Shown here in pieces: positions 1 to 64,000 of a stretch of 64,000 bases of DNA. The position numbers and the translations under genes are program-made. Origin of the DNA: Candidatus Tectimicrobiota bacterium (GTDB lineage: Bacteria; JACPUC01); contig JACPUC010000021.1 of the NCBI GenBank assembly GCA_016192455.1, positions 35,630 to 99,629 of the forward strand, written 5' to 3'. Below the pieces are notes generated by a model. It worked only from the letters and a program-made list of their open reading frames with translations. It was not told the origin of the DNA and did no database searches. Numbering within the stretch: position 1 is the stretch's first letter; each line of letters starts with the position of its first letter.

Positions 1-444
1 ATTGCCTACAACCACAAACGGCACATCAGCGAGGGTCTTGCCTGCAAGGACTGCCACAAGAGCGCCCTGACGGGCGAAGCCGCCGGTCGGCCGAGCGAGC
101 AGACGTGTCGCGACTGCCACGATCCCGGCGAGCTTGAGGAGGGTACGGAGGGGAAGAATCCTGAGATCGTCAAGCTCCTCACCTACCTCAAGGAGAAGGC
201 GCAGATTCCCTGGCGCCGCATCTTCCAGCTTCCAGAGCATGTCTACTTTTCCCATGTTCGGCATGCGACAGTCGCCAAGGTGGCGTGTGAAACCTGCCAT
301 GGTCCGATGGCGGAAGCCGTGCGACCGCCGAGCGCCCCCTTGGTCTCCATCACGATGGACTTCTGCATCAACTGCCACGTGCAGCAGCGGAGTGCGCGCG
401 CGGGCGCAGCGACAACCCGCGACTGTAATGCCTGCCATAAATAG
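1..444 (+). CDS. Multihaem c-type cytochrome (C-terminal part)
   Basis: The gene enters from the left edge, so its start and signal peptide are missing. Frame 1 reads to a TAG at 442-444 and contains five CxxCH haem-binding motifs (CKDCH, CRDCH, CETCH, CINCH, CNACH) plus scattered His residues that could serve as distal ligands. A periplasmic multihaem cytochrome encoded first in an operon with a molybdopterin subunit, a four-cluster ferredoxin and an NrfD protein is the arrangement of QrcA in the Qrc complex and ActA in alternative complex III. It probably passes electrons between the complex and a soluble cytochrome pool. The number of haems in the whole protein is unknown because the N terminus is cut off. 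Confidence 0.9.
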   Translation: MAYNHKRHISEGLACKDCHKSALTGEAAGRPSEQTCRDCHDPGELEEGTEGKNPEIVKLLTYLKEKAQIPWRRIFQLPEHVYFSHVRHATVAKVACETCHGPMAEAVRPPSAPLVSITMDFCINCHVQQRSARAGAATTRDCNACHK

Positions 445-513
445 AGGCAGCCGAGCGGGCGCGGCACGGCTCCGGGGGAACCGCTGCGGGCGCTGCCCAG
501 AGAAGGATGCGGC

Positions 514-2997
514 ATGAGGTACACGCGGCGCCATTTTCTCCAGACCCTGGGAGGCGCGGGCGTCGGGCTGGCGCTGAGCAGCTTCGGCTTCGCCGCGAGC
601 GAGAAGCCGGAGGATCTTCACGATACGTGGCCCGATCGCCAGGAGACCTGGAGCATCTCCATCTGCCAGCAGTGCCCCGGCGGCTGCGGTATCCGGGTGC
701 GGCAGGTGGGCGGGCGGCCGGTCAAGATCGAGGGCAACCCCGACCACCCGGTGAACCAGGGACGCCTCTGCCCCAAAGGGCAGAGCGCCCTGCACGCGCT
801 CTATGATCCCGACCGCATCCGCACGCCGTTGCTGCGCACCGGCAAGCGCGGCGCCGGCGCCTGGAAGCCTCTCGGCTGGGACGAAGCGCTGGGGATGCTG
901 CGGCAACGCCTAGCCGGGCTGCAGGCGCAGGGCGAGCCCCACCGCCTGGCGATCCTCGGCGGCCAGTACCGCGGCTTCATGGATCCCCTCTGGCGCCGCT
1001 TTGCCCATGCCTACGGAACGCCGAACTACATCCGCCTCAACTGCTTGCAAACGGATCAGGCGATGCTCGCGCACGTCCTCTCCCAGGGAGCCCAGGCGCC
1101 GCTCAGCTTCGATCTGCGCCATGCGCGCCTCATCCTCTCCTTCGGCTGCAACCTTCTGGAGACCTGGCAGTCCCCCGTGCACGTCGCCCGCGCCTATGCC
1201 GACACGGTGAGCGCCGCGGGCGGGCGCACCGCCAGATTGGTGCAGGTGGACCCCCGTTTCTCCCCCACCGCCGCCAAGGCGGACCAATGGGTTCCCATCG
1301 AACCGGGCAGGGACGGCGCCCTGGCGCTGGGGCTCGCCTACGTGCTGATTCGCGAGAACCTCTATGACGACCAGTTCGTGCGCAACTTCACCTTCGGCTT
1401 CCATGATTGGGTCGATGACCACGGGGTGCGCCAGCGCGGTTACCGCAGCGTCGTCCTCGACACCTACGAGCCGAGCCACGTCGCCGAGATCACCGGGGTG
1501 CCGGTGGAGACCATCATCCAGTTGGCGCGCGAGTTCGGCGCCCGGAAGCCGGCCCTGGCCATCGGCAGCCGCGGCGTCTCCCAATACTCCAATGACAACC
1601 TGAGTCGTCTCGCGGTGCACAGCCTGAACGCGCTCGTCGGCAACATCGGCCAGAAGGGAGGGGTGCTGGGACAGAACGTCCTCCCCTTCACTCCCTGGCC
1701 CTCCTTCGAGCTGGATGGGGCGGCGCGGCGCGGCGTCGCCATGCCACGCGTCGACGGCGCCGGTCAGGGCCGCTACCTCCTCAGCACCGATGCCTTCCAG
1801 GCGCTGCCGCAAAACCTCAAAGCGGACAAGCCCTACTCCATCGATACCCTGCTCATCTACGGCACGAACCCACTCCTTTCCCATCCAAGCGGCGCCGGCT
1901 TCAGCGGCGTCCTCGATCATGTTGGCTTCGTGGTGAGCTTCTCGCCTTACTACGACGAGACGGCCATGATGGCCGACCTCGTGCTTCCCGACCACACGCC
2001 CCTCGAACGCTGGTTGGACGACCCCCTCACCCAGTTGGCCGGTTTCTCCGCCTTCAGCATCGCTCCGCCGGTGGTCTCCCCCCTCTTCGAGACGAGATCG
2101 ACGGGTGACGTCGTGCTCAGGTTGGCCGCCATGCTGGGCGGCGTTCCAGCGCTCGCCCTCCCCTGGAAGAGCTACGAGGACCTCCTCCGCTTCAGCGCCC
2201 GCGGCCTCTTCGAGGCAGGGTTCGGCCATGTCATCTCGATTCCGGAACGCGAGGGATTCCGGCAGCTCCTACGCCAGCGCGGGTACTGGAGGAGGGAGCT
2301 TGCGACCTTCGACGACTTCTGGAAGGCCCTGGTGAGCCGCGGCGCCTGGTGGGATGCCGAGGAGAACTACGGGGCGCTGGCGATGGTCCTGCACACCCCG
2401 TCGCGCCGCTACGAGTTCTACTCGCAGACCCTCCGCCGTCAGGTGGAGGAGGAAGCGCGCAAGCTTGCCGAGCGCGAGAAGGGGCTTGATGTCGGGGCTG
2501 CCGTGAAGCGCCTTGCCGGCGAGCTGCACCTCGGCCAGAACGAACAACTCTTCTACCTGCCGCACTATGAAGAGCCGAGCTTTCGTGGGGAGGATCGCAG
2601 TTACCCCCTGCACTTCGGGTCCTACAAACTCATGAGCCGCTATGGCGGCCGTACCGGCAATCAGCCATGGCTGCAGGAACACCCCGCGGCGTTCATCGAG
2701 AGTGACTGGGACCCCTGGGTCGAGATCAACCCGGTCACGGCGCGCCGACTCAACATCCAAGACGGCGAGTGGGTGTGGGTCGAATCAAGCAAGGGGCGGC
2801 TGCGGGCCAAGGCCCGCCTCTATCCGGGAACGCGGCCCAACATGGTGAATATGGCCACGGGGGCCGGCCATACCGCGATGGGCCGCTGGGCCCAGGGGGT
2901 CGGCGCCAACCCGAATGAGGTCATCCTGCCGGGAAGCGATGTGGTGCGCGGCTTTGGAACGCTGGGAGAGACCCGGGTGCGGATCGTGAAACTCTAG
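514..2997 (+). CDS. Molybdopterin oxidoreductase family catalytic-type subunit, Tat-exported
   Basis: 827 residues. The N terminus carries a twin-arginine motif (TRRHFLQTLG, residues 4-13) followed by a hydrophobic stretch, so the protein is folded before export. One [4Fe-4S] site is visible: C51, C54, C58 and C86. A cysteine at residue 177 sits where many DMSO reductase-family enzymes have the Mo ligand, but this placement is by eye. The C-terminal region is the usual dinucleotide-binding domain. The ATG follows an AGAAGGA ribosome site. It is encoded between a multihaem cytochrome and ferredoxin/NrfD subunits, as in Qrc, polysulfide reductase and ACIII. The substrate cannot be told from sequence; in Qrc and ACIII the corresponding subunit is not a Mo catalyst. 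QrcB-like or a true reductase are both possible. Confidence 0.9.
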   Translation: MRYTRRHFLQTLGGAGVGLALSSFGFAASEKPEDLHDTWPDRQETWSISICQQCPGGCGIRVRQVGGRPVKIEGNPDHPVNQGRLCPKGQSALHALYDPDRIRTPLLRTGKRGAGAWKPLGWDEALGMLRQRLAGLQAQGEPHRLAILGGQYRGFMDPLWRRFAHAYGTPNYIRLNCLQTDQAMLAHVLSQGAQAPLSFDLRHARLILSFGCNLLETWQSPVHVARAYADTVSAAGGRTARLVQVDPRFSPTAAKADQWVPIEPGRDGALALGLAYVLIRENLYDDQFVRNFTFGFHDWVDDHGVRQRGYRSVVLDTYEPSHVAEITGVPVETIIQLAREFGARKPALAIGSRGVSQYSNDNLSRLAVHSLNALVGNIGQKGGVLGQNVLPFTPWPSFELDGAARRGVAMPRVDGAGQGRYLLSTDAFQALPQNLKADKPYSIDTLLIYGTNPLLSHPSGAGFSGVLDHVGFVVSFSPYYDETAMMADLVLPDHTPLERWLDDPLTQLAGFSAFSIAPPVVSPLFETRSTGDVVLRLAAMLGGVPALALPWKSYEDLLRFSARGLFEAGFGHVISIPEREGFRQLLRQRGYWRRELATFDDFWKALVSRGAWWDAEENYGALAMVLHTPSRRYEFYSQTLRRQVEEEARKLAEREKGLDVGAAVKRLAGELHLGQNEQLFYLPHYEEPSFRGEDRSYPLHFGSYKLMSRYGGRTGNQPWLQEHPAAFIESDWDPWVEINPVTARRLNIQDGEWVWVESSKGRLRAKARLYPGTRPNMVNMATGAGHTAMGRWAQGVGANPNEVILPGSDVVRGFGTLGETRVRIVKL

Positions 2998-3016
2998 CCT
3001 CGTGGAAGGGGACCAC

Positions 3017-3712
3017 GTGCCACGCTGGGCGATGGTGATTGATATCGATAAGTGCACCGGCTGCCAGGCCTGCGTGCTTGCCTGTAAAGCGGAGAACAAC
3101 ATCCCCGCCGTCAGCCGCGAGGAGAGCGCGCGCGGCCGCAGCATCAGTTGGATGCGCATCCTCCACGAAGTCGAGGGGGAGTACCCCGACGTGCGCCTGC
3201 GGTTCATCCCGCGCCCCTGCATGCACTGCGACAATCCGCCCTGCACGAAGGTCTGCCCCGTCATGGCCACCTACAAGGACCGCGACGGCATCGTGGCGCA
3301 AATCTACCCGCGCTGCATCGGCTGCCGCTTCTGCATGGCCGCCTGCCCCTACACCGTGAAGTACTTCAACTGGCACACCTACGAGATGCCGAACCTGCAG
3401 CAGCGCATGCACAATCCCGACGTCTCGGTGCGCACGAAAGGAGTGGTCGAGAAGTGCACCTTCTGCCACCACCGCCTGCAACGCGCCCACGACGAGGCGC
3501 GCCGCCAGGGCCGACCCCTGGAGGCTGGCAGCTACACGACTGCCTGTTCACAGACGTGCCCGACGGGAGCCATACGTTTCGGCGACCTCGATGATCGCGA
3601 CAGCGAGGTGGCCCGCCTGGCGAAGAGCCCGCGGGCGTTCCGCCTGCTTGCAGAACTTGGCACGCAGCCGAAGGTCATCTACCTGACAGAACGGGACCGC
3701 CATGCGACCTGA
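3017..3712 (+). CDS. Four-cluster [4Fe-4S] ferredoxin subunit of molybdoenzyme-type complex
   Basis: 231 residues. Four cysteine groups are present in the order typical of PsrB/TtrB/QrcC subunits: CTGCQAC (from residue 13), CMHCDNPPC, CIGCRFC and CTFC with later C...CP residues. It should wire electrons between the molybdopterin subunit and the NrfD/haem subunits on the periplasmic face; no signal peptide is seen, so export would be with the Tat-bearing partner. I chose the GTG at 3017 because GGAAGGGG (3004-3011) lies five bases before it; a GTG at 3002 is the longer option. The end overlaps the next gene by 11 bases, indicating translational coupling. Confidence 0.92.
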   Translation: MPRWAMVIDIDKCTGCQACVLACKAENNIPAVSREESARGRSISWMRILHEVEGEYPDVRLRFIPRPCMHCDNPPCTKVCPVMATYKDRDGIVAQIYPRCIGCRFCMAACPYTVKYFNWHTYEMPNLQQRMHNPDVSVRTKGVVEKCTFCHHRLQRAHDEARRQGRPLEAGSYTTACSQTCPTGAIRFGDLDDRDSEVARLAKSPRAFRLLAELGTQPKVIYLTERDRHAT

Positions 3713-5048
3713 TGCACCCACCCTGGAGCTCGACCTCGCGCTCATCAACCCGATTGTGAAGACGAGCCGCACCTTCTTCATCGCCGCGGCGTTCCTGCTC
3801 CTGGTGATTCTCTGGGCCAACTTGGCCTACCGCTCGCAGCTCGTGGAAGGGCTCGGCGTCACCGGCCTTAACCAGCCGGTAAGCTGGGGCTTCTACATCA
3901 CCAACTTCGTCTTTTTCATCGGCATCAGCCACGCCGGCACGCTCATCTCGGCTATCCTGCGCATCGCCCAGGCCGAGTGGCGCCGCCCCATCACGCGCAT
4001 GGCCGAGGTCATCACCGTCGTCGTCCTCTTCCTGGGCGCCGTGAACATCATCTTTGACCTGGGCCGCCCCGATCGCGCCCTCAATGTCATCTACTGGGGG
4101 CGCTACCAATCGCCCCTCCTGTGGGACGTTACGAGCATCACCACCTACCTGACAGCAAGTACCATCTACCTCTACCTTCCTCTCATCCCCGATGTCGCCA
4201 TCCTGCGCGACCGGGTCAGCCGCTTCAACTGGCTCTACCGCATCCTCGCCCTGGGCTGGCGGGGCACCGAGCGCCAGGAGAAAGTGCTGCAGCGCGCCAT
4301 CGCCATCATGGCCATCGTCGTCATCCCGGTCGCCGTGTCGGTGCACAGCGTCGTCTCCTTCGTCTTCTCCATGACCCTGCAACCGATGTGGCACAGCACC
4401 ATCTTCGGGCCGTACTTCGTGGTGGGAGCGATCTTCTCCGGCATCGCCGCGCTCATCATCGCCATGGTCGTGGTCCGCAAGGTCTACCACCTCGAAGCCT
4501 ACATGAAGCCGATCCACTTCAACTACCTGAGCCTCCTCCTGCTCATCATGTCGCTGCTGTGGTTCTACTTCACCTTCGCGGAGTACCTCACCGGCTACTA
4601 CGGCGGGGAGCCGGAGGAGATGAAGGTCTTCTGGGCCAAGCTGACGGGGGATTTCGCGCCCTTCTTCTGGAGCATGGTGCTCTGTAACTTCTTCATTCCG
4701 GTCCTCATCCTGAGCTTCCGGCGCACGCGCACTATCCTCGGCGCCTTGCTCGCCTCGTCCACCGTGGTCATCGGCATGTGGATCGAGCGCTTCATCATCA
4801 TCGTGCCGACGCTGTCGCACCCGCGCCTGCCACACGCCGCGGCCATCTACCTGCCCAGCCTCGTCGAGTGGGCGATGTTCGCCGGCAGCATTGCCACCTT
4901 CATCCTGCTCTACATGGTCTTCACGAAGCTCTTCCCGATCATCTCGCTGTGGGAAATCCAGGAAGGTCGCGAGGTCGGCTTGCGGCACATGGAGGAACGG
5001 GTGCGCGCCTATCTCCCCTCGACACCCACGCCAAGCAGCCAGGTTTGA
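3702..5048 (+). CDS. NrfD/PsrC-family integral membrane subunit
   Basis: 448 residues, strongly hydrophobic with about ten predicted membrane segments. The early block PVSWGFYITNFVFFIGISHA followed by GTLISAIL is the conserved quinone-proximal region of NrfD, PsrC, QrcD and ActC proteins, and FDLGRP follows in the usual place. It anchors the complex and exchanges electrons with the quinone pool. It overlaps the ferredoxin subunit gene and is followed by a 49-base gap to a small membrane protein. NrfD subunits alone do not decide direction: quinol oxidation with cytochrome c reduction, or quinone reduction, are both possible. Confidence 0.93.
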   Translation: MRPDAPTLELDLALINPIVKTSRTFFIAAAFLLLVILWANLAYRSQLVEGLGVTGLNQPVSWGFYITNFVFFIGISHAGTLISAILRIAQAEWRRPITRMAEVITVVVLFLGAVNIIFDLGRPDRALNVIYWGRYQSPLLWDVTSITTYLTASTIYLYLPLIPDVAILRDRVSRFNWLYRILALGWRGTERQEKVLQRAIAIMAIVVIPVAVSVHSVVSFVFSMTLQPMWHSTIFGPYFVVGAIFSGIAALIIAMVVVRKVYHLEAYMKPIHFNYLSLLLLIMSLLWFYFTFAEYLTGYYGGEPEEMKVFWAKLTGDFAPFFWSMVLCNFFIPVLILSFRRTRTILGALLASSTVVIGMWIERFIIIVPTLSHPRLPHAAAIYLPSLVEWAMFAGSIATFILLYMVFTKLFPIISLWEIQEGREVGLRHMEERVRAYLPSTPTPSSQV

Positions 5049-5097
5049 GACCTGGCCGACGTTCCGCCGCAGCCCGGGTGCTGCGGGAGGGTCAAGG

Positions 5098-5346
5098 ATG
5101 CAACGCGATCCACGCTGGGTGTTGTACGTGCAGAACGCGGGGCTCTTCCTCTTCACCGTCTTCGTGTTCGGCGTCATCGGCTGGATCATTCGCCTCATCC
5201 GGCTCTCCTGGACGCTCGATGACAGTCCTTCCGGGTCGATCGCCATCTCGCTCATCGCCATCCCGGTTTTCCTCTTGCTCCTGGGCGTCGTCAACTACGT
5301 CTTCTGGGGCATCCGTGGCGCCGTCGAGAAGGAGGATTCGCAATGA
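5098..5346 (+). CDS. Small membrane protein of the redox operon
   Basis: 82 residues with two hydrophobic segments (about residues 8-30 and 45-70), so probably a two-helix membrane protein with a short charged C-terminal tail. The start ATG at 5098 follows a GGGAGGGTCAAG ribosome site. Its TGA overlaps the ATG of the next cytochrome (ATGA at 5343-5346). I recognise no family; position suggests an accessory or anchor subunit of the NrfD complex, analogous in role to small ActD/ActE-type subunits but without visible similarity. Confidence 0.8.
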   Translation: MQRDPRWVLYVQNAGLFLFTVFVFGVIGWIIRLIRLSWTLDDSPSGSIAISLIAIPVFLLLLGVVNYVFWGIRGAVEKEDSQ

Positions 5347-6587
5347 GGCAGCGCCTCGCCTCGCGCACCGTGATGGCCGTGGTCGTCGGCTGCGTCGTGT
5401 TCTTCGGCGTGGCGTTTCGCGCCGCGGCGTCTGACGAGAGGCTGTTACCCGATAACCCCCTGGCCGGGCAAGAGCTCTTCCTCTCGAAAGGTTGCGTCTC
5501 GTGCCATGCCGTCCTCGGCCATGGCGGCACCGCCGGGCCTGATTTCGGCAAGATCCAGCTCAGCAAGAGCATTCTCGGCATCGCCGCCCTGATGTGGAAC
5601 CACTCTCCCCGCATGACGGAGGAGTTCCTCAGACTGCAGCGCGCACGCCCTGAATTCAGCGCCGAGGAGATGAGCAACCTGATCGGCTTCCTCTACCTCC
5701 TGAACTACTTCGATCCGCTGGGCGATCCCAAGACGGGGGCCGAGGTGTTCAAGTCGCACCTCTGCGAAAACTGCCATGCCGTGGGAGGTGCGGGGGGAAA
5801 GGTGGCGCCGCCGCTCGATCGCCTGAAGAACTACTACACGCCGATCTACCTCGCCACCTCCATGTGGAACCACGGCGCCAAGATGACCGAGTCGATGAAG
5901 CAGCGCAACGTGCCCCTGCCTCGCTTCCACGGCGCCGACGTGGCCGACCTGCTGGCGTTCATCCGCCAGATGGCGCGCACCGACGTGGTGGAGCGCCACT
6001 ACCTCGAACCGGGCAGCCCAGCGCGCGGCGCGCTGATTGTCCATACCAAGGGGTGCAGCCAGTGCCACGGCATCCACAAGAGCAATGGCGGAACCGAAGC
6101 GGATGCCCGCCCGCCCTTCGCTACGCTTTTCCCGAACATGGAAGGACCGAACCTGGCGAAGTTGGGGTTGCGCACCAACTTCTCGCACATCGCCGGCATG
6201 CTCTGGACCCATGGCGATGGGGTGTGGGAAATCATGCAGCGAAACGGCGTCGAGGTCCCCACCTTCAGCCCGCAGGAGATGGCCGACCTGAGCATCTACC
6301 TCTACTTCCTCGGCTACGCGGACAGCCCGGGAAATGTTCAGGGAGGGCGCTCCGTGTTCGTGGAGAAAGGATGCGTTCTCTGTCACAGCCCCCACGATGA
6401 TGCCAAGAAGATCGGACCTGGGCTCGCAAAGATCGCCAAGAACGCCACTCCCTTCGAGATCGTGGCTGCCATGTGGAACCATCTGCCGACCATGGAGAAA
6501 CGGCTCAATGAACTGAAGTTCCCCTGGCCACGGTTCACGACGGCCGAGATGGGCGATCTCATCACCTACTTGCGGTCGATGGAGTGA
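5343..6587 (+). CDS. Tetrahaem cytochrome c built of four class-I-like domains
   Basis: 414 residues with an N-terminal hydrophobic signal or anchor (about residues 8-28). Four CxxCH motifs occur at residues 51-55 (CVSCH), 141-145 (CENCH), 238-242 (CSQCH) and 344-348 (CVLCH), spaced about 90-105 residues apart. Each is followed by a repeated MWNH or LWTH block and a conserved EM(A/S)xL(I/S) segment, so the protein looks like four tandem copies of a monohaem domain. Start overlaps the previous stop. It is the last gene before the terminator at 6721. It likely carries electrons from the membrane complex to a periplasmic oxidase or reductase. Confidence 0.92.
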   Translation: MRQRLASRTVMAVVVGCVVFFGVAFRAAASDERLLPDNPLAGQELFLSKGCVSCHAVLGHGGTAGPDFGKIQLSKSILGIAALMWNHSPRMTEEFLRLQRARPEFSAEEMSNLIGFLYLLNYFDPLGDPKTGAEVFKSHLCENCHAVGGAGGKVAPPLDRLKNYYTPIYLATSMWNHGAKMTESMKQRNVPLPRFHGADVADLLAFIRQMARTDVVERHYLEPGSPARGALIVHTKGCSQCHGIHKSNGGTEADARPPFATLFPNMEGPNLAKLGLRTNFSHIAGMLWTHGDGVWEIMQRNGVEVPTFSPQEMADLSIYLYFLGYADSPGNVQGGRSVFVEKGCVLCHSPHDDAKKIGPGLAKIAKNATPFEIVAAMWNHLPTMEKRLNELKFPWPRFTTAEMGDLITYLRSME

Positions 6588-6720
6588 CGCGGCCGGCGGG
6601 GCGCCGGCAAGAACGGCCGGGGTTGTGGCGCACCAGGCTGAGCGTCGAGCCGAACCGTCGGCGCACAGCAAAGACGGGGCAAGGAGCGCGGTTCGAGGCC
6701 TACCAGCACGCAGCGTCAAG

Positions 6721-6761
6721 AGCCGCATCGCCCTGACGAGACGGGCGGGCGGCTTTTTTTT
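6721..6761 (+). terminator. Intrinsic terminator of the redox operon
   Basis: AGCCGC (6721-6726) and CGCCC (6729-6733) pair with GGGCG (6743-6747) and GCGGCT (6749-6754), giving an 11-bp stem with a small internal irregularity, followed by an eight-base T run (6754-6761). It lies 134 bases after the tetrahaem cytochrome stop. Confidence 0.85.
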
Positions 6762-7589
6762 CGCTGCCCCCCGCACCGTCTCGCCGGCGTCCGCTCTCCT
6801 GGCGCATCCGAGAGGGACCCCTCCGTGGGTTTTGCGTCAGCGCGCGGCGTTGACGTGAGAACCGTCTCCAAGGCGGGGCGCAGCGGTATCAACGCACCTT
6901 CTCATTGCATGGAGATGTCATGGCGCGGAGCAGATCTGCGGGCATTCAACGATTGGAAATTCTCAACGACTAATTCGAGACTATCATCCCCGTCGAAGAG
7001 AGAACGAATCTTGCTTGGCGTGACGTTTGGCGGTTTTTCTTGTCTGTGAGCTGGCATAAAAAGATCAAGAAAACAGGCTCATCTGAAGCGCAAGAGTTTC
7101 CCCTCTTCCCCTCTCCGTACTTGAAGGTGACGTTTCGGGCGCATCGCGTCGTTTCATCGAGGTCCAAACAACGATGAAACGCCTGTCCGAAGAGGCGATG
7201 AGAGATGAAGGGAAGATCGAGTACTGTTGAGGAAAATCTTCTCTTCAGGCACAGTCCGGTCGCCTCGCCTTCCAACTTCCCGAAGAGCGCGGCTTGCTGC
7301 ACCGTCGCGAAATGATCTCTCCCCGCTCTCCTCGCCTGCGGCTCCCCGTGGGTCATCAGGGAGATCGTCGCGCTCCGCCGCCGAGGCGCACCTCCCCCCC
7401 GGCCGGCACTTGAAGAAGAACGGCGCGAAACGATAAGATAGAGATCGGGCACGCCGGCATCCCTTCACCCTTCCAGGCGAACCGCCGCGCGGCATTCCCT
7501 CGAGGCTGTCGCGCCACGGCCGGGGCTAAGCTGCGGGAAGCCGCAAGCCCCTGCGCGCAACCCGAAACACCGGCGAATGAGAAGCGACG
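6762..7589. other. Intergenic region without a convincing gene
   Basis: About 830 bases. The part from roughly 6900 to 7250 is visibly richer in A+T than the surroundings. It contains a perfect 10-bp inverted repeat, CGTTTCATCG at 7150-7159 and CGATGAAACG at 7172-7181, with a 12-base loop. Short reading frames here have no ribosome sites and odd composition, and I do not accept any as a gene. Confidence 0.6.
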
Positions 7590-7859
7590 ATGAACCCAAC
7601 CCGCCGCGCCGATATCCTGGTTCGCCCGTTGGGTGAGGGGCTGGTGCTCTATGACCCCCTCAGCATGACCACCCACACGCTCAATCAAACGGCGGGTTTC
7701 ATTTGGGCGCAGTGCGACGGCAAAACGTCCACCCCCTCGATAGCGGCGGCGCTCACCCGCACGTTCGACGTCGACGCCGGAGCGGCCGCCGCGGACGTCG
7801 AGGAAGTCATCCGGCAGCTTGCGGAGCTGGGGCTCCTCGTCGTTGAAGGCACAGCGTAA
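7590..7859 (+). CDS. PqqD-family (RiPP recognition element-like) protein
   Basis: 89 residues. The sequence HTLNQTAGFIWAQCDG followed by a helical segment ending ELGLLVVEG is the PqqD/RRE winged-helix fold. PqqD binds the precursor peptide for a radical SAM enzyme in PQQ synthesis, and the same fold serves many RiPP systems. Here no radical SAM protein, precursor or transporter lies next to it. Orphan PqqD-like proteins of this size are also common as uncharacterised single genes. A TenA/PqqC-like gene exists in the window but 54 kb away. Confidence 0.8.
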   Translation: MNPTRRADILVRPLGEGLVLYDPLSMTTHTLNQTAGFIWAQCDGKTSTPSIAAALTRTFDVDAGAAAADVEEVIRQLAELGLLVVEGTA

Positions 7860-7960
7860 GGTTGCCGCTCTCTGCCGCATGGCCTGTGGTGCATGCCCTT
7901 CGGGCCGCACCCATGGCGCGGCGCGGAGCCGCCGCCGTGGTGCAGCGGCCTCCGCCCTTC

Positions 7961-8410
7961 CTAGCCCGCGCCTTCCTCCACGCACAGCTCCTCGCTGATC
8001 GCCACCGCCCTCGCCACCGTGCGGTAGAGCGGACAGCGCTGCCGAAACCCCTCCGTGAGGCGCTCCGCCTCCTCCTGCCGCGGTCCGCGCACCTCATAGC
8101 GAAAACGGATGGTCTGGAGAATCGGATCGACCTCCTCTCCTTGCACCCCGCGGGGATCGAAGTCGCCCTCCACGAAGGCCCGCACCTCCTCAAGCCGGAC
8201 GCCCATCTCCTGGGCCAGGTGCTCTATGAACATCACCCCGCAGGCGGCAAGCGGCGCGAGGAACATCTCCACCGTGTTGATGGCCTCGTTCCGACCGCCG
8301 ATGAGCGGCGGCGCGTCCACGACCAGATGGTGGTTCCGCGCCGCAATGATGACCCGTCCTTTGACGGCGCCGCGCACTGCCGACACTTTCACCGTCGCCA
8401 ATTGAGCCAT
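7961..8410 (-). CDS. OsmC/Ohr-family protein
   Basis: 149 residues from the ATG at 8410, which is preceded by AGGAG at a nine-base spacing; a longer frame upstream has no ribosome site. Two reactive-type cysteines are at the family positions, C57 in LAACGVMF and C126 in RCPLYRTV, with GGRNEAINTVE earlier. OsmC and Ohr proteins reduce organic hydroperoxides through a Cys pair in a domain-swapped dimer. The sequence is closer to the general OsmC/YhfA group than to Ohr, and the true substrate is open. The gene is convergent with pqqD-like and lies downstream of a regulator on the same strand. Confidence 0.85.
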   Translation of the reverse strand: MAQLATVKVSAVRGAVKGRVIIAARNHHLVVDAPPLIGGRNEAINTVEMFLAPLAACGVMFIEHLAQEMGVRLEEVRAFVEGDFDPRGVQGEEVDPILQTIRFRYEVRGPRQEEAERLTEGFRQRCPLYRTVARAVAISEELCVEEGAG

Positions 8411-8525
8411 GGCGTCATGCTCCTGCGTGCGCGAGATGCGTGGCGGGCGCGGCAGCGCCGTTCCCGCCAAGGGCGTCTCCCGCTCTTGCACCCTGCCGGG
8501 GTAGCCTGGCGGCGAGGGGGGTGAA

Positions 8526-9920
8526 TCAGGACCCGACGCGCAGGCCGAGCCGTTTCAGCTTGCGGTGCAGGCCGGCCCGGTCGAGGCCCAGGAAACGAGC
8601 CGCTTCGGAGAGGTTGCCGCGCGTTGAGGCCAGCACAAGGCTCAACGCCTCCCGTTCAGCCCGCGCCACCGTCTCCTTCAGGATCGTAGGCGACAACGGC
8701 GCCGCCTCGGAGTGTCCCGTGTCGGGGGGACCAGCCCCCAGGGCCTGCAGCGCCTGCCGGTCCAGCACAGCCCGGTCGCTCTCGATGACGAAGCGCTGCA
8801 TGAGGTCCTCGATCTCCCGCACGTGGCTCGTGTACTCCCGGTACTGGAGGCGGCGCATGGCGCTCGCATGCGGCCGCACGGGCCGCCCCGCCAGGGCGCC
8901 ATAGCGGGCGCAGAAGTGCTCGACGAGCTGCGGGATGTCCTGGCGCCGGCGTTGCAGCGGGGGCATGGCGAGGTGCACCAAGCTGACGCGCCGCAGCAAG
9001 TCGGGGTCTACTTCGGGCAGCCCGGCGATGGCCTCCGGGGGCTTGCGGGATAACGCGAGGAGGCGCCAGGCCGGAGCGCCGCCAGGGTGCGCCTCGTCGA
9101 GGTGGCGCACGAGGCAGCGCTGCAAGACCGCCGGCATCCCTTCGAAGCTCTTCAAGATGAGGGTGCCGGCCGGCCCCGTCGCCGCCTCGAGGAGGTGGAG
9201 GAGATCCTCGGTCGCCGCCGCATCCAGCCGCTCGACATGCACCACGCGGCAGCATGAGGCCGGCAGGCCGCTGGCTCGATGGATCACCATCGCCAAAAGT
9301 GTCTTCCCCGACCCGGCCGGTCCGCTGATGAAGGCGGGAAGGCGCGTGCGCGCCAGGCGCGCGGCCTTCTCCCTGAGGGCGCGCATCTCGGCGCTCGAGC
9401 CGATGAGCGCGGCGTCAAACTCCCAGCTCAGCGCCGGCCCGGCAGGCTCCTCGGTCGGCGCCGCGCCGTCCGCGCCGGCGCCTGCGCCGGCGGCCGCCCT
9501 CCCGCCTCTCGGCGGTTCTCCCAGCTCAACCTTTCCGAAGAGGTGAGAGAACGCCTGGAAGCACGTTGCCAGGCTCACGTGCACGAGCTGCCCGTCACTC
9601 GCCTCGCGGAAGATGGGAAACTCCGGCGGCGGATCGAGGCTCAGCAGCTCCATGATCGGCATCTGGGCAGCGAGCACCGAGGCGGGTTCGAGATGCTTCA
9701 TCGTCGGGCGAAGGTAGTCTTGCCGATCGGTGGCGCAGAGTTGCAGGAACGTCCGGCGCGTCAGCCGCCACACCTGGCCGTCGCGCTGCAGCCGCACCGG
9801 CAGCGCCTGCAGCGCCTCGTGGTTCTCGAACAGTCGCAGCGCCGTCTGGCGCGGCACCTGGGCGGTCAGGATCGGCAATTGAATGCCCGCAAGATCACGT
9901 AGTTTTGCCTGTGGGTCCAT
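8526..9920 (-). CDS. Degenerate sigma-54-activator-like AAA+ regulator with Fis-type HTH
   Basis: 464 residues. The N-terminal ~130 residues match no domain I recognise and are followed by an Ala/Gly-rich linker. The middle is an AAA+ domain of the bacterial enhancer-binding type: Walker A GPAGSGKT at 200-207, a sensor-like WRLLALS at 286-291, and DLLRRVSLVHLAMPPLQRRR with the R-finger region. However, the segment between Walker A and Walker B lacks the GAFTGA loop, and the Walker B position reads GTLILKSFEGM (252-262), with KS in place of DE. The C terminus is a Fis HTH (about 425-460). It therefore probably cannot remodel sigma-54 holoenzyme and may work as a DNA-binding regulator, ATP-binding at most. 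Confidence 0.85.
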   Translation of the reverse strand: MDPQAKLRDLAGIQLPILTAQVPRQTALRLFENHEALQALPVRLQRDGQVWRLTRRTFLQLCATDRQDYLRPTMKHLEPASVLAAQMPIMELLSLDPPPEFPIFREASDGQLVHVSLATCFQAFSHLFGKVELGEPPRGGRAAAGAGAGADGAAPTEEPAGPALSWEFDAALIGSSAEMRALREKAARLARTRLPAFISGPAGSGKTLLAMVIHRASGLPASCCRVVHVERLDAAATEDLLHLLEAATGPAGTLILKSFEGMPAVLQRCLVRHLDEAHPGGAPAWRLLALSRKPPEAIAGLPEVDPDLLRRVSLVHLAMPPLQRRRQDIPQLVEHFCARYGALAGRPVRPHASAMRRLQYREYTSHVREIEDLMQRFVIESDRAVLDRQALQALGAGPPDTGHSEAAPLSPTILKETVARAEREALSLVLASTRGNLSEAARFLGLDRAGLHRKLKRLGLRVGS

Positions 9921-10024
9921 GAGCCTTGCCGCTCTGTGGGAAAGTTGTAGATTCCTGTCAATATCCTACCCATTCTAGTGCCGCCCCGCAAGGCCGCGGG
10001 TCAAGCGGCGCGGCGGGCGGTCTG

Positions 10025-10052
10025 TTGGAAGATGCGGCAGGCATGGTATGAT
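10025..10052 (+). promoter_or_regulatory. Candidate sigma-70 promoter for the LLM gene
   Basis: TTGGAA (10025-10030), a 16-base spacer and TATGAT (10047-10052) with an extended -10 TGG just before it. It points at the oxidoreductase start at 10168, giving a leader of about 110 bases. Seen by eye only. Confidence 0.45.
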
Positions 10053-10167
10053 CCGGGGGATTTCCTGATTCGCCCCAGGCTGCCAAGGTGGCGCGGCGGA
10101 CGTGCCCGGCGGCGCGGTCTCGAACGCTGCCGGGCTGATCTCCCATTCCTCTTCTCGGGAAGCGTGC

Positions 10168-11142
10168 ATGACGCCCCCCAACGCTGCCCCTCCCCAGGTT
10201 GCCGTCTCCCGGCCCACGGTCGGCGCGGCCTTTCACATGGCCCCCGGCGAGGAGCTCTTCCGGCTGGCCGAGCGCCTGGAACGCGCCGGCTATGATGCGC
10301 TCTGGGTGGGAGACCACATGGCGGTGCATGGGCCGGTGCTGGAGCCGTTCATCCTCCTGGCCGCCCTGGCCAGCCGCACCCAGCGCATCAGGCTGGGGAC
10401 GAGCGTCTACGTCCTCCCCCTGCGCCACCCCGCGGTGGTGGCAAAGCTGGCCGCCTCCCTCGATTTCCTCAGCAATGGCCGGCTCATCCTCGGGGTGGGG
10501 GTGGGCGGTGAGTTCCCCAAAGAGTTTGAGCTCTGCGGCGTGCCGCTGCGGCAGCGGGGCCGGCGCGCGGCGGAGGCCCTCGCCGTGCTGCGGGCGCTCT
10601 GGCGCGACGGCGAGAGCAGCTTCCATGGCGAGTTCGCCGCCTTCGACGGCGTCACCATGCTGCCGAAACCGCTGCAGCCAGGCGGCGTGCCGCTTTGGGG
10701 CGGCGGCCGCTCCGAGGCGGCGCTGCGCCGCGCCGCCCGTCACTGCGACGGCTGGCTCTCGTATGCGATGGCGCCGGACCGCCTTGCCGAAAGCCTGCGG
10801 CGCATCCAGGCCTACGCCGAGGAAGCGGGCCGGGCGCTGGATCAGTTCACCGTCGCGCACCAGGTCTGGCTCTTCGTCGATGGCGATGAGGAGCGCGCCT
10901 TCCGCATCGCCAACGAGAACCTCTCCCATCGCTTCGCCCAGCCGTTCGCGGCGCGAACCCGCAAGCTGAGCGTGCTGGGGCCACCGGAGGCCTGCCGGGA
11001 GAAGCTGGCGGCGTACCATGCGGCCGGCGTGCGCCACTTCATCATCGACCCGGTCTGTCCCGAAGCGCTGGCGGACGAGCAGCTCGAGCGCTTCGCCGAG
11101 GAGCTGGCGCCGCGCCTGCGTGAGTTCGGGGCCGCGGCCTGA
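10168..11142 (+). CDS. LLM-class (luciferase-like) flavin or F420-dependent oxidoreductase
   Basis: 324 residues from the ATG at 10168; an upstream in-frame ATG at 10102 would add an unlikely Ser/Gly-rich leader. The TIM-barrel family pattern is clear: GYDALWVGDH near the start, RTQRIRLGTSVYVLPLRHP, then GRLILGVGVGGEFPKEFE. Such enzymes use reduced FMN or F420 for monooxygenation or hydride transfer. There is nothing local that tells the substrate. The gene stands alone, divergent from the degenerate regulator (about 250 bases apart), which makes that regulator a possible controller. Confidence 0.88.
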   Translation: MTPPNAAPPQVAVSRPTVGAAFHMAPGEELFRLAERLERAGYDALWVGDHMAVHGPVLEPFILLAALASRTQRIRLGTSVYVLPLRHPAVVAKLAASLDFLSNGRLILGVGVGGEFPKEFELCGVPLRQRGRRAAEALAVLRALWRDGESSFHGEFAAFDGVTMLPKPLQPGGVPLWGGGRSEAALRRAARHCDGWLSYAMAPDRLAESLRRIQAYAEEAGRALDQFTVAHQVWLFVDGDEERAFRIANENLSHRFAQPFAARTRKLSVLGPPEACREKLAAYHAAGVRHFIIDPVCPEALADEQLERFAEELAPRLREFGAAA

Positions 11143-11297
11143 GACGAGGGCGGTGTTGCGCCGCCATGGCGAGGTGTGCTCGCCGTGGAAGCAGACCGCC
11201 CCCCCTCCCGCGCCTCCGCGCCAGGCATGACGACATTTCCGCGGACCCGCTGCTGCCGGGACCCTCCGAGCGCGGGCCTGCGCCGCTGAGGAACTCC

Positions 11298-12446
11298 ATG
11301 ATGCACGCCACCCGCACCATCAGCCGCGGGGTCTCTCCCCGCGCCGTCCCGCGCCGGCTCCTGCCGACGCTGGCGTTCCTCGTCGCCCTGCTGTCGCCGA
11401 CTGCGCCCATGGCGCAGCGCCCGGCCGGAAGCGGTGGGGAGCAGACGCGCCAGCCTCTGCCAACGCCGCCCGGCTCCACCCAGCCCGCCGTCCGGCAGCT
11501 CACCTTCGTGGGCGACAACGGCGAGGGTTACTTCTCCCCCGACGGCACGAAGATCATCTTCCAAGCGAAGCAGCGGCCGGAGCACTGGGCCACGCAGATT
11601 TACCTCCTCGATCTCGCCACCGGCCAGGAGCGGCGCATCTCCCGCAACAGCGGCGACGACACCTGCTCGTACTTCCAGCCCAGCCCGGCCGGCGGGGGCG
11701 CGGCGCCGCGGCGCATCATCTACGCCTCGACGTTCGACGAGATCGCCGAGAACCCGCAGATGGCGGCCTTCAAGCCGGAGGCGCGCCGCGCCAAGGAGGA
11801 GGCCGAGCGCCAAGCCGGCCGGCGCCGCAGCTACTCCTGGGAGTTCCTTCCCTACGAGGTCTACAGCGCCAACCTCGACGGTTCCGAGGTGCGGCGGCTC
11901 ACCTTCTCGCCTGGCTATGACGCCGAAGGCACCTTCTCGCCGGACGGCTCGAAGATCATCTTCACCTCGAACCGGGATGGCGACCTCGAGCTCTACACGA
12001 TGAACCCCGACGGTTCGCAGCAGCGCCGCATCACCCACGCCAAGGGCTACGACGGCGGCGCCTTCTTCTCGCCGGACGGCCGCTCCATCGTCTGGCGCGC
12101 CTTCCGCGGCGACGGGCGCCACGCTCAGGTCTTTGTGGCCGACGCCGACGGCAGCCACGAGCGCCAGCTCACCCACGACCCCGCCATCAACTGGGCGCCG
12201 TTCTACCATCCCGATGGCACGAAGATTCTCTACTCCTCCAATCGCGACGACCCGCGCAACTTCGAGCTCTACCTCATCGACATCGCGGGGAGTTGCATCA
12301 AGCGCCTCACCTACCATGAGGGAGCTGATATCCTGCCGGTCTTTTCGCCGGACGGCAGGACGATCCTCTGGACGTCGAATCGCAGCGGCACGAACCAGCT
12401 CCACCTCATGGACTTCCAGGAGCCGTCAACGTGCATCAACCGGTAA
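11298..12446 (+). CDS. TolB-like beta-propeller (PD40 repeats) exported protein
   Basis: 382 residues from the ATG at 11298, behind GAGGA; an ATG at 11301 is equally possible. A signal peptide covers about residues 1-35 ending near PMAQR. At least five PD40 repeats are visible, each with an (S/H)PDG(T/S/R) core: SPDGTKIIFQ, SPDGSKIIFTSNRDGD, SPDGRSIVWRAF, HPDGTKILYSSN and SPDGRTILWTSNRSG. This forms a six-bladed propeller, a periplasmic or surface protein-binding scaffold. It is not tolB itself, since pal/tolA genes are absent. Its stop lies inside the next gene, so the two proteins are probably made together. Confidence 0.88.
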   Translation: MMHATRTISRGVSPRAVPRRLLPTLAFLVALLSPTAPMAQRPAGSGGEQTRQPLPTPPGSTQPAVRQLTFVGDNGEGYFSPDGTKIIFQAKQRPEHWATQIYLLDLATGQERRISRNSGDDTCSYFQPSPAGGGAAPRRIIYASTFDEIAENPQMAAFKPEARRAKEEAERQAGRRRSYSWEFLPYEVYSANLDGSEVRRLTFSPGYDAEGTFSPDGSKIIFTSNRDGDLELYTMNPDGSQQRRITHAKGYDGGAFFSPDGRSIVWRAFRGDGRHAQVFVADADGSHERQLTHDPAINWAPFYHPDGTKILYSSNRDDPRNFELYLIDIAGSCIKRLTYHEGADILPVFSPDGRTILWTSNRSGTNQLHLMDFQEPSTCINR

Positions 12447-14551
12447 CCCAGGGTGTATGCCGCACCCCACAGGCGGGCGCCGCCGAGTCGCTTCCGCCCT
12501 GGGCGCCGGCGCGGCAAGCCCGGCCGCGCGGCGGGGCGATCACCGCCATTGGCTTCCTGCTCCTCGCGCTGCTGGTCGGCGGGTCACTCCGGCCGGGGTC
12601 AGGGCGGGCCCAGGAGGCTGCTCCCGACCATGCCGGGCAGTCCAGCCCGGCGCTGCAGAGCGGCGTCTCGGGGGGCGGCGCCCCTACCGGCACGGCCGTT
12701 GCGGCCCCGCCCGCGCGCGCCTCACGCTTCAGCCCCGAGAGGCTCTTCGAGGACGTGGCGACGCTCGCCGATGACCGCATGGAGGGCCGCGGCATCGGCA
12801 CCGCCGGCCTCGAGCGGGCGGCTGCCTACATCGCGGCGCAGTTCGCCGCCGCGGGGCTGACGCCGGCCGGCGACAACGGCGCCTACTTCCAGAGCTTCCG
12901 CGTTCCCACCGGCGTGCGCCTGCTGGCGGGGAACCACCTCCGCGTCAACGGCAGGGAGCTGCGCCTCGAGGACGATTTCGTGCCGCTCAACTTTGCCGCA
13001 AATGGCGCCGCCGGCGGCGGCCTCGTCTTCGCCGGCTTCGGCATCACGGCGCCGGAGATCGGCTATGACGATTACGCCGGGATCGACGTGGCGGGCAAGA
13101 TCGTCATGGTGCTCCGCCGCGAGCCGCGCGAACGCGATCAGCAGAGCCCGTTCCGCGATCCGCGCGCCTATCGCTACTCCGAGGTGCGCTACAAGCTCCA
13201 CAACGCGCGGCAGCACGGCGCCGCCGGCGTCCTGGTCGTGGACCTCCCCGATCCGCCAGCTCCGGCGAAGCCGTCCGCCGCGCCGCGCGCCACAGCGGGG
13301 AAGCCTCCGCAGCCTGGCGACGGCGCAGCGCGCCGGCCGCTCCGCTTCGACGAGCGCACCGGCGGGGCTTCCGCCGGCATCCTCGCGGTCTACCTGCACC
13401 ACGAGGTTGCGACGCGGCTGCTGCGCGATGCCGGCGCTTCCCTCGAGGAGCGCAAGGCTTCGATTGACGCCACGTTGCAGCCCGCCTCGCTGGAGGCGCC
13501 CGGGGTGAGCGTCGAGCTCGTTGTGGCGCTGGAGAAGGTCTTCGGCAGTGTCCGCAACGTCGTCGGCTGGCTCCCCGGGCAGGATGCGACGCCGCGCCGG
13601 GAGGTCGTCGTCATCGGCGCCCACTACGATCACCTTGGCTACGGGGATGGGAACTCCCTGGCCGCGAGCCCGGGGCGCGCAGTCCACAACGGCGCCGATG
13701 ACAACGCCTCCGGGGTGGCCGGGGTGCTGGCGCTGGCGCGGTCCTTCGCCGCCCGACGCGGCACGGAGGCCGGCGCCCCACGCAGCCTGCTCTTCGCCGC
13801 CTTCGCCGCGGAGGAGCTCGGGGTGCTCGGCTCCACCTACTTCGTGAAGCATCCGCCCGGCCCGCTGGCGCCGCCGCAGGGCATCGGCGACGTGGCCGCC
13901 ATGCTCAACCTCGACATGATCGGGCGCCTGCGGCAGCGCACCCTGCACGTGCAGGGGGTGGACTCGGCGGCAGGCTTCCGCAGCCTCGCGCAGGAGATCG
14001 CCGCGCCGCTTGGCCTGCAGCTCAAGTTCCTCGGCGAGGGGTACGGGCCGTCAGACCACACACCCTTCTATGCCGCGAAGGTTCCCGTGCTCTTCTTCTT
14101 CACGGGGCCGCACAGCGACTACCACAAGCCGAGTGACGACGCGACCAAGATCAATGCCGCCGGCATGGCCGAGGTGGTGGAGCTGGTGGCACGCGTCGCC
14201 GAGCGCCTCGCCGCCTCGCCGCGACCGCAGTACGTCGCGGCGAAGACACCGCCGGCACGGCGCGCGGCGGGTTCCGGCGGAGGTTACGGGCCGCGCTTCG
14301 GCATCGTGCCGGATTTCTCCGAGTTCGAGGGCGGCGTGCTCATCAGCGGCGTCGGGCCGGGGACTCCGGCGGACAGCATTGGGCTGCGCACCGGCGACGT
14401 CATCACGCGGTTCGCCGGCGTCCCGGTGTACAACCTCTATGACTTCACGTACGTGCTGCGCTCGAAACGGGCTGGCGATGAGGTCGAGGTAACATTCCGG
14501 AGAGACGGCGGCACCTTCACCAAGCGGGTGACCTTGGAGCGCCGGCGCTAG
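12431..14551 (+). CDS. M28-family zinc aminopeptidase with PA and PDZ domains, exported
   Basis: 706 residues from a GTG at 12431 with AGGAG eight bases upstream, overlapping the propeller gene by 16 bases. An export signal or anchor is at about residues 38-60. A protease-associated insert follows (ITAPEIGYDDYAG ... GKIVMVLRREP). The M28 zinc site is complete: VVIGAHYDHLG, HNGADDNASG, AAEELGVLGS, NLDMIGRL and SDHTPFY. The last ~85 residues are a PDZ domain (GVGPGTPADSIGLRTGD). It should remove N-terminal residues from peptides outside the cytoplasm. The coupling to a propeller protein suggests a protease-scaffold pair. Confidence 0.92.
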   Translation: MHQPVTQGVCRTPQAGAAESLPPWAPARQARPRGGAITAIGFLLLALLVGGSLRPGSGRAQEAAPDHAGQSSPALQSGVSGGGAPTGTAVAAPPARASRFSPERLFEDVATLADDRMEGRGIGTAGLERAAAYIAAQFAAAGLTPAGDNGAYFQSFRVPTGVRLLAGNHLRVNGRELRLEDDFVPLNFAANGAAGGGLVFAGFGITAPEIGYDDYAGIDVAGKIVMVLRREPRERDQQSPFRDPRAYRYSEVRYKLHNARQHGAAGVLVVDLPDPPAPAKPSAAPRATAGKPPQPGDGAARRPLRFDERTGGASAGILAVYLHHEVATRLLRDAGASLEERKASIDATLQPASLEAPGVSVELVVALEKVFGSVRNVVGWLPGQDATPRREVVVIGAHYDHLGYGDGNSLAASPGRAVHNGADDNASGVAGVLALARSFAARRGTEAGAPRSLLFAAFAAEELGVLGSTYFVKHPPGPLAPPQGIGDVAAMLNLDMIGRLRQRTLHVQGVDSAAGFRSLAQEIAAPLGLQLKFLGEGYGPSDHTPFYAAKVPVLFFFTGPHSDYHKPSDDATKINAAGMAEVVELVARVAERLAASPRPQYVAAKTPPARRAAGSGGGYGPRFGIVPDFSEFEGGVLISGVGPGTPADSIGLRTGDVITRFAGVPVYNLYDFTYVLRSKRAGDEVEVTFRRDGGTFTKRVTLERRR

Positions 14552-14972
14552 GCGGTGCGGTCGAAGCCTCGCCGCGCGCCGCCCGCAGAGTGGCGAGGCG
14601 AAGGGCCGAGGGGAGCGCCGCGGGTCGCCGCTGCCGCGAAGCCCCAAGCGCTCCCGCCCGCCGGCACGCTGGTCAGCGGAGAGAGGGAAGCTCGGTCCAG
14701 TTCGCGGGCAGGCTGGAGCATGGTAGAATAACCGCACTCCACTACATACCGCGGCGCGCGTTAGGGTCTGCGCGCAGGGAGGGGTGCGGAGCTGCGCGGC
14801 CGGCAGACGGCGAGGATGGCGTCATGCAGGAGCGTGGCGGGCCGTCCGCGCCATGCCAGCAGCGGGGCTCAGCTCCACTCCTCGGCGGCGGCCACTTCGC
14901 GGGCTGGTTCTTCGCCACGCGGAGCATGAGGTCGCCGGCGGGAGGGGGGGCTGTCACATGGGAGGAACAGGC
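14552..14972 (+). promoter_or_regulatory. Intergenic leader of substrate-binding protein gene with extended -10
   Basis: 420 bases without a gene. TGGTAGAAT at 14721-14729 is an extended -10 element with no good -35; it could start a leader of about 235 bases before the substrate-binding protein. Nothing else is recognised. Confidence 0.35.
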
Positions 14973-15959
14973 ATGCGGCACGTGCTGACTTCGGCGGTCG
15001 GATTGGTGATGGCGCTGGTGGTGCTGGTGGGCTTGACGCCGGCGGCGCCTGCTCAAGGGGTGATCAAGGTGGGCATCCTGCCCCTCATCTCTTACGCGCC
15101 CATCTTTGTGGCTATTGAGAAAGGGTTCTTCAAGGAAGAGGGGCTGGAGGTCGAGCTCATCCGCTTTGCCTCGGGCGCCAAGATGATGGCCCCCCTGGCG
15201 ACCGGGGAAATCCAGGTGGCTTCAGGCTCGGCCAGCGCCGGCCTCTTCAACTCCATCGCCAAGGGGGCTGACTTCCGCATCGTGGCGGACAAGGGACAGA
15301 TTCGGCCAGGCTATGGGTTCGTGCAACTGATCGTGCGCAAAGACCTCCTCGACTCCGGCGCCGTGAAGAGCGTCAAAGACCTCGAGGGCCGGACCCTTGC
15401 CAACCATGCCAGGGGCATCATCAACGACTATATCCTCTACGCGATTGCGAAGGAGCGCGGACTTGATCGCAGCAAGTTGAACGTGGTCTACATGGAGCCG
15501 CCGAAAATCTACGCGGCGCTGAAATCAAAGGCGATTGATGCGGCGCTGACGGTGGAGCCGTGGACCGTCCGCGCCGAGATGGAAGGGCTCGCCGTCCGCT
15601 ACATCTACGCCGACCAGCTTGCGCTGGTGCGGGAGATGCAGATTGCCGAAATCTTCTACTCCGGCAAGTTCATTCGCGAGCAGGAAGCGGCCGCCCGCAA
15701 GTTCATGAAGGTCTACCTGCGCGGCATTCGGTACTTCAACGAGCGCGGCATGAAGAACGATGAGATCGTCACCATCATCGAGAAGTACACCAAGGTGCCG
15801 CGGAACATGATCAGCGCCTCGACGCCGTTCTACCTCGACAACGACGGCAAGGTGCTCGTGGAGTCGATCGAAAAGCTGCAGGATTTCTTTTACGAAGAAC
15901 GGCTCGTCAAACAGAAGCTGCCGATGGACAAGGTGGTGGACCTGCGCTTCCTGAAGTAG
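14973..15959 (+). CDS. ABC-type substrate-binding protein, NMT1/SsuA family
   Basis: 328 residues from the ATG at 14973 with GGAGGA seven bases before it. A signal peptide ends near TPAAPAQG. The mature part begins IKVGILPLISYAPIFVAIEK and continues GFFKEEGLEVEL, the typical start of the SsuA/TauA/THI5-like fold, and DAALTVEPWTV is the usual second-lobe segment. Such proteins deliver sulfonates, nitrate, aromatic acids, pyrimidine precursors or similar to an ABC importer. No permease or ATPase gene is nearby, so either it serves a transporter elsewhere or acts as a free-standing receptor. Confidence 0.9.
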   Translation: MRHVLTSAVGLVMALVVLVGLTPAAPAQGVIKVGILPLISYAPIFVAIEKGFFKEEGLEVELIRFASGAKMMAPLATGEIQVASGSASAGLFNSIAKGADFRIVADKGQIRPGYGFVQLIVRKDLLDSGAVKSVKDLEGRTLANHARGIINDYILYAIAKERGLDRSKLNVVYMEPPKIYAALKSKAIDAALTVEPWTVRAEMEGLAVRYIYADQLALVREMQIAEIFYSGKFIREQEAAARKFMKVYLRGIRYFNERGMKNDEIVTIIEKYTKVPRNMISASTPFYLDNDGKVLVESIEKLQDFFYEERLVKQKLPMDKVVDLRFLK

Positions 15960-16000
15960 GCGCGGCGCGGGCGAGCCGGGCAACCGAGGCGGCGGTCGCG

Positions 16001-16897
16001 TCAGCCGCGCGCCTCCTGCCGCGCCGCCTGCCGGGCCTGCTCCTCGGCGTGGTAGGAGCTGCGCACCAGGGGGCCGGCTTCCACGTGGCGGAAGCCGAGG
16101 GCAAGGGCTTCCCGGCGCAGCGTGGCGAACTCGCCGGGATGCCAGAAGCGCTCGACCCGCAGGTGGCGGGGCGAGGGTTGCAGGTACTGGCCGAGGTTGA
16201 CGATCCCGCAGCCCACCCCGCGGAGGTCGCGGAGCACCTGCCGGACCTCGTCGATCTCCTCTCCCAAGCCCAGCATGAGGCCGCTCTTCGTGCGCGCGCC
16301 ATGCTCGCCGGCGCGGCGCAAGAGCTCGAGGGTGCGGCCATACTTGGCCTGGGGCCGCACCCGCCGGTAGAGGCGCGGCACCGTCTCGGTGTTGTGGGCC
16401 AGGATGTCCGGCGCCGCGTCGAGGAGGGTGAGGAGATCGCGCCGCGAGCCCTGGAAGTCGGGCGCCAGCGCCTCGATCGTGCACCGTGGGCTGAGCCGGC
16501 GCACGGCGCGGATCGTCGCGGCCCAGATGCCCGCGCCGCCATCGGCAAGCTCGTCGCGGTTCACCGAGGTGAGGACGGCGTGGCGCAACCCCAAGGCGCG
16601 CACGGCGCGGGCCACCCGTAGAGGCTCCTCCAGGTCAAGCCCCTGCGGCCGCCCCGTGGTCACCTCGCAAAACCCGCAGCTCCTCGTACACACCTCCCCC
16701 AACAGCATGAACGTGGCGGTGCCGCGTCCCCAGCAGTCGCCGAGGTTCGGACAGCGCGCGCTCTCGCACACGGTGTGCAGCCGCTCTCGACGCACGAGGT
16801 CCTTCAGCGCCAGGTAGGTGGCGCCCATGGGAAGCCGCACCTTCAGCCACGGCGGCTTGCGCGCCGGGCGCTCGGAGATGACCCTCAACTCCGCCAT
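16001..16897 (-). CDS. lipA: Lipoyl synthase
   Basis: 298 residues from the ATG at 16897; the longer upstream frame is out of family. Both clusters are seen: the auxiliary [4Fe-4S] ligands C44, C49 and C55 (CESARCPNLGDC), and the radical SAM motif CTRSCGFC (C70, C74, C77). The C terminus keeps the RSSYHAEE segment that closes the auxiliary cluster with its Ser. It inserts two sulfur atoms into octanoyl groups on E2 subunits and GcvH. No lipB lies beside it. The family length is normal. Confidence 0.97.
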   Translation of the reverse strand: MAELRVISERPARKPPWLKVRLPMGATYLALKDLVRRERLHTVCESARCPNLGDCWGRGTATFMLLGEVCTRSCGFCEVTTGRPQGLDLEEPLRVARAVRALGLRHAVLTSVNRDELADGGAGIWAATIRAVRRLSPRCTIEALAPDFQGSRRDLLTLLDAAPDILAHNTETVPRLYRRVRPQAKYGRTLELLRRAGEHGARTKSGLMLGLGEEIDEVRQVLRDLRGVGCGIVNLGQYLQPSPRHLRVERFWHPGEFATLRREALALGFRHVEAGPLVRSSYHAEEQARQAARQEARG

Positions 16898-17076
16898 CCC
16901 GCGGTCCTCGTCCTCTCTGCGGGCGCCGGCTGCGTCTCCTGCTCGGCATGGCACGGGGCACCTCATCCCAGCAGGGGCCGCGCAGCCCTGCCTGCCACGG
17001 GTGGCCGACCAGGGAGGGGCGCGCGGCGCGGCGGCTCCAGCTTCCTCCCATCGCATCGCCTGAGAACCAGCCCGGC

Positions 17077-17105
17077 TTGCCTTTGCTCTTCTGATTCCCT
17101 ACACA
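17077..17105 (+). promoter_or_regulatory. Possible sigma-70 promoter for MFS gene
   Basis: TTGCCT (17077-17082), 17-base spacer, TACACA (17100-17105), about 40 bases before the transporter start. Weak -10. Confidence 0.3.
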
Positions 17106-17145
17106 TGGTACGTTTCGCCTCCGCGCTTTGCCAGGGGGAATGCTG

Positions 17146-18720
17146 GTGACCACGCAGGAGAGCAGTCGGAGCCACTCGGGCAGCACCTTCGCCACTGCCG
17201 GCGTCATGCTGGTGGTGTTCCTCTTCGCCATCGACGCGACCATCGTCAGCAGCGCCATGCCCACCGTGGTGGCGAAGCTGGGGGACCTCGATCTCTATAG
17301 CTGGGTCTTCTCGATCTACATGCTCGCCTCCGCCCTGGCCACGCCGATCTTCGGCAAGCTCTCCGACCTCTTCAGTCGTCGTCGCCTCATCCTCTTTGCC
17401 ATCGGCCTCTTCATGCTCGGCTCGGTCCTCTGCGGCTTGGCCCAGAGCATGCTCCAGCTCATCGTCTTTCGCGGTCTGCAAGGCATCGGCGGCGGCGCCA
17501 TCTACTCCCTCTCCTTCATCCTCGTCGGGGTTGTCTTCCCGCCGCACAAGCGCGCCGCCATGCAGGGGCTGATCGCCTCGGTCTGGGGGGTAGCGTCGGT
17601 GCTCGGTCCCCTGGCGGGCGGCCTCATCACCCAGTACTGGAACTGGCACTGGATCTTCTTCATCAACCTGCCGAGCGGCATCGTGGCGGCGGCGCTCATC
17701 GCGGTCGGCCTCCATGAGCCTGCCTTGCGGCAGCGGCGACCGGAGCTCGACGTGCGCGGCGCCGGCACCCTCCTCGTTGGTCTTCTCGCGCTCCTCTACG
17801 CCCTCCTGCGCAGCGGCAAGTCGGCCAACCCCTTGGACCCCGTCACCCTGGGACTGTTCGCCGTTGCACTCGCCACCTTGGGACTCTTCACCGTTCTGGA
17901 GCGGCGCGCCAGCGAGCCGCTGATCCCCCTCGGCCTGTTTCGCTGGGGCCTCTTCCGCACCGGGGTGCTGCTGGCGATGCTGGCCGCCGTGGCGGTCTTC
18001 GGCATCATCGGCTACCTGCCGCTCTACGTGCAGGGTGTCCTGGCGGGAAGCGCCTCCAAGGCCGGCGTGGTGCTCCTGCCGGTGAGCGTCGGCTGGACGC
18101 TTGGCAGCCTCATCGCTGGGCGCACGATGAATCGGCTCGGCTACCGCGCGGTCTGCCTCAGTGGCGCAACCTTGATGGCAGGCGGCTATGCCTTCCTCCT
18201 TGGCTCGGGGATGCAGAGCGGCCTCTGGGCGGCCCTGGTGGGGACATTCTTCATCGGCATCGGCACCGGCATGATCATTGTCACCTCCCTCGTGGCGGCG
18301 CAGTCGGCGGTGCCTTTCCAGAACATCGGGGTGGCCACCTCCACGCTGATGCTCATCCGCACCTTCGGCGGCGCGCTCGGCATCAGCATCATGGGGAGCG
18401 TCCTCTTCTCCAGCATGCACAGGCAATTGCTTCAGCTCAGCGCCGGGAGCGGCGTCCCCCTCGCGCCCGCGGTGCTGGAGAAGCTCTCCAACCCGCAGAC
18501 GCTCCTCGATCCGGCCAGCCGCGCGCTGCTGCCCGCGCATTTCCTCCCGGCCCTCACCCAGGCGCTCAGCTCCTCGCTGTGGTATGCCTTCACCACCGGT
18601 CTTGTTGCCGTGGTCATTGGGGTCGTGCTGAGCGCCACCATGTCGAAGCTCACGCCGGCCTCGATGCGCCGCCCCAGCAGCCCCGCGCCGGGCCGCCCTG
18701 CCGCGCGCCCGCACGTCTGA
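17146..18720 (+). CDS. MFS drug efflux transporter, DHA2 (EmrB/QacA) family
   Basis: About 524 residues and 14 predicted membrane segments. DHA2 signatures are present: DATIVSSAMPTV in helix 1, motif A GKLSDLFSRRR, RGLQGIGGGA, and motif C-like LGPLAGGLITQYWNWHW followed by FFINLPSG. It should export hydrophobic compounds by proton antiport across the inner membrane. An AGGGGGA site at 17133-17139 lies six bases before a GTG at 17146, which I prefer; the ATG at 17140 directly abuts that site, and a TTG at 17128 is the longest option. No HlyD-type partner gene is adjacent. Confidence 0.93.
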   Translation: MTTQESSRSHSGSTFATAGVMLVVFLFAIDATIVSSAMPTVVAKLGDLDLYSWVFSIYMLASALATPIFGKLSDLFSRRRLILFAIGLFMLGSVLCGLAQSMLQLIVFRGLQGIGGGAIYSLSFILVGVVFPPHKRAAMQGLIASVWGVASVLGPLAGGLITQYWNWHWIFFINLPSGIVAAALIAVGLHEPALRQRRPELDVRGAGTLLVGLLALLYALLRSGKSANPLDPVTLGLFAVALATLGLFTVLERRASEPLIPLGLFRWGLFRTGVLLAMLAAVAVFGIIGYLPLYVQGVLAGSASKAGVVLLPVSVGWTLGSLIAGRTMNRLGYRAVCLSGATLMAGGYAFLLGSGMQSGLWAALVGTFFIGIGTGMIIVTSLVAAQSAVPFQNIGVATSTLMLIRTFGGALGISIMGSVLFSSMHRQLLQLSAGSGVPLAPAVLEKLSNPQTLLDPASRALLPAHFLPALTQALSSSLWYAFTTGLVAVVIGVVLSATMSKLTPASMRRPSSPAPGRPAARPHV

Positions 18721-19267
18721 GGGGTCTGAGCCTTTCCCTCCCGTTCAACCACGCGCCGGCGCGCCCCCCTTCGCTCCTGCCACCGAGGCGCCTCGCGGCC
18801 GCTGCGGCGCCACGCCGCACTCGCGCTCGCTCCCGTCGGCTCGCCTAGCCGCGTGGCTGCCGCGAGTCGGCCAACCGGTCCCGGAACGGCAGCCGCCATG
18901 AAAGAAAGATGAACCCGTTTCGGCTCTGCTGCGTCTAATTGAACAGAGTTGGCCGACGCTAACCGAGACGCGTGTCTCCTCACAAACAGCCGTGGTGCGA
19001 GCGCGAGGGGCGGCATGATCTCCCGTCGCGGCGCAGCGGGAGCTCGGCCGCGCGCTCGGAGACTCCCGCTCCGAACTTTCCAACGAGTGATGCTTGATTG
19101 CTCACCCGGCGCGTTCCATGTGTCTGCTGCGAGGGCTCCCTGCGCGACAGATTCAGCACGCTTCCGAGGGAAGAGTCATCGCGGCGGGCAGGGCGGACGT
19201 GTGCCGCGCGTCCTCCCGCGGCAGGGGCAGGTAAGCTTTCGCGGCTACTTTCCAGGAGGATGCGAAG
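18721..19267. other. Intergenic region upstream of htrA, no gene seen
   Basis: About 550 bases. A small inverted repeat CTCCCG/CGGGAG lies near 19020-19045. No clear promoter, RNA gene or reading frame with a ribosome site was found other than the htrA leader. Confidence 0.5.
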
Positions 19268-20737
19268 ATGGATCATCACTCATCGCCAGCAGAGGCGCGT
19301 TTCGGCAAAAAATCTCTGCTCCTCACGGCGGTCGTCGCCCTCCTTCTTGGCGTTGGGCTCGCTACCTTGGCTGGAGTATCTCACCACGGAGCCGAGGTTT
19401 ACGCCCAGGCAGCGAGCGCGCCCGGCACCGTCGCCGCGGCGCCGAACTTCTCAGAGCTGGCGGCGCGACTGAGCCCCTCGGTGGTCAATGTCGACACCGT
19501 CCTCACCGTGCGCCCGGAGTGGCCTGGCGGCAAGTCGCCGTTCGCCCCGCCGTTCGGTGAAGAGTTTTTCGAGCGCTTCTTCGGCATGCGTCCGCCGCAG
19601 CAACAGCGTCGCGGCAAGGGCTCGGGGGTGATCTTCAGTCAGGACGGCTACATCCTGACGAACAACCACGTCGTCGAGGGAGCTGATCAGGTCACCGTCA
19701 CCCTGGCCGATGGCACGAAGTACCCGGCCCGCGTGGTGGGGAGGGATGACAAGACGGACCTCGGGCTGCTGAAGATTGATAAAGAGGTGAAGCTCACCGC
19801 CGCCCGTCTTGGCGATTCCGACACCCTGAAGGTGGGCGAATGGGTGATGGCCATCGGCAATCCCTTTGGCCTCGGGCACACCGTGACCGTGGGGATCGTC
19901 AGCGCCAAGGGACGCATCATCGGCTCCGGGCCGTACGACGACTTCATCCAGACGGATGCGTCGATCAACCCCGGCAACAGCGGTGGTCCTCTCTTCAACA
20001 CCGCCGGCGAGGTCATCGGCATCAACACGGCCATCATCGCCCAGGGGCAGGGCATCGGCTTCGCCATTCCCGTCAACATGGCGAAGGACCTCCTTCCCGG
20101 GCTGCGGCAGGGGAGGGTCGTGCGTGGCTGGCTGGGCGTCTCCATCCAGACGGTGACGCCGGAGCTCGCCGAAGCGTTGCAGTTGAAAGCGCGCAAGGGC
20201 GCGCTGGTGGCCGAGGTGCTGTCCGGCAGCCCGGCGGCTCAAGCTGGGGTGCGGCGTGGGGATGTCATCGTGCGCTTCGCCGGGGAGGAGGTCGACGACT
20301 CCCACACGCTGCCGCGGCTGGTGGCGCGCGTCGCGGCGGGCAAGAGCGTGAGCCTTGAGGTGATCCGCGACGGCAAGCGTCTGCAGCTTTCCACCACCAT
20401 TCGGGTGCTGTCGGAGGAGCCGGCGGCAGGCGGGCAAGCCCCGCAAGAGCCTTCGTCGCAGCTCGGCTTGCGCCTTCAGGAGCTGACGCCGGAGCTGGCG
20501 GCGCGGTTCGGAGTGGAGAGCCGCGCGGGGTTGATCGTGGTTGAGCTGGAGCCGGGGAGCGCCGCCGAGCGTGCCGGCGTGCAGCGGGGCGATGTCCTCC
20601 TCGAGGCCAATCACAAGCCGCTGCGAAGCGTCCGCGACCTACGTGAGGCCCTGCGGAACGTGCCGAAGGGGAGGGCGCTCCTTGTGGTCCTGGAGCGCAA
20701 CGGCAGGAGCCTCTTCACGGCCATTCCGGTCGGCTGA
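19268..20737 (+). CDS. HtrA/DegP-family periplasmic serine protease
   Basis: 489 residues. A hydrophobic export segment spans about residues 15-38. The catalytic triad is H134 (TNNHVVEGAD), D164 (DDKTDLGLLK) and S238 (NPGNSGGPLFN). Two PDZ domains follow, about 270-370 (VLSGSPAAQAGVRRGDVIV) and 400-480 (LEPGSAAERAGVQRGDVLL). The ATG at 19268 has a GGAGGA site. It degrades or refolds misfolded envelope proteins. Two PDZ domains make it DegP/DegQ-like rather than DegS-like. The gene is monocistronic as far as can be seen. Confidence 0.95.
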   Translation: MDHHSSPAEARFGKKSLLLTAVVALLLGVGLATLAGVSHHGAEVYAQAASAPGTVAAAPNFSELAARLSPSVVNVDTVLTVRPEWPGGKSPFAPPFGEEFFERFFGMRPPQQQRRGKGSGVIFSQDGYILTNNHVVEGADQVTVTLADGTKYPARVVGRDDKTDLGLLKIDKEVKLTAARLGDSDTLKVGEWVMAIGNPFGLGHTVTVGIVSAKGRIIGSGPYDDFIQTDASINPGNSGGPLFNTAGEVIGINTAIIAQGQGIGFAIPVNMAKDLLPGLRQGRVVRGWLGVSIQTVTPELAEALQLKARKGALVAEVLSGSPAAQAGVRRGDVIVRFAGEEVDDSHTLPRLVARVAAGKSVSLEVIRDGKRLQLSTTIRVLSEEPAAGGQAPQEPSSQLGLRLQELTPELAARFGVESRAGLIVVELEPGSAAERAGVQRGDVLLEANHKPLRSVRDLREALRNVPKGRALLVVLERNGRSLFTAIPVG

Positions 20738-20892
20738 GCAGGCGCGCCGGGCGTCCGGGAGCGGCATCGCTCGGGTTCACCCGCGGCGGCGCAGGCGTCA
20801 CGGTGACACCGAGGGCGGGGCGCTGGAGGAGATGCCGCAGCCGCTCCGCCCTTCCACCCCACCGCCAAGGGCGAGTGCTACCCGACGCCGCG

Positions 20893-21348
20893 TCAGGGGA
20901 TGCCCGCAAAGGCATTGAAGCGAAATCCGGACAGGAGGCGAAAGAGGAAGAAGTAGCGCAGGGGATGGCCGCCGTAGCTGAGCTGATCGATGAGCAAGTG
21001 GGCCAGAAGGCCCAGCGCGGCGCCCGCGGCCAGCCATCGCCACCTGCGGCAGCGCCAGGCGAGGAGAGCGAGGCCGATCACCCATTCGTAACCATGGAAC
21101 ACCAGCAGCGAGAAGGCATGTCCGGCTTGATACTGCGGCGCCTGCAGGAACTCGAGGAGGTCGAAGCGGCGGAACTGCGTCAGGAGGAGGTAGTCGAGGA
21201 GATGGTCCAGATCAACCAGGAGGCTGACGGAGAAGCAGAGGACGGCCGCCTGGCATGAGCGAGCGCGCCACCTGAGAAGCGCGGCCAGGCCCGCCGCCAC
21301 CAGAGTATGGAGCAGCTCATGGAAGAGAAGGAACAGCAGTCTTCCCAC
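20893..21348 (-). CDS. Small integral membrane protein, metal-dependent hydrolase (YdjM/DUF457)-like
   Basis: 151 residues, four or five hydrophobic segments, GTG start at 21348 with a weak ribosome site. Conserved-looking polar residues sit inside membrane segments: DLDHLLDY at about residues 46-53, a histidine block HAFSLLVFHG, and HLLIDQL near residue 120. This D-x-D-H and H...D pattern resembles the YdjM/DUF457 group of membrane-bound putative hydrolases. The assignment is tentative and the function is unknown. It is convergent with htrA. Confidence 0.65.
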   Translation of the reverse strand: MGRLLFLLFHELLHTLVAAGLAALLRWRARSCQAAVLCFSVSLLVDLDHLLDYLLLTQFRRFDLLEFLQAPQYQAGHAFSLLVFHGYEWVIGLALLAWRCRRWRWLAAGAALGLLAHLLIDQLSYGGHPLRYFFLFRLLSGFRFNAFAGIP

Positions 21349-21592
21349 CGCCGAGGGGGTCTCCTGGGCAACGCATGATGCAAGCGGAAGGGGGCGGACG
21401 GCGCGCCGCCGGGCGCTCCCCCTGGCGCCTGCATCGTACGCATCCGCGCCTGCCGCAGCAAGGTCGCCTCGCTCACCCCGCTGGTTTCATGCCTCGGCAG
21501 CCATGCCGGCCGCGGCGCGGCCGGGCGCGGGCCTCTCCCGCACCACAAGGACGTTGCATCCCGGAGGTGATCCTCCTATTGTGGGGAGAGCG

Positions 21593-21652
21593 CCGCTGGC
21601 GAAGGTGCGGGGCGCCGCGCCAGCGGTGGAGCGCCGGCCTGGTCCCGCCAGG
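21593..21652 (+). other. GC-rich structured leader upstream of metH
   Basis: CCGCTGGCG (21593-21601) pairs perfectly with CGCCAGCGG (21618-21626), and CCTGG (21638-21642) pairs with CCAGG (21648-21652). Both hairpins lie within 150 bases upstream of metH in a 395-base gap. They do not match the cobalamin, SAM or SAH riboswitch cores that I know. Could be a leader element or chance pairing in GC-rich DNA. Confidence 0.3.
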
Positions 21653-21743
21653 GCCAAGCGGAGCGCGACCGGGCGGCTTGGCGTGGAGAGGGCGCGCAGT
21701 CACGCAACCCTCTCCGTCGTATCGGCAAAGGATGGGGTCTCCG

Positions 21744-25235
<3,492 letters not shown>

Positions 25236-25331
25236 GAGGCATGCCGCCGGGGAAGCGCGGGGCGTTCCCCCCCTGCCGTCATGGGGATCGTTCCTGGCCG
25301 CGGCGGCTTCCTGGCGCGGCTCTCCCCGCCG

Positions 25332-27152
25332 TTACCCCGCAAGAATCTCGCCGATAACCCTGTGGTTGCCGAACGGCGCGATCAGGTACACCCCCGGCGA
25401 TTGCCGGCGGATGCGCTCGTAGAGCGAGCGCGCCATCGCCAGGCCCACCCGGCGTTCCTCCTCGAGGGTGCGCGCCTCAGCCAGCCGCTGCATGATCGCA
25501 TCCGTGATGCGCAGGCCGGGGACGTTGTCGCGCAGGAAGCGCGCATTGCGCAGACTGCGCAGCGGCATGAGGCCCGGCAGGATCGGGATGTCGAACCCCT
25601 TCGTCTCGCCCAGCATGGCCTCGAGAACCTCCTCATCGTAGATCGGCTGCGTCAGGCAGAAGCGCGCCCCCGCGGCGATCTTCTGCCTCAGGTAGTCGAC
25701 CTGGTACTTCAGGTTGAGGTTGGGGTTGAGCGCGCAGCCGACGGCGAATCTCGTCGGCTGGGCGAGGGGATTGCCGTGGTGATCAACTCCCCGGTTCAGG
25801 CGGCTGGTGACGAGGCCGATGAGCCCCGTCGAGGAGAGGTTGTGCACCGCCACGGCATCGGGGTTGTCGCCGCCCGAGGGATGGTCGCCGGTCAACGCCA
25901 GCAGCGTGTCGATCCCCAGCGCCGCCGCTCCGAGGAGGTCCGATTGCATCGCCAGCAGATTGCGGTGCCGGCAGGTGTAGTGCATGATCGCCGGCAGCCC
26001 GGTCTGTTGCTGCACCTGGCTGGCGAGGACGAGCGAGCAGACGGTCAGGTTGCCGAGGGAGTTATCGGTGACATTGATGGCGTCGGCCCCCGCCTGCCCA
26101 AGCTCTGACGCGGCTTCGAGGTAGGGTCCGACCTCCGCCCCCCTGGGAGGGCGCAGCTCGACGGTGACCGCGAAACGCTGCGCCAGGGCGCCGAGGAAGC
26201 GGCTGGCCGGCTGCGCCGCGGCGGCTTGCTCCTGCACCTCGACGAGGAGGCGCGCCGTCCTGGCCGGGCGCCGCGGCCGCGGCCCGGGGGTCACGGTTTT
26301 GAGCGCCTCGTTCATGGCTCGGATGTGCTCCGGGGTGGTGCCGCAACAACCGCCGATCAGGCGCGCTCCCAGCGCCGCGTACTCCCGCGCGTACTCCGCC
26401 ACGTACTCCGGCGTGGCATGGTAGTGGACCCTGCCCTGCACCTCCTCGGGAGGTCCGGCGTTCGGCTGCGCGATCAGATCGAAGAAGCCGCTCTCGGCAA
26501 TATCCTCCAGCGCCTCCTTCAGGTGGTAGGGAGCGTTGCAGTTCACCCCCAGAACTTCAACGCCGTGGTTGCGCAGCGTCCGCAGCACGCTGCCGGTGTC
26601 GCGCTCGTTGCCCAGCTTGCCGTCGGGAAAACCCCGGAACATGCAGATCGGGGGGGCTCCCAGCACCCGCTTCACGGCTTTGATCGCCAGCACCATCTCG
26701 CGCAGGTCGAGGAAGGTTTCCAGGGAGACCATGGCGACGCCTCCCTCGGCCAACCCCTCGACCTGTTCGGTGAAGACCTGGAGAATGTCGTCGTCGCTGA
26801 GGTTCTCTTCGAAGCGGCGGAATCCGAGGGGACCCACCGAGCCGGAGACGGTCGCCAGCGGGCCGGCGGTCTTGCAGGCCAGGCGGGCCGCCGCCTCGTT
26901 GATGGGGCGCACCTTGTCCTCCAAGCCGTACAGCTCCAGCTTCAGAGCATTGGCGCCGAAGCTGTTCGTGTGCAGCAGCCGCGCCCCGGCCTCGAGGTAG
27001 GAGCGGTGCACGAGCTGGATCAGGTGGGCATCGCTGAGATTGAGCTGCTCCTTGCAGAGGCCGAACTTGCCGTAGCCGACCTCCAGCATGGTGCCCATGG
27101 CGCCGTCGCAGAGCACCACGTCATCCGCGAGGAGGTCTCGCACGTTCACCAT
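25332..27152 (-). CDS. Bifunctional homocysteine S-methyltransferase / 5,10-methylenetetrahydrofolate reductase
   Basis: 606 residues from the ATG at 27152, preceded by GAAGG; an upstream in-frame extension is not homologous. Residues 1 to about 290 are a homocysteine-binding barrel (LCDGAMGTMLEVGYG, LGVNCNAPY, IGGCCGTTPEH, with the three Zn cysteines). From about residue 310 to the end is a MetF barrel (VELRPPRGAEV, NVTDNSLG, LALTGDHPSGGDN, FCLTQPIYDEEVLE). The fusion can make methyl-THF and may use a methyl donor other than it for homocysteine. There is no cobalamin domain. Confidence 0.95.
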   Translation of the reverse strand: MVNVRDLLADDVVLCDGAMGTMLEVGYGKFGLCKEQLNLSDAHLIQLVHRSYLEAGARLLHTNSFGANALKLELYGLEDKVRPINEAAARLACKTAGPLATVSGSVGPLGFRRFEENLSDDDILQVFTEQVEGLAEGGVAMVSLETFLDLREMVLAIKAVKRVLGAPPICMFRGFPDGKLGNERDTGSVLRTLRNHGVEVLGVNCNAPYHLKEALEDIAESGFFDLIAQPNAGPPEEVQGRVHYHATPEYVAEYAREYAALGARLIGGCCGTTPEHIRAMNEALKTVTPGPRPRRPARTARLLVEVQEQAAAAQPASRFLGALAQRFAVTVELRPPRGAEVGPYLEAASELGQAGADAINVTDNSLGNLTVCSLVLASQVQQQTGLPAIMHYTCRHRNLLAMQSDLLGAAALGIDTLLALTGDHPSGGDNPDAVAVHNLSSTGLIGLVTSRLNRGVDHHGNPLAQPTRFAVGCALNPNLNLKYQVDYLRQKIAAGARFCLTQPIYDEEVLEAMLGETKGFDIPILPGLMPLRSLRNARFLRDNVPGLRITDAIMQRLAEARTLEEERRVGLAMARSLYERIRRQSPGVYLIAPFGNHRVIGEILAG

Positions 27153-27606
27153 GCGCTCACCTTCTTGAAGACCGGGAGAGAGCAAAAGCGGCTGGTTGGA
27201 AGGAGCTGCCTTCAATATCATGAAGTTCCGCCGCCCTGTCAAGAATCGTGGCGGCGGCGGGTGGCCCAGCCCGGCGCCGTGACAGCGCGGCACATCCACG
27301 CGGCCCCCGCGGCGCGCCTGCCCGGTTCCCCGCGCCGACGCTGAGGAGAAATACCCTGGCGTCGGCGCCGCGGCAGGGAGCCGTACCGGCGGCGGGCGTG
27401 CAGGGCCATGGCCGCGGGGTGCGTTTCAGCACGGAGTCGGGTATCCTGCGGAGGGGCAGTGGAGGGGCGCCAGCCGCATCGCAGCCTCGCCGCGCTCCCG
27501 GCTCGGCAGGCGCGCAGCGTCACCGGGTCCTCGGCGCGGGCGAGGTGCGGGTTCAGAGCGCTGCCTCTCCGCCACCATGACGCCGCAGACCGTGCGAGGC
27601 ATGATC
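27153..27606. other. Divergent intergenic region, no gene seen
   Basis: About 450 GC-rich bases between the divergent MTHFR fusion and a methyltransferase. I find no riboswitch core, RNA gene or credible promoter pair. Confidence 0.45.
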
Positions 27607-28299
27607 ATGAAAGCCTGGGAGGCCTTGGCGTTCGCCAGTGAGGAGGAGCGACGGCAGTACTATGCGAACTTCCCCCTGCCCCCTGGGCACTCGGTGGCAG
27701 CCTTTTGGCAGGACCCCGTCTTCAAGCGGCAGCTCTTCGCCCGTGCGCACCTGCGGCCCGGCACCTCGCTCCTCCTCATCAGCGAGGCGAACGAGCGCTG
27801 CGGCCTCAGCGCCCTGGCGCGCGACGCCGTGGGCGAGCAGGGAAGGCTCGTCGAGCACGACGTCATCCGGGAAGGACGCACCCTGCACGAGTGGAACATC
27901 TACGAGCGCCTCTGCCGGCCGTATGCTCCCGCCACCTTCGACGCCGCCATCGCCACCACCACGCACCACATGCAGCAGCTCGACCGCGAGATGGGCGAGC
28001 TCATCCGGGTGGTAAAACCGGGGGGCTGGCTCGTCGTCGCCGACAACGGGCCGGGCAAGCTTTTCTTCGAGCTGGCGAAGCAGGACGCGCACCTGGAGTT
28101 CGCCGCCGATCTCCTCATCTACGCGATGGCCGTCTGGCTGAACTTCGGCGACTCGGTCGATGAAGCCTACGCGAACCTCAAGCGCTGGGGATGCAAGTAC
28201 GACGAAGAGGACCTGCTGCGCGCCATGCGGCCCGCGCTCGAGGAGGTCGGCGCGTTCGCCTGGAAGGGGCTGTGGCTGGTGGCCGGACGGAAGCGCTGA
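27607..28299 (+). CDS. Class I SAM-dependent methyltransferase-like protein
   Basis: 230 residues from the ATG at 27607 (GAGG seven bases upstream); ATGs at 27601 and 27577 are alternatives. The C-terminal half looks like a methyltransferase: TFDAAIATTTHHMQQL, VVKPGGWLVVADNG and the final beta-strand pair. The glycine loop of motif I is atypical, reading RPGTSLLLISEANERCG in place of the LDxGxGxG pattern. It could be a genuine but divergent enzyme or a catalytically altered member. Substrate unknown. It precedes two substrate-binding protein genes on the same strand, about 115 bases away. Confidence 0.7.
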   Translation: MKAWEALAFASEEERRQYYANFPLPPGHSVAAFWQDPVFKRQLFARAHLRPGTSLLLISEANERCGLSALARDAVGEQGRLVEHDVIREGRTLHEWNIYERLCRPYAPATFDAAIATTTHHMQQLDREMGELIRVVKPGGWLVVADNGPGKLFFELAKQDAHLEFAADLLIYAMAVWLNFGDSVDEAYANLKRWGCKYDEEDLLRAMRPALEEVGAFAWKGLWLVAGRKR

Positions 28300-28414
28300 T
28301 CGCCGGGGCCGAGGGCGCAACGCCGCAGCCTTGCTCCGCCTTGCCCGGCAGGGGAGTGGGGCGGCGCCGGCGAGGCGCTGGAGCAAATCGGTGGCAGTGT
28401 TGAGAGGTTGCGCA

Positions 28415-29443
28415 ATGGTGAACGCGGCCGTCGTCGCGTCGGGAGCCTGGCGGCGCGGTGCGGCGCTCGCGGCGTTGCTGCTCCTGGCCCTGCCGCAGCT
28501 CGCGGGGGCCCAGGGCGCCGTGGCGCGCCTGGCGTTGCCGGGGCGCACCATGGCGTTCCTGAGCCTCTACGTCAGCGAGGCGAAGGGCTTTTTCCCGGAG
28601 GCGGGCATCGACCTGCGCGTCACGCTGGAATCCGGCGCGAAAACCATGCAGTCCCTGGGCTCCGGCTCCGTCGAGTTCGCCGGCGGCACCGTGGAGGCGG
28701 CGATCCGCGCCCCGGAAGGCGGGCGGCGGCCGATCATCGTCGCGGCGGGGACGAGCCGCCTGCCGCTGGAGATCGTGGCGCGCCGGGAGGTGGCGCCGCA
28801 GCAGGGGATGCCGCAGGAGACGCCCCTGGCCGAGCGTCTTCGCCTCTTGAAGGGGCGCACCATTGGTCTGTTGCACAGCGGCGACCTGGCGCACCAGTTC
28901 CTCAAGTCCGCGCTGTCGCAAGCTGGTCTCGACCCCGCCCGAGACGTCAAGGTGCTTGGGATCGGGAAACCGGGGACGCTCCTCGCCAGCCTGCAGCGGC
29001 GACTGGTTGACGCCATCATCGCCGTGCCGCCGATGTCCATCGTGCCGCTTCTGCGCGGCTACGGCGTGCGCCTGGCCAGCGGCCCCCTCAATGATTTCCC
29101 GCAGTTCGATCCCTTCCCCTACGCGGTGCTCCTTACCATGGAGCAGACCACGCAGGCGCGGCCGGAGCTGGTGCGCCGCGTCGTGCGAGCCTGGGTGAAG
29201 GGTCTGCGGTTCATCCACGAGCATCCCGAGGAAGCGAGGCAGCTCCTCAAGGCGCAGTTCAAGCGGGCCGACGAGGCGCTCATCGAGGCCACCCTGAGGC
29301 TCATGCTGCCAGGCGTCTCGAAAGACGGGCGGGTTCCTCTGGAGGGTTTGGAGAGGGTGCAGAAGCTGCTCCTGGAGGGTGGCGTTCTGAAGCAGCCGAT
29401 TGATCTCAGCCGCGTCGCCACCAGCCGCTTCCTGCCGGAGTAG
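28415..29443 (+). CDS. ABC-type substrate-binding protein, NMT1 family (tandem copy 1)
   Basis: 342 residues from the ATG at 28415 with GAGAGG seven bases upstream. A signal peptide ends near QLAGAQG. The mature part reads GRTMAFLSLYVSEAKGFFPE and is the NMT1/THI5-like fold. It is clearly paralogous to the next gene: both have KGRTIG near the middle, a YG(V/L)RLASGPLN(D/T)FP block, a VKGLR(F/H)IH segment and an SKDGR block. No ABC permease or ATPase is encoded near. The ligand is unknown. Confidence 0.9.
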   Translation: MVNAAVVASGAWRRGAALAALLLLALPQLAGAQGAVARLALPGRTMAFLSLYVSEAKGFFPEAGIDLRVTLESGAKTMQSLGSGSVEFAGGTVEAAIRAPEGGRRPIIVAAGTSRLPLEIVARREVAPQQGMPQETPLAERLRLLKGRTIGLLHSGDLAHQFLKSALSQAGLDPARDVKVLGIGKPGTLLASLQRRLVDAIIAVPPMSIVPLLRGYGVRLASGPLNDFPQFDPFPYAVLLTMEQTTQARPELVRRVVRAWVKGLRFIHEHPEEARQLLKAQFKRADEALIEATLRLMLPGVSKDGRVPLEGLERVQKLLLEGGVLKQPIDLSRVATSRFLPE

Positions 29444-29504
29444 GGGAGAGCGCCGGCCTGGCTCATGGCCGCGCGTCCAGTTTGGTTGAGGGAGGAGGAA
29501 GATC

Positions 29505-30548
29505 ATGCAGCAACACCGACGGCGTCTCATTCGGAGCAGTGCTGTGATGCTGGCCCTGCTGCTCAGCGTGCTTCTAGGTCTGGCTGCCGCGCCGGCTCCC
29601 TCGGCGTCCGCCGCCGGCGACGCCGTCCGCATTGCGGTGCCGGCGCGCAGCATGTCCTTCAGCGCCATCTACGTCGGCCAGGGCAAGAAGTTCTTCGAGG
29701 AGCAAGGACTCGACCTGCGCGTCTCGGTGGTGGCGGGGATCGGCGCTTTGCAGGCGATGCTCGCCGGCTCGACCGATTTCACCGGGCTCACCGGCACCGA
29801 GGTCATCAAGGCCCACACCAAGGGCCTCACGCCCGTCGTCATCGCGGCGGGCATCGAGCGCATGAGCATGGAGATCATCGCTGACAAGGAGAAGGCCACG
29901 GCGGCGGGGGTGACCGAGTCCTCCTCCTTGCAAGAGAAGCTCCGCTTCATGAAAGGACGCACTATCGGCGTCCTGCGCACCGGCGCCGTGGCGCATTTCT
30001 TCCTCCTCTACGCGGCGGCGAGAGGCGGACTCGATCCGAAGACCGACCTCAGCATCGTCAGCCTCGGCACACCGCCGGCGCTCTTCGCCAGCCTGGAGAA
30101 GAAACAGATTGATGCCTTCGTCTTCGTGCCGCCGATCAGCGTCATCCCCGTGGTGAAAGGATACGGCCTGCGCCTGGCGAGCGGCCCGCTGAACACCTTC
30201 CCCGAGATCGCGCCGTTCCCCTATATCTCCTTGCTCACCATGGCGAAGACCGCCCAGGAGAACCCCGGCCTGACGCGCCGCATGACCCATGCCTTCGTCA
30301 AGGGGCTGCGCCACATCCACTCGCATCCTGAGGAGTCCGCGGCGCTGGTCAAGGCGCAGTTCAAGGATGTCCCGGAGCCGGTGCTCAATGAGTCGCTGCG
30401 CCTCGTCCTGCCGTCGCACTCGAAGGATGGGCGCATCACCCTGGCGGCCATGGAGACGGCGCAGAAGTTCCTGCTCGACGGCGGCGCCATCGACAAGCCG
30501 GTGGACCTGAGCAAGACCTTCACGAACGACTTCCTACCGAAGGAATAG
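29505..30548 (+). CDS. ABC-type substrate-binding protein, NMT1 family (tandem copy 2)
   Basis: 347 residues; the ATG at 29505 follows a GGAGGAGGAAG ribosome site. The signal peptide ends near SASAAGD. Mature part begins VRIAVPARSMSFSAIYVGQG. It shares with the preceding gene the order of all major blocks and the same length, so the pair arose by tandem duplication, then diverged in the first lobe (GSTDFTGLTGTEVIKAH against GSVEFAGGTVEAAIRA), which is where ligand choice would change. The 61-base gap suggests cotranscription. Confidence 0.92.
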   Translation: MQQHRRRLIRSSAVMLALLLSVLLGLAAAPAPSASAAGDAVRIAVPARSMSFSAIYVGQGKKFFEEQGLDLRVSVVAGIGALQAMLAGSTDFTGLTGTEVIKAHTKGLTPVVIAAGIERMSMEIIADKEKATAAGVTESSSLQEKLRFMKGRTIGVLRTGAVAHFFLLYAAARGGLDPKTDLSIVSLGTPPALFASLEKKQIDAFVFVPPISVIPVVKGYGLRLASGPLNTFPEIAPFPYISLLTMAKTAQENPGLTRRMTHAFVKGLRHIHSHPEESAALVKAQFKDVPEPVLNESLRLVLPSHSKDGRITLAAMETAQKFLLDGGAIDKPVDLSKTFTNDFLPKE

Positions 30549-30645
30549 GGCGTGGGGGGCGGGCTGGCTGGGGAGGCGGCGCGGCAGCGAGGGGGGATGC
30601 CTGGGGCCGGGAGGTGACCCTCGAGGCGGCGCAAAGCGGTCCCCT

Positions 30646-31554
30646 TCACTCACCATCCTCGTATCCCGGCTCGCCCGGGATGACGAAGCGGCGCACGCCG
30701 TCCACCTCGAGGCGACGCGGCATGATCGGGGCGATGCGGCGCTGCTTGGTTGCGGCGAGGATCTCCGCGACGCTGCGCGACTGCCCTACCTGCTGGAGGT
30801 TCCGCTGCGTCGCCAGCATGGCGAGCATGGAGCCCTCGCCGATCTTCGCCAGGGCCTCCTGCGGCGTCAGCCAGGCGCCATCCACGGCTTCGCCTTGGTC
30901 ATGGCGAGGCTCCTGCCCTGGCGGCAGGACCGCCACGAAGAAGCGGGCGCTGAAGCGCCGCGGCACCCAGACCGGGGTGATCCAGTGGGCGAAGGCGTGC
31001 AGGCGGCGGGCCGCCAGGGTGAGGTTCGCGCCCGAAACGATGTCGCGGAACGACAGGGCGCGCTGACGCAGGAGCGCGGCATATTCCTGGTAGCGTGGCG
31101 CGTGGCTCTCCACGAAGGCGCCGCCGGCGTCGTAGGCCAGGAGGAGGCCGGCCTCCTCGAAGAGTTCGCGGATCGCCGCCACCCAGAGTCCGAGGCCTGG
31201 CGTCTCTCCTGGCTGCGCCCCGAAGGCCGCCGCGGCATCCTCCTCGCTGAGGCCGTCGCAGCGGCTGGTGAGGAACAGGTCCCGGTCGGCCGGGTCCACC
31301 TTCCCCCCTGGGAAGACGTAGCGACCCCCAGCGACTTCGAGCTCTTCATGCCGCTGCACGAGGTAGACCTCGAGGCCGCCGGCGCCGCTGACCGTGGGCC
31401 GATCACGCACCAGGATCACCGTCGCCGCGTCCGCGGCCGGCGCGATCTTCCCATCCCAGGGAGCGCGACTCGGCTGGAGAGGAACGGCGGCGCGTCGCTC
31501 GAGCTCTGGTCGGCCGCGGCGTTGCTGGTGAGATTCGGAGCTCTGCGAAACCAT
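30646..31554 (-). CDS. Nudix hydrolase with an insertion in the Nudix box (NUDT19-like)
   Basis: 302 residues from the ATG at 31554 (AGGA upstream). The Nudix signature is split: GGRYVFPGGKVDPADRD is followed after about 30 extra residues by AAIRELFEEAGLLL, which contains the REUxEExGU catalytic helix. An insertion at this place is a known feature of the NUDT19/RP2 subfamily, whose animal members hydrolyse CoA and acyl-CoAs. The long C-terminal region (TPVWVPRRFSARFFVA) also fits that subfamily. It would hydrolyse a diphosphate bond in a nucleotide-linked substrate; CoA is a guess from subfamily. Confidence 0.87.
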   Translation of the reverse strand: MVSQSSESHQQRRGRPELERRAAVPLQPSRAPWDGKIAPAADAATVILVRDRPTVSGAGGLEVYLVQRHEELEVAGGRYVFPGGKVDPADRDLFLTSRCDGLSEEDAAAAFGAQPGETPGLGLWVAAIRELFEEAGLLLAYDAGGAFVESHAPRYQEYAALLRQRALSFRDIVSGANLTLAARRLHAFAHWITPVWVPRRFSARFFVAVLPPGQEPRHDQGEAVDGAWLTPQEALAKIGEGSMLAMLATQRNLQQVGQSRSVAEILAATKQRRIAPIMPRRLEVDGVRRFVIPGEPGYEDGE

Positions 31555-31598
31555 GTGGCGTGTTCCTGAACAGTGGAGGATTTCTCGCCGCGGCTGCC

Positions 31599-31627
31599 TT
31601 GACACCCCCGTCCCGGACGGGTACAAC
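31599..31627 (+). promoter_or_regulatory. Sigma-70 promoter with a dyad operator filling the spacer
   Basis: TTGACA (31599-31604) is a perfect -35; 17 bases later is TACAAC (31622-31627). Within the spacer, CCCGTCC and GGACGGG (31607-31613 and 31615-31621) form a perfect 7-bp inverted repeat around one central base. A regulator bound here would sit between the -35 and -10. The promoter points toward the LLM/PEP-mutase gene pair, with a leader of about 340 bases, and lies just upstream of the divergent Nudix gene. Confidence 0.6.
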
Positions 31628-31975
31628 CCTCCGTGGTGGTCGTGAGATTAGCTACCGGTAATCGTCGCGCCGCTGTGGATTTTTGCAGCGCTTGGTTCAA
31701 ACCATACACCCCCCGGACTCAACGCGCCAGGTCGCCCGCCGCCACCGGGTAAGCCGAGCGGCTGCGTGGCGTCGGCGCCGAGGCGTCGATCAGGCAGGCC
31801 AGGGGCGCGGGCGGAGCGGCGACGCTCCGTGGCTCCCTCGTCCAGGCGCCTCCCATGAGTGCGTTCGAGGCGGGGAGGGCTTCGGGACGAAGCGCTCTCC
31901 GCGCCGCGAGCCGGCCCGTCCGCCGTACTGCGTCAAGAGTTCCCAAGGTCAGCGGGCCATCCAAGGAGCGTGACG

Positions 31976-32965
31976 ATGAAGTTCGACGTCGAATTCAACT
32001 CGGCTGGACAGCTCTCCGTCGAGGCCGTCCTCGAAGGCGCCGTGGTGGCTGAGCAGAAGGGCTTCCACACGGTCTGGAAGGGCGAGTCCAACAGCAAGGA
32101 CCCCCTCGTCCTCCTGACGGCCATCGCGGCCCGCACGCAGCGCATTAACCTGGGGACGGCCGTCTACCATATCTTCGGGCGCACGCCGGTCACCCTCGGC
32201 ATTATGGCCGCCAGCCTCGACGAGCTGTCGGGAGGACGCTTCATCTTCGGCCTTGGCGTGGCGAACCGGAACATCGCCACCTGGCACGGCCAGTCGTTTG
32301 CGAAGCCGCTGAAAGCAATCCGCGAGTACGTGGAGATCGTGCAGCAGACCTTCAGCGGCCAGAAGGTTTCGTACAAAGGCGAGTTCTTCTCCGCGGAGGG
32401 GTTCCGCCTTGCCTTCAAGCCGGTGAGCGCCCGCCTGCCGATCTACCTCGCCGGCCTGGGACCCAAAATGACGCGCCTGGCCGGCAGCATCGCGGACGGC
32501 GTCCTCATCAACATGGGCACGCCGGGGAAGATCGGGGAGATCGCCTCGAACGCGCGCGAAGGCGCCGCCGCGGCGGGCCGGAACCCGGGTGACGTTGCAA
32601 TCGTCGCCAAGGTGCGCTGCTCGATCCACGAGGACATCAAGGTCGCCCGCTCGAACCTGAAGAAGATCGTCACCTTTTACGGCCTTGCCGATCACTACCG
32701 CGATGCCCTGCGCGGCCTCGGGTTCGGCAGCCTCGTCGATACCCTCCACGAGACCTGGAAGCAGAAGGGTTTCCACGCCGCCAAGGAGCAGGTCGCGGAC
32801 GAGGTGCTCGATCAGCTCCCAACCATCGCCGCCACCTCCATGGCGCACCTGAAGGAGCGCCTGCGGCCCTTCGAAGCGAGCGCCGCGACGCGCCTCATCA
32901 TCCCCTACGTGCCGGTCACCGACGACTACGCCGCCGAGGTCCTGGCATTCCTGCGCGACTGGTAG
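31976..32965 (+). CDS. LLM-class flavin or F420-dependent oxidoreductase
   Basis: 329 residues; the ATG at 31976 has AAGGAG at good spacing, so the longer upstream frame is rejected. Family blocks are present: RTQRINLGTAVYHIFGRTPV, ELSGGRFIFGLGVANR and PIYLAGLGPKMTRLAGSIADG. This is closer to the methylene-tetrahydromethanopterin reductase-like/F420 branch than to alkanal monooxygenases. Substrate unknown. It sits 62 bases before an isocitrate lyase/PEP mutase family gene and likely forms an operon with it, which suggests a shared catabolic route. Confidence 0.9.
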   Translation: MKFDVEFNSAGQLSVEAVLEGAVVAEQKGFHTVWKGESNSKDPLVLLTAIAARTQRINLGTAVYHIFGRTPVTLGIMAASLDELSGGRFIFGLGVANRNIATWHGQSFAKPLKAIREYVEIVQQTFSGQKVSYKGEFFSAEGFRLAFKPVSARLPIYLAGLGPKMTRLAGSIADGVLINMGTPGKIGEIASNAREGAAAAGRNPGDVAIVAKVRCSIHEDIKVARSNLKKIVTFYGLADHYRDALRGLGFGSLVDTLHETWKQKGFHAAKEQVADEVLDQLPTIAATSMAHLKERLRPFEASAATRLIIPYVPVTDDYAAEVLAFLRDW

Positions 32966-33027
32966 GCGTTGGAAGCGGCGTCAGCTTCTCCGCCTGCGCC
33001 GCCGCGACGCCCCGAGGGAGCCCCAGC

Positions 33028-33900
33028 ATGGAGCCGGCGACGCAATTGCGGCGACTCCTCGAGGATCCCGGCATCCTGGTGCTGCCTGGCGTCTACGATG
33101 CCCTGAGCGCCCGCCTCGCCGAGCAGGTCGGCTTCGCCGCCCTCTTCACCAGCGGCTTCGGCATCGCCGCCTCCAGCCTGGGTCTGCCGGACTACGGCCT
33201 GATGACGATGACCGAGTCCCTCGAGCGCGTGCGGCGCATCGTGCAGGCCGTCAGCCGGCCGGTGGTGGCGGACTGCGATACCGGCTACGGCAACCCCCTG
33301 AACGTCATGCGCACCGTGCACGAGTGCCTGGCCATCGGCGTCGCCGGTATCATCCTCGAGGACCAGGAATGGCCGAAGAAGTGCGGCCACATGCAGGCGA
33401 AGCGCGTCATCCCCCTCGCCGAGCAGGTGGAGAAGATCAAGGCGGCGGTGCAGGCGCGCGGCGAGCGCGACCTGGTGCTCATCGGCCGCACCGACGCCCG
33501 CGAGCCCCTCGGCATCGAGGAGGCGCTGCGGCGCGGCAAGGCCTTCGCCGAGGCGGGGGCGGACGTGGTGTTCATTGAAGCGCCGCAGTCCGTGGACGAG
33601 CTGCGCCTGATCAGCAGGGAGATCAAGGCGCCGACCTTCGCCAACATGATCGAGGGGGGCAAGACGCCTCTCCTCAGCCGCGAGGAGCTCCGGGACCTCG
33701 GTTTTAAGATTGTCGTCTTCCCCCTCTCCTCGTTGTTTGCCGCCGCCTGGGCCATGCGTGCGGTGCTGCAACGGCTGAAGGAGACCGGCTCCACTCAGGG
33801 ATTCAACGATCTCGCTGATTTCCACGCCTTTGAGGAGCTGATGCGCGTGCCGCACTATCGCGCCCTCGAGCAGCAATTCCGTGTTGATGGCGCGGCCTGA
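33028..33900 (+). CDS. Isocitrate lyase/PEP mutase family lyase
   Basis: 290 residues, a TIM barrel. Metal-binding DCDTGYGN is at residues 82-89, EDQ at 111-113, and the catalytic loop PKKCGH at 116-121, which marks C-C lyases such as methylisocitrate lyase and 2,3-dimethylmalate lyase rather than phosphonopyruvate mutases. LIGRTDAR follows. The product could be pyruvate plus a dicarboxylate. No prp genes lie nearby to support methylcitrate cycle use, and pairing with an LLM enzyme suggests another substrate. The start ATG is preceded by GAGGGAG. Confidence 0.88.
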   Translation: MEPATQLRRLLEDPGILVLPGVYDALSARLAEQVGFAALFTSGFGIAASSLGLPDYGLMTMTESLERVRRIVQAVSRPVVADCDTGYGNPLNVMRTVHECLAIGVAGIILEDQEWPKKCGHMQAKRVIPLAEQVEKIKAAVQARGERDLVLIGRTDAREPLGIEEALRRGKAFAEAGADVVFIEAPQSVDELRLISREIKAPTFANMIEGGKTPLLSREELRDLGFKIVVFPLSSLFAAAWAMRAVLQRLKETGSTQGFNDLADFHAFEELMRVPHYRALEQQFRVDGAA

Positions 33901-34184
33901 CCGCAAGCTCCCCTGCCGTGACTGCCGCCACCCCGCCGAAACTCCCAGCCCGCCAACCTCGTGAGCATCCGCGCCCGGACGGCCCCACCTCGTCGCTCTC
34001 CGGCTGATCTCTTCTTATACTGCGAACGAAGCATCTCGCGCCGTCCGGCCATCCCTCCAGGTGCGGCCATGCTCTCATGCTTCGTTGCGGAGCGCGTTCC
34101 GGCGCGCCACGAGGCGGAATTCCTGTCGGGAACCGTGCCGGGCGCGGCCCTTGAGTCGCCCCCGTGGCGCTCGAAGGAGGAAGC

Positions 34185-34838
34185 ATGCTCTCTTCCCCCG
34201 TGTCACTCGTCCCTCTCTTCCTCTCCTGCCTGGTCCTCCTGCAGCTCGGCTTCCCCACGAACGGCAACCCGCAGACGATGGAGGAGCTCCTGCTCACCCT
34301 GCGCGCGGGCACGGCGGAGGAGAAGGTGCGGGCGGTGATCCAGCTCGTGAACCGTGGCGATCAACGAGCCCTGCCGCACCTCAAGGAAGCGCTGCGCGAC
34401 GCGCATGAGCGCGTCCGGCAGGCCGCCGAGCAGGGGATGTGGGCGCTCTGGCTGCAATCCAGCGATGCCGCCGTCGACACGCTCATGGAGCGTGGCATCC
34501 GGCTTCTGGAACAACGCCGCTTCGAGGAGGCGGTGCAGGTCTTCGCGGACATCGTCGCTCAAGCTCCGGGCTTCGCCGAGGGCTACAATAAACGCGCCAC
34601 CGTCTACTACCTCATGAAGGAGTTCGACAAGTCGCTGCGCGACTGCGCGGCGACGCTGCGGCTCAACCCTGATCACTTCGGTGCCTTGAGCGGCAGCGGC
34701 CTGTGCTACGTCGGCCTGAAGCGCTACCGCGAAGCGCTGCGGGCCTTCCGGCGCGCCGTGGCGGTCAATCCGAACCTCGAGAGCATCAAGGAGTACATCA
34801 AGGATCTCGAGGCCTACCTGCGCAACCGCTCGCTCTGA
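34185..34838 (+). CDS. Exported HEAT/TPR repeat protein
   Basis: 217 residues; ATG at 34185 has AAGGAGGAAG before it. A signal peptide covers about residues 1-30. Residues ~35-95 form HEAT-like helices (RGDQRALPHLKEALRD). From ~100 to the end are three TPR units (RRFEEAVQVFADIVAQAPGF, KEFDKSLRDCAATLRLNPDH, KRYREALRAFRRAVAVNPN). It is probably a periplasmic protein-interaction scaffold; no lipobox cysteine is evident at the cleavage region. A TATACT at 34016-34021 may be part of its promoter. Convergent with the VIT gene. Confidence 0.85.
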   Translation: MLSSPVSLVPLFLSCLVLLQLGFPTNGNPQTMEELLLTLRAGTAEEKVRAVIQLVNRGDQRALPHLKEALRDAHERVRQAAEQGMWALWLQSSDAAVDTLMERGIRLLEQRRFEEAVQVFADIVAQAPGFAEGYNKRATVYYLMKEFDKSLRDCAATLRLNPDHFGALSGSGLCYVGLKRYREALRAFRRAVAVNPNLESIKEYIKDLEAYLRNRSL

Positions 34839-34930
34839 CGACGGCGGCGGGCAGCGTCGGATAGGCTTCCAGCCGGTCATCTCTCGGCTGGTGGGGAGCG
34901 GCCCGGGGGGAGGATGCAGCGCGGTGGGGG

Positions 34931-35716
34931 TTACTTGAGGATAAGTGAGGAGAAGTGGCCGAAGAGGAGGCCGGCGCTGCCGGCAAGGATGCCGATGATC
35001 ATGATCTCCAGACCATTGCGCACCCAGTTGAGCTTCGTCACCTTGCTGCGGCCGGCTCCAATGAAGAAGAGCGCCACGAGGGAGACAATCCCGGCAACCT
35101 TTGCGGCAAGGGGCGCGCGATGGGTAAAGGCGAACGGCAAGAGCGGCGGCAACGCCCCGATGAGGAAGGAGATCCCCATCGTCGCGCCGACCTTCAAGGG
35201 GTTATCGAATGTCTCCGGCACGATCCCCAGCTCTTCCTTGGCCATGAACTCGAGCCAGTGCTGCTTGTCCGAGGTGACGCGCTTCACGAGAATGTCGGCC
35301 TCGCTCTTCGTAAAGCCCTTCTCGGCGAAGATCTCCTGCATCTCCGCGATCTCTTTTTCCGGCACCTCCTCGATTTCCCGCGCCTCGCGCCGCAGCTCGC
35401 GGTCGAAGTACTCGCTCTGCGACTTCGTGGAGATGTAGGCCCCGAAGAACATGGAGATCGCCCCGGCGAACATCGCCATGATGCCCGCCAAGAGCACCAG
35501 ATTGCTCTCCTTGATGGACGCAGCCAGCCCCATGACAAAGCCGATGGTCGTGATGAGGCCGTCGTTCATGCCGAAGACCACCTCGCGGATGGCCCGGCCT
35601 TTGGGGGTATGCCACTCCTCGCCGTGAAAGCGCTTGGAGAAGTGTCCGACGCGCGCCCGATACTCCTTCAAGATATCTTCCGGCATTGCCGGAGTGGAAC
35701 TTGCATCGCTCTCCAT
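34931..35716 (-). CDS. VIT1/CCC1-family iron/manganese transporter
   Basis: 261 residues. Five membrane segments are seen with the family opening AIREVVFGMNDGLITTIGFV, then MFAGAISMFFGAYIS, a central hydrophilic arm (about residues 95-165) rich in Glu that would bind metal, and two closing segments. Such proteins move ferrous iron or manganese out of the cytoplasm by proton antiport. The ATG at 35716 has no ribosome site; a structured CRISPR-like repeat ends six bases upstream of it. ATG at 35686 is the next option, also without a clear site. Translation may therefore depend on that upstream sequence. Confidence 0.92.
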   Translation of the reverse strand: MESDASSTPAMPEDILKEYRARVGHFSKRFHGEEWHTPKGRAIREVVFGMNDGLITTIGFVMGLAASIKESNLVLLAGIMAMFAGAISMFFGAYISTKSQSEYFDRELRREAREIEEVPEKEIAEMQEIFAEKGFTKSEADILVKRVTSDKQHWLEFMAKEELGIVPETFDNPLKVGATMGISFLIGALPPLLPFAFTHRAPLAAKVAGIVSLVALFFIGAGRSKVTKLNWVRNGLEIMIIGILAGSAGLLFGHFSSLILK

Positions 35717-35722
35717 CGTTTC

Positions 35723-35754
35723 GTTTCAATCCACGCCTCCGCGCGGGAGGCGAC
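35723..35754 (-). CRISPR. Solitary type I-C-like CRISPR repeat
   Basis: A 32-base unit read on the minus strand begins GTCGC and ends TGGATTGAAAC. CGCCTCC and GGAGGCG form a perfect 7-bp stem with a 5-base CGCGC loop, leaving an 11-base 3' handle. Both the layout and the handle match type I-C repeats such as those of Desulfovibrio and Pseudomonas. No second copy follows at spacer distance on either side and there are no cas genes in the window. The repeat lies six bases upstream of the VIT transporter ATG, in the same orientation. Confidence 0.75.
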
Positions 35755-35860
35755 CGCGTGCCGGCTTCCACCAGGAAAGCGAGAGTGCAGCCCCGCACTA
35801 CCCTACGGCTGATCCGCCGGCCGCCTTCCGGCTCGCCGGCCGACGGCTGCGGCAAGCAGC

Positions 35861-36691
35861 CTACGCGAGGCTCGCCAGGCTGGCGCTCTCGAGGTCCGGC
35901 TCCCGGCCGTTGAGGAGGGGGATGAGCAGACGCCGGATGTTGGTGGCGCGGCCCGTGCTCAACTCCACCGTCACGACCACGCCCGCCAGGACCGCGTCTT
36001 TCTTCGCCGCTTCGAAGCGCTTCGGCATCTGCGAGAGGAACTTCTCGATGACGATCTCTTTCTGAATGCCGATGACCGAGTCGTAGGGTCCCGTCATGCC
36101 GACATCCGTGATGTAGGCGGTGCCCCGGGGGAGGATGCGCTCATCCGCGGTCTGCACGTGGGTGTGGCTCCCCACCACGGCGCTGACGCGGCCATCCAGG
36201 TACCAGCCCATGGCGATCTTCTCGGAGGTCGCCTCGGCGTGCATGTCGACGAAGATGACCTCGCATTGCGGCCGCAAGCGCTCGATCTCTTCATCCGCTT
36301 TGCGGAACGGACAATCGACGGTCGACATGAACACCCGCCCCATCAGGTTCAGCACGCCGATACGCGTTCCATCAGGGGCCACCACGACGTGGCTGCCCCT
36401 CCCAGGCACGTCCTCGGGATAGTTCGCCGGGCGCAGGAGGCGCGTCTCATGGCTGATGCACTCGAAGACCTCCTTCTTGTCCCAGACGTGGTTCCCGGAA
36501 GTGAGGACATTGATGCCGCTCTTCAGCAGCTCGTCGATGATCGCCGGCGTTACGCCTGCGCCGCCCGCGGCGTTCTCACAGTTGGCAATGCAGACATCCG
36601 CGCCGTAGTGCTGCACAATCTCGCCGAGGAGACGCTGCACCACCATGCGCCCGGGCTTGCCAAAAATGTCGCCGATGTAGACGAGTTTCAC
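35861..36691 (-). CDS. ymdB: YmdB-family metallophosphoesterase
   Basis: 276 residues. Metal-site motifs are in order: YIGDIFGKPGR, CENAAGGAG, TSGNHVWD, VDMHAEATSEK and VGSHTHVQTAD. The family hydrolyses 2',3'-cyclic nucleotides and in Bacillus controls biofilm and sporulation decisions. It follows rny on the same strand, the linkage known from Firmicutes and many Deltaproteobacteria, tying it to RNA turnover. Normal length; ATG start at 36691. Confidence 0.94.
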   Translation of the reverse strand: MKLVYIGDIFGKPGRMVVQRLLGEIVQHYGADVCIANCENAAGGAGVTPAIIDELLKSGINVLTSGNHVWDKKEVFECISHETRLLRPANYPEDVPGRGSHVVVAPDGTRIGVLNLMGRVFMSTVDCPFRKADEEIERLRPQCEVIFVDMHAEATSEKIAMGWYLDGRVSAVVGSHTHVQTADERILPRGTAYITDVGMTGPYDSVIGIQKEIVIEKFLSQMPKRFEAAKKDAVLAGVVVTVELSTGRATNIRRLLIPLLNGREPDLESASLASLA

Positions 36692-37027
36692 GCCCGTTCC
36701 CTTGCCCCTTGCAGGTGCAGCGGTCTCCCTCGCTCAGCGCCGATGAGCGCATTCCGAACGCTCCCGGCGCGGCTCGTCCGTCGCCGCCGCACGTTTGTCC
36801 GCCGCTCCGAGGTTTCGGTTCAGCCTTGCGGCTTGCACGCCGATCGGACGACGCCGCGGGGAACGATCACCTCTCCCGCTGCGTGCTCGGTGCTGGCGCT
36901 CAGCCCGCCCCAAGGGGGAGCGAACCCCGACAGGCGCGGGGAGGGCTTCACTCCCTGGCCCCGCCGCCCCGCCCAGCGGCGCCCGCGCGACGCCGGGACG
37001 GCAGCGTGCCGAGGCGCTGGCCTGGGT
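36692..37027. other. Gap between rny and ymdB, no gene seen
   Basis: About 335 GC-rich bases. No promoter, hairpin with T run, or reading frame with a ribosome site on either strand stands out. Confidence 0.45.
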
Positions 37028-38590
37028 CTAGCGCGCATACTCCACCGAACGCATCTCGCGAATTACCGTCACCTTGATCTCGCCCGGGTAGGCTACTTCC
37101 TCCTCAATCCGTTTGGCGATGTCCCGAGCCAGCAACTGCGCCTCCGCGTCGCTGATCTCGCTCGGTTCCACGATGACGCGAATCTCGCGCCCGGCTTGGA
37201 TCGCGTAGGCCTTCTGGACTCCGGCAAAGGAGTCGCAGATGTTCTCGAGCTGCTCGAGGCGCTTGATGTAGTTCTCCAGCATCTCGCGGCGGGCGCCGGG
37301 ACGGGCCGCCGAGATGGCATCGGCCGCCTGCACGATGATGGCTTCCAGCGATTGCGCCTCGGCATCCTCGTGGTGGGCCTCAATGGCGTTGAGGACCTGC
37401 TTCGATTCGTTGCCGCGCTTCAGAATCTCGACGCTGATCTGCGTGTGGGTCCCATCGTGCTGGTGGGTGACCGCCTTGCCGATGTCGTGCAGCAGCCCGG
37501 CGCGCTTCGCCACCTTCACATCACATCCCAGCTCCGCCGCGATCACCCCGGCGATGTAGGCCACCTCCTTGGAGTGCTGCAGCATGTTCTGGGAGTAGCT
37601 GGTGCGATACCTCAGGCGGCCCAGCAGGCGCAGGACCTCCTGGTGCAGGTTATCGACGCCGGCTTCGAAGGCCGCTTTCTCCCCCTCCTCGCGCAGGGAG
37701 GTCGACATCTCCTTGGTGACGCGCGCCACCATCTCTTCGATGCGCGCCGGATGGATGCGCCCGTCCGCGATGAGCCGTTCGAGCGCCAAGCGGGCGATCT
37801 CCCGCTTCACTGGATCGAAGCCGCTCAAGATCACCGCTTCCGGGGTGTCATCGACGATGAGGTCGATGCCGGTGGCCATTTGCAGGGCGCGGATGTTCCG
37901 CCCCTCGCGGCCGATGATGCGGCCCTTCATCTCCTCGTTCGGCAGACCCACCACGGAGACGGTGGTCTCGGCGACATATTCGGAGGCGCAGCTTTGGATC
38001 GCATAGCCGAGAATTTCCCGCGCTTTGCGATCCGCGGTCTCGCGCGTCTGGCGCTCCAGCCGCCGCAGCTTCTCGGCGCACTCCAGGCGAGCCTCGCGCA
38101 GCATCTCGTCCATGAGGGACTGACGCGCCTCGCTGGCGGTCATGCCGGCGATGAGCTCCAGCTTCACCTTGGCCTCGTGAAGCTGCTGGTCCACCCGCGT
38201 GCGATCGCCGGCCAAGCTCTCCTCCAGCCCCTGAAGCTGCCGCTGCTGCTTGGCGAGGGTCTTCTCCTGGCCCTCGCAGAGGGTGACCCGCTGGTTCAGG
38301 GTCTGCTCGCGTTCGTCGAGGCGTTGCGACATGCGCTTCAGCTCGAGCTGCCGCTCGCGCGTCTCCTCCTCGAAGGCCAGGCGCGTCTGCAGGAGCTTCT
38401 CCTTGGCCTCCAGCTCAGCATCGTGCCGTCGTCTCTTCACCTCTTCGTCGGTCTGTTGCCGCAGCCGCTCCGCCTCTCGGTCCAGCTCGGCGCGTCGCTT
38501 GCGGATGAGGGAGCGCCCCACACCCAGGCCAATGACGAGGCCGATGCCAAGGGCTACCACCGCCAACAGGATCATGAATGTGAGTTGCAT
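37028..38590 (-). CDS. rny: Ribonuclease Y
   Basis: 520 residues from the ATG at 38590, which has GGGAGG eleven bases before it; a GTG at 38602 would add four residues but abuts that site. Layout: N-terminal membrane helix (about 5-27), long coiled coil (30-190), KH domain with [15 protein letters not shown], then HD domain with [10 protein letters not shown] and LLHDIGKA. It is the membrane-bound endoribonuclease that starts mRNA decay in bacteria without RNase E or alongside it. GGAG and CTCC between the site and the ATG could form a small stem over the ribosome site. Confidence 0.97.
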
Positions 38591-39449
38591 AGGAGTGAAC
38601 ACCTCCCGGCGTCATCCACCGGCATTTACGCGGCGCAGGGTTCCAAGGCCATGGCGCGCCGGCGCGGCCTGAAGAGAAAGGGCGCCATGGGGGATGCTGC
38701 CGCCGCGCCGCCGCCGGCGCTCTGCCTCCCAAGAATGCTCCGAGAACGACGAAGATGTGGAGGGAGTGAGCGTCGTCCAGCGGTTCTCACCTGGGCAAAC
38801 ATCTAGCCCCCTTCGTGCATCGTGTGTCAGAAGACGAGCGAGCAAGGAGACGAAAGCATCAACCGGAGAGAGCCTGGCGGGAATGGCGAGGCACACCTGA
38901 CGGTCCCGAGTACGTGGGCCGTGCGAGGCGGCAAGGAGAGGCGCTCACTGAATCAGAGGCGGTCAGGGCAACGCGGGCCACGGGGGTGTGGGATGGTCAG
39001 GTGGCGCCGGCGCAGAGTTCCAGGATCGCTGCCAGAGATGGACTTCCACGCACCAGCATGCCCCACGCTCAGCACGAATCCCTGACCTGTAAAGGAACGA
39101 CGAGTACCCTACATCCTCAACCACGCATCACCTTTTTTGATGTTGAACTCATGTTGAGGCAACCACCCACACGTGAGCTTCGGTCCCCACCACGTGGGGG
39201 TCCCGCCGAGCCCGCGCCCCCTCTGAACAGGAGCCAATTTCTCCCTACTCTCACTCGTCCCTCGTTCAATCGGGAAGATGTTGCCGCCCGCACCTGTCAC
39301 GGGGCGCACCCGCCTTGCAAGATCGGCGATAGTCCTTGGGTGCAACGCCCCGCGAGGCCAAACGACGCCTCCGCTCTCCTGCCCGGTTTTCTCCTTTCTG
39401 CCTTGTACCATGCGTGGGACCGAGGAATCCTCCCCGTCGCGTGTCCACG
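38591..39449 (-). other. Structured intergenic region between zapA and rny
   Basis: About 860 bases with no accepted gene. On the plus strand numbering GGGGC-GCACCC (39301-39311) pairs with GGGTGC-(aac)-GCCCC (39338-39351), and CCCCAC (39185-39190) pairs with GTGGGG (39194-39199). In many Proteobacteria the 6S RNA gene lies downstream of zapA, so this is a place to look for ssrS, but I could not find the conserved 6S central-bubble sequences, and I do not call it. Confidence 0.3.
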
Positions 39450-39779
39450 TCATGGCTCAAGAGTATTGTACTCTTCAGCAAGCTCCTTGTCCAATAGCGA
39501 CAACATCGAGGAGGCCTTCTTGGCGATCAGGGCGGTGTTCGTCTCATGCTGCTGGCGCAGCTCGAAGAGCTCGCTGGCAATGTAGAGCGCCGCCAGGATG
39601 CCGATTTTCGCCGGCGAACTATCCGGCGGGGCCTTGGCTGCCACGTCGCGCATCTTTTGATCAACGTACGCCGCAATTTGACGGGTCAGCTCCTCGCTGG
39701 CTTCCCCGCGGATGGTGTAGCTGCGCCCAAAGATCTCAACCTGTGTCTGAACGCTCACCGTTGGCTGAGCCGCCTCCAT
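39450..39779 (-). CDS. zapA: Cell division protein ZapA
   Basis: 109 residues. VEIFGRSYTIRGE at residues 15-27 is the ZapA N-terminal sheet, followed by a long C-terminal coiled coil (AALYIASELFELRQQHE ... SLLDKELAEE). ZapA binds and bundles FtsZ at the division ring. It lies 63 bases after a ZapB-like coiled-coil gene on the same strand, as in many Delta- and Gammaproteobacteria-like genomes, downstream of pheST. Confidence 0.93.
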   Translation of the reverse strand: MEAAQPTVSVQTQVEIFGRSYTIRGEASEELTRQIAAYVDQKMRDVAAKAPPDSSPAKIGILAALYIASELFELRQQHETNTALIAKKASSMLSLLDKELAEEYNTLEP

Positions 39780-39842
39780 GGGAGCCCTGCCGGCGTCTGG
39801 CCGCGGCCTCCCGCCTGCACGCGCCCCGCTGCCTGCGCCGCG

Positions 39843-40118
39843 TTACAGATCGAGCTCCTCCAGCTTCTCCAGGAGGGACTCGATCCTGCTGCTGACGATA
39901 TCACGCTCTTCAAGGAGCCTCTTGTTCTCGTGCAGGAGCGTGTCGTACTCGCCGCGCTCGTTGTGCAGCTCGAGCGCCAGGGCATCCTGTTCTTGAACGC
40001 GGCGCTCCAGCTCTTCCACGCGCCGTTGCAGTTGAGCATTCTGGGTGCGGTAGTCCGTGAGGCGTTCCAGCAGTTCGACAAGGCGACGTTCCACCGCCTC
40101 GAGCTTCTCGACCGACAT
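39843..40118 (-). CDS. ZapB-like coiled-coil protein
   Basis: 91 residues from the ATG at 40118, with AAGGAG at seven to eight bases; an upstream in-frame start at 40145 lacks a site. The entire protein is heptad-rich coiled coil (LEAVERRLVELLERLTDY ... SRIESLLEKLEEL). Adjacent to zapA, it probably links ZapA-FtsZ to other division components in the manner of ZapB. Family membership is inferred from size, composition and location only. Confidence 0.8.
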   Translation of the reverse strand: MSVEKLEAVERRLVELLERLTDYRTQNAQLQRRVEELERRVQEQDALALELHNERGEYDTLLHENKRLLEERDIVSSRIESLLEKLEELDL

Positions 40119-40502
40119 GCACGAATCTCCTTGAAGAATCCTCATCCAAGTTACGTGCAGCCAGCAAAAAATGATGCCAGATAAAGAGAGGCAAAGTCAA
40201 CCGATTTCATTTCCCCTGGAGGTTGCGCCAGGTTGAGGTATGGAGAGGGGGGCTGCCCGCGGGTCGCCGGGGCCGCCTCGCCCGCGGCGTGGGGAGGCGA
40301 CGGCGAGACTGGTCGGCGAATCTTCACCAAGGAGGGCGGCAAGGCGCGGCGGCCGGAGACTGGGTCGGAAGCTGTGCCGGGATTCTCTGCCGGGGGCCGG
40401 CTGGAATGAGGAGGGGGGAACGCGGCGCGCCGACCCGGCTCCGCCCGGACGGCTCTCGCCACGCCGTCGCTGAGGCGGCCGAGCCCGGCGGGGCGGCGGG
40501 GG
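40119..40502 (-). other. pheT to zapB-like gap
   Basis: 384 bases. The 80 bases upstream of the ZapB-like gene are A+T richer and likely hold its promoter; TTGACT (40200-40195) is a possible -35 but no good -10 follows at normal spacing. The rest is GC-rich with no gene. Confidence 0.35.
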
Positions 40503-42914
40503 CTAGCGGTCGCGCAGGATTGCCTGGTGCTCGGCAGCCAGAGCCCGCACGATGGCCGCGCACTGTTCGTTGATCATCTCGTCCGTGAGCGTCCGATCCT
40601 CGGCCTGGAAGGTGAGGGAGAAGGCCAGACTCTTCTTGCCGGCTGGAATGGTCTCGCCCTTGAAGCAGTCGAACAAGGTGACCTCCCGCACCAGGAGGGG
40701 GGCGGCGCGACGAATCGAGGCTTCCACCTCGGCCGCCGGCGCCTGCTCGTCCACGATCAGCGCCAGGTCGCGCGGGCTGGCGGGATAGCGCGGCAGCTCC
40801 GCGAAACGCGGCGCCAGCGAGGCTGCCGCAAAGAATGGCCGCAGGTGCATCTCGAAGACGTACGCCGCGCCGGGGATGCGGAAGGCGGCCAGCGTGTCGG
40901 GATGGATCTCCCCGAGAGAGCCGATGACCTCCTCGCGGCAGCGGATGGCGAGGGCGCGACCGGGGTGCAGGAAGGGCGCCTCCGTCGGCGCAAGGTCGAG
41001 GCAGGTCAGGCGGAACCCGCGCCCTACATGCTCGAGGATGCCTTTGATGTCGAAGAAGTCCGCCCCGATGTCCTCGCTGGCCCACGAGAGTGGATGGCGA
41101 GGTCCGCTCAGGAGCACCGCCAGGTGGCGCAGCTCGACCGGCAGCGCCCCGGCCTGCTCTGCCGGCAGGAAGACGGCGCCGTACTCGAAGAGCCTCACCT
41201 CGCTCTGCTGGCGGGTGAGGTTGTAGCGCAGGCAGTTCAGCAGACCCGGCAGCAGCATGGTCCTCATGATGGAGAACTCGGCGCTGAGGGGGTTGCTGAG
41301 CGGCATCGGCCGGGCCTGGGGGTCGCTGCGCGTGAGCCGCAGATGGTCGAGCCACTCGGCGTTGATGAAGGAGTAGGTGATTGCCTCGCACAGTCCGCAG
41401 GCGAGGAGCAGCTCGCGCAGGCGGCGCTCCTGGGGGCGCGTGGAGGGGCCGCTCTCAGCGGTGAGGGGGCTCAACGGCAGCGTCGTCGGGATGTTCTCAT
41501 AGCCGTGCAGACGCGCCACTTCTTCGATGAGGTCGATCTCGCGGCTGAGGTCCGGCCGGAAGAGCGGCAGGCTCACCTCGAACTCATCGGGGGCCGTGTC
41601 GCGCACGGGCAACTGCAGCCGCTCCAAGGCGCCGCGCGCCTCCGGTCCCGCAAGCGCCGTGCCGAGGACGTGATTGAGGCGGGCGAGGCGCAGCCGCACC
41701 TTGGGTTTCGTCAGCGGCGTGGGGTAGGCGTCGACCATTCCCTGGGCGACGCGACCGGCCGCAATCCGCGCCATGAGGTCGGCGGCCCGGTCGCATGCGA
41801 TCGGCGTGCCGTCGGGGTCCACGCCGCGCTCGAAACGATGCGAGGCTTCGGTGTGCATGCCGAGACGTTTCGCGGTGCGACGGATGCTGGTCGGCTCGAA
41901 GTAGGCGCTCTCGAGGAGGACGTTCCGCGTGCCCGCGTGCACTTCCGAGTTCAAGCCGCCCATCACCCCGGCCAGGGCGATACTGCGTCGGCCGTCGGCG
42001 ATCATCAGCATGTCCGGCTGCAGCTCCCGCTCCACGCCGTCGAGGGTGATGAAGCGCTCTCCCGCGGCGGCGCACCGCACGACGATGCGCTGCTCCTCGA
42101 GGAGATCGAAGTCGAAGGCGTGCAGGGGCTGGCCGCGCTCGAGGAGGACGTAGTTCGTGGCATCGACGATCGCGTTGATGGGCCGCAGCCCAGCCTTCAG
42201 GAGGCGCACCTGCAGCCACAGGGGGGAGGGGCCGATGACGACGCCCTCGATGAGCCGGCCGCAGTACCGCGGGCAGAGGTCGGGCCGGTCGAGGACGATC
42301 GCCACCCTGCCGGCGGTCGGCGGCCCTTCCTCGGCCACGTTCACCTGCGGCGGGGCGAAGGGCAGCTTGCAGAGCGCCGCGACCTCGCGCGCCACCCCGA
42401 GCATGCTGAAGCAATCGGCGCGGTTCGGCGTCAGGTCCAGCTCGAGGATGACATCGTCGTACTGCAGGAGCTCCGCGAGGGGCGCGCCGAGGGGGCTGCC
42501 TTCGGGGAGGACCAGGACGCCCTCGGCATCGTGCCCGAGCTCCAGCTCCGCGCTGGAGCAGAGCATCCCCTCCGAGAGGACGCCGCGGATCTCAGCGGCC
42601 TCGACGCGCTGCCCGTTCGGGAGCTGGGCGCCGACCTTTCCAAGGGCCACAGCCTGGCCGGGATGGAGGTTGGCGGCGGCGCAGACCACGCGCGACCTTC
42701 CCTGCCCCGTGTCCACGGTGCAGAGCCGCAGGCGCTCCGCCTTGGGATGGGGCGTGACGGCGACGAGCCGGGCGACGACGACACCCCGCAGGCGCCCGCG
42801 CCAGTCGTCGAGGTGACCAACCTCGACGCCTCCCATGGTGAGGGTCTCGGCCAGCTCCTCCGGCGGGCGATCAAGCTTCACGAACTCTTGCAGCCAGGCA
42901 AAGCTGACGCGCAC
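40503..42914 (-). CDS. pheT: Phenylalanine-tRNA ligase beta subunit
   Basis: 803 residues. Standard domain order: tRNA-binding OB-like region at about 40-150 (HPKAERLRLCTVDTG), B3/4 region with LDLTPNRADCFSMLGVAREVA, B5 and catalytic-like domain with ETRN-type features (DLIEEVARLHGYENIP), and C-terminal anticodon-binding ferredoxin-fold domain (AELPRYPASPRDLALIVDE). Together with PheS it charges tRNA-Phe as a heterotetramer. It begins 30 bases after pheS. Normal length. Confidence 0.97.
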   Translation of the reverse strand: MRVSFAWLQEFVKLDRPPEELAETLTMGGVEVGHLDDWRGRLRGVVVARLVAVTPHPKAERLRLCTVDTGQGRSRVVCAAANLHPGQAVALGKVGAQLPNGQRVEAAEIRGVLSEGMLCSSAELELGHDAEGVLVLPEGSPLGAPLAELLQYDDVILELDLTPNRADCFSMLGVAREVAALCKLPFAPPQVNVAEEGPPTAGRVAIVLDRPDLCPRYCGRLIEGVVIGPSPLWLQVRLLKAGLRPINAIVDATNYVLLERGQPLHAFDFDLLEEQRIVVRCAAAGERFITLDGVERELQPDMLMIADGRRSIALAGVMGGLNSEVHAGTRNVLLESAYFEPTSIRRTAKRLGMHTEASHRFERGVDPDGTPIACDRAADLMARIAAGRVAQGMVDAYPTPLTKPKVRLRLARLNHVLGTALAGPEARGALERLQLPVRDTAPDEFEVSLPLFRPDLSREIDLIEEVARLHGYENIPTTLPLSPLTAESGPSTRPQERRLRELLLACGLCEAITYSFINAEWLDHLRLTRSDPQARPMPLSNPLSAEFSIMRTMLLPGLLNCLRYNLTRQQSEVRLFEYGAVFLPAEQAGALPVELRHLAVLLSGPRHPLSWASEDIGADFFDIKGILEHVGRGFRLTCLDLAPTEAPFLHPGRALAIRCREEVIGSLGEIHPDTLAAFRIPGAAYVFEMHLRPFFAAASLAPRFAELPRYPASPRDLALIVDEQAPAAEVEASIRRAAPLLVREVTLFDCFKGETIPAGKKSLAFSLTFQAEDRTLTDEMINEQCAAIVRALAAEHQAILRDR

Positions 42915-42943
42915 GGCGCGGGGTCCTCGCTGGGCGGCTGGGG

Positions 42944-43972
42944 TTAGAACTGGCGCAGGAAGCGCAGATCGTTCTCGAAGAAGAGGCGCAGGTCGTTGAT
43001 GCCGAAGCGCAGCATGGCAATCCGCTCGATGCCCATGCCGAAGGCAAAGCCGGTGAATTCCTCACTGTCGTAGTTGACAAATTCGTAGACGGCGGGGTCT
43101 ACCATGCCGGCGCCGAGGATCTCCAACCAGCCGCTGTGCGAACAGACGCGGCAGCCGCGGCCGCCGCACATGACGCAGCCGATATCCACTTCGGCGCTTG
43201 GCTCGGTGTACGGGAAGAAGCTAGGGCGGAAACGCACCGGGGTGTCGGGACCGAACATGCGGTGCGCAAACGCCTCGAGGGTGCCCTTCAGGTGGCTGAA
43301 GCGGATGCCGCGATCGACGAGCAGCCCTTCCACCTGGTGGAACATCGGCGTGTGGGTGAGATCGTGGTCGCGGCGATAGACGCGCCCGGGGGCGATGATG
43401 CGTACGGGGGGCTGGCGCTTCTCCATGACGCGCACCTGCACGGCGGAGGTGTGGGTGCGCAGCACGAAGCCGCCGGGCAGGTAGAAGGTGTCCTGCATGT
43501 CGCGCGCCGGATGATCGGCGGGCATGTTCAGCGCCTCGAAGTTGTAGTAGTCGAGTTCGACTTCCGGCCCCTCGACGATCTCGAACCCGAGGCCGATGAA
43601 GATGCTCTCGATCTCCTGCTGCACGATGGCGATGGGATGCTGGTGGCCCAGCCACGGGCGGCGGCCGGGGAGCGTGAGGTCGAGCTGCTGGCTCATCCTG
43701 GCGCTGAGGCGTTCGTCCTTCAGCCGCTGGCGCTGGGCGATCACCTGGCCTTCGAGGAAGAGTTTCACTTCGTTCGCCAGGCGGCCCACGAGCGGGAGCT
43801 CCTCGGCGGGGAGGTCGCGCAGGTGTTTGAGGAGGCCGGTCACCAGCCCGCGGGGGCCGAGGTACCGTCCCTTCACCTGTTGCAGGTCGGCCTCGCTCCG
43901 CGCGGCGGCAAACGCGGCGGCGGCCTCATCTCTCAGGAGTTCGAGCTTGTGGCGCACGACTGCTCTCGTCAC
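42944..43972 (-). CDS. pheS: Phenylalanine-tRNA ligase alpha subunit
   Basis: 342 residues with a GTG start at 43972 and weak ribosome site. The N-terminal coiled coil binds tRNA; class II motifs follow (HPARDMQDTFYL, LRTHTSAVQVR, GRVYRRDHDLTHTPMFHQVE, and GMGIERIAMLRFGI as motif 3). The segment CVMCGGRGCRVCSHSGW is the usual cysteine-containing loop of bacterial PheS. It lies between rplT and pheT. Confidence 0.97.
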   Translation of the reverse strand: MTRAVVRHKLELLRDEAAAAFAAARSEADLQQVKGRYLGPRGLVTGLLKHLRDLPAEELPLVGRLANEVKLFLEGQVIAQRQRLKDERLSARMSQQLDLTLPGRRPWLGHQHPIAIVQQEIESIFIGLGFEIVEGPEVELDYYNFEALNMPADHPARDMQDTFYLPGGFVLRTHTSAVQVRVMEKRQPPVRIIAPGRVYRRDHDLTHTPMFHQVEGLLVDRGIRFSHLKGTLEAFAHRMFGPDTPVRFRPSFFPYTEPSAEVDIGCVMCGGRGCRVCSHSGWLEILGAGMVDPAVYEFVNYDSEEFTGFAFGMGIERIAMLRFGINDLRLFFENDLRFLRQF

Positions 43973-44042
43973 ACAGGGGACACCGGCTACCTGGCGCAGC
44001 CGGTGCGGCGGGACAGGGGTACGGGATCGGGCTGGGATGGGA

Positions 44043-44408
44043 TCAGACGGCGACGGAGAGCTGCCTCTTGGCGAGCGCGGCGAGCTCGGCGAACGCCGCT
44101 TGATTATTCACTGCCATCTCGGCGAGCATCTTGCGGTCCACGTCGACCCGCGCCTTCCGCAGGCCGTTCATGAAGGTGCTGTAGGAGAGACCGTGCTCGC
44201 GGGCTGCCGCATTGATGCGAATGATCCACAGACTGCGGAAATCGCGCTTCCGCGTGCGTCGATCGCGGTAGGCGTACTGCAGGCTGTGCATCACCGCCTC
44301 GTGCGCTCTGCGGAAGGTCTTGCCGCGCGGATAGCGAAAGCCCTTCGCTAACTGCAGGATCTTATCATGGCGGTGCTTCGAAGCTGGTCCACTTCGGGCG
44401 CGTGGCAT
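44043..44408 (-). CDS. rplT: 50S ribosomal protein L20
   Basis: 121 residues, very basic. It has the [18 protein letters not shown] stretch and [17 protein letters not shown] of L20, with the C-terminal globular half normal. L20 binds 23S rRNA early in 50S assembly and in several bacteria represses its own operon by binding its mRNA. Located directly after rpmI. Confidence 0.98.
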
Positions 44409-44442
44409 GGCGTCAACTCTCCAGACTTAGGACGGTTCGGTG

Positions 44443-44649
44443 TTAGGCGTAGGGAACAAGCCGGCGGACCCTGGCAAGATCATGGGCGTGCACCAAGCCC
44501 GCCTTGCGCAGCTTGCGCTTCCGCTGGCGCGTTTTCTTGGTCAGGATATGGCTCCGGTGCGCCTTGCTGCGTTTCACCTGGCCACTGCTGGTACAGCGAA
44601 ACCGCTTGGCCGCGGAACGATTCGTCTTAACTTTTGGCACCTGCTTCAT
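44443..44649 (-). CDS. rpmI: 50S ribosomal protein L35
   Basis: 68 residues from the ATG at 44649 with AGGAAGG directly upstream. The sequence KVKTNRSAAKRFRCTSSGQ, then HILTKKTRQRKRKLRK, is characteristic of L35. It lies between infC and rplT as usual, 123 bases after infC. Confidence 0.97.
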   Translation of the reverse strand: MKQVPKVKTNRSAAKRFRCTSSGQVKRSKAHRSHILTKKTRQRKRKLRKAGLVHAHDLARVRRLVPYA

Positions 44650-44772
44650 CCTTCCTGCGCGTACGGCGTCTCGCCGCACACAACACCCCTGGCGGCCGCG
44701 CGCCGCTGCCTCGCCGCTGGCGCTCGCCGGCGGCTGCCGCACGAGCAGGGAAGCCGCGCCCCACGCACGGCG

Positions 44773-45414
44773 TTACGGTTGCACTGGTTCAGCTTCGCCC
44801 GCGAACTGCCGCTCGGCCTCGCTCCGGGCAGCCTCAGCCTTGGCGGCGGCCTCCCGCGCCATCTCCTTGGTGGGGGGCTTGGGGATGAAGATGCTGCTCA
44901 TCTGCCGCCCCTCCTGCCTGGGGGTCTGCTCCAGCACCGCGGCATCATCGAGGGCCGCACTGACGCGGTCGAGGAGACGCCTCCCCAGATCGAGGTGCAT
45001 CATCTCACGCCCACGAAACACCACGGTCATCTTGACTTTGTTCCCTTCCCCAAGGAATCGGCGGGCATAGTTCAGCTTTACCCCCACGTCGTGCTCGTCG
45101 GTCTTGGGTGTCAGCTTCACTTCCTTGAGGAGCTGATTCTTCTGCTTCCTCTTCGCCTGATGCGTGCGCTTGCTCTGCTGGTACTTGAACTTGCCGTAGT
45201 CCATGATGCGGCACACGGGGGGACGCTCGTTGGGAGCCACCTCGACGAGGTCCAGACCCTGCTCTTCCGCCATGGCGCGCGCTTCAGGCACCGCAAGCAC
45301 CCCAAGCTGCTTGCCGTCAGGGTCGATCACCCGCACCTCCCTGACGCGGATCATGTGGTTAATCCGGTATCCACCGCTGCGATTGGCTATACCGCTACGT
45401 TCGATCCGATTGAT
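44773..45414 (-). CDS. infC: Translation initiation factor IF-3, AUC start
   Basis: 213 residues when started at the ATC at 45414. The first in-frame ATG (45354) would cut the conserved RIN..IR..EVR motif, because YRIN lies before it and IRVREVRV after it. The ATC lies six bases after AGGAGGTGA (45429-45421), a nine-base match to the anti-Shine-Dalgarno sequence. Rare start codons such as AUU are how IF-3 represses its own synthesis in E. coli. The N-domain, the linker and the C-domain (FRGREMMHLDLG) are complete. It overlaps thrS by 20 bases. Confidence 0.93.
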   Translation of the reverse strand: MNRIERSGIANRSGGYRINHMIRVREVRVIDPDGKQLGVLAVPEARAMAEEQGLDLVEVAPNERPPVCRIMDYGKFKYQQSKRTHQAKRKQKNQLLKEVKLTPKTDEHDVGVKLNYARRFLGEGNKVKMTVVFRGREMMHLDLGRRLLDRVSAALDDAAVLEQTPRQEGRQMSSIFIPKPPTKEMAREAAAKAEAARSEAERQFAGEAEPVQP

Positions 45415-47362
45415 TAGCTGTCACCTCCTCGGAGTTCGTGCGGCAGTCGATGACCTGGCGCAGCCGCGCGATCGCCGCGTCGACGGCAAAGACGCCAAGG
45501 TGACCGGCGCGGCGATGCCGCAGCGCCACACTGCCCGCTGCCATCTCCTGGTCGCCCAGGACGAACATGTAGGGAACCTGCTCGATCTGCGCTTCCCGAA
45601 CCTTCAGGGAGACCTTCTCGTTGCGGAAGTCGCCTTCAGCCCGCACGCCGGCCGCCAGCAGGGCGTCGAGAACGCGCTGCGCGGCTGGGATGTGGCGATC
45701 CGTGATGGTGAGCACCTTCGCCTGCACCGGCGCCAGCCAGGTCGGGAAGGCGCCGGCGTAGTGCTCGGTGAGGCCGCCGATGAAGCGCTCCATGGAGCCG
45801 AGCGTGGTGCGATGGATCATCACCACGTGGTGCTCCTGACTGTCCGATCCCACGTACGTGATATTGAACCGCTTCGGCAGGTTGAAATCGAACTGAATGG
45901 TGGGGCCTTGCCAGCCGCGCCCCAGGGCATCCAGCATCTTGATGTCGATCTTGGGGCCGTAGAAGACGGCCTCCCCCTCCTGGCGCTTGGCCGGGATGCC
46001 GAGCTTATCGAGACCCGCGCCGAGGGCGCGCTCGGCCATCAGCCACTCGGCGTCGCTGCCGGCATACTTCTCGGGGTGCTCGGGGTCGCGCACGCTGAGC
46101 TCGATCTGAAAGTTCTCGTAGCCGAAGGTGCGCAGCATCTCGAGGGCGAACTGCAGGACCTTGTCGATCTCCTCGTGCACCTGCTCGGGGGTGCAGAAGA
46201 TATGCGCGTCGTCCTGGGTGAAGCCGCGCACGCGCAGCATGCCGTGCAGGGCGCCGGAGCGCTCGTAGCGGTAAACGGTGCCCAGTTCGGCGAACTTGAT
46301 CGGCAGCTCGCGGTAGCTGTGCCGGCGCGACTGGTAGATGAGGATGTGCCCTGGGCAGTTCATCGGCTTCAGGACGTACTCATCGCTGTCGATCTCCAGC
46401 ACGTACATGTTGTCGCGATAGTAGTCGTAATGCCCGGAGGTCCTGAAGAGCACATCCCTGGCGATGTGCGGGATGATGACGAGCTGGTAGCCGCGCCGCA
46501 CGTGCTCGTCTTCCCAGAAGCGCTCGATGACCTTGCGCAGCGTCGCCCCCTTGGGGAGCCAGTAGATGAGCCCGGCGCCGGCCCGCTCGTCGGTGAGGAA
46601 GAGGCCGAGCTGGCGGCCGAGGAGGCGATGGTCGCGCTTCTTGGCCTCTTCCAGCCGCTGGAGGTGCTCCCGCACCTGCTTGGCGCTGGGGTACGAGGTG
46701 CCGTAGATGCGCTGCAGCATGGGGTTGCGCTCGTCCCCGCGCCAGTATGCGCCGGCCACGCTCAGCAGCTTTACGGCCGGGATTTGCCCGGTGGAACGCA
46801 CGTGCGGACCGCGGCAGAGATCGACGAAGTCGCCTTCGCGGTAAAGCGAGACGGTGTCCTCCGCGAGCTGCTCGAGCATCTCCACTTTGTAGGTCTCGCC
46901 GCGGGCCTGGAACAGCGCGATGGCCTCCTGGCGCGGCACCTCCTGGCGCACGAAGGGGTGATCGGCGGCGATGATCTCCTGCATGCGCTGCTCGATGGCT
47001 TCGAGATCGGCCTCGGTGAACGGGCGCTTGTAGTCGAAGTCGTAGTAGTACCCCTCGGCGAGCGGCGGCCCGATGGTGATCTTGGCGCCGGCAAAGAGGT
47101 CCTGCACGGCGTGGGCCATGATGTGCGTGCTGCTGTGCCGGAAGACCTCGCGCCCCTCCTCATCGTCGAAGGAGAGGAAGGCCACGTGGTCGCCCGGCTG
47201 GGCTGGGGCGCTCAGATCGACGACCTTGCCGTTCTGCTTGGCGGCGACGACCTGCCGGTACTTGGGCGGCTTGACGAGGTGCAGAACCTCGGCGAGGGTC
47301 GCACCCTCCGGCACGCCGCAGGTGCGGCCGTCGGCCAGCGTCACCTCGATCTCGGTGGCCAT
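45395..47362 (-). CDS. thrS: Threonine-tRNA ligase
   Basis: 655 residues. TGS domain (about 1-62), editing domain with HSSTHIMAHAV and the later DLCRGPH motif, class II catalytic core with zinc ligand in MNCPGH, motif 2 FRYERSGALHGMLRVRGF-like sequence, and C-terminal anticodon domain (VLTITDRHIPAAQ). It charges tRNA-Thr. The last 20 bases carry the infC ribosome site and start. ATG at 47362. No T-box-like leader was recognised upstream. Confidence 0.98.
   Translation of the reverse strand: MATEIEVTLADGRTCGVPEGATLAEVLHLVKPPKYRQVVAAKQNGKVVDLSAPAQPGDHVAFLSFDDEEGREVFRHSSTHIMAHAVQDLFAGAKITIGPPLAEGYYYDFDYKRPFTEADLEAIEQRMQEIIAADHPFVRQEVPRQEAIALFQARGETYKVEMLEQLAEDTVSLYREGDFVDLCRGPHVRSTGQIPAVKLLSVAGAYWRGDERNPMLQRIYGTSYPSAKQVREHLQRLEEAKKRDHRLLGRQLGLFLTDERAGAGLIYWLPKGATLRKVIERFWEDEHVRRGYQLVIIPHIARDVLFRTSGHYDYYRDNMYVLEIDSDEYVLKPMNCPGHILIYQSRRHSYRELPIKFAELGTVYRYERSGALHGMLRVRGFTQDDAHIFCTPEQVHEEIDKVLQFALEMLRTFGYENFQIELSVRDPEHPEKYAGSDAEWLMAERALGAGLDKLGIPAKRQEGEAVFYGPKIDIKMLDALGRGWQGPTIQFDFNLPKRFNITYVGSDSQEHHVVMIHRTTLGSMERFIGGLTEHYAGAFPTWLAPVQAKVLTITDRHIPAAQRVLDALLAAGVRAEGDFRNEKVSLKVREAQIEQVPYMFVLGDQEMAAGSVALRHRRAGHLGVFAVDAAIARLRQVIDCRTNSEEVTANQSDRT
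45421..45430 (-). promoter_or_regulatory. Ribosome-binding site that decides the infC start
   Basis: GAGGAGGTGA inside the 3' end of thrS. It contains the nine-base complement of the 16S rRNA tail and sits six bases before the ATC at 45414. Confidence 0.85.
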
Positions 47363-47560
47363 ACCCCACAGCTCTTTCTAAGTCGCGGAGCCTCCTGGCG
47401 CGCGGCGGCGCACCGCGGCTCCAAACATAACAGGCATCCCGAGGCCAAGGAATGCTCGCAGATGCCTGCTGAGACAGCTCGGTTCCACGACGTCACGAAC
47501 GGCACCGCACGCTGACGCGCTGCGCTGGCCCCTCTGGATTCCGCCACGCTGACTCGTGCA

Positions 47561-47635
47561 TGGTAGGCACGGGCGGTTTCGAACCGCCGACCTCTTGCGC
47601 GTCAAGCAAGCGCTCTCCCCCTGAGCTACGTGCCT
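47561..47635 (-). tRNA. tRNA-Val (anticodon GAC)
   Basis: Minus-strand cloverleaf: acceptor AGGCACG/CGTGCCT, D stem GCTC/GAGC, anticodon stem CTTGC/GCAAG with loop TTGACGC (anticodon GAC), T stem with GGTTCGAAACC-type arm (GGCGG TTCGAAA CCGCC). The terminal CCA is encoded. It lies between clpX and thrS in the same direction, 78 bases from clpX end side. Confidence 0.95.
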
Positions 47636-47713
47636 CCACGGTCTGCGGAATGAAAAAACGCTACAACGTTAGCGCGGCGTTGTCAAGGCAAATGAGCGCC
47701 TGACGGCGATGTC

Positions 47714-49000
<1,287 letters not shown>

Positions 49001-49137
49001 AGGGCATTCCTTTCGAAGCCTCGCCTCTCTCCTCGAAGGGGAGCGTCAAAGGAGGCCCCTCGGGAGAGGTGGCGAACCCCGCCGCGCCAGCGACGCCGCT
49101 CCGCGCTGGGTCAGGCTGAGCGAGCTGGTCCGCTTCC

Positions 49138-49773
49138 CTATTTCTTCCCGTCCGATTCTGGGCTGCCTGCCGATGGGGTCCGCGACGTGATCACGTTGTC
49201 GATGATGCCATAATCCTTGGCCTGCTCACCGGTCATGAAGAAATCGCGGTCCGTGTCCTGCTTCACCTTTTTCAAGGATTGGCCCGTATGTTTGGCGAAG
49301 ATACCATCGAGGCTATCGCGCATGCGCAGGATCTCGCGCGCCTGGATGTCCACATCGGTGGCCTGCCCCTGGAAGCCGCCCAGGGGCTGATGGATCATGA
49401 TGCGCGAGTTCGGCAGGGCGAAGCGCTTGCCGTGCTCGCCGGCGGCCAGCAGCAGCGACCCCATGCTAGCGGCCTGCCCGATGCAGATGGTCTGCACGTC
49501 CGGCCTGATGTACTGCATGGTGTCGTAGATCGCCAACCCCGCCGTCACCAGCCCGCCGGGACAGTTGACGTAGAGGAAGATGTCCTGCTCCGGCTCCTCG
49601 GCCTCCAGAAAGAGCAACTGGGCAATGATCACGTTCGCCACGTGGTCATCAATCGGCGTTCCCAAGAATACGATGCGGTCCTTCAGAAGGCGCGAGTAAA
49701 TGTCGTACGAGCGCTCACCGCGATTGGTCTGCTCAACCACGAACGGAATAACTTGCGCATGCTCTCTCATCAT
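49138..49773 (-). CDS. clpP: ATP-dependent Clp protease proteolytic subunit
   Basis: 211 residues. Catalytic triad S103 (GQAASMGS), H128 (IMIHQPLGG) and D172 (KQDTDRD). The oxyanion loop reads [10 protein letters not shown], with Cys where most ClpP have Ser, a mild variation. Forms two stacked heptamers with ClpX. Encoded between tig and clpX, 18 bases after tig. Confidence 0.98.
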
Positions 49774-49791
49774 CTTCAGTCCTTGCCTCTG

Positions 49792-51120
49792 TTACTTCGG
49801 AATCAGTTCCTCGGAGGCACCACCCCTCTCGGCAGGCACCACCTCCTCGGCAACCGAGACGCTGCTCAAAATTGCCTGGTAGGCTTTCTCTTCTAGCAGT
49901 TGCATCCGCAAGAGGTCATAGGTGCCGTTTTCGCGCATCGATGACTTCAAGGTGCCGAGATGCTTGTTCGTCTGCTCGGCCAGGGTTCGCACCTCGGCAT
50001 CGAGCGTCTCGTCATCGACCTCCAGGCCTTCCTGCCTTGCCACAGCTTGAAGCAAAAGCGATGCCTTCGCTCGGTGCCGGGCTTCGGGACGGAGCTGCTC
50101 GCGCAGCGGCGCCACCTCCTGGTGCACCTGACTCGACGACAAGCCGCTCGCCCGCAGGCGACGCTGGTACTCCGCCAGCATCTGGCTCGTGTGCTCCTCC
50201 ACCAGCGCTTCGGGCACCTCGAAGAGGTTGCGCTCCAGCAACGCCTCCAGGATCGTCCGGCGCAGTTGCCGCTCGGAGGTCTCTCGCGCTGTCTGCTGAA
50301 GGCTTTCCAGCAATTGCCCGCGCAGGTGCTCGAGGGACTCATACGCTCCCAGCGACTGCGCAAAGGTGTCATCAAGCTCTGGAAGAGTCGCTTTCTTCAG
50401 CTCCTTCAGGGTCACCTGACACAGCGCGGTTTTCCCCGCAAGCTTGTCATTCTGATAGTCTGGCGGAAAGGAGAGATCAAACTGCCGGGTCTCGCCTGGA
50501 CGCATCCCCAGCACGGTCCGTTCGAAGTCAGGCAACAGCCGCCCGCGCCCAAGCAAGGCCGTGTAATCGGTGGCTCCGCCGTCCTCCACCGCCGCGCCAT
50601 CGAGGCTCAACGTGTAGTCGAGCCGCACGAAGTCGTGGGCTTCCACGCCGCGGTCGCTCACGGCTTCCAGTTCGGCTTGACGTTCGCGCCAGGCTTCGAG
50701 CTGCCGGTTCACCTCCTCCTCCCCCACCTCCTGGACGGAGCGGGTAAAGCTGAGGCCGCGATAGTCCCCCACCTCCACCTCAGGCAGAATCTCGACGGTG
50801 GCGGTGAAGGTGAAGGGCGCGTCCGCATGCAGGTCCACATCCTCAACCTTGGGTTCCCCAACGACCTTCAGCCCCTGCTCGGCGATCGCCTTGCCGTAAG
50901 CCTCGGGGATGAGCCACTGCAGTACCTCGCTCTCCACGTCGCTGCGATAATACTGCCGCAAGATGCGGCGAGGCGCTTTGCCCGGCCGGAACCCCTTGAT
51001 TTTCACTCGCTTGGAGATCGCCGCGTAGGCGCGGTCAAACGCCGCCGCCACCTCCTCGGCGGACACCTCCACCGCGAGCTTCTTCACACACGCTGCGAGG
51101 TCTTGCGCTTCGACTTTCAT
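49792..51120 (-). CDS. tig: Trigger factor
   Basis: 442 residues from the ATG at 51120; an upstream ATG at 51138 would add six residues. N-terminal ribosome-binding domain with the signature VKIKGFRPGKAPRRIL, a PPIase (FKBP-like) domain about 150-245 (HDFVRLDYTLSLDG, RPGETRQFDLSFP), and a long helical C-terminal chaperone domain. It binds nascent chains at the ribosome exit. First gene of the tig-clpP-clpX unit. Confidence 0.97.
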   Translation of the reverse strand: MKVEAQDLAACVKKLAVEVSAEEVAAAFDRAYAAISKRVKIKGFRPGKAPRRILRQYYRSDVESEVLQWLIPEAYGKAIAEQGLKVVGEPKVEDVDLHADAPFTFTATVEILPEVEVGDYRGLSFTRSVQEVGEEEVNRQLEAWRERQAELEAVSDRGVEAHDFVRLDYTLSLDGAAVEDGGATDYTALLGRGRLLPDFERTVLGMRPGETRQFDLSFPPDYQNDKLAGKTALCQVTLKELKKATLPELDDTFAQSLGAYESLEHLRGQLLESLQQTARETSERQLRRTILEALLERNLFEVPEALVEEHTSQMLAEYQRRLRASGLSSSQVHQEVAPLREQLRPEARHRAKASLLLQAVARQEGLEVDDETLDAEVRTLAEQTNKHLGTLKSSMRENGTYDLLRMQLLEEKAYQAILSSVSVAEEVVPAERGGASEELIPK

Positions 51121-51249
51121 GTATCCACAGGAGATCAATGCGACAGGATTGCGCTAGGGGAGCATCTCCCAAAACCAACCGTACCGTTCCGGGCCGGCGG
51201 CGCGCCGGCATCGCGCGCCCCGCACCAATGAGGAGAACCGAACGACGCT

Positions 51250-51278
51250 ACTATAAGCTGCCTGCACACAATATACAA
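51250..51278 (-). promoter_or_regulatory. Candidate sigma-70 promoter of tig-clpP-clpX
   Basis: Minus strand: TTGTAT (51278-51273), 17-base spacer, TATAGT (51255-51250). The -10 matches five of six consensus bases. Leader to the tig ATG is about 120 bases. Confidence 0.5.
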
Positions 51279-51539
51279 CGGCGTTTCCAGGCCGCCAAGG
51301 GAAGAATCTGCCGGCAGCCGGCAGCGCGGGCTGGGGTGGCTTCTCGTCCAGCGCCGCGCGCCGCGACGCGCCACGCTCGCAGCGCTGCCTCAAGGCATTG
51401 TACGGTTTCGCCCCCCACCTCGTCGCCCGCCTACCGCAACGCAGTGGCAGGCAGTTCCCCATGGGCCTTCGGCCCACCCGCAAGGTCATGAAAATAAGCG
51501 GACACTTCTTTCTCAGCAGGCTTCCATCCTATCGACCGT

Positions 51540-51563
51540 AGGGGCGGTTCGCGAACCGCCCCT
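51540..51563. repeat. 24-bp perfect palindrome
   Basis: AGGGGCGGTTCG followed by its exact reverse complement CGAACCGCCCCT. This REP-like intergenic palindrome type (GGGGCGG/CCGCCCC around TTCGCGAA) is frequent in many bacterial genomes. Only one copy in the window. Confidence 0.75.
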
Positions 51564-51579
51564 GCCAGCGGGATGCAAA

Positions 51580-51642
51580 GAACCACTGATGAACACGGAT
51601 GGCCACTGATATTTCTGTGAACCCGCGTCCATCAGCGGTTCC
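51580..51642. repeat. Imperfect inverted repeat, ACTGATG/CATCAG type
   Basis: GAACCACTGATG near 51580 pairs with CATCAGCGGTTC near 51630-51641, with about 16 matching positions of 20 per arm. This resembles the 'accactgatgaacacggat' class of dispersed intergenic repeats. It begins 17 bases after the preceding palindrome. Confidence 0.6.
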
Positions 51643-51656
51643 TCCCCCTACCTTCT

Positions 51657-51716
51657 CGGCGTTCTCTGCGTCTCTGCGGTGCAATCCATTCCACCGCAGA
51701 GGCGCAGAGAGCGCCG
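51657..51716. repeat. Imperfect 25-bp inverted repeat, CTGCGTCTCTGCGG type
   Basis: CGGCGTTCTCTGCG... at 51657-51681 pairs with the reverse-complement arm at 51692-51716 (CACCGCAGAGGCGCAGAG...), with two or three mismatches and a 10-base loop. This is another widespread intergenic palindrome class. Confidence 0.7.
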
Positions 51717-52052
51717 AGGTGGAGGGAGGCTGGCCGCACGACCGTCAGCCTCATCCTGGCGCAAAATCAACCACCTACGCGCCTATTTTCGAGGTAGGGT
51801 GGGGGGAGGATGGAGATGGTTCCTCCTTGCTTCCTATGCGGCCGATTGGAGGGCGCCGCGGAGGAGCCATGCGAGCGGTCTGCCTCGGACAAGAAAGCCG
51901 TCACCACCGCAGGGAGTACGTACCTCGCTGAAAGACCGGGTTCCGAGCCGACGCGGCGCGCGCTCAACTTGCTCGGCGGCGCATGGCGCCGCATAATCGC
52001 CGCTGCCCTGAACGGTTAGCGCGACCATCCACGTCATGCAGGAGCCTACGCC
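51717..52052. other. Intergenic region after the repeats, no gene seen
   Basis: About 335 bases between the repeat cluster and the small membrane protein gene. Reading frames here on both strands lack ribosome sites and family features. Confidence 0.45.
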
Positions 52053-52298
52053 ATGACAGCGTTCATGCGCACTCTCAAGGCGGTGAGCAGCAACTGTTAC
52101 CTGTTACTGCTCCTCTCTCTCATCCTCTTCATCACCAGCATGTTCGAGGCCTGGGAGACCCTCGCCGAGGACCTCAGCAACCTCAACCTTGGCGCGCACC
52201 ACGGCCTGGCCATCTTGGGCCTGTTCAACCTCGCCAAGGTTCTGCCGGATGTCTTCGAAAGCCTGGAGTGGGTGACAGAAACCGAAGAAAAGGAGTAG
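52053..52298 (+). CDS. Small membrane protein of unknown function
   Basis: 81 residues; ATG at 52053 preceded by AGGAG at eight bases. One clear membrane helix at about residues 16-35 (CYLLLLLSLILFITSMF) and a second moderately hydrophobic stretch at 50-65, then an acidic C terminus ending EKE. No family recognised. It stands alone, so composition and ribosome site are the evidence. Confidence 0.65.
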   Translation: MTAFMRTLKAVSSNCYLLLLLSLILFITSMFEAWETLAEDLSNLNLGAHHGLAILGLFNLAKVLPDVFESLEWVTETEEKE

Positions 52299-52477
52299 GC
52301 GGAAAGCCGCTGCCCCCGTCACCGGCGCGCGCCGTATCCGCCGGCTTCAGCTCGGGCGCGCGGATTGCGGAGAGGCCCTGTGGTTTCGGCAGGGTGGCGG
52401 GAGGTTCTGGTCCAGGCACGGACGCGGGGACGGCTGAGAGCGACGAGAGCGCGCGGCGCCTGCCGGCGTGACCGCCC

Positions 52478-53371
52478 CTAGTCAAGCAGGTTCGCCTCGA
52501 TGATGCGCTCGGTGCTGAAGTCGGGGAGCTGGAGGTAGTAGCGCACGATGTCCTGCAGGGCTTTTTGGGGGATGAGGCCGATGAGCTCGGTGCCGGAGAC
52601 GCGCACGCCGTAACGGTGCGCTTCGGTCTTCACGGCCTCCACGCCGCGGGAGATGGGGGTCTTCTCGTAGTCGGTGAAGTTCATCGCCACCTGCACCAGG
52701 CCGCTGCGCCGCAGGCTGACGCCGATCGCCTGCAGGTGCGGCAGTCCGCCACCCGACTCTCGCACGCCGCGGGCGATGGCCCGGGCGATCTCCACGTTCG
52801 AGGTCTCCAGGTTGACGTTGAAAGCGATGAGGGGGCGGCGCGCTCCGACGGCGGTGGCGCCGACCTTGGCGTTGAAGGTCTGCGGGCCGGCATCGACGCG
52901 CCAGGCGGGCTGCTGGAGCCGCCTCGACAGGCTCTCATACTGTCCGCGGCGAATGAACGGCAGGCTGCGGCGCTCGGCGGAGGTGGCCGCCTCGCCGTAG
53001 AAGAAGACCGGCACGCCGGCGCGGCGCCCGAACTCGTGGCCGAACTCGCGCGCCATCCCCGTGGCCTCCTGCATGGTGAGGCTGCGGATCGGCACGAAGG
53101 GGACCACGTCCACGGCGCCGATGCGCGGGTGCTCGCCGTGGTGCCGCCGCAAGTCGATGCGCTCGACCGCCACCAACGCCGCCGCCAGGGCCGCCTCGCC
53201 GACGCCGGCCGGCTCGCCCATGAAGGTGAAGACGCTGCGGTGGTGATCAACGTTGGCGCTGTAGTCGAGCAGCTTCACCCCGCGGACGTTGCGGATGCTT
53301 GCGGCGATTGCCTCGAGGGTTTCCGCGTCCCGGCCTTCACTGAAGTTGGGCACACACTCAAGCACCTGCAA
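52478..53371 (-). CDS. ftcD: Glutamate formiminotransferase
   Basis: 297 residues. CVPNFSEGRD at residues 6-15, DHHRSVFTFMG, HHGEHPRIGAVDVVPFVP and the C-terminal domain ELIGLIPQKAL match the formiminotransferase domain. It moves the formimino group from formiminoglutamate to tetrahydrofolate in histidine breakdown; some homologues act in one-carbon supply. The cyclodeaminase half is absent, which is common in bacteria where it is separate. No hut genes are adjacent. Confidence 0.94.
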   Translation of the reverse strand: MQVLECVPNFSEGRDAETLEAIAASIRNVRGVKLLDYSANVDHHRSVFTFMGEPAGVGEAALAAALVAVERIDLRRHHGEHPRIGAVDVVPFVPIRSLTMQEATGMAREFGHEFGRRAGVPVFFYGEAATSAERRSLPFIRRGQYESLSRRLQQPAWRVDAGPQTFNAKVGATAVGARRPLIAFNVNLETSNVEIARAIARGVRESGGGLPHLQAIGVSLRRSGLVQVAMNFTDYEKTPISRGVEAVKTEAHRYGVRVSGTELIGLIPQKALQDIVRYYLQLPDFSTERIIEANLLD

Positions 53372-53687
53372 CGTGGCTTCCTCCTTGGGCGTGGACGTCG
53401 ACAGATGGAAGAACCGGCTGAACGGCTGATCTCAGCGTGGGGGCCAGGGCGCAAGGCACTGACGAGGGAGGAGAGACGAGGCTTTAGAAACAAGGCGCTG
53501 AAACGCGGCGAATTCCGGTCTACGCCTTCACCCACATATACCGCCTTTCCCATTGAAGTGCAAGGTCTGCTGGAGGGAGTACGGCGCGGCCTCGAGCGCG
53601 GGCCGTGGCGCGGGGCAAGGGACGCGTCGCCCGATGCCCGCCCTGGGAGGAATGGCGTGGCCCCCTCTCTCCCCTGAGCTCTCGATT

Positions 53688-53696
53688 TGCTATACT
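53688..53696 (+). promoter_or_regulatory. Extended -10 promoter element
   Basis: TGC-TATACT (53688-53696) is an extended -10 with no recognisable -35. It lies 128 bases before the zinc-ribbon gene start at 53824. Confidence 0.4.
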
Positions 53697-53823
53697 GAAA
53701 AGGGATTGTCGCCAACTTCGGTTGCTGCTTCAGCCTTGCGCCGCTGATGTGGCGACGGCGCCGTTGTTGGCCGAGGCCGCGCAATGGCGCGCCTCCCCCC
53801 TACCGCATGAATGGAAGGAAGGT

Positions 53824-54033
53824 ATGACGCAATCCTGCGCCCGCTGCGGCGCCTCCGGCGCCCATGTGTTTCGCCGCCACTACGTCGCGCCGCATGGCGA
53901 AGGGGAGGCGCTGCGACTCGAGGTTGAGGAGCTGGTGCTCTGCCGGCCCTGTTTCCTGGAGATCGGCAAGAAGGTCGGCGTGGAGCGGCGCGCCCTCTTC
54001 GAAGAGCTGCGCCAGCGCACCCCGCACGCCTAG
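53824..54033 (+). CDS. Small zinc-ribbon-like protein
   Basis: 69 residues from the ATG at 53824, after GGAAGG; a longer frame starting upstream has no support. Two cysteine pairs, CARCG (residues 5-9) and CRPC (near 43-46), look like a zinc ribbon, with an intervening charged strand region and a basic helix at the end. Function unknown; could be a nucleic-acid or protein-binding accessory. Confidence 0.65.
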   Translation: MTQSCARCGASGAHVFRRHYVAPHGEGEALRLEVEELVLCRPCFLEIGKKVGVERRALFEELRQRTPHA

Positions 54034-54144
54034 CCCGCGCTCGCTGGCAAGGGAATGCGGGTTGCGGCGCCCGGGCACCCGCCGCGCCCGCGCTCAGCGG
54101 CTGGGGGCTTCCTTGTCTCCCCTCCTCGTGGATGCTCCTGCAAC

Positions 54145-54342
54145 GTGGACGAAGATGAACTGCGGGAAGTGCTGCGTCACGTCCTTACGGAGCTGAAAAA
54201 GCTGCGCCAGGAGGTCGATGCGCTGCGGCAGGCGGCAGGCAGGGCGCACCAGCGTGGCCGCGCGGTCGCCGTGGTCGCCATGCTGGCGTTCCTCCTGGGG
54301 ATCGCGGCGGTGGCCTGGGCGGCGATCAGGGCGATGCTGTAG
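54145..54342 (+). CDS. Small coiled-coil protein with a C-terminal membrane helix
   Basis: 65 residues from a GTG at 54145, or 95 from an ATG at 54055 that has a GCAAGGGA site. Residues 1-30 are a short coiled coil (ELREVLRHVLTELKKLRQEV), followed by a basic stretch and one membrane helix (AVVAMLAFLLGIAAVAWAA). It would sit in the inner membrane with its coiled coil in the cytoplasm. No family recognised. The upstream start overlaps no other gene; the exact start is unsure. Confidence 0.5.
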   Translation: MDEDELREVLRHVLTELKKLRQEVDALRQAAGRAHQRGRAVAVVAMLAFLLGIAAVAWAAIRAML

Positions 54343-54450
54343 CGTGCGGAGTTCAGGAAGATGCCTCCGGAGTTGTGCCTGCGCCTCGCTGACGGCTGAC
54401 CAAAACGCGGCGCCTCACCACCGCGCCACCCCGCGGGTGCTTTTTGGCGT

Positions 54451-55080
54451 ATGGGATTCTACGCGGACTGCATTTTTCCGTGGCTGATGGACCTGAGCAT
54501 GCGCTCGGAGTCGATCTCGGCGGAGCGGCGGCGCGTGCTGCGCGACGTGGCCGGCGACGTGCTGGAGATCGGCTTCGGCACCGGCCTGAACCTGCCGCAC
54601 TACGTCGTGGGACCCGACGGCGTGCGCAGCCTCACGGCGCTCGACCCGTCACGGGGCATGGCGAAGCGGGCGGCGCGACGGCTGCGGCAGGCGCCCCTTG
54701 CGGTGCGGCTTGAGGTGCTGCCGGCGGAGCGCCTGCCGTTCGCGGACGAGCAGTTCGACGCCGCGGTGAGCACCTGGACGCTCTGCTCCGTCGCCGACCC
54801 GGCCCCTGCCTTGGCGGGCCTGCGCCGCGTGCTGAAGCGCGGCGGCCGGTTCTTTTTCCTCGAGCATGGCCGCGCCCAGGCCGAACACCTGCGGCGCTGG
54901 CAGGACCGTTTGAATCCCCTGCAACGCCGCATCGCCTGCGGCTGCAACCTGAACCGCGACATCGAGGGCCTCGTCAGCCAGAGCGGCTTGCGGATCATCG
55001 AGCTCGAGCGCTACTTCCTGCCTCGCGTGCCGAAAATCGTCGGCAGCATGTACCGCGGCGTGGCCGTGCGCGACGGGTAA
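54451..55080 (+). CDS. Class I SAM-dependent methyltransferase
   Basis: 209 residues. Motif I VLEIGFGTGLNLPHY at about 30-45 is canonical; an acidic residue ends strand 2 (TALDPS), followed by FDAAVSTWTLCSVADP and LKRGGRFFFLEHG. The family resembles small methyltransferases of the METTL7/phospholipid N-methyltransferase type, including the C-terminal NPLQRRIACGCNLNRDI segment. Substrate unknown, possibly a lipid or thiol. No strong ribosome site before the ATG at 54451. Confidence 0.85.
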   Translation: MGFYADCIFPWLMDLSMRSESISAERRRVLRDVAGDVLEIGFGTGLNLPHYVVGPDGVRSLTALDPSRGMAKRAARRLRQAPLAVRLEVLPAERLPFADEQFDAAVSTWTLCSVADPAPALAGLRRVLKRGGRFFFLEHGRAQAEHLRRWQDRLNPLQRRIACGCNLNRDIEGLVSQSGLRIIELERYFLPRVPKIVGSMYRGVAVRDG

Positions 55081-55135
55081 CGGTTAGCCCCATCATGCTC
55101 CGCAGAGATGGTTGCTGTCTTTCTCGAAGGGAGGA

Positions 55136-55194
55136 TGCGAGGGAACATGGTCCCCTCGCGCACCCCAATTACGCGAGGTCCTGCGCAGCTCGCG
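55136..55194. repeat. 59-bp two-hairpin repeat, copy 1
   Basis: Contains TGCGAGGGA...TCCCCTCGCG (first hairpin) and CGCGAG...CTCGCG (second hairpin). It matches the copy at 56181-56239 at 49 of 59 positions without gaps, with most changes in loops. The two copies flank the DUF362 gene. Confidence 0.7.
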
Positions 55195-55307
55195 CTGACA
55201 TGCGGCGTGGGGCTTCGAGGAGCTGAGAAAAACAACCTTCCTTAGAATCCATTCCAGGAATTGGATTCTTCCGGGAATCTTCCACGCATGACGAAAGGGG
55301 GCTCGTC

Positions 55308-56114
55308 ATGAGGCAGCGTAGAGAGCAGGTTTTCCTTCAACGCGGCGACGGCGCCTATGGCGCCGCGCGGCGGCTGCTGGAGCGCATGGGATTCGGGCTG
55401 CGCGGCAAGCGGGTCTTCGTGAAGCCGAACCTGGTGAACGCCAAGAGCGCGGCGGAGGGGGTGACGACCGACCTGGGCGTCTGCCGGGCGATCTTCGAGC
55501 GCCTCGAAGACTGCCGCGTGACCCTCGGCGACGCCGGCGGCGACACCAAGGCGAGCCTGCGGCGCAACGGCTACACCAAGCTCTGCCGCGAGTTCGGCGT
55601 GGAGACCGTCGATCTGAACGACGACGAGATCGTCTGGCTGGAGGTGCCCCGGCCGGTGGTCTACGAGCGCGTCCCGTTCTCGCGCCGCGTTCTGGAGGCG
55701 GAGGTGCGCATCGACGTAGCGAAGCTGAAGCTGCACTCCAGCGCCCAGGTGACCCTGACGCTGAAGAACTGGTTCGGCTGCGTGCCGACCTACCGCGAGC
55801 GCTCGAAAATCCACCCCCGCATCAGCCGCGCCATCGTCGACCTCGTGCAGGTGGCGCCGCCGCACCTGTGCCTCATCGACGGCATCATCGGCAACAACTT
55901 CAACGAAGTGACCCCCTCGCCCATCCACGTCGGCATCATGATCGGCGGCCGCGACGCGCTCGCCGTGGATATCGTCGGCACGCAGTGCATGGGCATCAAC
56001 CCCGACGACATCGTGCAGCTCACCGAAGCGCGGCGCATCCTCGGCGAGCGCACCATCGCCATCGACGGCCCCGCCATCGAGGAGGTGATGGTGCCGTTCC
56101 TGGCGGGGGTGTAA
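55308..56114 (+). CDS. DUF362 domain protein
   Basis: 268 residues. FVKPNLVNAK near residue 38, GDAGGDTKASLRRNGY, KLKLHSSAQVTLTLKN and LIDGIIGNNFNEVTPSP are the usual blocks of the DUF362 family, proteins of unknown biochemistry that sometimes carry ferredoxin clusters. No cluster-binding cysteine set is present here. The ATG at 55308 follows AGGGGG. A copy of a 59-bp repeat lies on either side. Confidence 0.88.
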   Translation: MRQRREQVFLQRGDGAYGAARRLLERMGFGLRGKRVFVKPNLVNAKSAAEGVTTDLGVCRAIFERLEDCRVTLGDAGGDTKASLRRNGYTKLCREFGVETVDLNDDEIVWLEVPRPVVYERVPFSRRVLEAEVRIDVAKLKLHSSAQVTLTLKNWFGCVPTYRERSKIHPRISRAIVDLVQVAPPHLCLIDGIIGNNFNEVTPSPIHVGIMIGGRDALAVDIVGTQCMGINPDDIVQLTEARRILGERTIAIDGPAIEEVMVPFLAGV

Positions 56115-56180
56115 GAGGCTGAGGAAGGGGAGCTGCGTCTGGTCGTGTACGGTCTCTGAAGCTTGATAAAGACGAATTGG

Positions 56181-56239
56181 TGCGAGGGAGCCGCGCCCCC
56201 TCGCGCACCCCGCTTACGCGAGCTGCGGCGCAGCTCGCG
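56181..56239. repeat. 59-bp two-hairpin repeat, copy 2
   Basis: Same element as 55136-55194 (49 of 59 identical). It is followed by another palindrome, GGGGGAACA...TGTTCCCCC at about 56256-56275, and seven A residues. Confidence 0.7.
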
Positions 56240-56305
56240 GGGAGAGGGGGTGTGGGGGAACAATGTTCCCCCATAAAAAAAGTAGCTCGTGCCGCCTCAA
56301 CGTTG

Positions 56306-57184
56306 TCAGCGAACGCCCCCGCCGCCTTCCATCCTCCCCACCAGCGCCGCCAGTTCTTTCCGCATCTGCTCTTCCGGCAGGTTCACGCGCTGCCCGTGGC
56401 CAGGCAGGACCCAGGCGAACGAGTAGTCCAGCAGGCGGGCCATTGATCTTTTCTGTTCCGGCCAGGAGTGCCAGCAGACGCGGCGCGAGGCGTGCAGGCG
56501 CTGGGCGTCGCGGTCCCAGGAGAGGTGGTCGCCGGTGAAGAGGAAGCGGTTGCGGTAGAGGAGGACGCAATGGCCGCGGGTGTGGCCGGGGGTGGGGATG
56601 ATGGTGAAATCGGCGGCGAGGTGGACCGGATCGGCGCCGTCGAGGACGATCTCGGCATCGGGCTGGGCGGCTAGCTCGTGGCGGTGGATGATGCGCTGGC
56701 TGCCGAAGCGCGTGGCGTAGCGGTCGGAGTCGGCCACGTCGTCGCGGTGGGTCAGGAAGAGGTAGCGGAGGCCGCCGAGCTCCTCGAAGCGGCGCACCAG
56801 GTGCTTGACGTAGCGGGGTGAATCGATCAGCCAGTTTCCGGCGGGATGCTGCACGACGTAGCTGTTGCCGCCGTAGGAATCGGCGGAGTTGAAGCCGGCG
56901 TAGGAGACCTCCGCCTCCAGGAGGAGGGGGAAGTCCCGCATCGTCTGCTTGGCGCCGTTGGCGCCGATGGTGCCGATGGAGCCGGTGGGGCAGGAGAGGA
57001 GGGCGTGCAGGGCGCGGCGCGTCTGCGCTTCGGTGCTGGGCTGCGCCGCGACGTAGGAGCTGTCGCGGGCCTCGCCGAAGGTTTCCGGCGCGAGCTGGCG
57101 GCAGGCGTCGCAGTCGATGCAGGTGGAATCGACGAAAAACGCGCCGGCCGCGTTGAGGGCCAGACGCTTGCTCGGGTCGGCCAT
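56306..57184 (-). CDS. Ferredoxin-metallo-beta-lactamase-fold fusion protein
   Basis: 292 residues. Residues 15-75 form a single-cluster [4Fe-4S] ferredoxin domain: CIDCDAC plus CPTG further on. The remainder is a metallo-beta-lactamase fold: GGNSYVVQHPAG, PTPGHTRGH, FTGDHLSWD and VLPGHGQR. The first metal motif is HRDDVAD in place of HxHxDH, so the metal site is unusual. It begins 86 bases after nfnB on the same strand, so it may use or supply ferredoxin electrons of the Nfn complex. ATG start at 57184. Enzyme activity unknown. Confidence 0.88.
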   Translation of the reverse strand: MADPSKRLALNAAGAFFVDSTCIDCDACRQLAPETFGEARDSSYVAAQPSTEAQTRRALHALLSCPTGSIGTIGANGAKQTMRDFPLLLEAEVSYAGFNSADSYGGNSYVVQHPAGNWLIDSPRYVKHLVRRFEELGGLRYLFLTHRDDVADSDRYATRFGSQRIIHRHELAAQPDAEIVLDGADPVHLAADFTIIPTPGHTRGHCVLLYRNRFLFTGDHLSWDRDAQRLHASRRVCWHSWPEQKRSMARLLDYSFAWVLPGHGQRVNLPEEQMRKELAALVGRMEGGGGVR

Positions 57185-57269
57185 GCTGCCTCACGGGGCG
57201 CGCGCCGCCCCTCTGCACTCCTCCGCCACTTCGACGGCGCCGCCAAGCCGCCTTCGGGAGCCTCCCCCC

Positions 57270-58688
57270 TCAGCGGTTCGTGAGGTACTCTTGGATGCTG
57301 CGGGCGGCGATCTTCCCTTGCCCCATGGCCAGGATGACCGTCGCTCCGCCGGTGATGATGTCGCCGCCGGCGAAGACGCCGGGCTTCGAGGTCTGCCCGG
57401 TCTTCGTATCCACCTTGATGATGCCCTCTTTCGTCGTGATGATGTCCGGGCTGGTCTCGGCGATGATGGGGTTGACGTTGAAGCCGAGGGCGAAGATCGC
57501 CACCTGAGCCGGCACCACGTAATTCGAGTCCGCTACCGGCACGGGACGCCGCCGGCCCGACTCGTCCGGCTGCCCCAGCTCCATGCGCTGGAACTCAACG
57601 CCGGTGAGGAACCCGCGTTCGTTGCCCAGGAAGCGCACGGGGGAGGTGAGCCACTCGAAGCCGATGCCCTCCTCGGTGGCGTGGTGCATCTCCTCGACGC
57701 GGCAGGGCGCTTCGGCGGCGGTGCGGCGGTAGTAGATCGTCACCTGCCTCGTGCCCAGCCGCCGGGCGGTGCGCGCCGCGTCCATGGCCGTGTCGCCCGC
57801 GCCGATCACCGCAATACGCTCTCCCCGCACGATCGGCGTGTCGAACTCCGGGAACTTGTTCGCCCCCATGAGGTTGACGCGCGTCAGGAACTCATTCGCC
57901 GAGTACACCCCGTTGAGGTTCTCGCCGGGGATATTGAGGAAACGCGGGTGGCCGGCGCCGGTGCCGATGAAAACGGCGTGGTAGCCCTCCTCCTTGAGGA
58001 GATCGTCGATGCTGTAGAGGCGTCCGATGACGACGTTGCAGCGGAACTCCACGCCGAGCTTTTTCAGGTAGTCGATCTCGTGGTCGATCACCTCGATCGG
58101 CAGGCGGAAGCGCGGGATGCCGTAGACGAGCACCCCGCCGGGGCGGTGCAGGGCTTCGAAGACGGTGACGTCGTGTCCCTTGCGGATCATCTCGCCGGCC
58201 ACCGTCAGCCCCGCCGGGCCCGAGCCGACCACGGCCACGCGGTAGCCGGTCTTCGGCGGCAGCTCCGGCAGCTCGCTGGCGCCGCTGGCGCGCTCATAAT
58301 CGGCCACGAAGCGCTCCACCCGGCCGATCGCCACGGAGGTGTACTTCTTGGTCAATGCGCAGACCGCTTCGCACTGCTCCTCCTGCGGGCAGACGCGCCC
58401 ACAGATGGCGGGGAGGATATTCGTCTCCTTGATCTTCTGCGCCGCCCCAAGGAAATCGCCTTGCTCGACCAGGGCGAGGAAGCCGGGGATGTCGATGCGC
58501 ACCGGACAGCCTTCGATGCAGGTAGGGACGGGGCACTGCAGGCAGCGCTGCGCTTCCAGGATCGCGGTCTCAATGGAGTAGCCCAACGGCACTTCGTCGA
58601 AACTACAGACGCGCTTTTCCGGCTCCTGCTCGGGCATCGGGTTGCGGGAAATCTTCAGGCGTTCTTTCTTGCTCAGTGCAGCAGACAT
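57270..58688 (-). CDS. nfnB: NADPH-side subunit of Nfn (GltD-like FAD protein)
   Basis: 472 residues. Cys-rich N terminus CLQCPVPTCIEGCP and CGRVCPQEEQCEAVC binds two [4Fe-4S] clusters; dinucleotide folds VVGSGPAGLTVAGEM (FAD) and VIGAGDTAMDAARTA (NADPH) follow; PGVFAGGDIITGGATVI closes FAD binding. On its own this is like small glutamate synthase subunit, but the adjacent NfnA-type gene indicates the electron-bifurcating NADH-dependent ferredoxin:NADP+ oxidoreductase NfnAB. It begins 20 bases after nfnA. Confidence 0.92.
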   Translation of the reverse strand: MSAALSKKERLKISRNPMPEQEPEKRVCSFDEVPLGYSIETAILEAQRCLQCPVPTCIEGCPVRIDIPGFLALVEQGDFLGAAQKIKETNILPAICGRVCPQEEQCEAVCALTKKYTSVAIGRVERFVADYERASGASELPELPPKTGYRVAVVGSGPAGLTVAGEMIRKGHDVTVFEALHRPGGVLVYGIPRFRLPIEVIDHEIDYLKKLGVEFRCNVVIGRLYSIDDLLKEEGYHAVFIGTGAGHPRFLNIPGENLNGVYSANEFLTRVNLMGANKFPEFDTPIVRGERIAVIGAGDTAMDAARTARRLGTRQVTIYYRRTAAEAPCRVEEMHHATEEGIGFEWLTSPVRFLGNERGFLTGVEFQRMELGQPDESGRRRPVPVADSNYVVPAQVAIFALGFNVNPIIAETSPDIITTKEGIIKVDTKTGQTSKPGVFAGGDIITGGATVILAMGQGKIAARSIQEYLTNR

Positions 58689-58708
58689 TGACCCTCTCCC
58701 GTGACGCC

Positions 58709-59620
58709 TCAGGATTCCTTTGGGGTTGATGACTGGCGCGCCGTGGCGGTTTGTCCCGCAAGCGCCGCCACCTGGCAGGACTCCTCCATCTCCGCCCGCC
58801 GACGTTCCAGCGCCTCGCGCTCTTCAGCCAGGTACATCGCGTTGCGCTGGCGGATCGCTTCGAAATCGACCAGGTGCCCGTCGAAGTCAGGCCCGTGCAC
58901 GCAGGCGAAGCGGGTTTGCCCGCCGACGACGACGCGGCACGAGCCGCACATGCCCGTCCCATCCACCATGATGGTGTTGAGGCTGACGAGGGTTCGGATG
59001 CGGTGCGGCCGCGTCAGCTCGCTCACCGCCTTCATCATCAGCATGGGGCCGACCGCCATGACGAAGTGCACGGGGGCGCGCTCGATGATCTCGCGCAGCA
59101 CATCGGTCACGATCCCCTTGCGGCCGTGGCTGCCGTCATCGGTGGTGACGTAGACCTCATCACAGAGCGCTCTCGTCTCCTCCTCCAGCAGCACAAGGCT
59201 CCGCTGACGGGCGCCAAGGATGGCAATGACGCGATTGCCCGCGTCGCGCAGGGCGGTGGCAATGGGTTGCAGGGCCCCCACGCCGAAGCCGCCGCCGATG
59301 AGCACGCAGGTGCCGTACTCGGCGATCGGCGTGGGCCGGCCGAGTGGCCCCACGACGTCGAGGAAGGCGTCCCCCACGGCGAGATCGTGAATCTCCCCGC
59401 TGGTCTTGCCGACGGCTTGCACCAGGAGGTAGATGAGGCCTTCCTCCATGTCGCTTCCGGCCAGACTGAGCGGCACGCGCTCGCCATGCTCGTGGGTGCG
59501 CACGATGACGAACTGACCGGGACGATACTTGCGAGCAATCTCAGGTGCGCGAACCGCCAGGTGGACGGTCTTGGGGGCGATCTCACGTCGCCTCACCACC
59601 TCGTAACGTGTTTGGATCAT
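58709..59620 (-). CDS. nfnA: NADH-side subunit of Nfn (dihydroorotate dehydrogenase electron-transfer-like)
   Basis: 303 residues from the ATG at 59620 (GGGGTGA upstream; a TTG two codons earlier is the longest option). FAD-binding RVPLSLAG, NAD-binding GGGFGVGALQPIATAL and the [2Fe-2S] region VDGTGMCGSCR...FACVHG, where the Asp and the cysteines match the Asp/Cys3 ligand set described for Nfn. Transfers electrons to NfnB; the pair couples NADH, NADPH and ferredoxin pools. The C-terminal extension (AEEREALERRRAEMEES) is helical. Confidence 0.92.
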   Translation of the reverse strand: MIQTRYEVVRRREIAPKTVHLAVRAPEIARKYRPGQFVIVRTHEHGERVPLSLAGSDMEEGLIYLLVQAVGKTSGEIHDLAVGDAFLDVVGPLGRPTPIAEYGTCVLIGGGFGVGALQPIATALRDAGNRVIAILGARQRSLVLLEEETRALCDEVYVTTDDGSHGRKGIVTDVLREIIERAPVHFVMAVGPMLMMKAVSELTRPHRIRTLVSLNTIMVDGTGMCGSCRVVVGGQTRFACVHGPDFDGHLVDFEAIRQRNAMYLAEEREALERRRAEMEESCQVAALAGQTATARQSSTPKES

Positions 59621-60525
59621 GGGCAATCACCCCGTCCTTGACAGAAAGTGCCAGGCGCTCCCGGAAGGTGGTCCCGTGGAAGTGCGCTGGCCGGCGGCAA
59701 CGAAGGGGGACTGGCTTCGCCTCGTGAAATAGTTGCGGCCTGAACGCGCCGCCGCGTCGCAGGCGACCGCAAACGTAGACTGACCCCGCGAGAATCCCGC
59801 CGCGCCTCCTTCTCTCTCCGCGCTCCACCCTTCTCCGTCGAAACTTCCGGCGCAAGCCGAGGAGCTTTAGAACAAAACTACAGCAAAAACTATTCCCTCC
59901 GAGCGCGCCCTCGGGGGGACCCACGCGATTCCTGCGATTCCTCTCCCGACGCCAGCCTCAGCCTGGGGGCGCGACCCGTGCTGTTGGTCGCGTGCCCTCT
60001 TCTGCCCATCCCTAGCATCAGGCCCAGTGCCAACTTGTCTCATCAGAGCCTGTCGGCGCCTCCTTTTTGCGTCACAATAAGCCTCAATATAGAGCGGCTC
60101 CGGAGGGCATGCCAACGGAAATCGTTTCAACTCCCATAATTACAGGAGGCGAGTTAAAAGACCCGACAGACTTGTAACTTACTGAGGCGGCGGGAAATAC
60201 TCCCGAGGCGAGAATTGCGGGCCAGCCTGGGCGCAGGCAGGGCAGGCGCCTCTCTCTGCCGCTCTAGTCAGGCAGGACCCGGGAGAGGGGCGGCGCAGCG
60301 CCCGGCGATGCGGGCCGTCGGGGAGTGGGGGCGAAGAGCGTGGCGGCAAGGAACGTGCCTGGCAGTGCTCTGGAGTCGAGCCGGCAGGTTGACAGGAACA
60401 ACCCGCCTTGCAGCGCGGACGGCGCGACAGGCAGGCGAGGGGAGACGCGCCCCTCGCCCAACCTTACAACGTCACCTGTCAGGGGCAGAACCCAACGCCC
60501 GGCAGTGCGGTTCTGAGCTGCCGTC
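59621..60525. other. Intergenic region upstream of nfnA, no gene seen
   Basis: About 900 bases. The parts near 59850-59900 and 60050-60180 are A+T rich and probably contain the nfn promoter, and TTGCGT (60067-60072) with TATAGA (60088-60093) at 15-base spacing points the other way. No reading frame or RNA gene is convincing. Confidence 0.4.
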
Positions 60526-61620
60526 CTAGGCCTTGCGCGATGGCATGATCGCCTCGATGAACTCATCGCTCCAGCGGTGGCCTTCCGCCAGCATGCGACG
60601 CATCTTGATGAAGTCCGGCTCGCGCTGGCCCCGGGCCCCCTCGTTGAAAGCTTTGAAGCCGGCCTTTCCCTCGGTCATCATGTTCAGGCTCAGCCAGGCG
60701 CGGTTCGTCTCGCGGTTGCGATCCCAATGCTGCAGCTTGTGCTTGCGCAGTGACTCCACCGTCTTCGTGAGGCAGTCGGGCACCGTCATCATCAGCGCGG
60801 TGCAGTAGCGGTTCACCACTTCATCCAGGCGCGAGAGGTCGTACTGGCAGTGGCTGACGAGCTGCTTCGCTTGCTCGCGCGCCTGCCCCGTTTTCATTTC
60901 GCCGTAGACAATGTTGCCGCTCTCATCGACCCAGCGGTCGGTAACGACGAGCGGGTTCGGGATGTAGGCGCCATCTTTCTTCAGCACCGGCGCCACCTCG
61001 GAGAGGAGCCCCAGCCGCTTTGCCTTGTGGGCGCTCCAGAGCTCGCAGATGGTGTTGCTGAACATGGCGTTCTCGACGCCCACGTAGAGGGGGAGGAAAT
61101 CGGTGGCGCCGCCGTCCGGCGCCGAGCCGTGCTTCGGGCCGGCCTGGCCGAAGAGCGCCATGTCGCTGGCGACGGAAAGGTCGCAGGCCATGCCGATCTC
61201 CTGGCCGCCGGCCACGCGCAGGCCGTTGACGCGGCAGATGACCGGTTTGTCGCACTGCAGGATGGAGGTCACCATGTCGTTGAAGAGGCGCATGTACTGC
61301 CGGTACTCATGCGGCTGGCCGGCGTAGTACTCGGCGTACTCCTTCGTGTTCCCTCCCGTGCAGAACGCTTGATGCCCCACCGCCGAGAAGACCGCCGCCA
61401 CCACGTCGCGCGCGTTCGAGGCCCGGCGGAAGGAGAGGATGATCTCCTTCACCGCCTGGGTGGTGTAGGAGTTGAGCTGGGACGGATTGTTGATCATGAT
61501 CCAGGCGTTGGACAAGCCGTCCACCGGCTTGCCCTGCGCATCGAGACACGGCTTCAACTCGTAGATCACTTCAGCGTTCTTGTACTCCGGCACCAGGTTG
61601 TGGTCCACGAAAGTCGTCAT
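60526..61620 (-). CDS. 6-oxocyclohex-1-ene-1-carbonyl-CoA hydrolase (ring-opening, BamA/Oah)
   Basis: 364 residues from the ATG at 61620 (GGAG six bases upstream). An enoyl-CoA hydratase-superfamily protein with the BamA-specific stretch FCTGGNTKEYAEYYAG then EYRQYMRLFNDMV, which is used as the marker for anaerobic aromatic degradation, and GGQEIGMACDLSVA, QAGPKHGS, GGATDFLPL. It adds water and hydrolytically opens the ring after benzoyl-CoA dearomatisation. Only this pathway gene is in the window; bamB-I, bcr and had/dch genes are absent. Note conserved SLNMMTEGKAGFKAFNEG near the end. Confidence 0.9.
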   Translation of the reverse strand: MTTFVDHNLVPEYKNAEVIYELKPCLDAQGKPVDGLSNAWIMINNPSQLNSYTTQAVKEIILSFRRASNARDVVAAVFSAVGHQAFCTGGNTKEYAEYYAGQPHEYRQYMRLFNDMVTSILQCDKPVICRVNGLRVAGGQEIGMACDLSVASDMALFGQAGPKHGSAPDGGATDFLPLYVGVENAMFSNTICELWSAHKAKRLGLLSEVAPVLKKDGAYIPNPLVVTDRWVDESGNIVYGEMKTGQAREQAKQLVSHCQYDLSRLDEVVNRYCTALMMTVPDCLTKTVESLRKHKLQHWDRNRETNRAWLSLNMMTEGKAGFKAFNEGARGQREPDFIKMRRMLAEGHRWSDEFIEAIMPSRKA

Positions 61621-62217
61621 AGCGCTCTCCACTCTTCTGAGATGACAGTTCCTCGCTTACGGGGGCGCGCTCGACGGCGCCACGGACCCGCCGCATGGCC
61701 CGGGAAACGGGCGCACTCTACCTCTTTCCTGCAGGCCCTTCCTGATCTCCAGGCGGTCGTTCGAAGGTCGTGCGTGGAACGCGCTGGGCGCCCCTCCGGC
61801 GGCCACCCGCCGCGCGGCGCCTTCGCTGCCACGAGGGGAGAACAGAGGGTTGGCGCATGGCTCCGCGGGGTATGACGCCGGCCTCGGGGATCGAGCGCGG
61901 CGACCCCTCCGCGAGCAACCGCGGCGTGAGCTTTCGCGTTTACTCCAGGGTAATGTACGGTCGGGGGTATCAAATTTCAAAGCCCTCCGTCAATTTTTCC
62001 CACCGTTCCCGAACGTTCCCCGGTGAGCATCCCTGCTGATCGCACTGGCCTGGGGTTGCCGGTGGCGCCTGTCTGCCGAACAAGCAGGCGCCACCCTCCC
62101 AGGGGCAAGGATGGCAGGGGGGGAGCGCGTCGCCTGAGCACTTGACCCTCAGCAGCCGAAAGGCCGCGGGCGGGGTGCGCCCGCTTCGCGTTCCTCGGCT
62201 TTATCCCCCCGGACTGC
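61621..62217. other. Intergenic region between oah and TenA-like gene
   Basis: About 600 bases with no accepted gene. Around 61960-62035 the sequence is A+T rich and contains the oah promoter candidate and short direct GTTCCCGAACGTTCCC-like repeats (near 62007-62022). Confidence 0.45.
61952..61980 (-). promoter_or_regulatory. Candidate sigma-70 promoter of the oah/bamA gene
   Basis: Minus strand: TTGAAA (61980-61975), 17-base spacer, TACATT (61957-61952). Leader to the ATG would be about 325 bases. Confidence 0.5.
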
Positions 62218-62883
62218 TCACCGCGATGCCTCCCAGAGCGTCTCCCAGAACATCAGCTCGTAGTCTTGCAGGAGGCGGACGGCGCGCTTGACGAGGCGTG
62301 CGCTGACGCCGCGGGCGAGAGCCGCCTCGATAATGGTCGCGGCGGTGTCGGCGAGGCCGGGGGCCGGCGCGGCGAAGAGCTCGAAGAAGCGCACCTGCGC
62401 GGTGGTCATGCCGTAGCGGCTTCGCAGCGCCGCGCCTATCCTGCCGCAGTTCTCCCCCCAGGCGGGGAAGTTGACCGCGAAGGCGGCGGCCACCTGCGCA
62501 TCCTCGCCGTAGTGGGCCAGCCACGCCATGTAGGCGCCGTAGGCGTGCGCCCCGGCCAGCGGCTCGTGCGCCTCAAGGTCCTCCTGCGTCATCTCCAGAG
62601 CGGCGGCGAGTGGCAGCAGCGCCTCCAGGGCGGCCTGCTCCGCCTGCACCCCGCCCAGGAAGAGCGGCCCGCTCACCCTGCCCCAGAAGCGCGACACGAG
62701 GTGCCCCATGCCGCGCAAGTCCCCGCTGATGATGTGAAACTGCTCGCCGGCGAAGAGGCGCAGCCGCGGGCGCGCGATACGCCCCTCCTCCAGCGCCGCC
62801 ACGTACGGGTGGCGGCGGAGTTTCGCCTCGGTTTCCGCCAGCTCCTCACGGCATGCGGCAAAGATCGCGTCGGCGTTGGTCAT
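62218..62883 (-). CDS. TenA/PqqC-like (haem oxygenase fold) protein
   Basis: 221 residues, all helical. RLFAGEQFHIISGDLRGMGHL and the closing LLQDYELMFWETLWEASR resemble the TenA/thiaminase II and PqqC superfamily, with Glu and His residues in places that could bind metal or substrate (E48, H51, and E near the end). No thiamin or PQQ genes are adjacent, and TenA-like iron-containing redox enzymes are another option. ATG at 62883; it is divergent from the flavin reductase gene. Confidence 0.75.
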   Translation of the reverse strand: MTNADAIFAACREELAETEAKLRRHPYVAALEEGRIARPRLRLFAGEQFHIISGDLRGMGHLVSRFWGRVSGPLFLGGVQAEQAALEALLPLAAALEMTQEDLEAHEPLAGAHAYGAYMAWLAHYGEDAQVAAAFAVNFPAWGENCGRIGAALRSRYGMTTAQVRFFELFAAPAPGLADTAATIIEAALARGVSARLVKRAVRLLQDYELMFWETLWEASR

Positions 62884-63047
62884 GGCGTGGTCCTTTCCCT
62901 TGCTCCCTGCATCTCACTTGGTTGCGTGCTGCGTGCGCCCAGGCAGGAGAGGCATGGTTCCCTGAGACGATCCTTCCGGCAATGGAGGCTCCGAAGATTA
63001 GCACCGAAGCTCCCCGCCGACACTTAATTCCCCAGAATTGGCCGGAA

Positions 63048-63082
63048 TTGGATTGTCGGCACGCAGATGCTATCCTAGCATC
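63048..63082 (+). promoter_or_regulatory. Sigma-70 promoter with an operator over the -10
   Basis: TTGGAT (63048-63053), 17-base spacer, TATCCT (63071-63076). GATGCTA (63066-63072) and TAGCATC (63076-63082) form a perfect 7-bp inverted repeat around TCC, covering the -10. It points at the flavin reductase gene (63125). Confidence 0.55.
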
Positions 63083-63124
63083 GATGTCACCCACTTCAGC
63101 ATTTCAGGGATGGAGGACGGGCCC

Positions 63125-63784
63125 ATGCAGATCATCCCCAGCGAGCATCGCCGCGATGAAATCTATAAACTGCTTACAGGCTGCGTGGTGCCGCGCCCCA
63201 TCGCCTTTGTCAGCTCCCTGTCGCCGGCGGGGGTGCTGAACCTGGCGCCCTTCAGCTTCTTCAGCGTGGCCTGTCCCTATCCGCCCATCCTCTGCTTCTC
63301 ACCGGGGCGGCGGCCCGACGGGCGGAAGAAGGACAGCGTGGTGAACGCCGAGACGACGGGCGAGTTCGTCATCAACGTGGTGACCGCGCAGATGGCCGAA
63401 GGCATGAACGCCACCGCCTTCGACTTCGAGCCTGAGGTGGACGAGTTCGCCATCAGCGGCTTCACGCCAGTGGCGTCCGATCTCGTCAAGCCGCCGCGGG
63501 TGGCCGAGTCGCCGATCCAGATGGAGTGCCGCACCGAGCGCATCCTGGAGTTTGGCAATGGCCACCACTACGTCGTCTTTGGCGAGGTGCTTAAGTTCCA
63601 CCTTAACGAGGCCATCCTCGACGACGGCGGCCAGATCAACGTGGCGGCGGTGCACCCCATCGGCCGCCTCAATCGCGCTTTTTATTGCCGCACGGACGAC
63701 CAGTTCAAGCTGGCGCGGCCGCTCCAGCCGGGGACGGTCCCGAAGCTGGAGGAGGTGAGGTCGGTGCTGCGGGCGGGCGCCTAG
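63125..63784 (+). CDS. Flavin reductase-like FMN-binding protein
   Basis: 219 residues from the ATG at 63125, behind GGAGGAC. VVPRPIAFVSSLSPAGVLNLAPFS is the classical opening of the flavin reductase-like (DIM6/NTAB) FMN-binding fold, followed by NAETTGEFVINVV and ESPIQMECRTERIL. Members bind FMN; some act as flavin reductases for two-component monooxygenases and others are oxidoreductases of unknown substrate. Divergent from the TenA-like gene. A clear promoter with a dyad over the -10 precedes it. Confidence 0.9.
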   Translation: MQIIPSEHRRDEIYKLLTGCVVPRPIAFVSSLSPAGVLNLAPFSFFSVACPYPPILCFSPGRRPDGRKKDSVVNAETTGEFVINVVTAQMAEGMNATAFDFEPEVDEFAISGFTPVASDLVKPPRVAESPIQMECRTERILEFGNGHHYVVFGEVLKFHLNEAILDDGGQINVAAVHPIGRLNRAFYCRTDDQFKLARPLQPGTVPKLEEVRSVLRAGA

Positions 63785-64000
63785 CTGGGCCAACGAGGCG
63801 TCTACCCCGCGGCGCAGCCGCTTTTCAGGTTGATCTTTCAGGGGAGGGATGGGAGTGCTCCTAGGAGCCTGTCGGGGTAATGGTTACCGGCAGGGGTGAT
63901 AGGTCAGGGTGCGGGGTCGTCGTCCTGGTGCGTCGGGTTCAGGAAGCTGGACGACGCCTGCCTGCCCGCAGGCGCCTGTCTGCGTCAACGCCCAGGCAGA
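63785..64000. other. Right edge, no gene seen
   Basis: 216 bases after the flavin reductase. TCCTAGGAGCC and a CTGCCTGCCCGCAGGC-type palindrome near 63955-63980 are present; no gene or terminator is supported. Confidence 0.3.

Follow-up and report, generated by a model that had tools for sequence, protein, structure and literature searches.

Introduction

A type I-C CRISPR repeat that stands alone has been described as RacrIC1, a solitary repeat that inhibits I-C immunity and is an RNA anti-CRISPR (PMC10651486). The survey of solitary repeat units (SRUs) published with it covered mobile elements only, and 83% of the prophage SRUs agreed with the CRISPR subtype of their host (PMC10651486). In type I-C, Cas5d cuts the repeat, leaving an 11-nt 5' handle (PMC5965380). 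In most E. coli lineages, the I-F cas genes were lost and a small orphan array was kept (PMC8616872).

Here, a solitary repeat was analyzed in a stretch of 64,000 nucleotides from a Candidatus Tectimicrobiota bacterium (the window), located on contig C18 of a draft assembly of 4.46 Mb that comprises 31 contigs and is 88% complete. An earlier note on this DNA had offered a leftover array end, a recruited 5' UTR hairpin or an rRNA-independent translation element as explanations; the closest match to the repeat, the viral solitary repeat units (Racrs), is absent from these options. Like RacrIC1 and the viral SRUs, the window repeat is a stand-alone, intergenic I-C repeat with hairpin and handle intact and a same-strand gene adjoining, and neither cas genes nor an array lie beside it; it differs from them in that it is chromosomal among housekeeping genes, that it has two copies and that no I-C system was found in the genome. 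RacrIC1 itself is encoded in a prophage, where an acr gene precedes it, and the likeness of the window repeat to it is one of sequence and setting. With orphan or relic arrays such as that of the E. coli I-F system (PMC8616872) the locus shares the absence of the cas genes of the repeat's own system, whereas the host copies have no spacer, second repeat or leader and occupy two unrelated sites. The 32-nt repeat is identical to that of type I-C arrays, but the host copies are without array, spacers, leader or cas genes. The CreTA minimal CRISPRs (PMC8501985) likewise contain a CRISPR-derived element outside an array; however, creA consists of two degenerate repeats and a guide, whereas the window has a single perfect repeat, next to which a toxin RNA was not seen. 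The explanation that we prefer, and to which we would give about an even chance, is that the 5' leader of a chromosomal gene in the window holds a solitary I-C repeat unit like those carried by viruses, which would have arrived recently and be dormant here.

A Solitary Repeat Ahead of the VIT Gene

The 32-base unit with its 7-bp stem and 11-base handle, six bases from the VIT ATG, was confirmed (Table 1), the six bases between the 3' end of the repeat and the ATG (35714-35716) on the same strand being GAAACG. A second copy of the 32-mer was found nowhere else in the window, in line with its description as lone there, and 100 shuffles gave 0 chance matches within 3 mismatches. The 7-bp stem was predicted by RNAfold at -13.0 kcal/mol for the 32-mer, a value equalled by 12 of 200 shuffles, and the predicted fold of a longer leader holding the repeat was not better than those of shuffles. 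An Rfam scan of the window returned one tRNA and nothing else.

Table 1. Features at the repeat locus, in window coordinates.
Feature	Position	Strand	Remarks
VIT-family transporter gene, 261 aa	34931..35716	-	PF01988
GAAAC tandem copy of the repeat's final five bases	35718..35722	-	mark shared by many viral solitary I-C repeats
Solitary type I-C CRISPR repeat	35723..35754	-	exact 32-mer GTCGCCTCCCGCGCGGAGGCGTGGATTGAAAC; 7-bp stem, then 11-nt handle TGGATTGAAAC
YmdB-like phosphoesterase gene, upstream neighbor	35861..36691	-	106 bases from repeat
RNase Y gene, farther upstream, housekeeping setting	37028..38602	-	

The VIT product matched the VIT1 family PF01988 with 215.9 bits. No Shine-Dalgarno-like motif was detected ahead of its ATG, in agreement with the earlier note, which had seen no ordinary ribosome site, and no promoter-like site was found upstream of the window repeat. 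The VIT open reading frame can neither extend nor start above the repeat, because the handle holds a TGA in the VIT frame. Among the compared genomes none belonged to the same phylum, and the VIT relatives in them were distant, at the level of about 31% identity; by this measure the host represents an isolated lineage.

As regards the sequence rule for SRUs (PMC10651486), the window repeat is a full match to a known repeat, is intergenic and has 100 bp free of full or partial repeats. Two or more spacer-separated repeats, as a functional array would contain, are absent at both host sites. A virus or plasmid as carrier, by which SRUs are also defined, was not found either: the neighbors are the RNase Y, YmdB and VIT genes, and phage and plasmid records gave no match.

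Type I-C Arrays Elsewhere and the CRISPR Machinery of the Host

The exact 32-mer was sought in about 85,000 species genomes and turned up in 15 stretches, mostly arrays, and such arrays belong to Desulfovibrionaceae (Desulfovibrio), Synergistaceae, Ca. Desulfatibia, an Actinomycetota MAG and Ca. Desantisbacteria. The array of one member of the Desulfovibrionaceae (L023) is preceded by genes for Cas3, Cas5c, Cas8c/Csd1 and Cas7/Csd2 and that of Ca. Desulfatibia (L025) by genes for Cas8c/Csd1, Cas7/Csd2 and Cas1c. The window 32-mer, previously called type I-C-like, is a genuine type I-C repeat.

In the host genome, an identical second copy, again solitary and intergenic, is located at C22:12825-12856, 143 bases upstream of ubiD and on the same strand, and no further copies within 3 mismatches were found beyond those on C18 and C22. 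The surroundings of the C22 copy are chromosomal, with ATP synthase, bactofilin, ferredoxin and UbiD genes. Downstream of this repeat, at about 12941-12954, a 14-nt anti-repeat, TCCACGCCTCCGCG, begins 116 bases from the repeat's first base; folding predicts that the two pair with each other, at the expense of the hairpin within the repeat. A third match to TGGATTGAAAC, on C23, has no hairpin and was taken as chance.

No model match to Cas5, Cas7 or Cas8c was obtained in the assembled 88% of the host genome and no full-score Cas3 was present there, the sole Cas3-core match being far under the cut-off. The whole-genome check for the repeat and the I-C cas genes that the earlier note had proposed thereby yielded one identical extra copy and, in the assembled part, none of these genes at full score. 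Cas genes of the same subtype, by which a functional array is recognized, and a Cas5d in the same cell, on which cutting of a 5' UTR at the repeat depends, were both missing from the 88%-complete assembly, and the idea of cutting by a host Cas5d is left unsupported. The sole array found in the host genome belongs to a CRISPR locus on C9 (L033, 10227-15349) with Cas1, Cas6 and seven repeats, at which no effector genes were recognized. Its repeat of 37 nt, GTTGCAGAAGATGCCCCGCTTTAGAGGGGATTGAAAC, is unlike the window repeat and was found nowhere else in the host genome; a full array with a different repeat had been named beforehand as an outcome that would speak against the earlier reading. The same locus encodes a SWIM/DUF6880 protein (PADLOC PDC-S62), the gene of which overlaps the Cas6 open reading frame.

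These findings bear on the proposal that VIT (and ubiD) gained the repeat as a regulatory hairpin in the 5' UTR, a target for a nuclease of the Cas5d type or for some other RNA-binding protein. Its position on the same strand, six bases from the VIT ATG, the second copy likewise upstream of a same-strand gene and the perfect conservation of both copies would fit such a role, whereas no Cas5 was found in the assembled genome, 143 bases separate the UbiD copy from its gene start, and the anti-repeat would melt the hairpin of that copy; we consider recruitment unlikely.

Furthermore, the assembly itself might have created the solitary repeats, either by collapsing a real array or by joining two sequences at a shared repeat. 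The genome is a draft in 31 contigs and 88% complete, the 32-mer is common to many organisms, and the C22 sequence left of the repeat differs in composition. Against this, there are two occurrences, each with a plausible gene order on either side, and tetranucleotide use agrees on both sides of the C18 copy; moreover, where many spacers branch off one graph node, a broken contig would be expected rather than a bridged one. Taken together, an artefact appears very improbable.

Search for Array Traces at the Two Host Copies

The left flanks of the C18 and C22 copies are unrelated, the longest common word being 9 as compared to a mean of 8.5 for shuffled sequences, and the 100 bases preceding the copies have a GC content of 74% and 66%, unlike an AT-rich leader. 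Because the two left flanks are unrelated and GC-rich, the copies have no common leader, and a shared leader was rejected for want of similarity between them. Neither a leader nor a spacer nor a degenerate second repeat was found near either host copy. A mini-array at the UbiD copy, composed of a 33-nt 'spacer' and a decayed second repeat, was rejected as well, since the candidate scored no higher than background. A target-site duplication was not observed at the window and C22 copies and was seen at 1 of 76 solitary repeats.

The main rival to the preferred explanation is that two I-C arrays recombined to single repeats after loss of the cas genes. Recombination between direct repeats can leave a single copy, and in this manner each host copy could have become single. 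Both copies are exact array repeats, several of the sampled genomes with few copies contain mini-arrays or array ends, and the loss of I-F cas genes with retention of a small orphan array in E. coli (PMC8616872) offers a precedent. However, the unrelated, GC-rich flanks without common leader and the lack of a degenerate repeat nearby argue against array remnants, as does the rarity of tail duplication at array junctions (6/526, see below); moreover, it would take two relics that are simultaneously perfect and single. We regard this origin as somewhat unlikely, and the leftover array end of the earlier note survives to that extent, with leader, spacer and degenerate second repeat missing at both sites.

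Solitary Type I-C Repeats of Viruses and Tail Duplication

The exact 32-mer was also found alone in a viral contig (L031, 14513-14544, minus strand). There it is in frame within a viral open reading frame, just ahead of a DUF1643 domain, i.e., a solitary repeat inside a gene; for an insertion test, a repeat-free relative of this site was sought and none was found. A set of about 67 distinct solitary I-C repeats was collected from IMG/VR with degenerate I-C patterns that prescribe part of the stem, solitary meaning that no second GGATTGAAA occurred within 250 bases on the contig examined. Of these, 38 are in gaps between open reading frames, 23 of the 38 being co-oriented with both flanking genes and seven directed against both, with the reservation that the viral open reading frame calls are crude and that IMG/VR sequences may contain host pieces. 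A start led by a Shine-Dalgarno motif lies at most 45 nt 3' of the repeat in 14/68 cases, random points giving 6.1% (p = 5e-5). On the reverse strand the count was 7, and direction alone was not significant in this test. The frequent position of viral solitary repeats ahead of gene starts is a further point in favor of the recruited hairpin discussed above. Two or three identical solitary I-C copies per viral contig, in different gene gaps, were observed in one contig comprising L084 and L086 and in another comprising L096 and L140, and the host genome resembles these contigs in having identical solitary copies at different sites.

The 3' tail of the window repeat is doubled at once (GAAAC-GAAAC), whereas the UbiD copy on C22 is without tail duplication. 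A tail duplication of at least 4 nt was present in 11/76 solitary I-C repeats, the window repeat included, as compared to 6/526 array repeat-spacer junctions (p = 4e-7). AAAC follows the repeat directly in eight cases among the 76 solitary repeats, later offsets averaging 0.57. In an independent test, the viral stretches in which the handle GCGTGGATTGAAAC is followed by AAAC numbered 41, including some from the earlier solitary set, whereas the permuted controls with ACAA and CAAA gave one and three, respectively; the scan with handle and AAAC alone imposes no part of the stem, and most of the 41 stretches are solitary and have kept a hairpin, the sequence of which varies from case to case. 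The tail copies that often come directly after viral solitary I-C repeats are AAAC, GAAAC and ATTGAAAC (IMG/VR loci L079-L097, L175 and L235-L266), and in the chromosomal L179 six AAAC units are followed by a Shine-Dalgarno sequence and ATG. In a word search, the main text of the Racr paper (PMC10651486) showed no mention of tail duplication. With its doubled tail, the window copy bears a closer resemblance to viral solitary units than to a piece of an array. Tail duplication may help to separate viral solitary units from array relics, and its presence across viral I-C units provides a testable signature of their origin or working.

Solitary I-C repeats with doubled tail might also be functional leader elements ahead of genes, in viruses and in this bacterium: Cas5d would cut the mRNA at the repeat, a crRNA-like 5' handle would stay on the downstream message, and the level of the message would thus be tied to the presence of type I-C. 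We deem this quite improbable.

Proposed Origin of the Repeat

The preferred explanation, a virus-like solitary repeat unit, is favored by the exact match to an I-C array repeat, its solitary state, the identical and likewise solitary second copy, the finding of neither I-C machinery nor an I-C array in the assembled genome and the tail duplication, which many viral solitary I-C repeats share and arrays rarely show. Since both host copies are still perfect, we infer that they arrived recently, and mobile DNA would have carried them. A read-through transcript from the YmdB side would contain the hairpin, which Cas5d would bind and cut just before the 11-nt handle, and in a cell possessing type I-C the element might serve as a decoy. 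As no Cas5d or other I-C proteins were found in the host genome, the element is probably dormant in this host, and the window repeat is probably a stray copy, not a working part of the VIT gene. Several points stand against a unit of the viral kind: both host copies lie amid housekeeping genes with no recognizable prophage; in an I-C-free genome a decoy is without target, whereas 83% of prophage SRUs agree with the subtype of their host (PMC10651486); and the missing promoter-like site, the longer leader that folds no better than shuffles and the UbiD copy without tail duplication count against it as well. The presence of a perfect pair in housekeeping DNA of a genome that yielded no I-C system suggests that units of this type are able to enter chromosomes and occupy gene leaders.

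In a set of 386 genomes, comprising the host and distant ones, the 32-type pattern was detected in 22 genomes besides the host, mostly in arrays or at their ends, with few copies that are truly solitary. One solitary 32-mer (L184, genome G183) has an array of the same repeat at a distance of about 1.2 kb and is flanked by two near-copies of a short hairpin sequence, CGAGCCTGAAGGCTCTACTCC. In another genome (L193, G064), an I-E-like repeat lies about 29 bases ahead of a solitary I-C repeat, as if array types had been joined.
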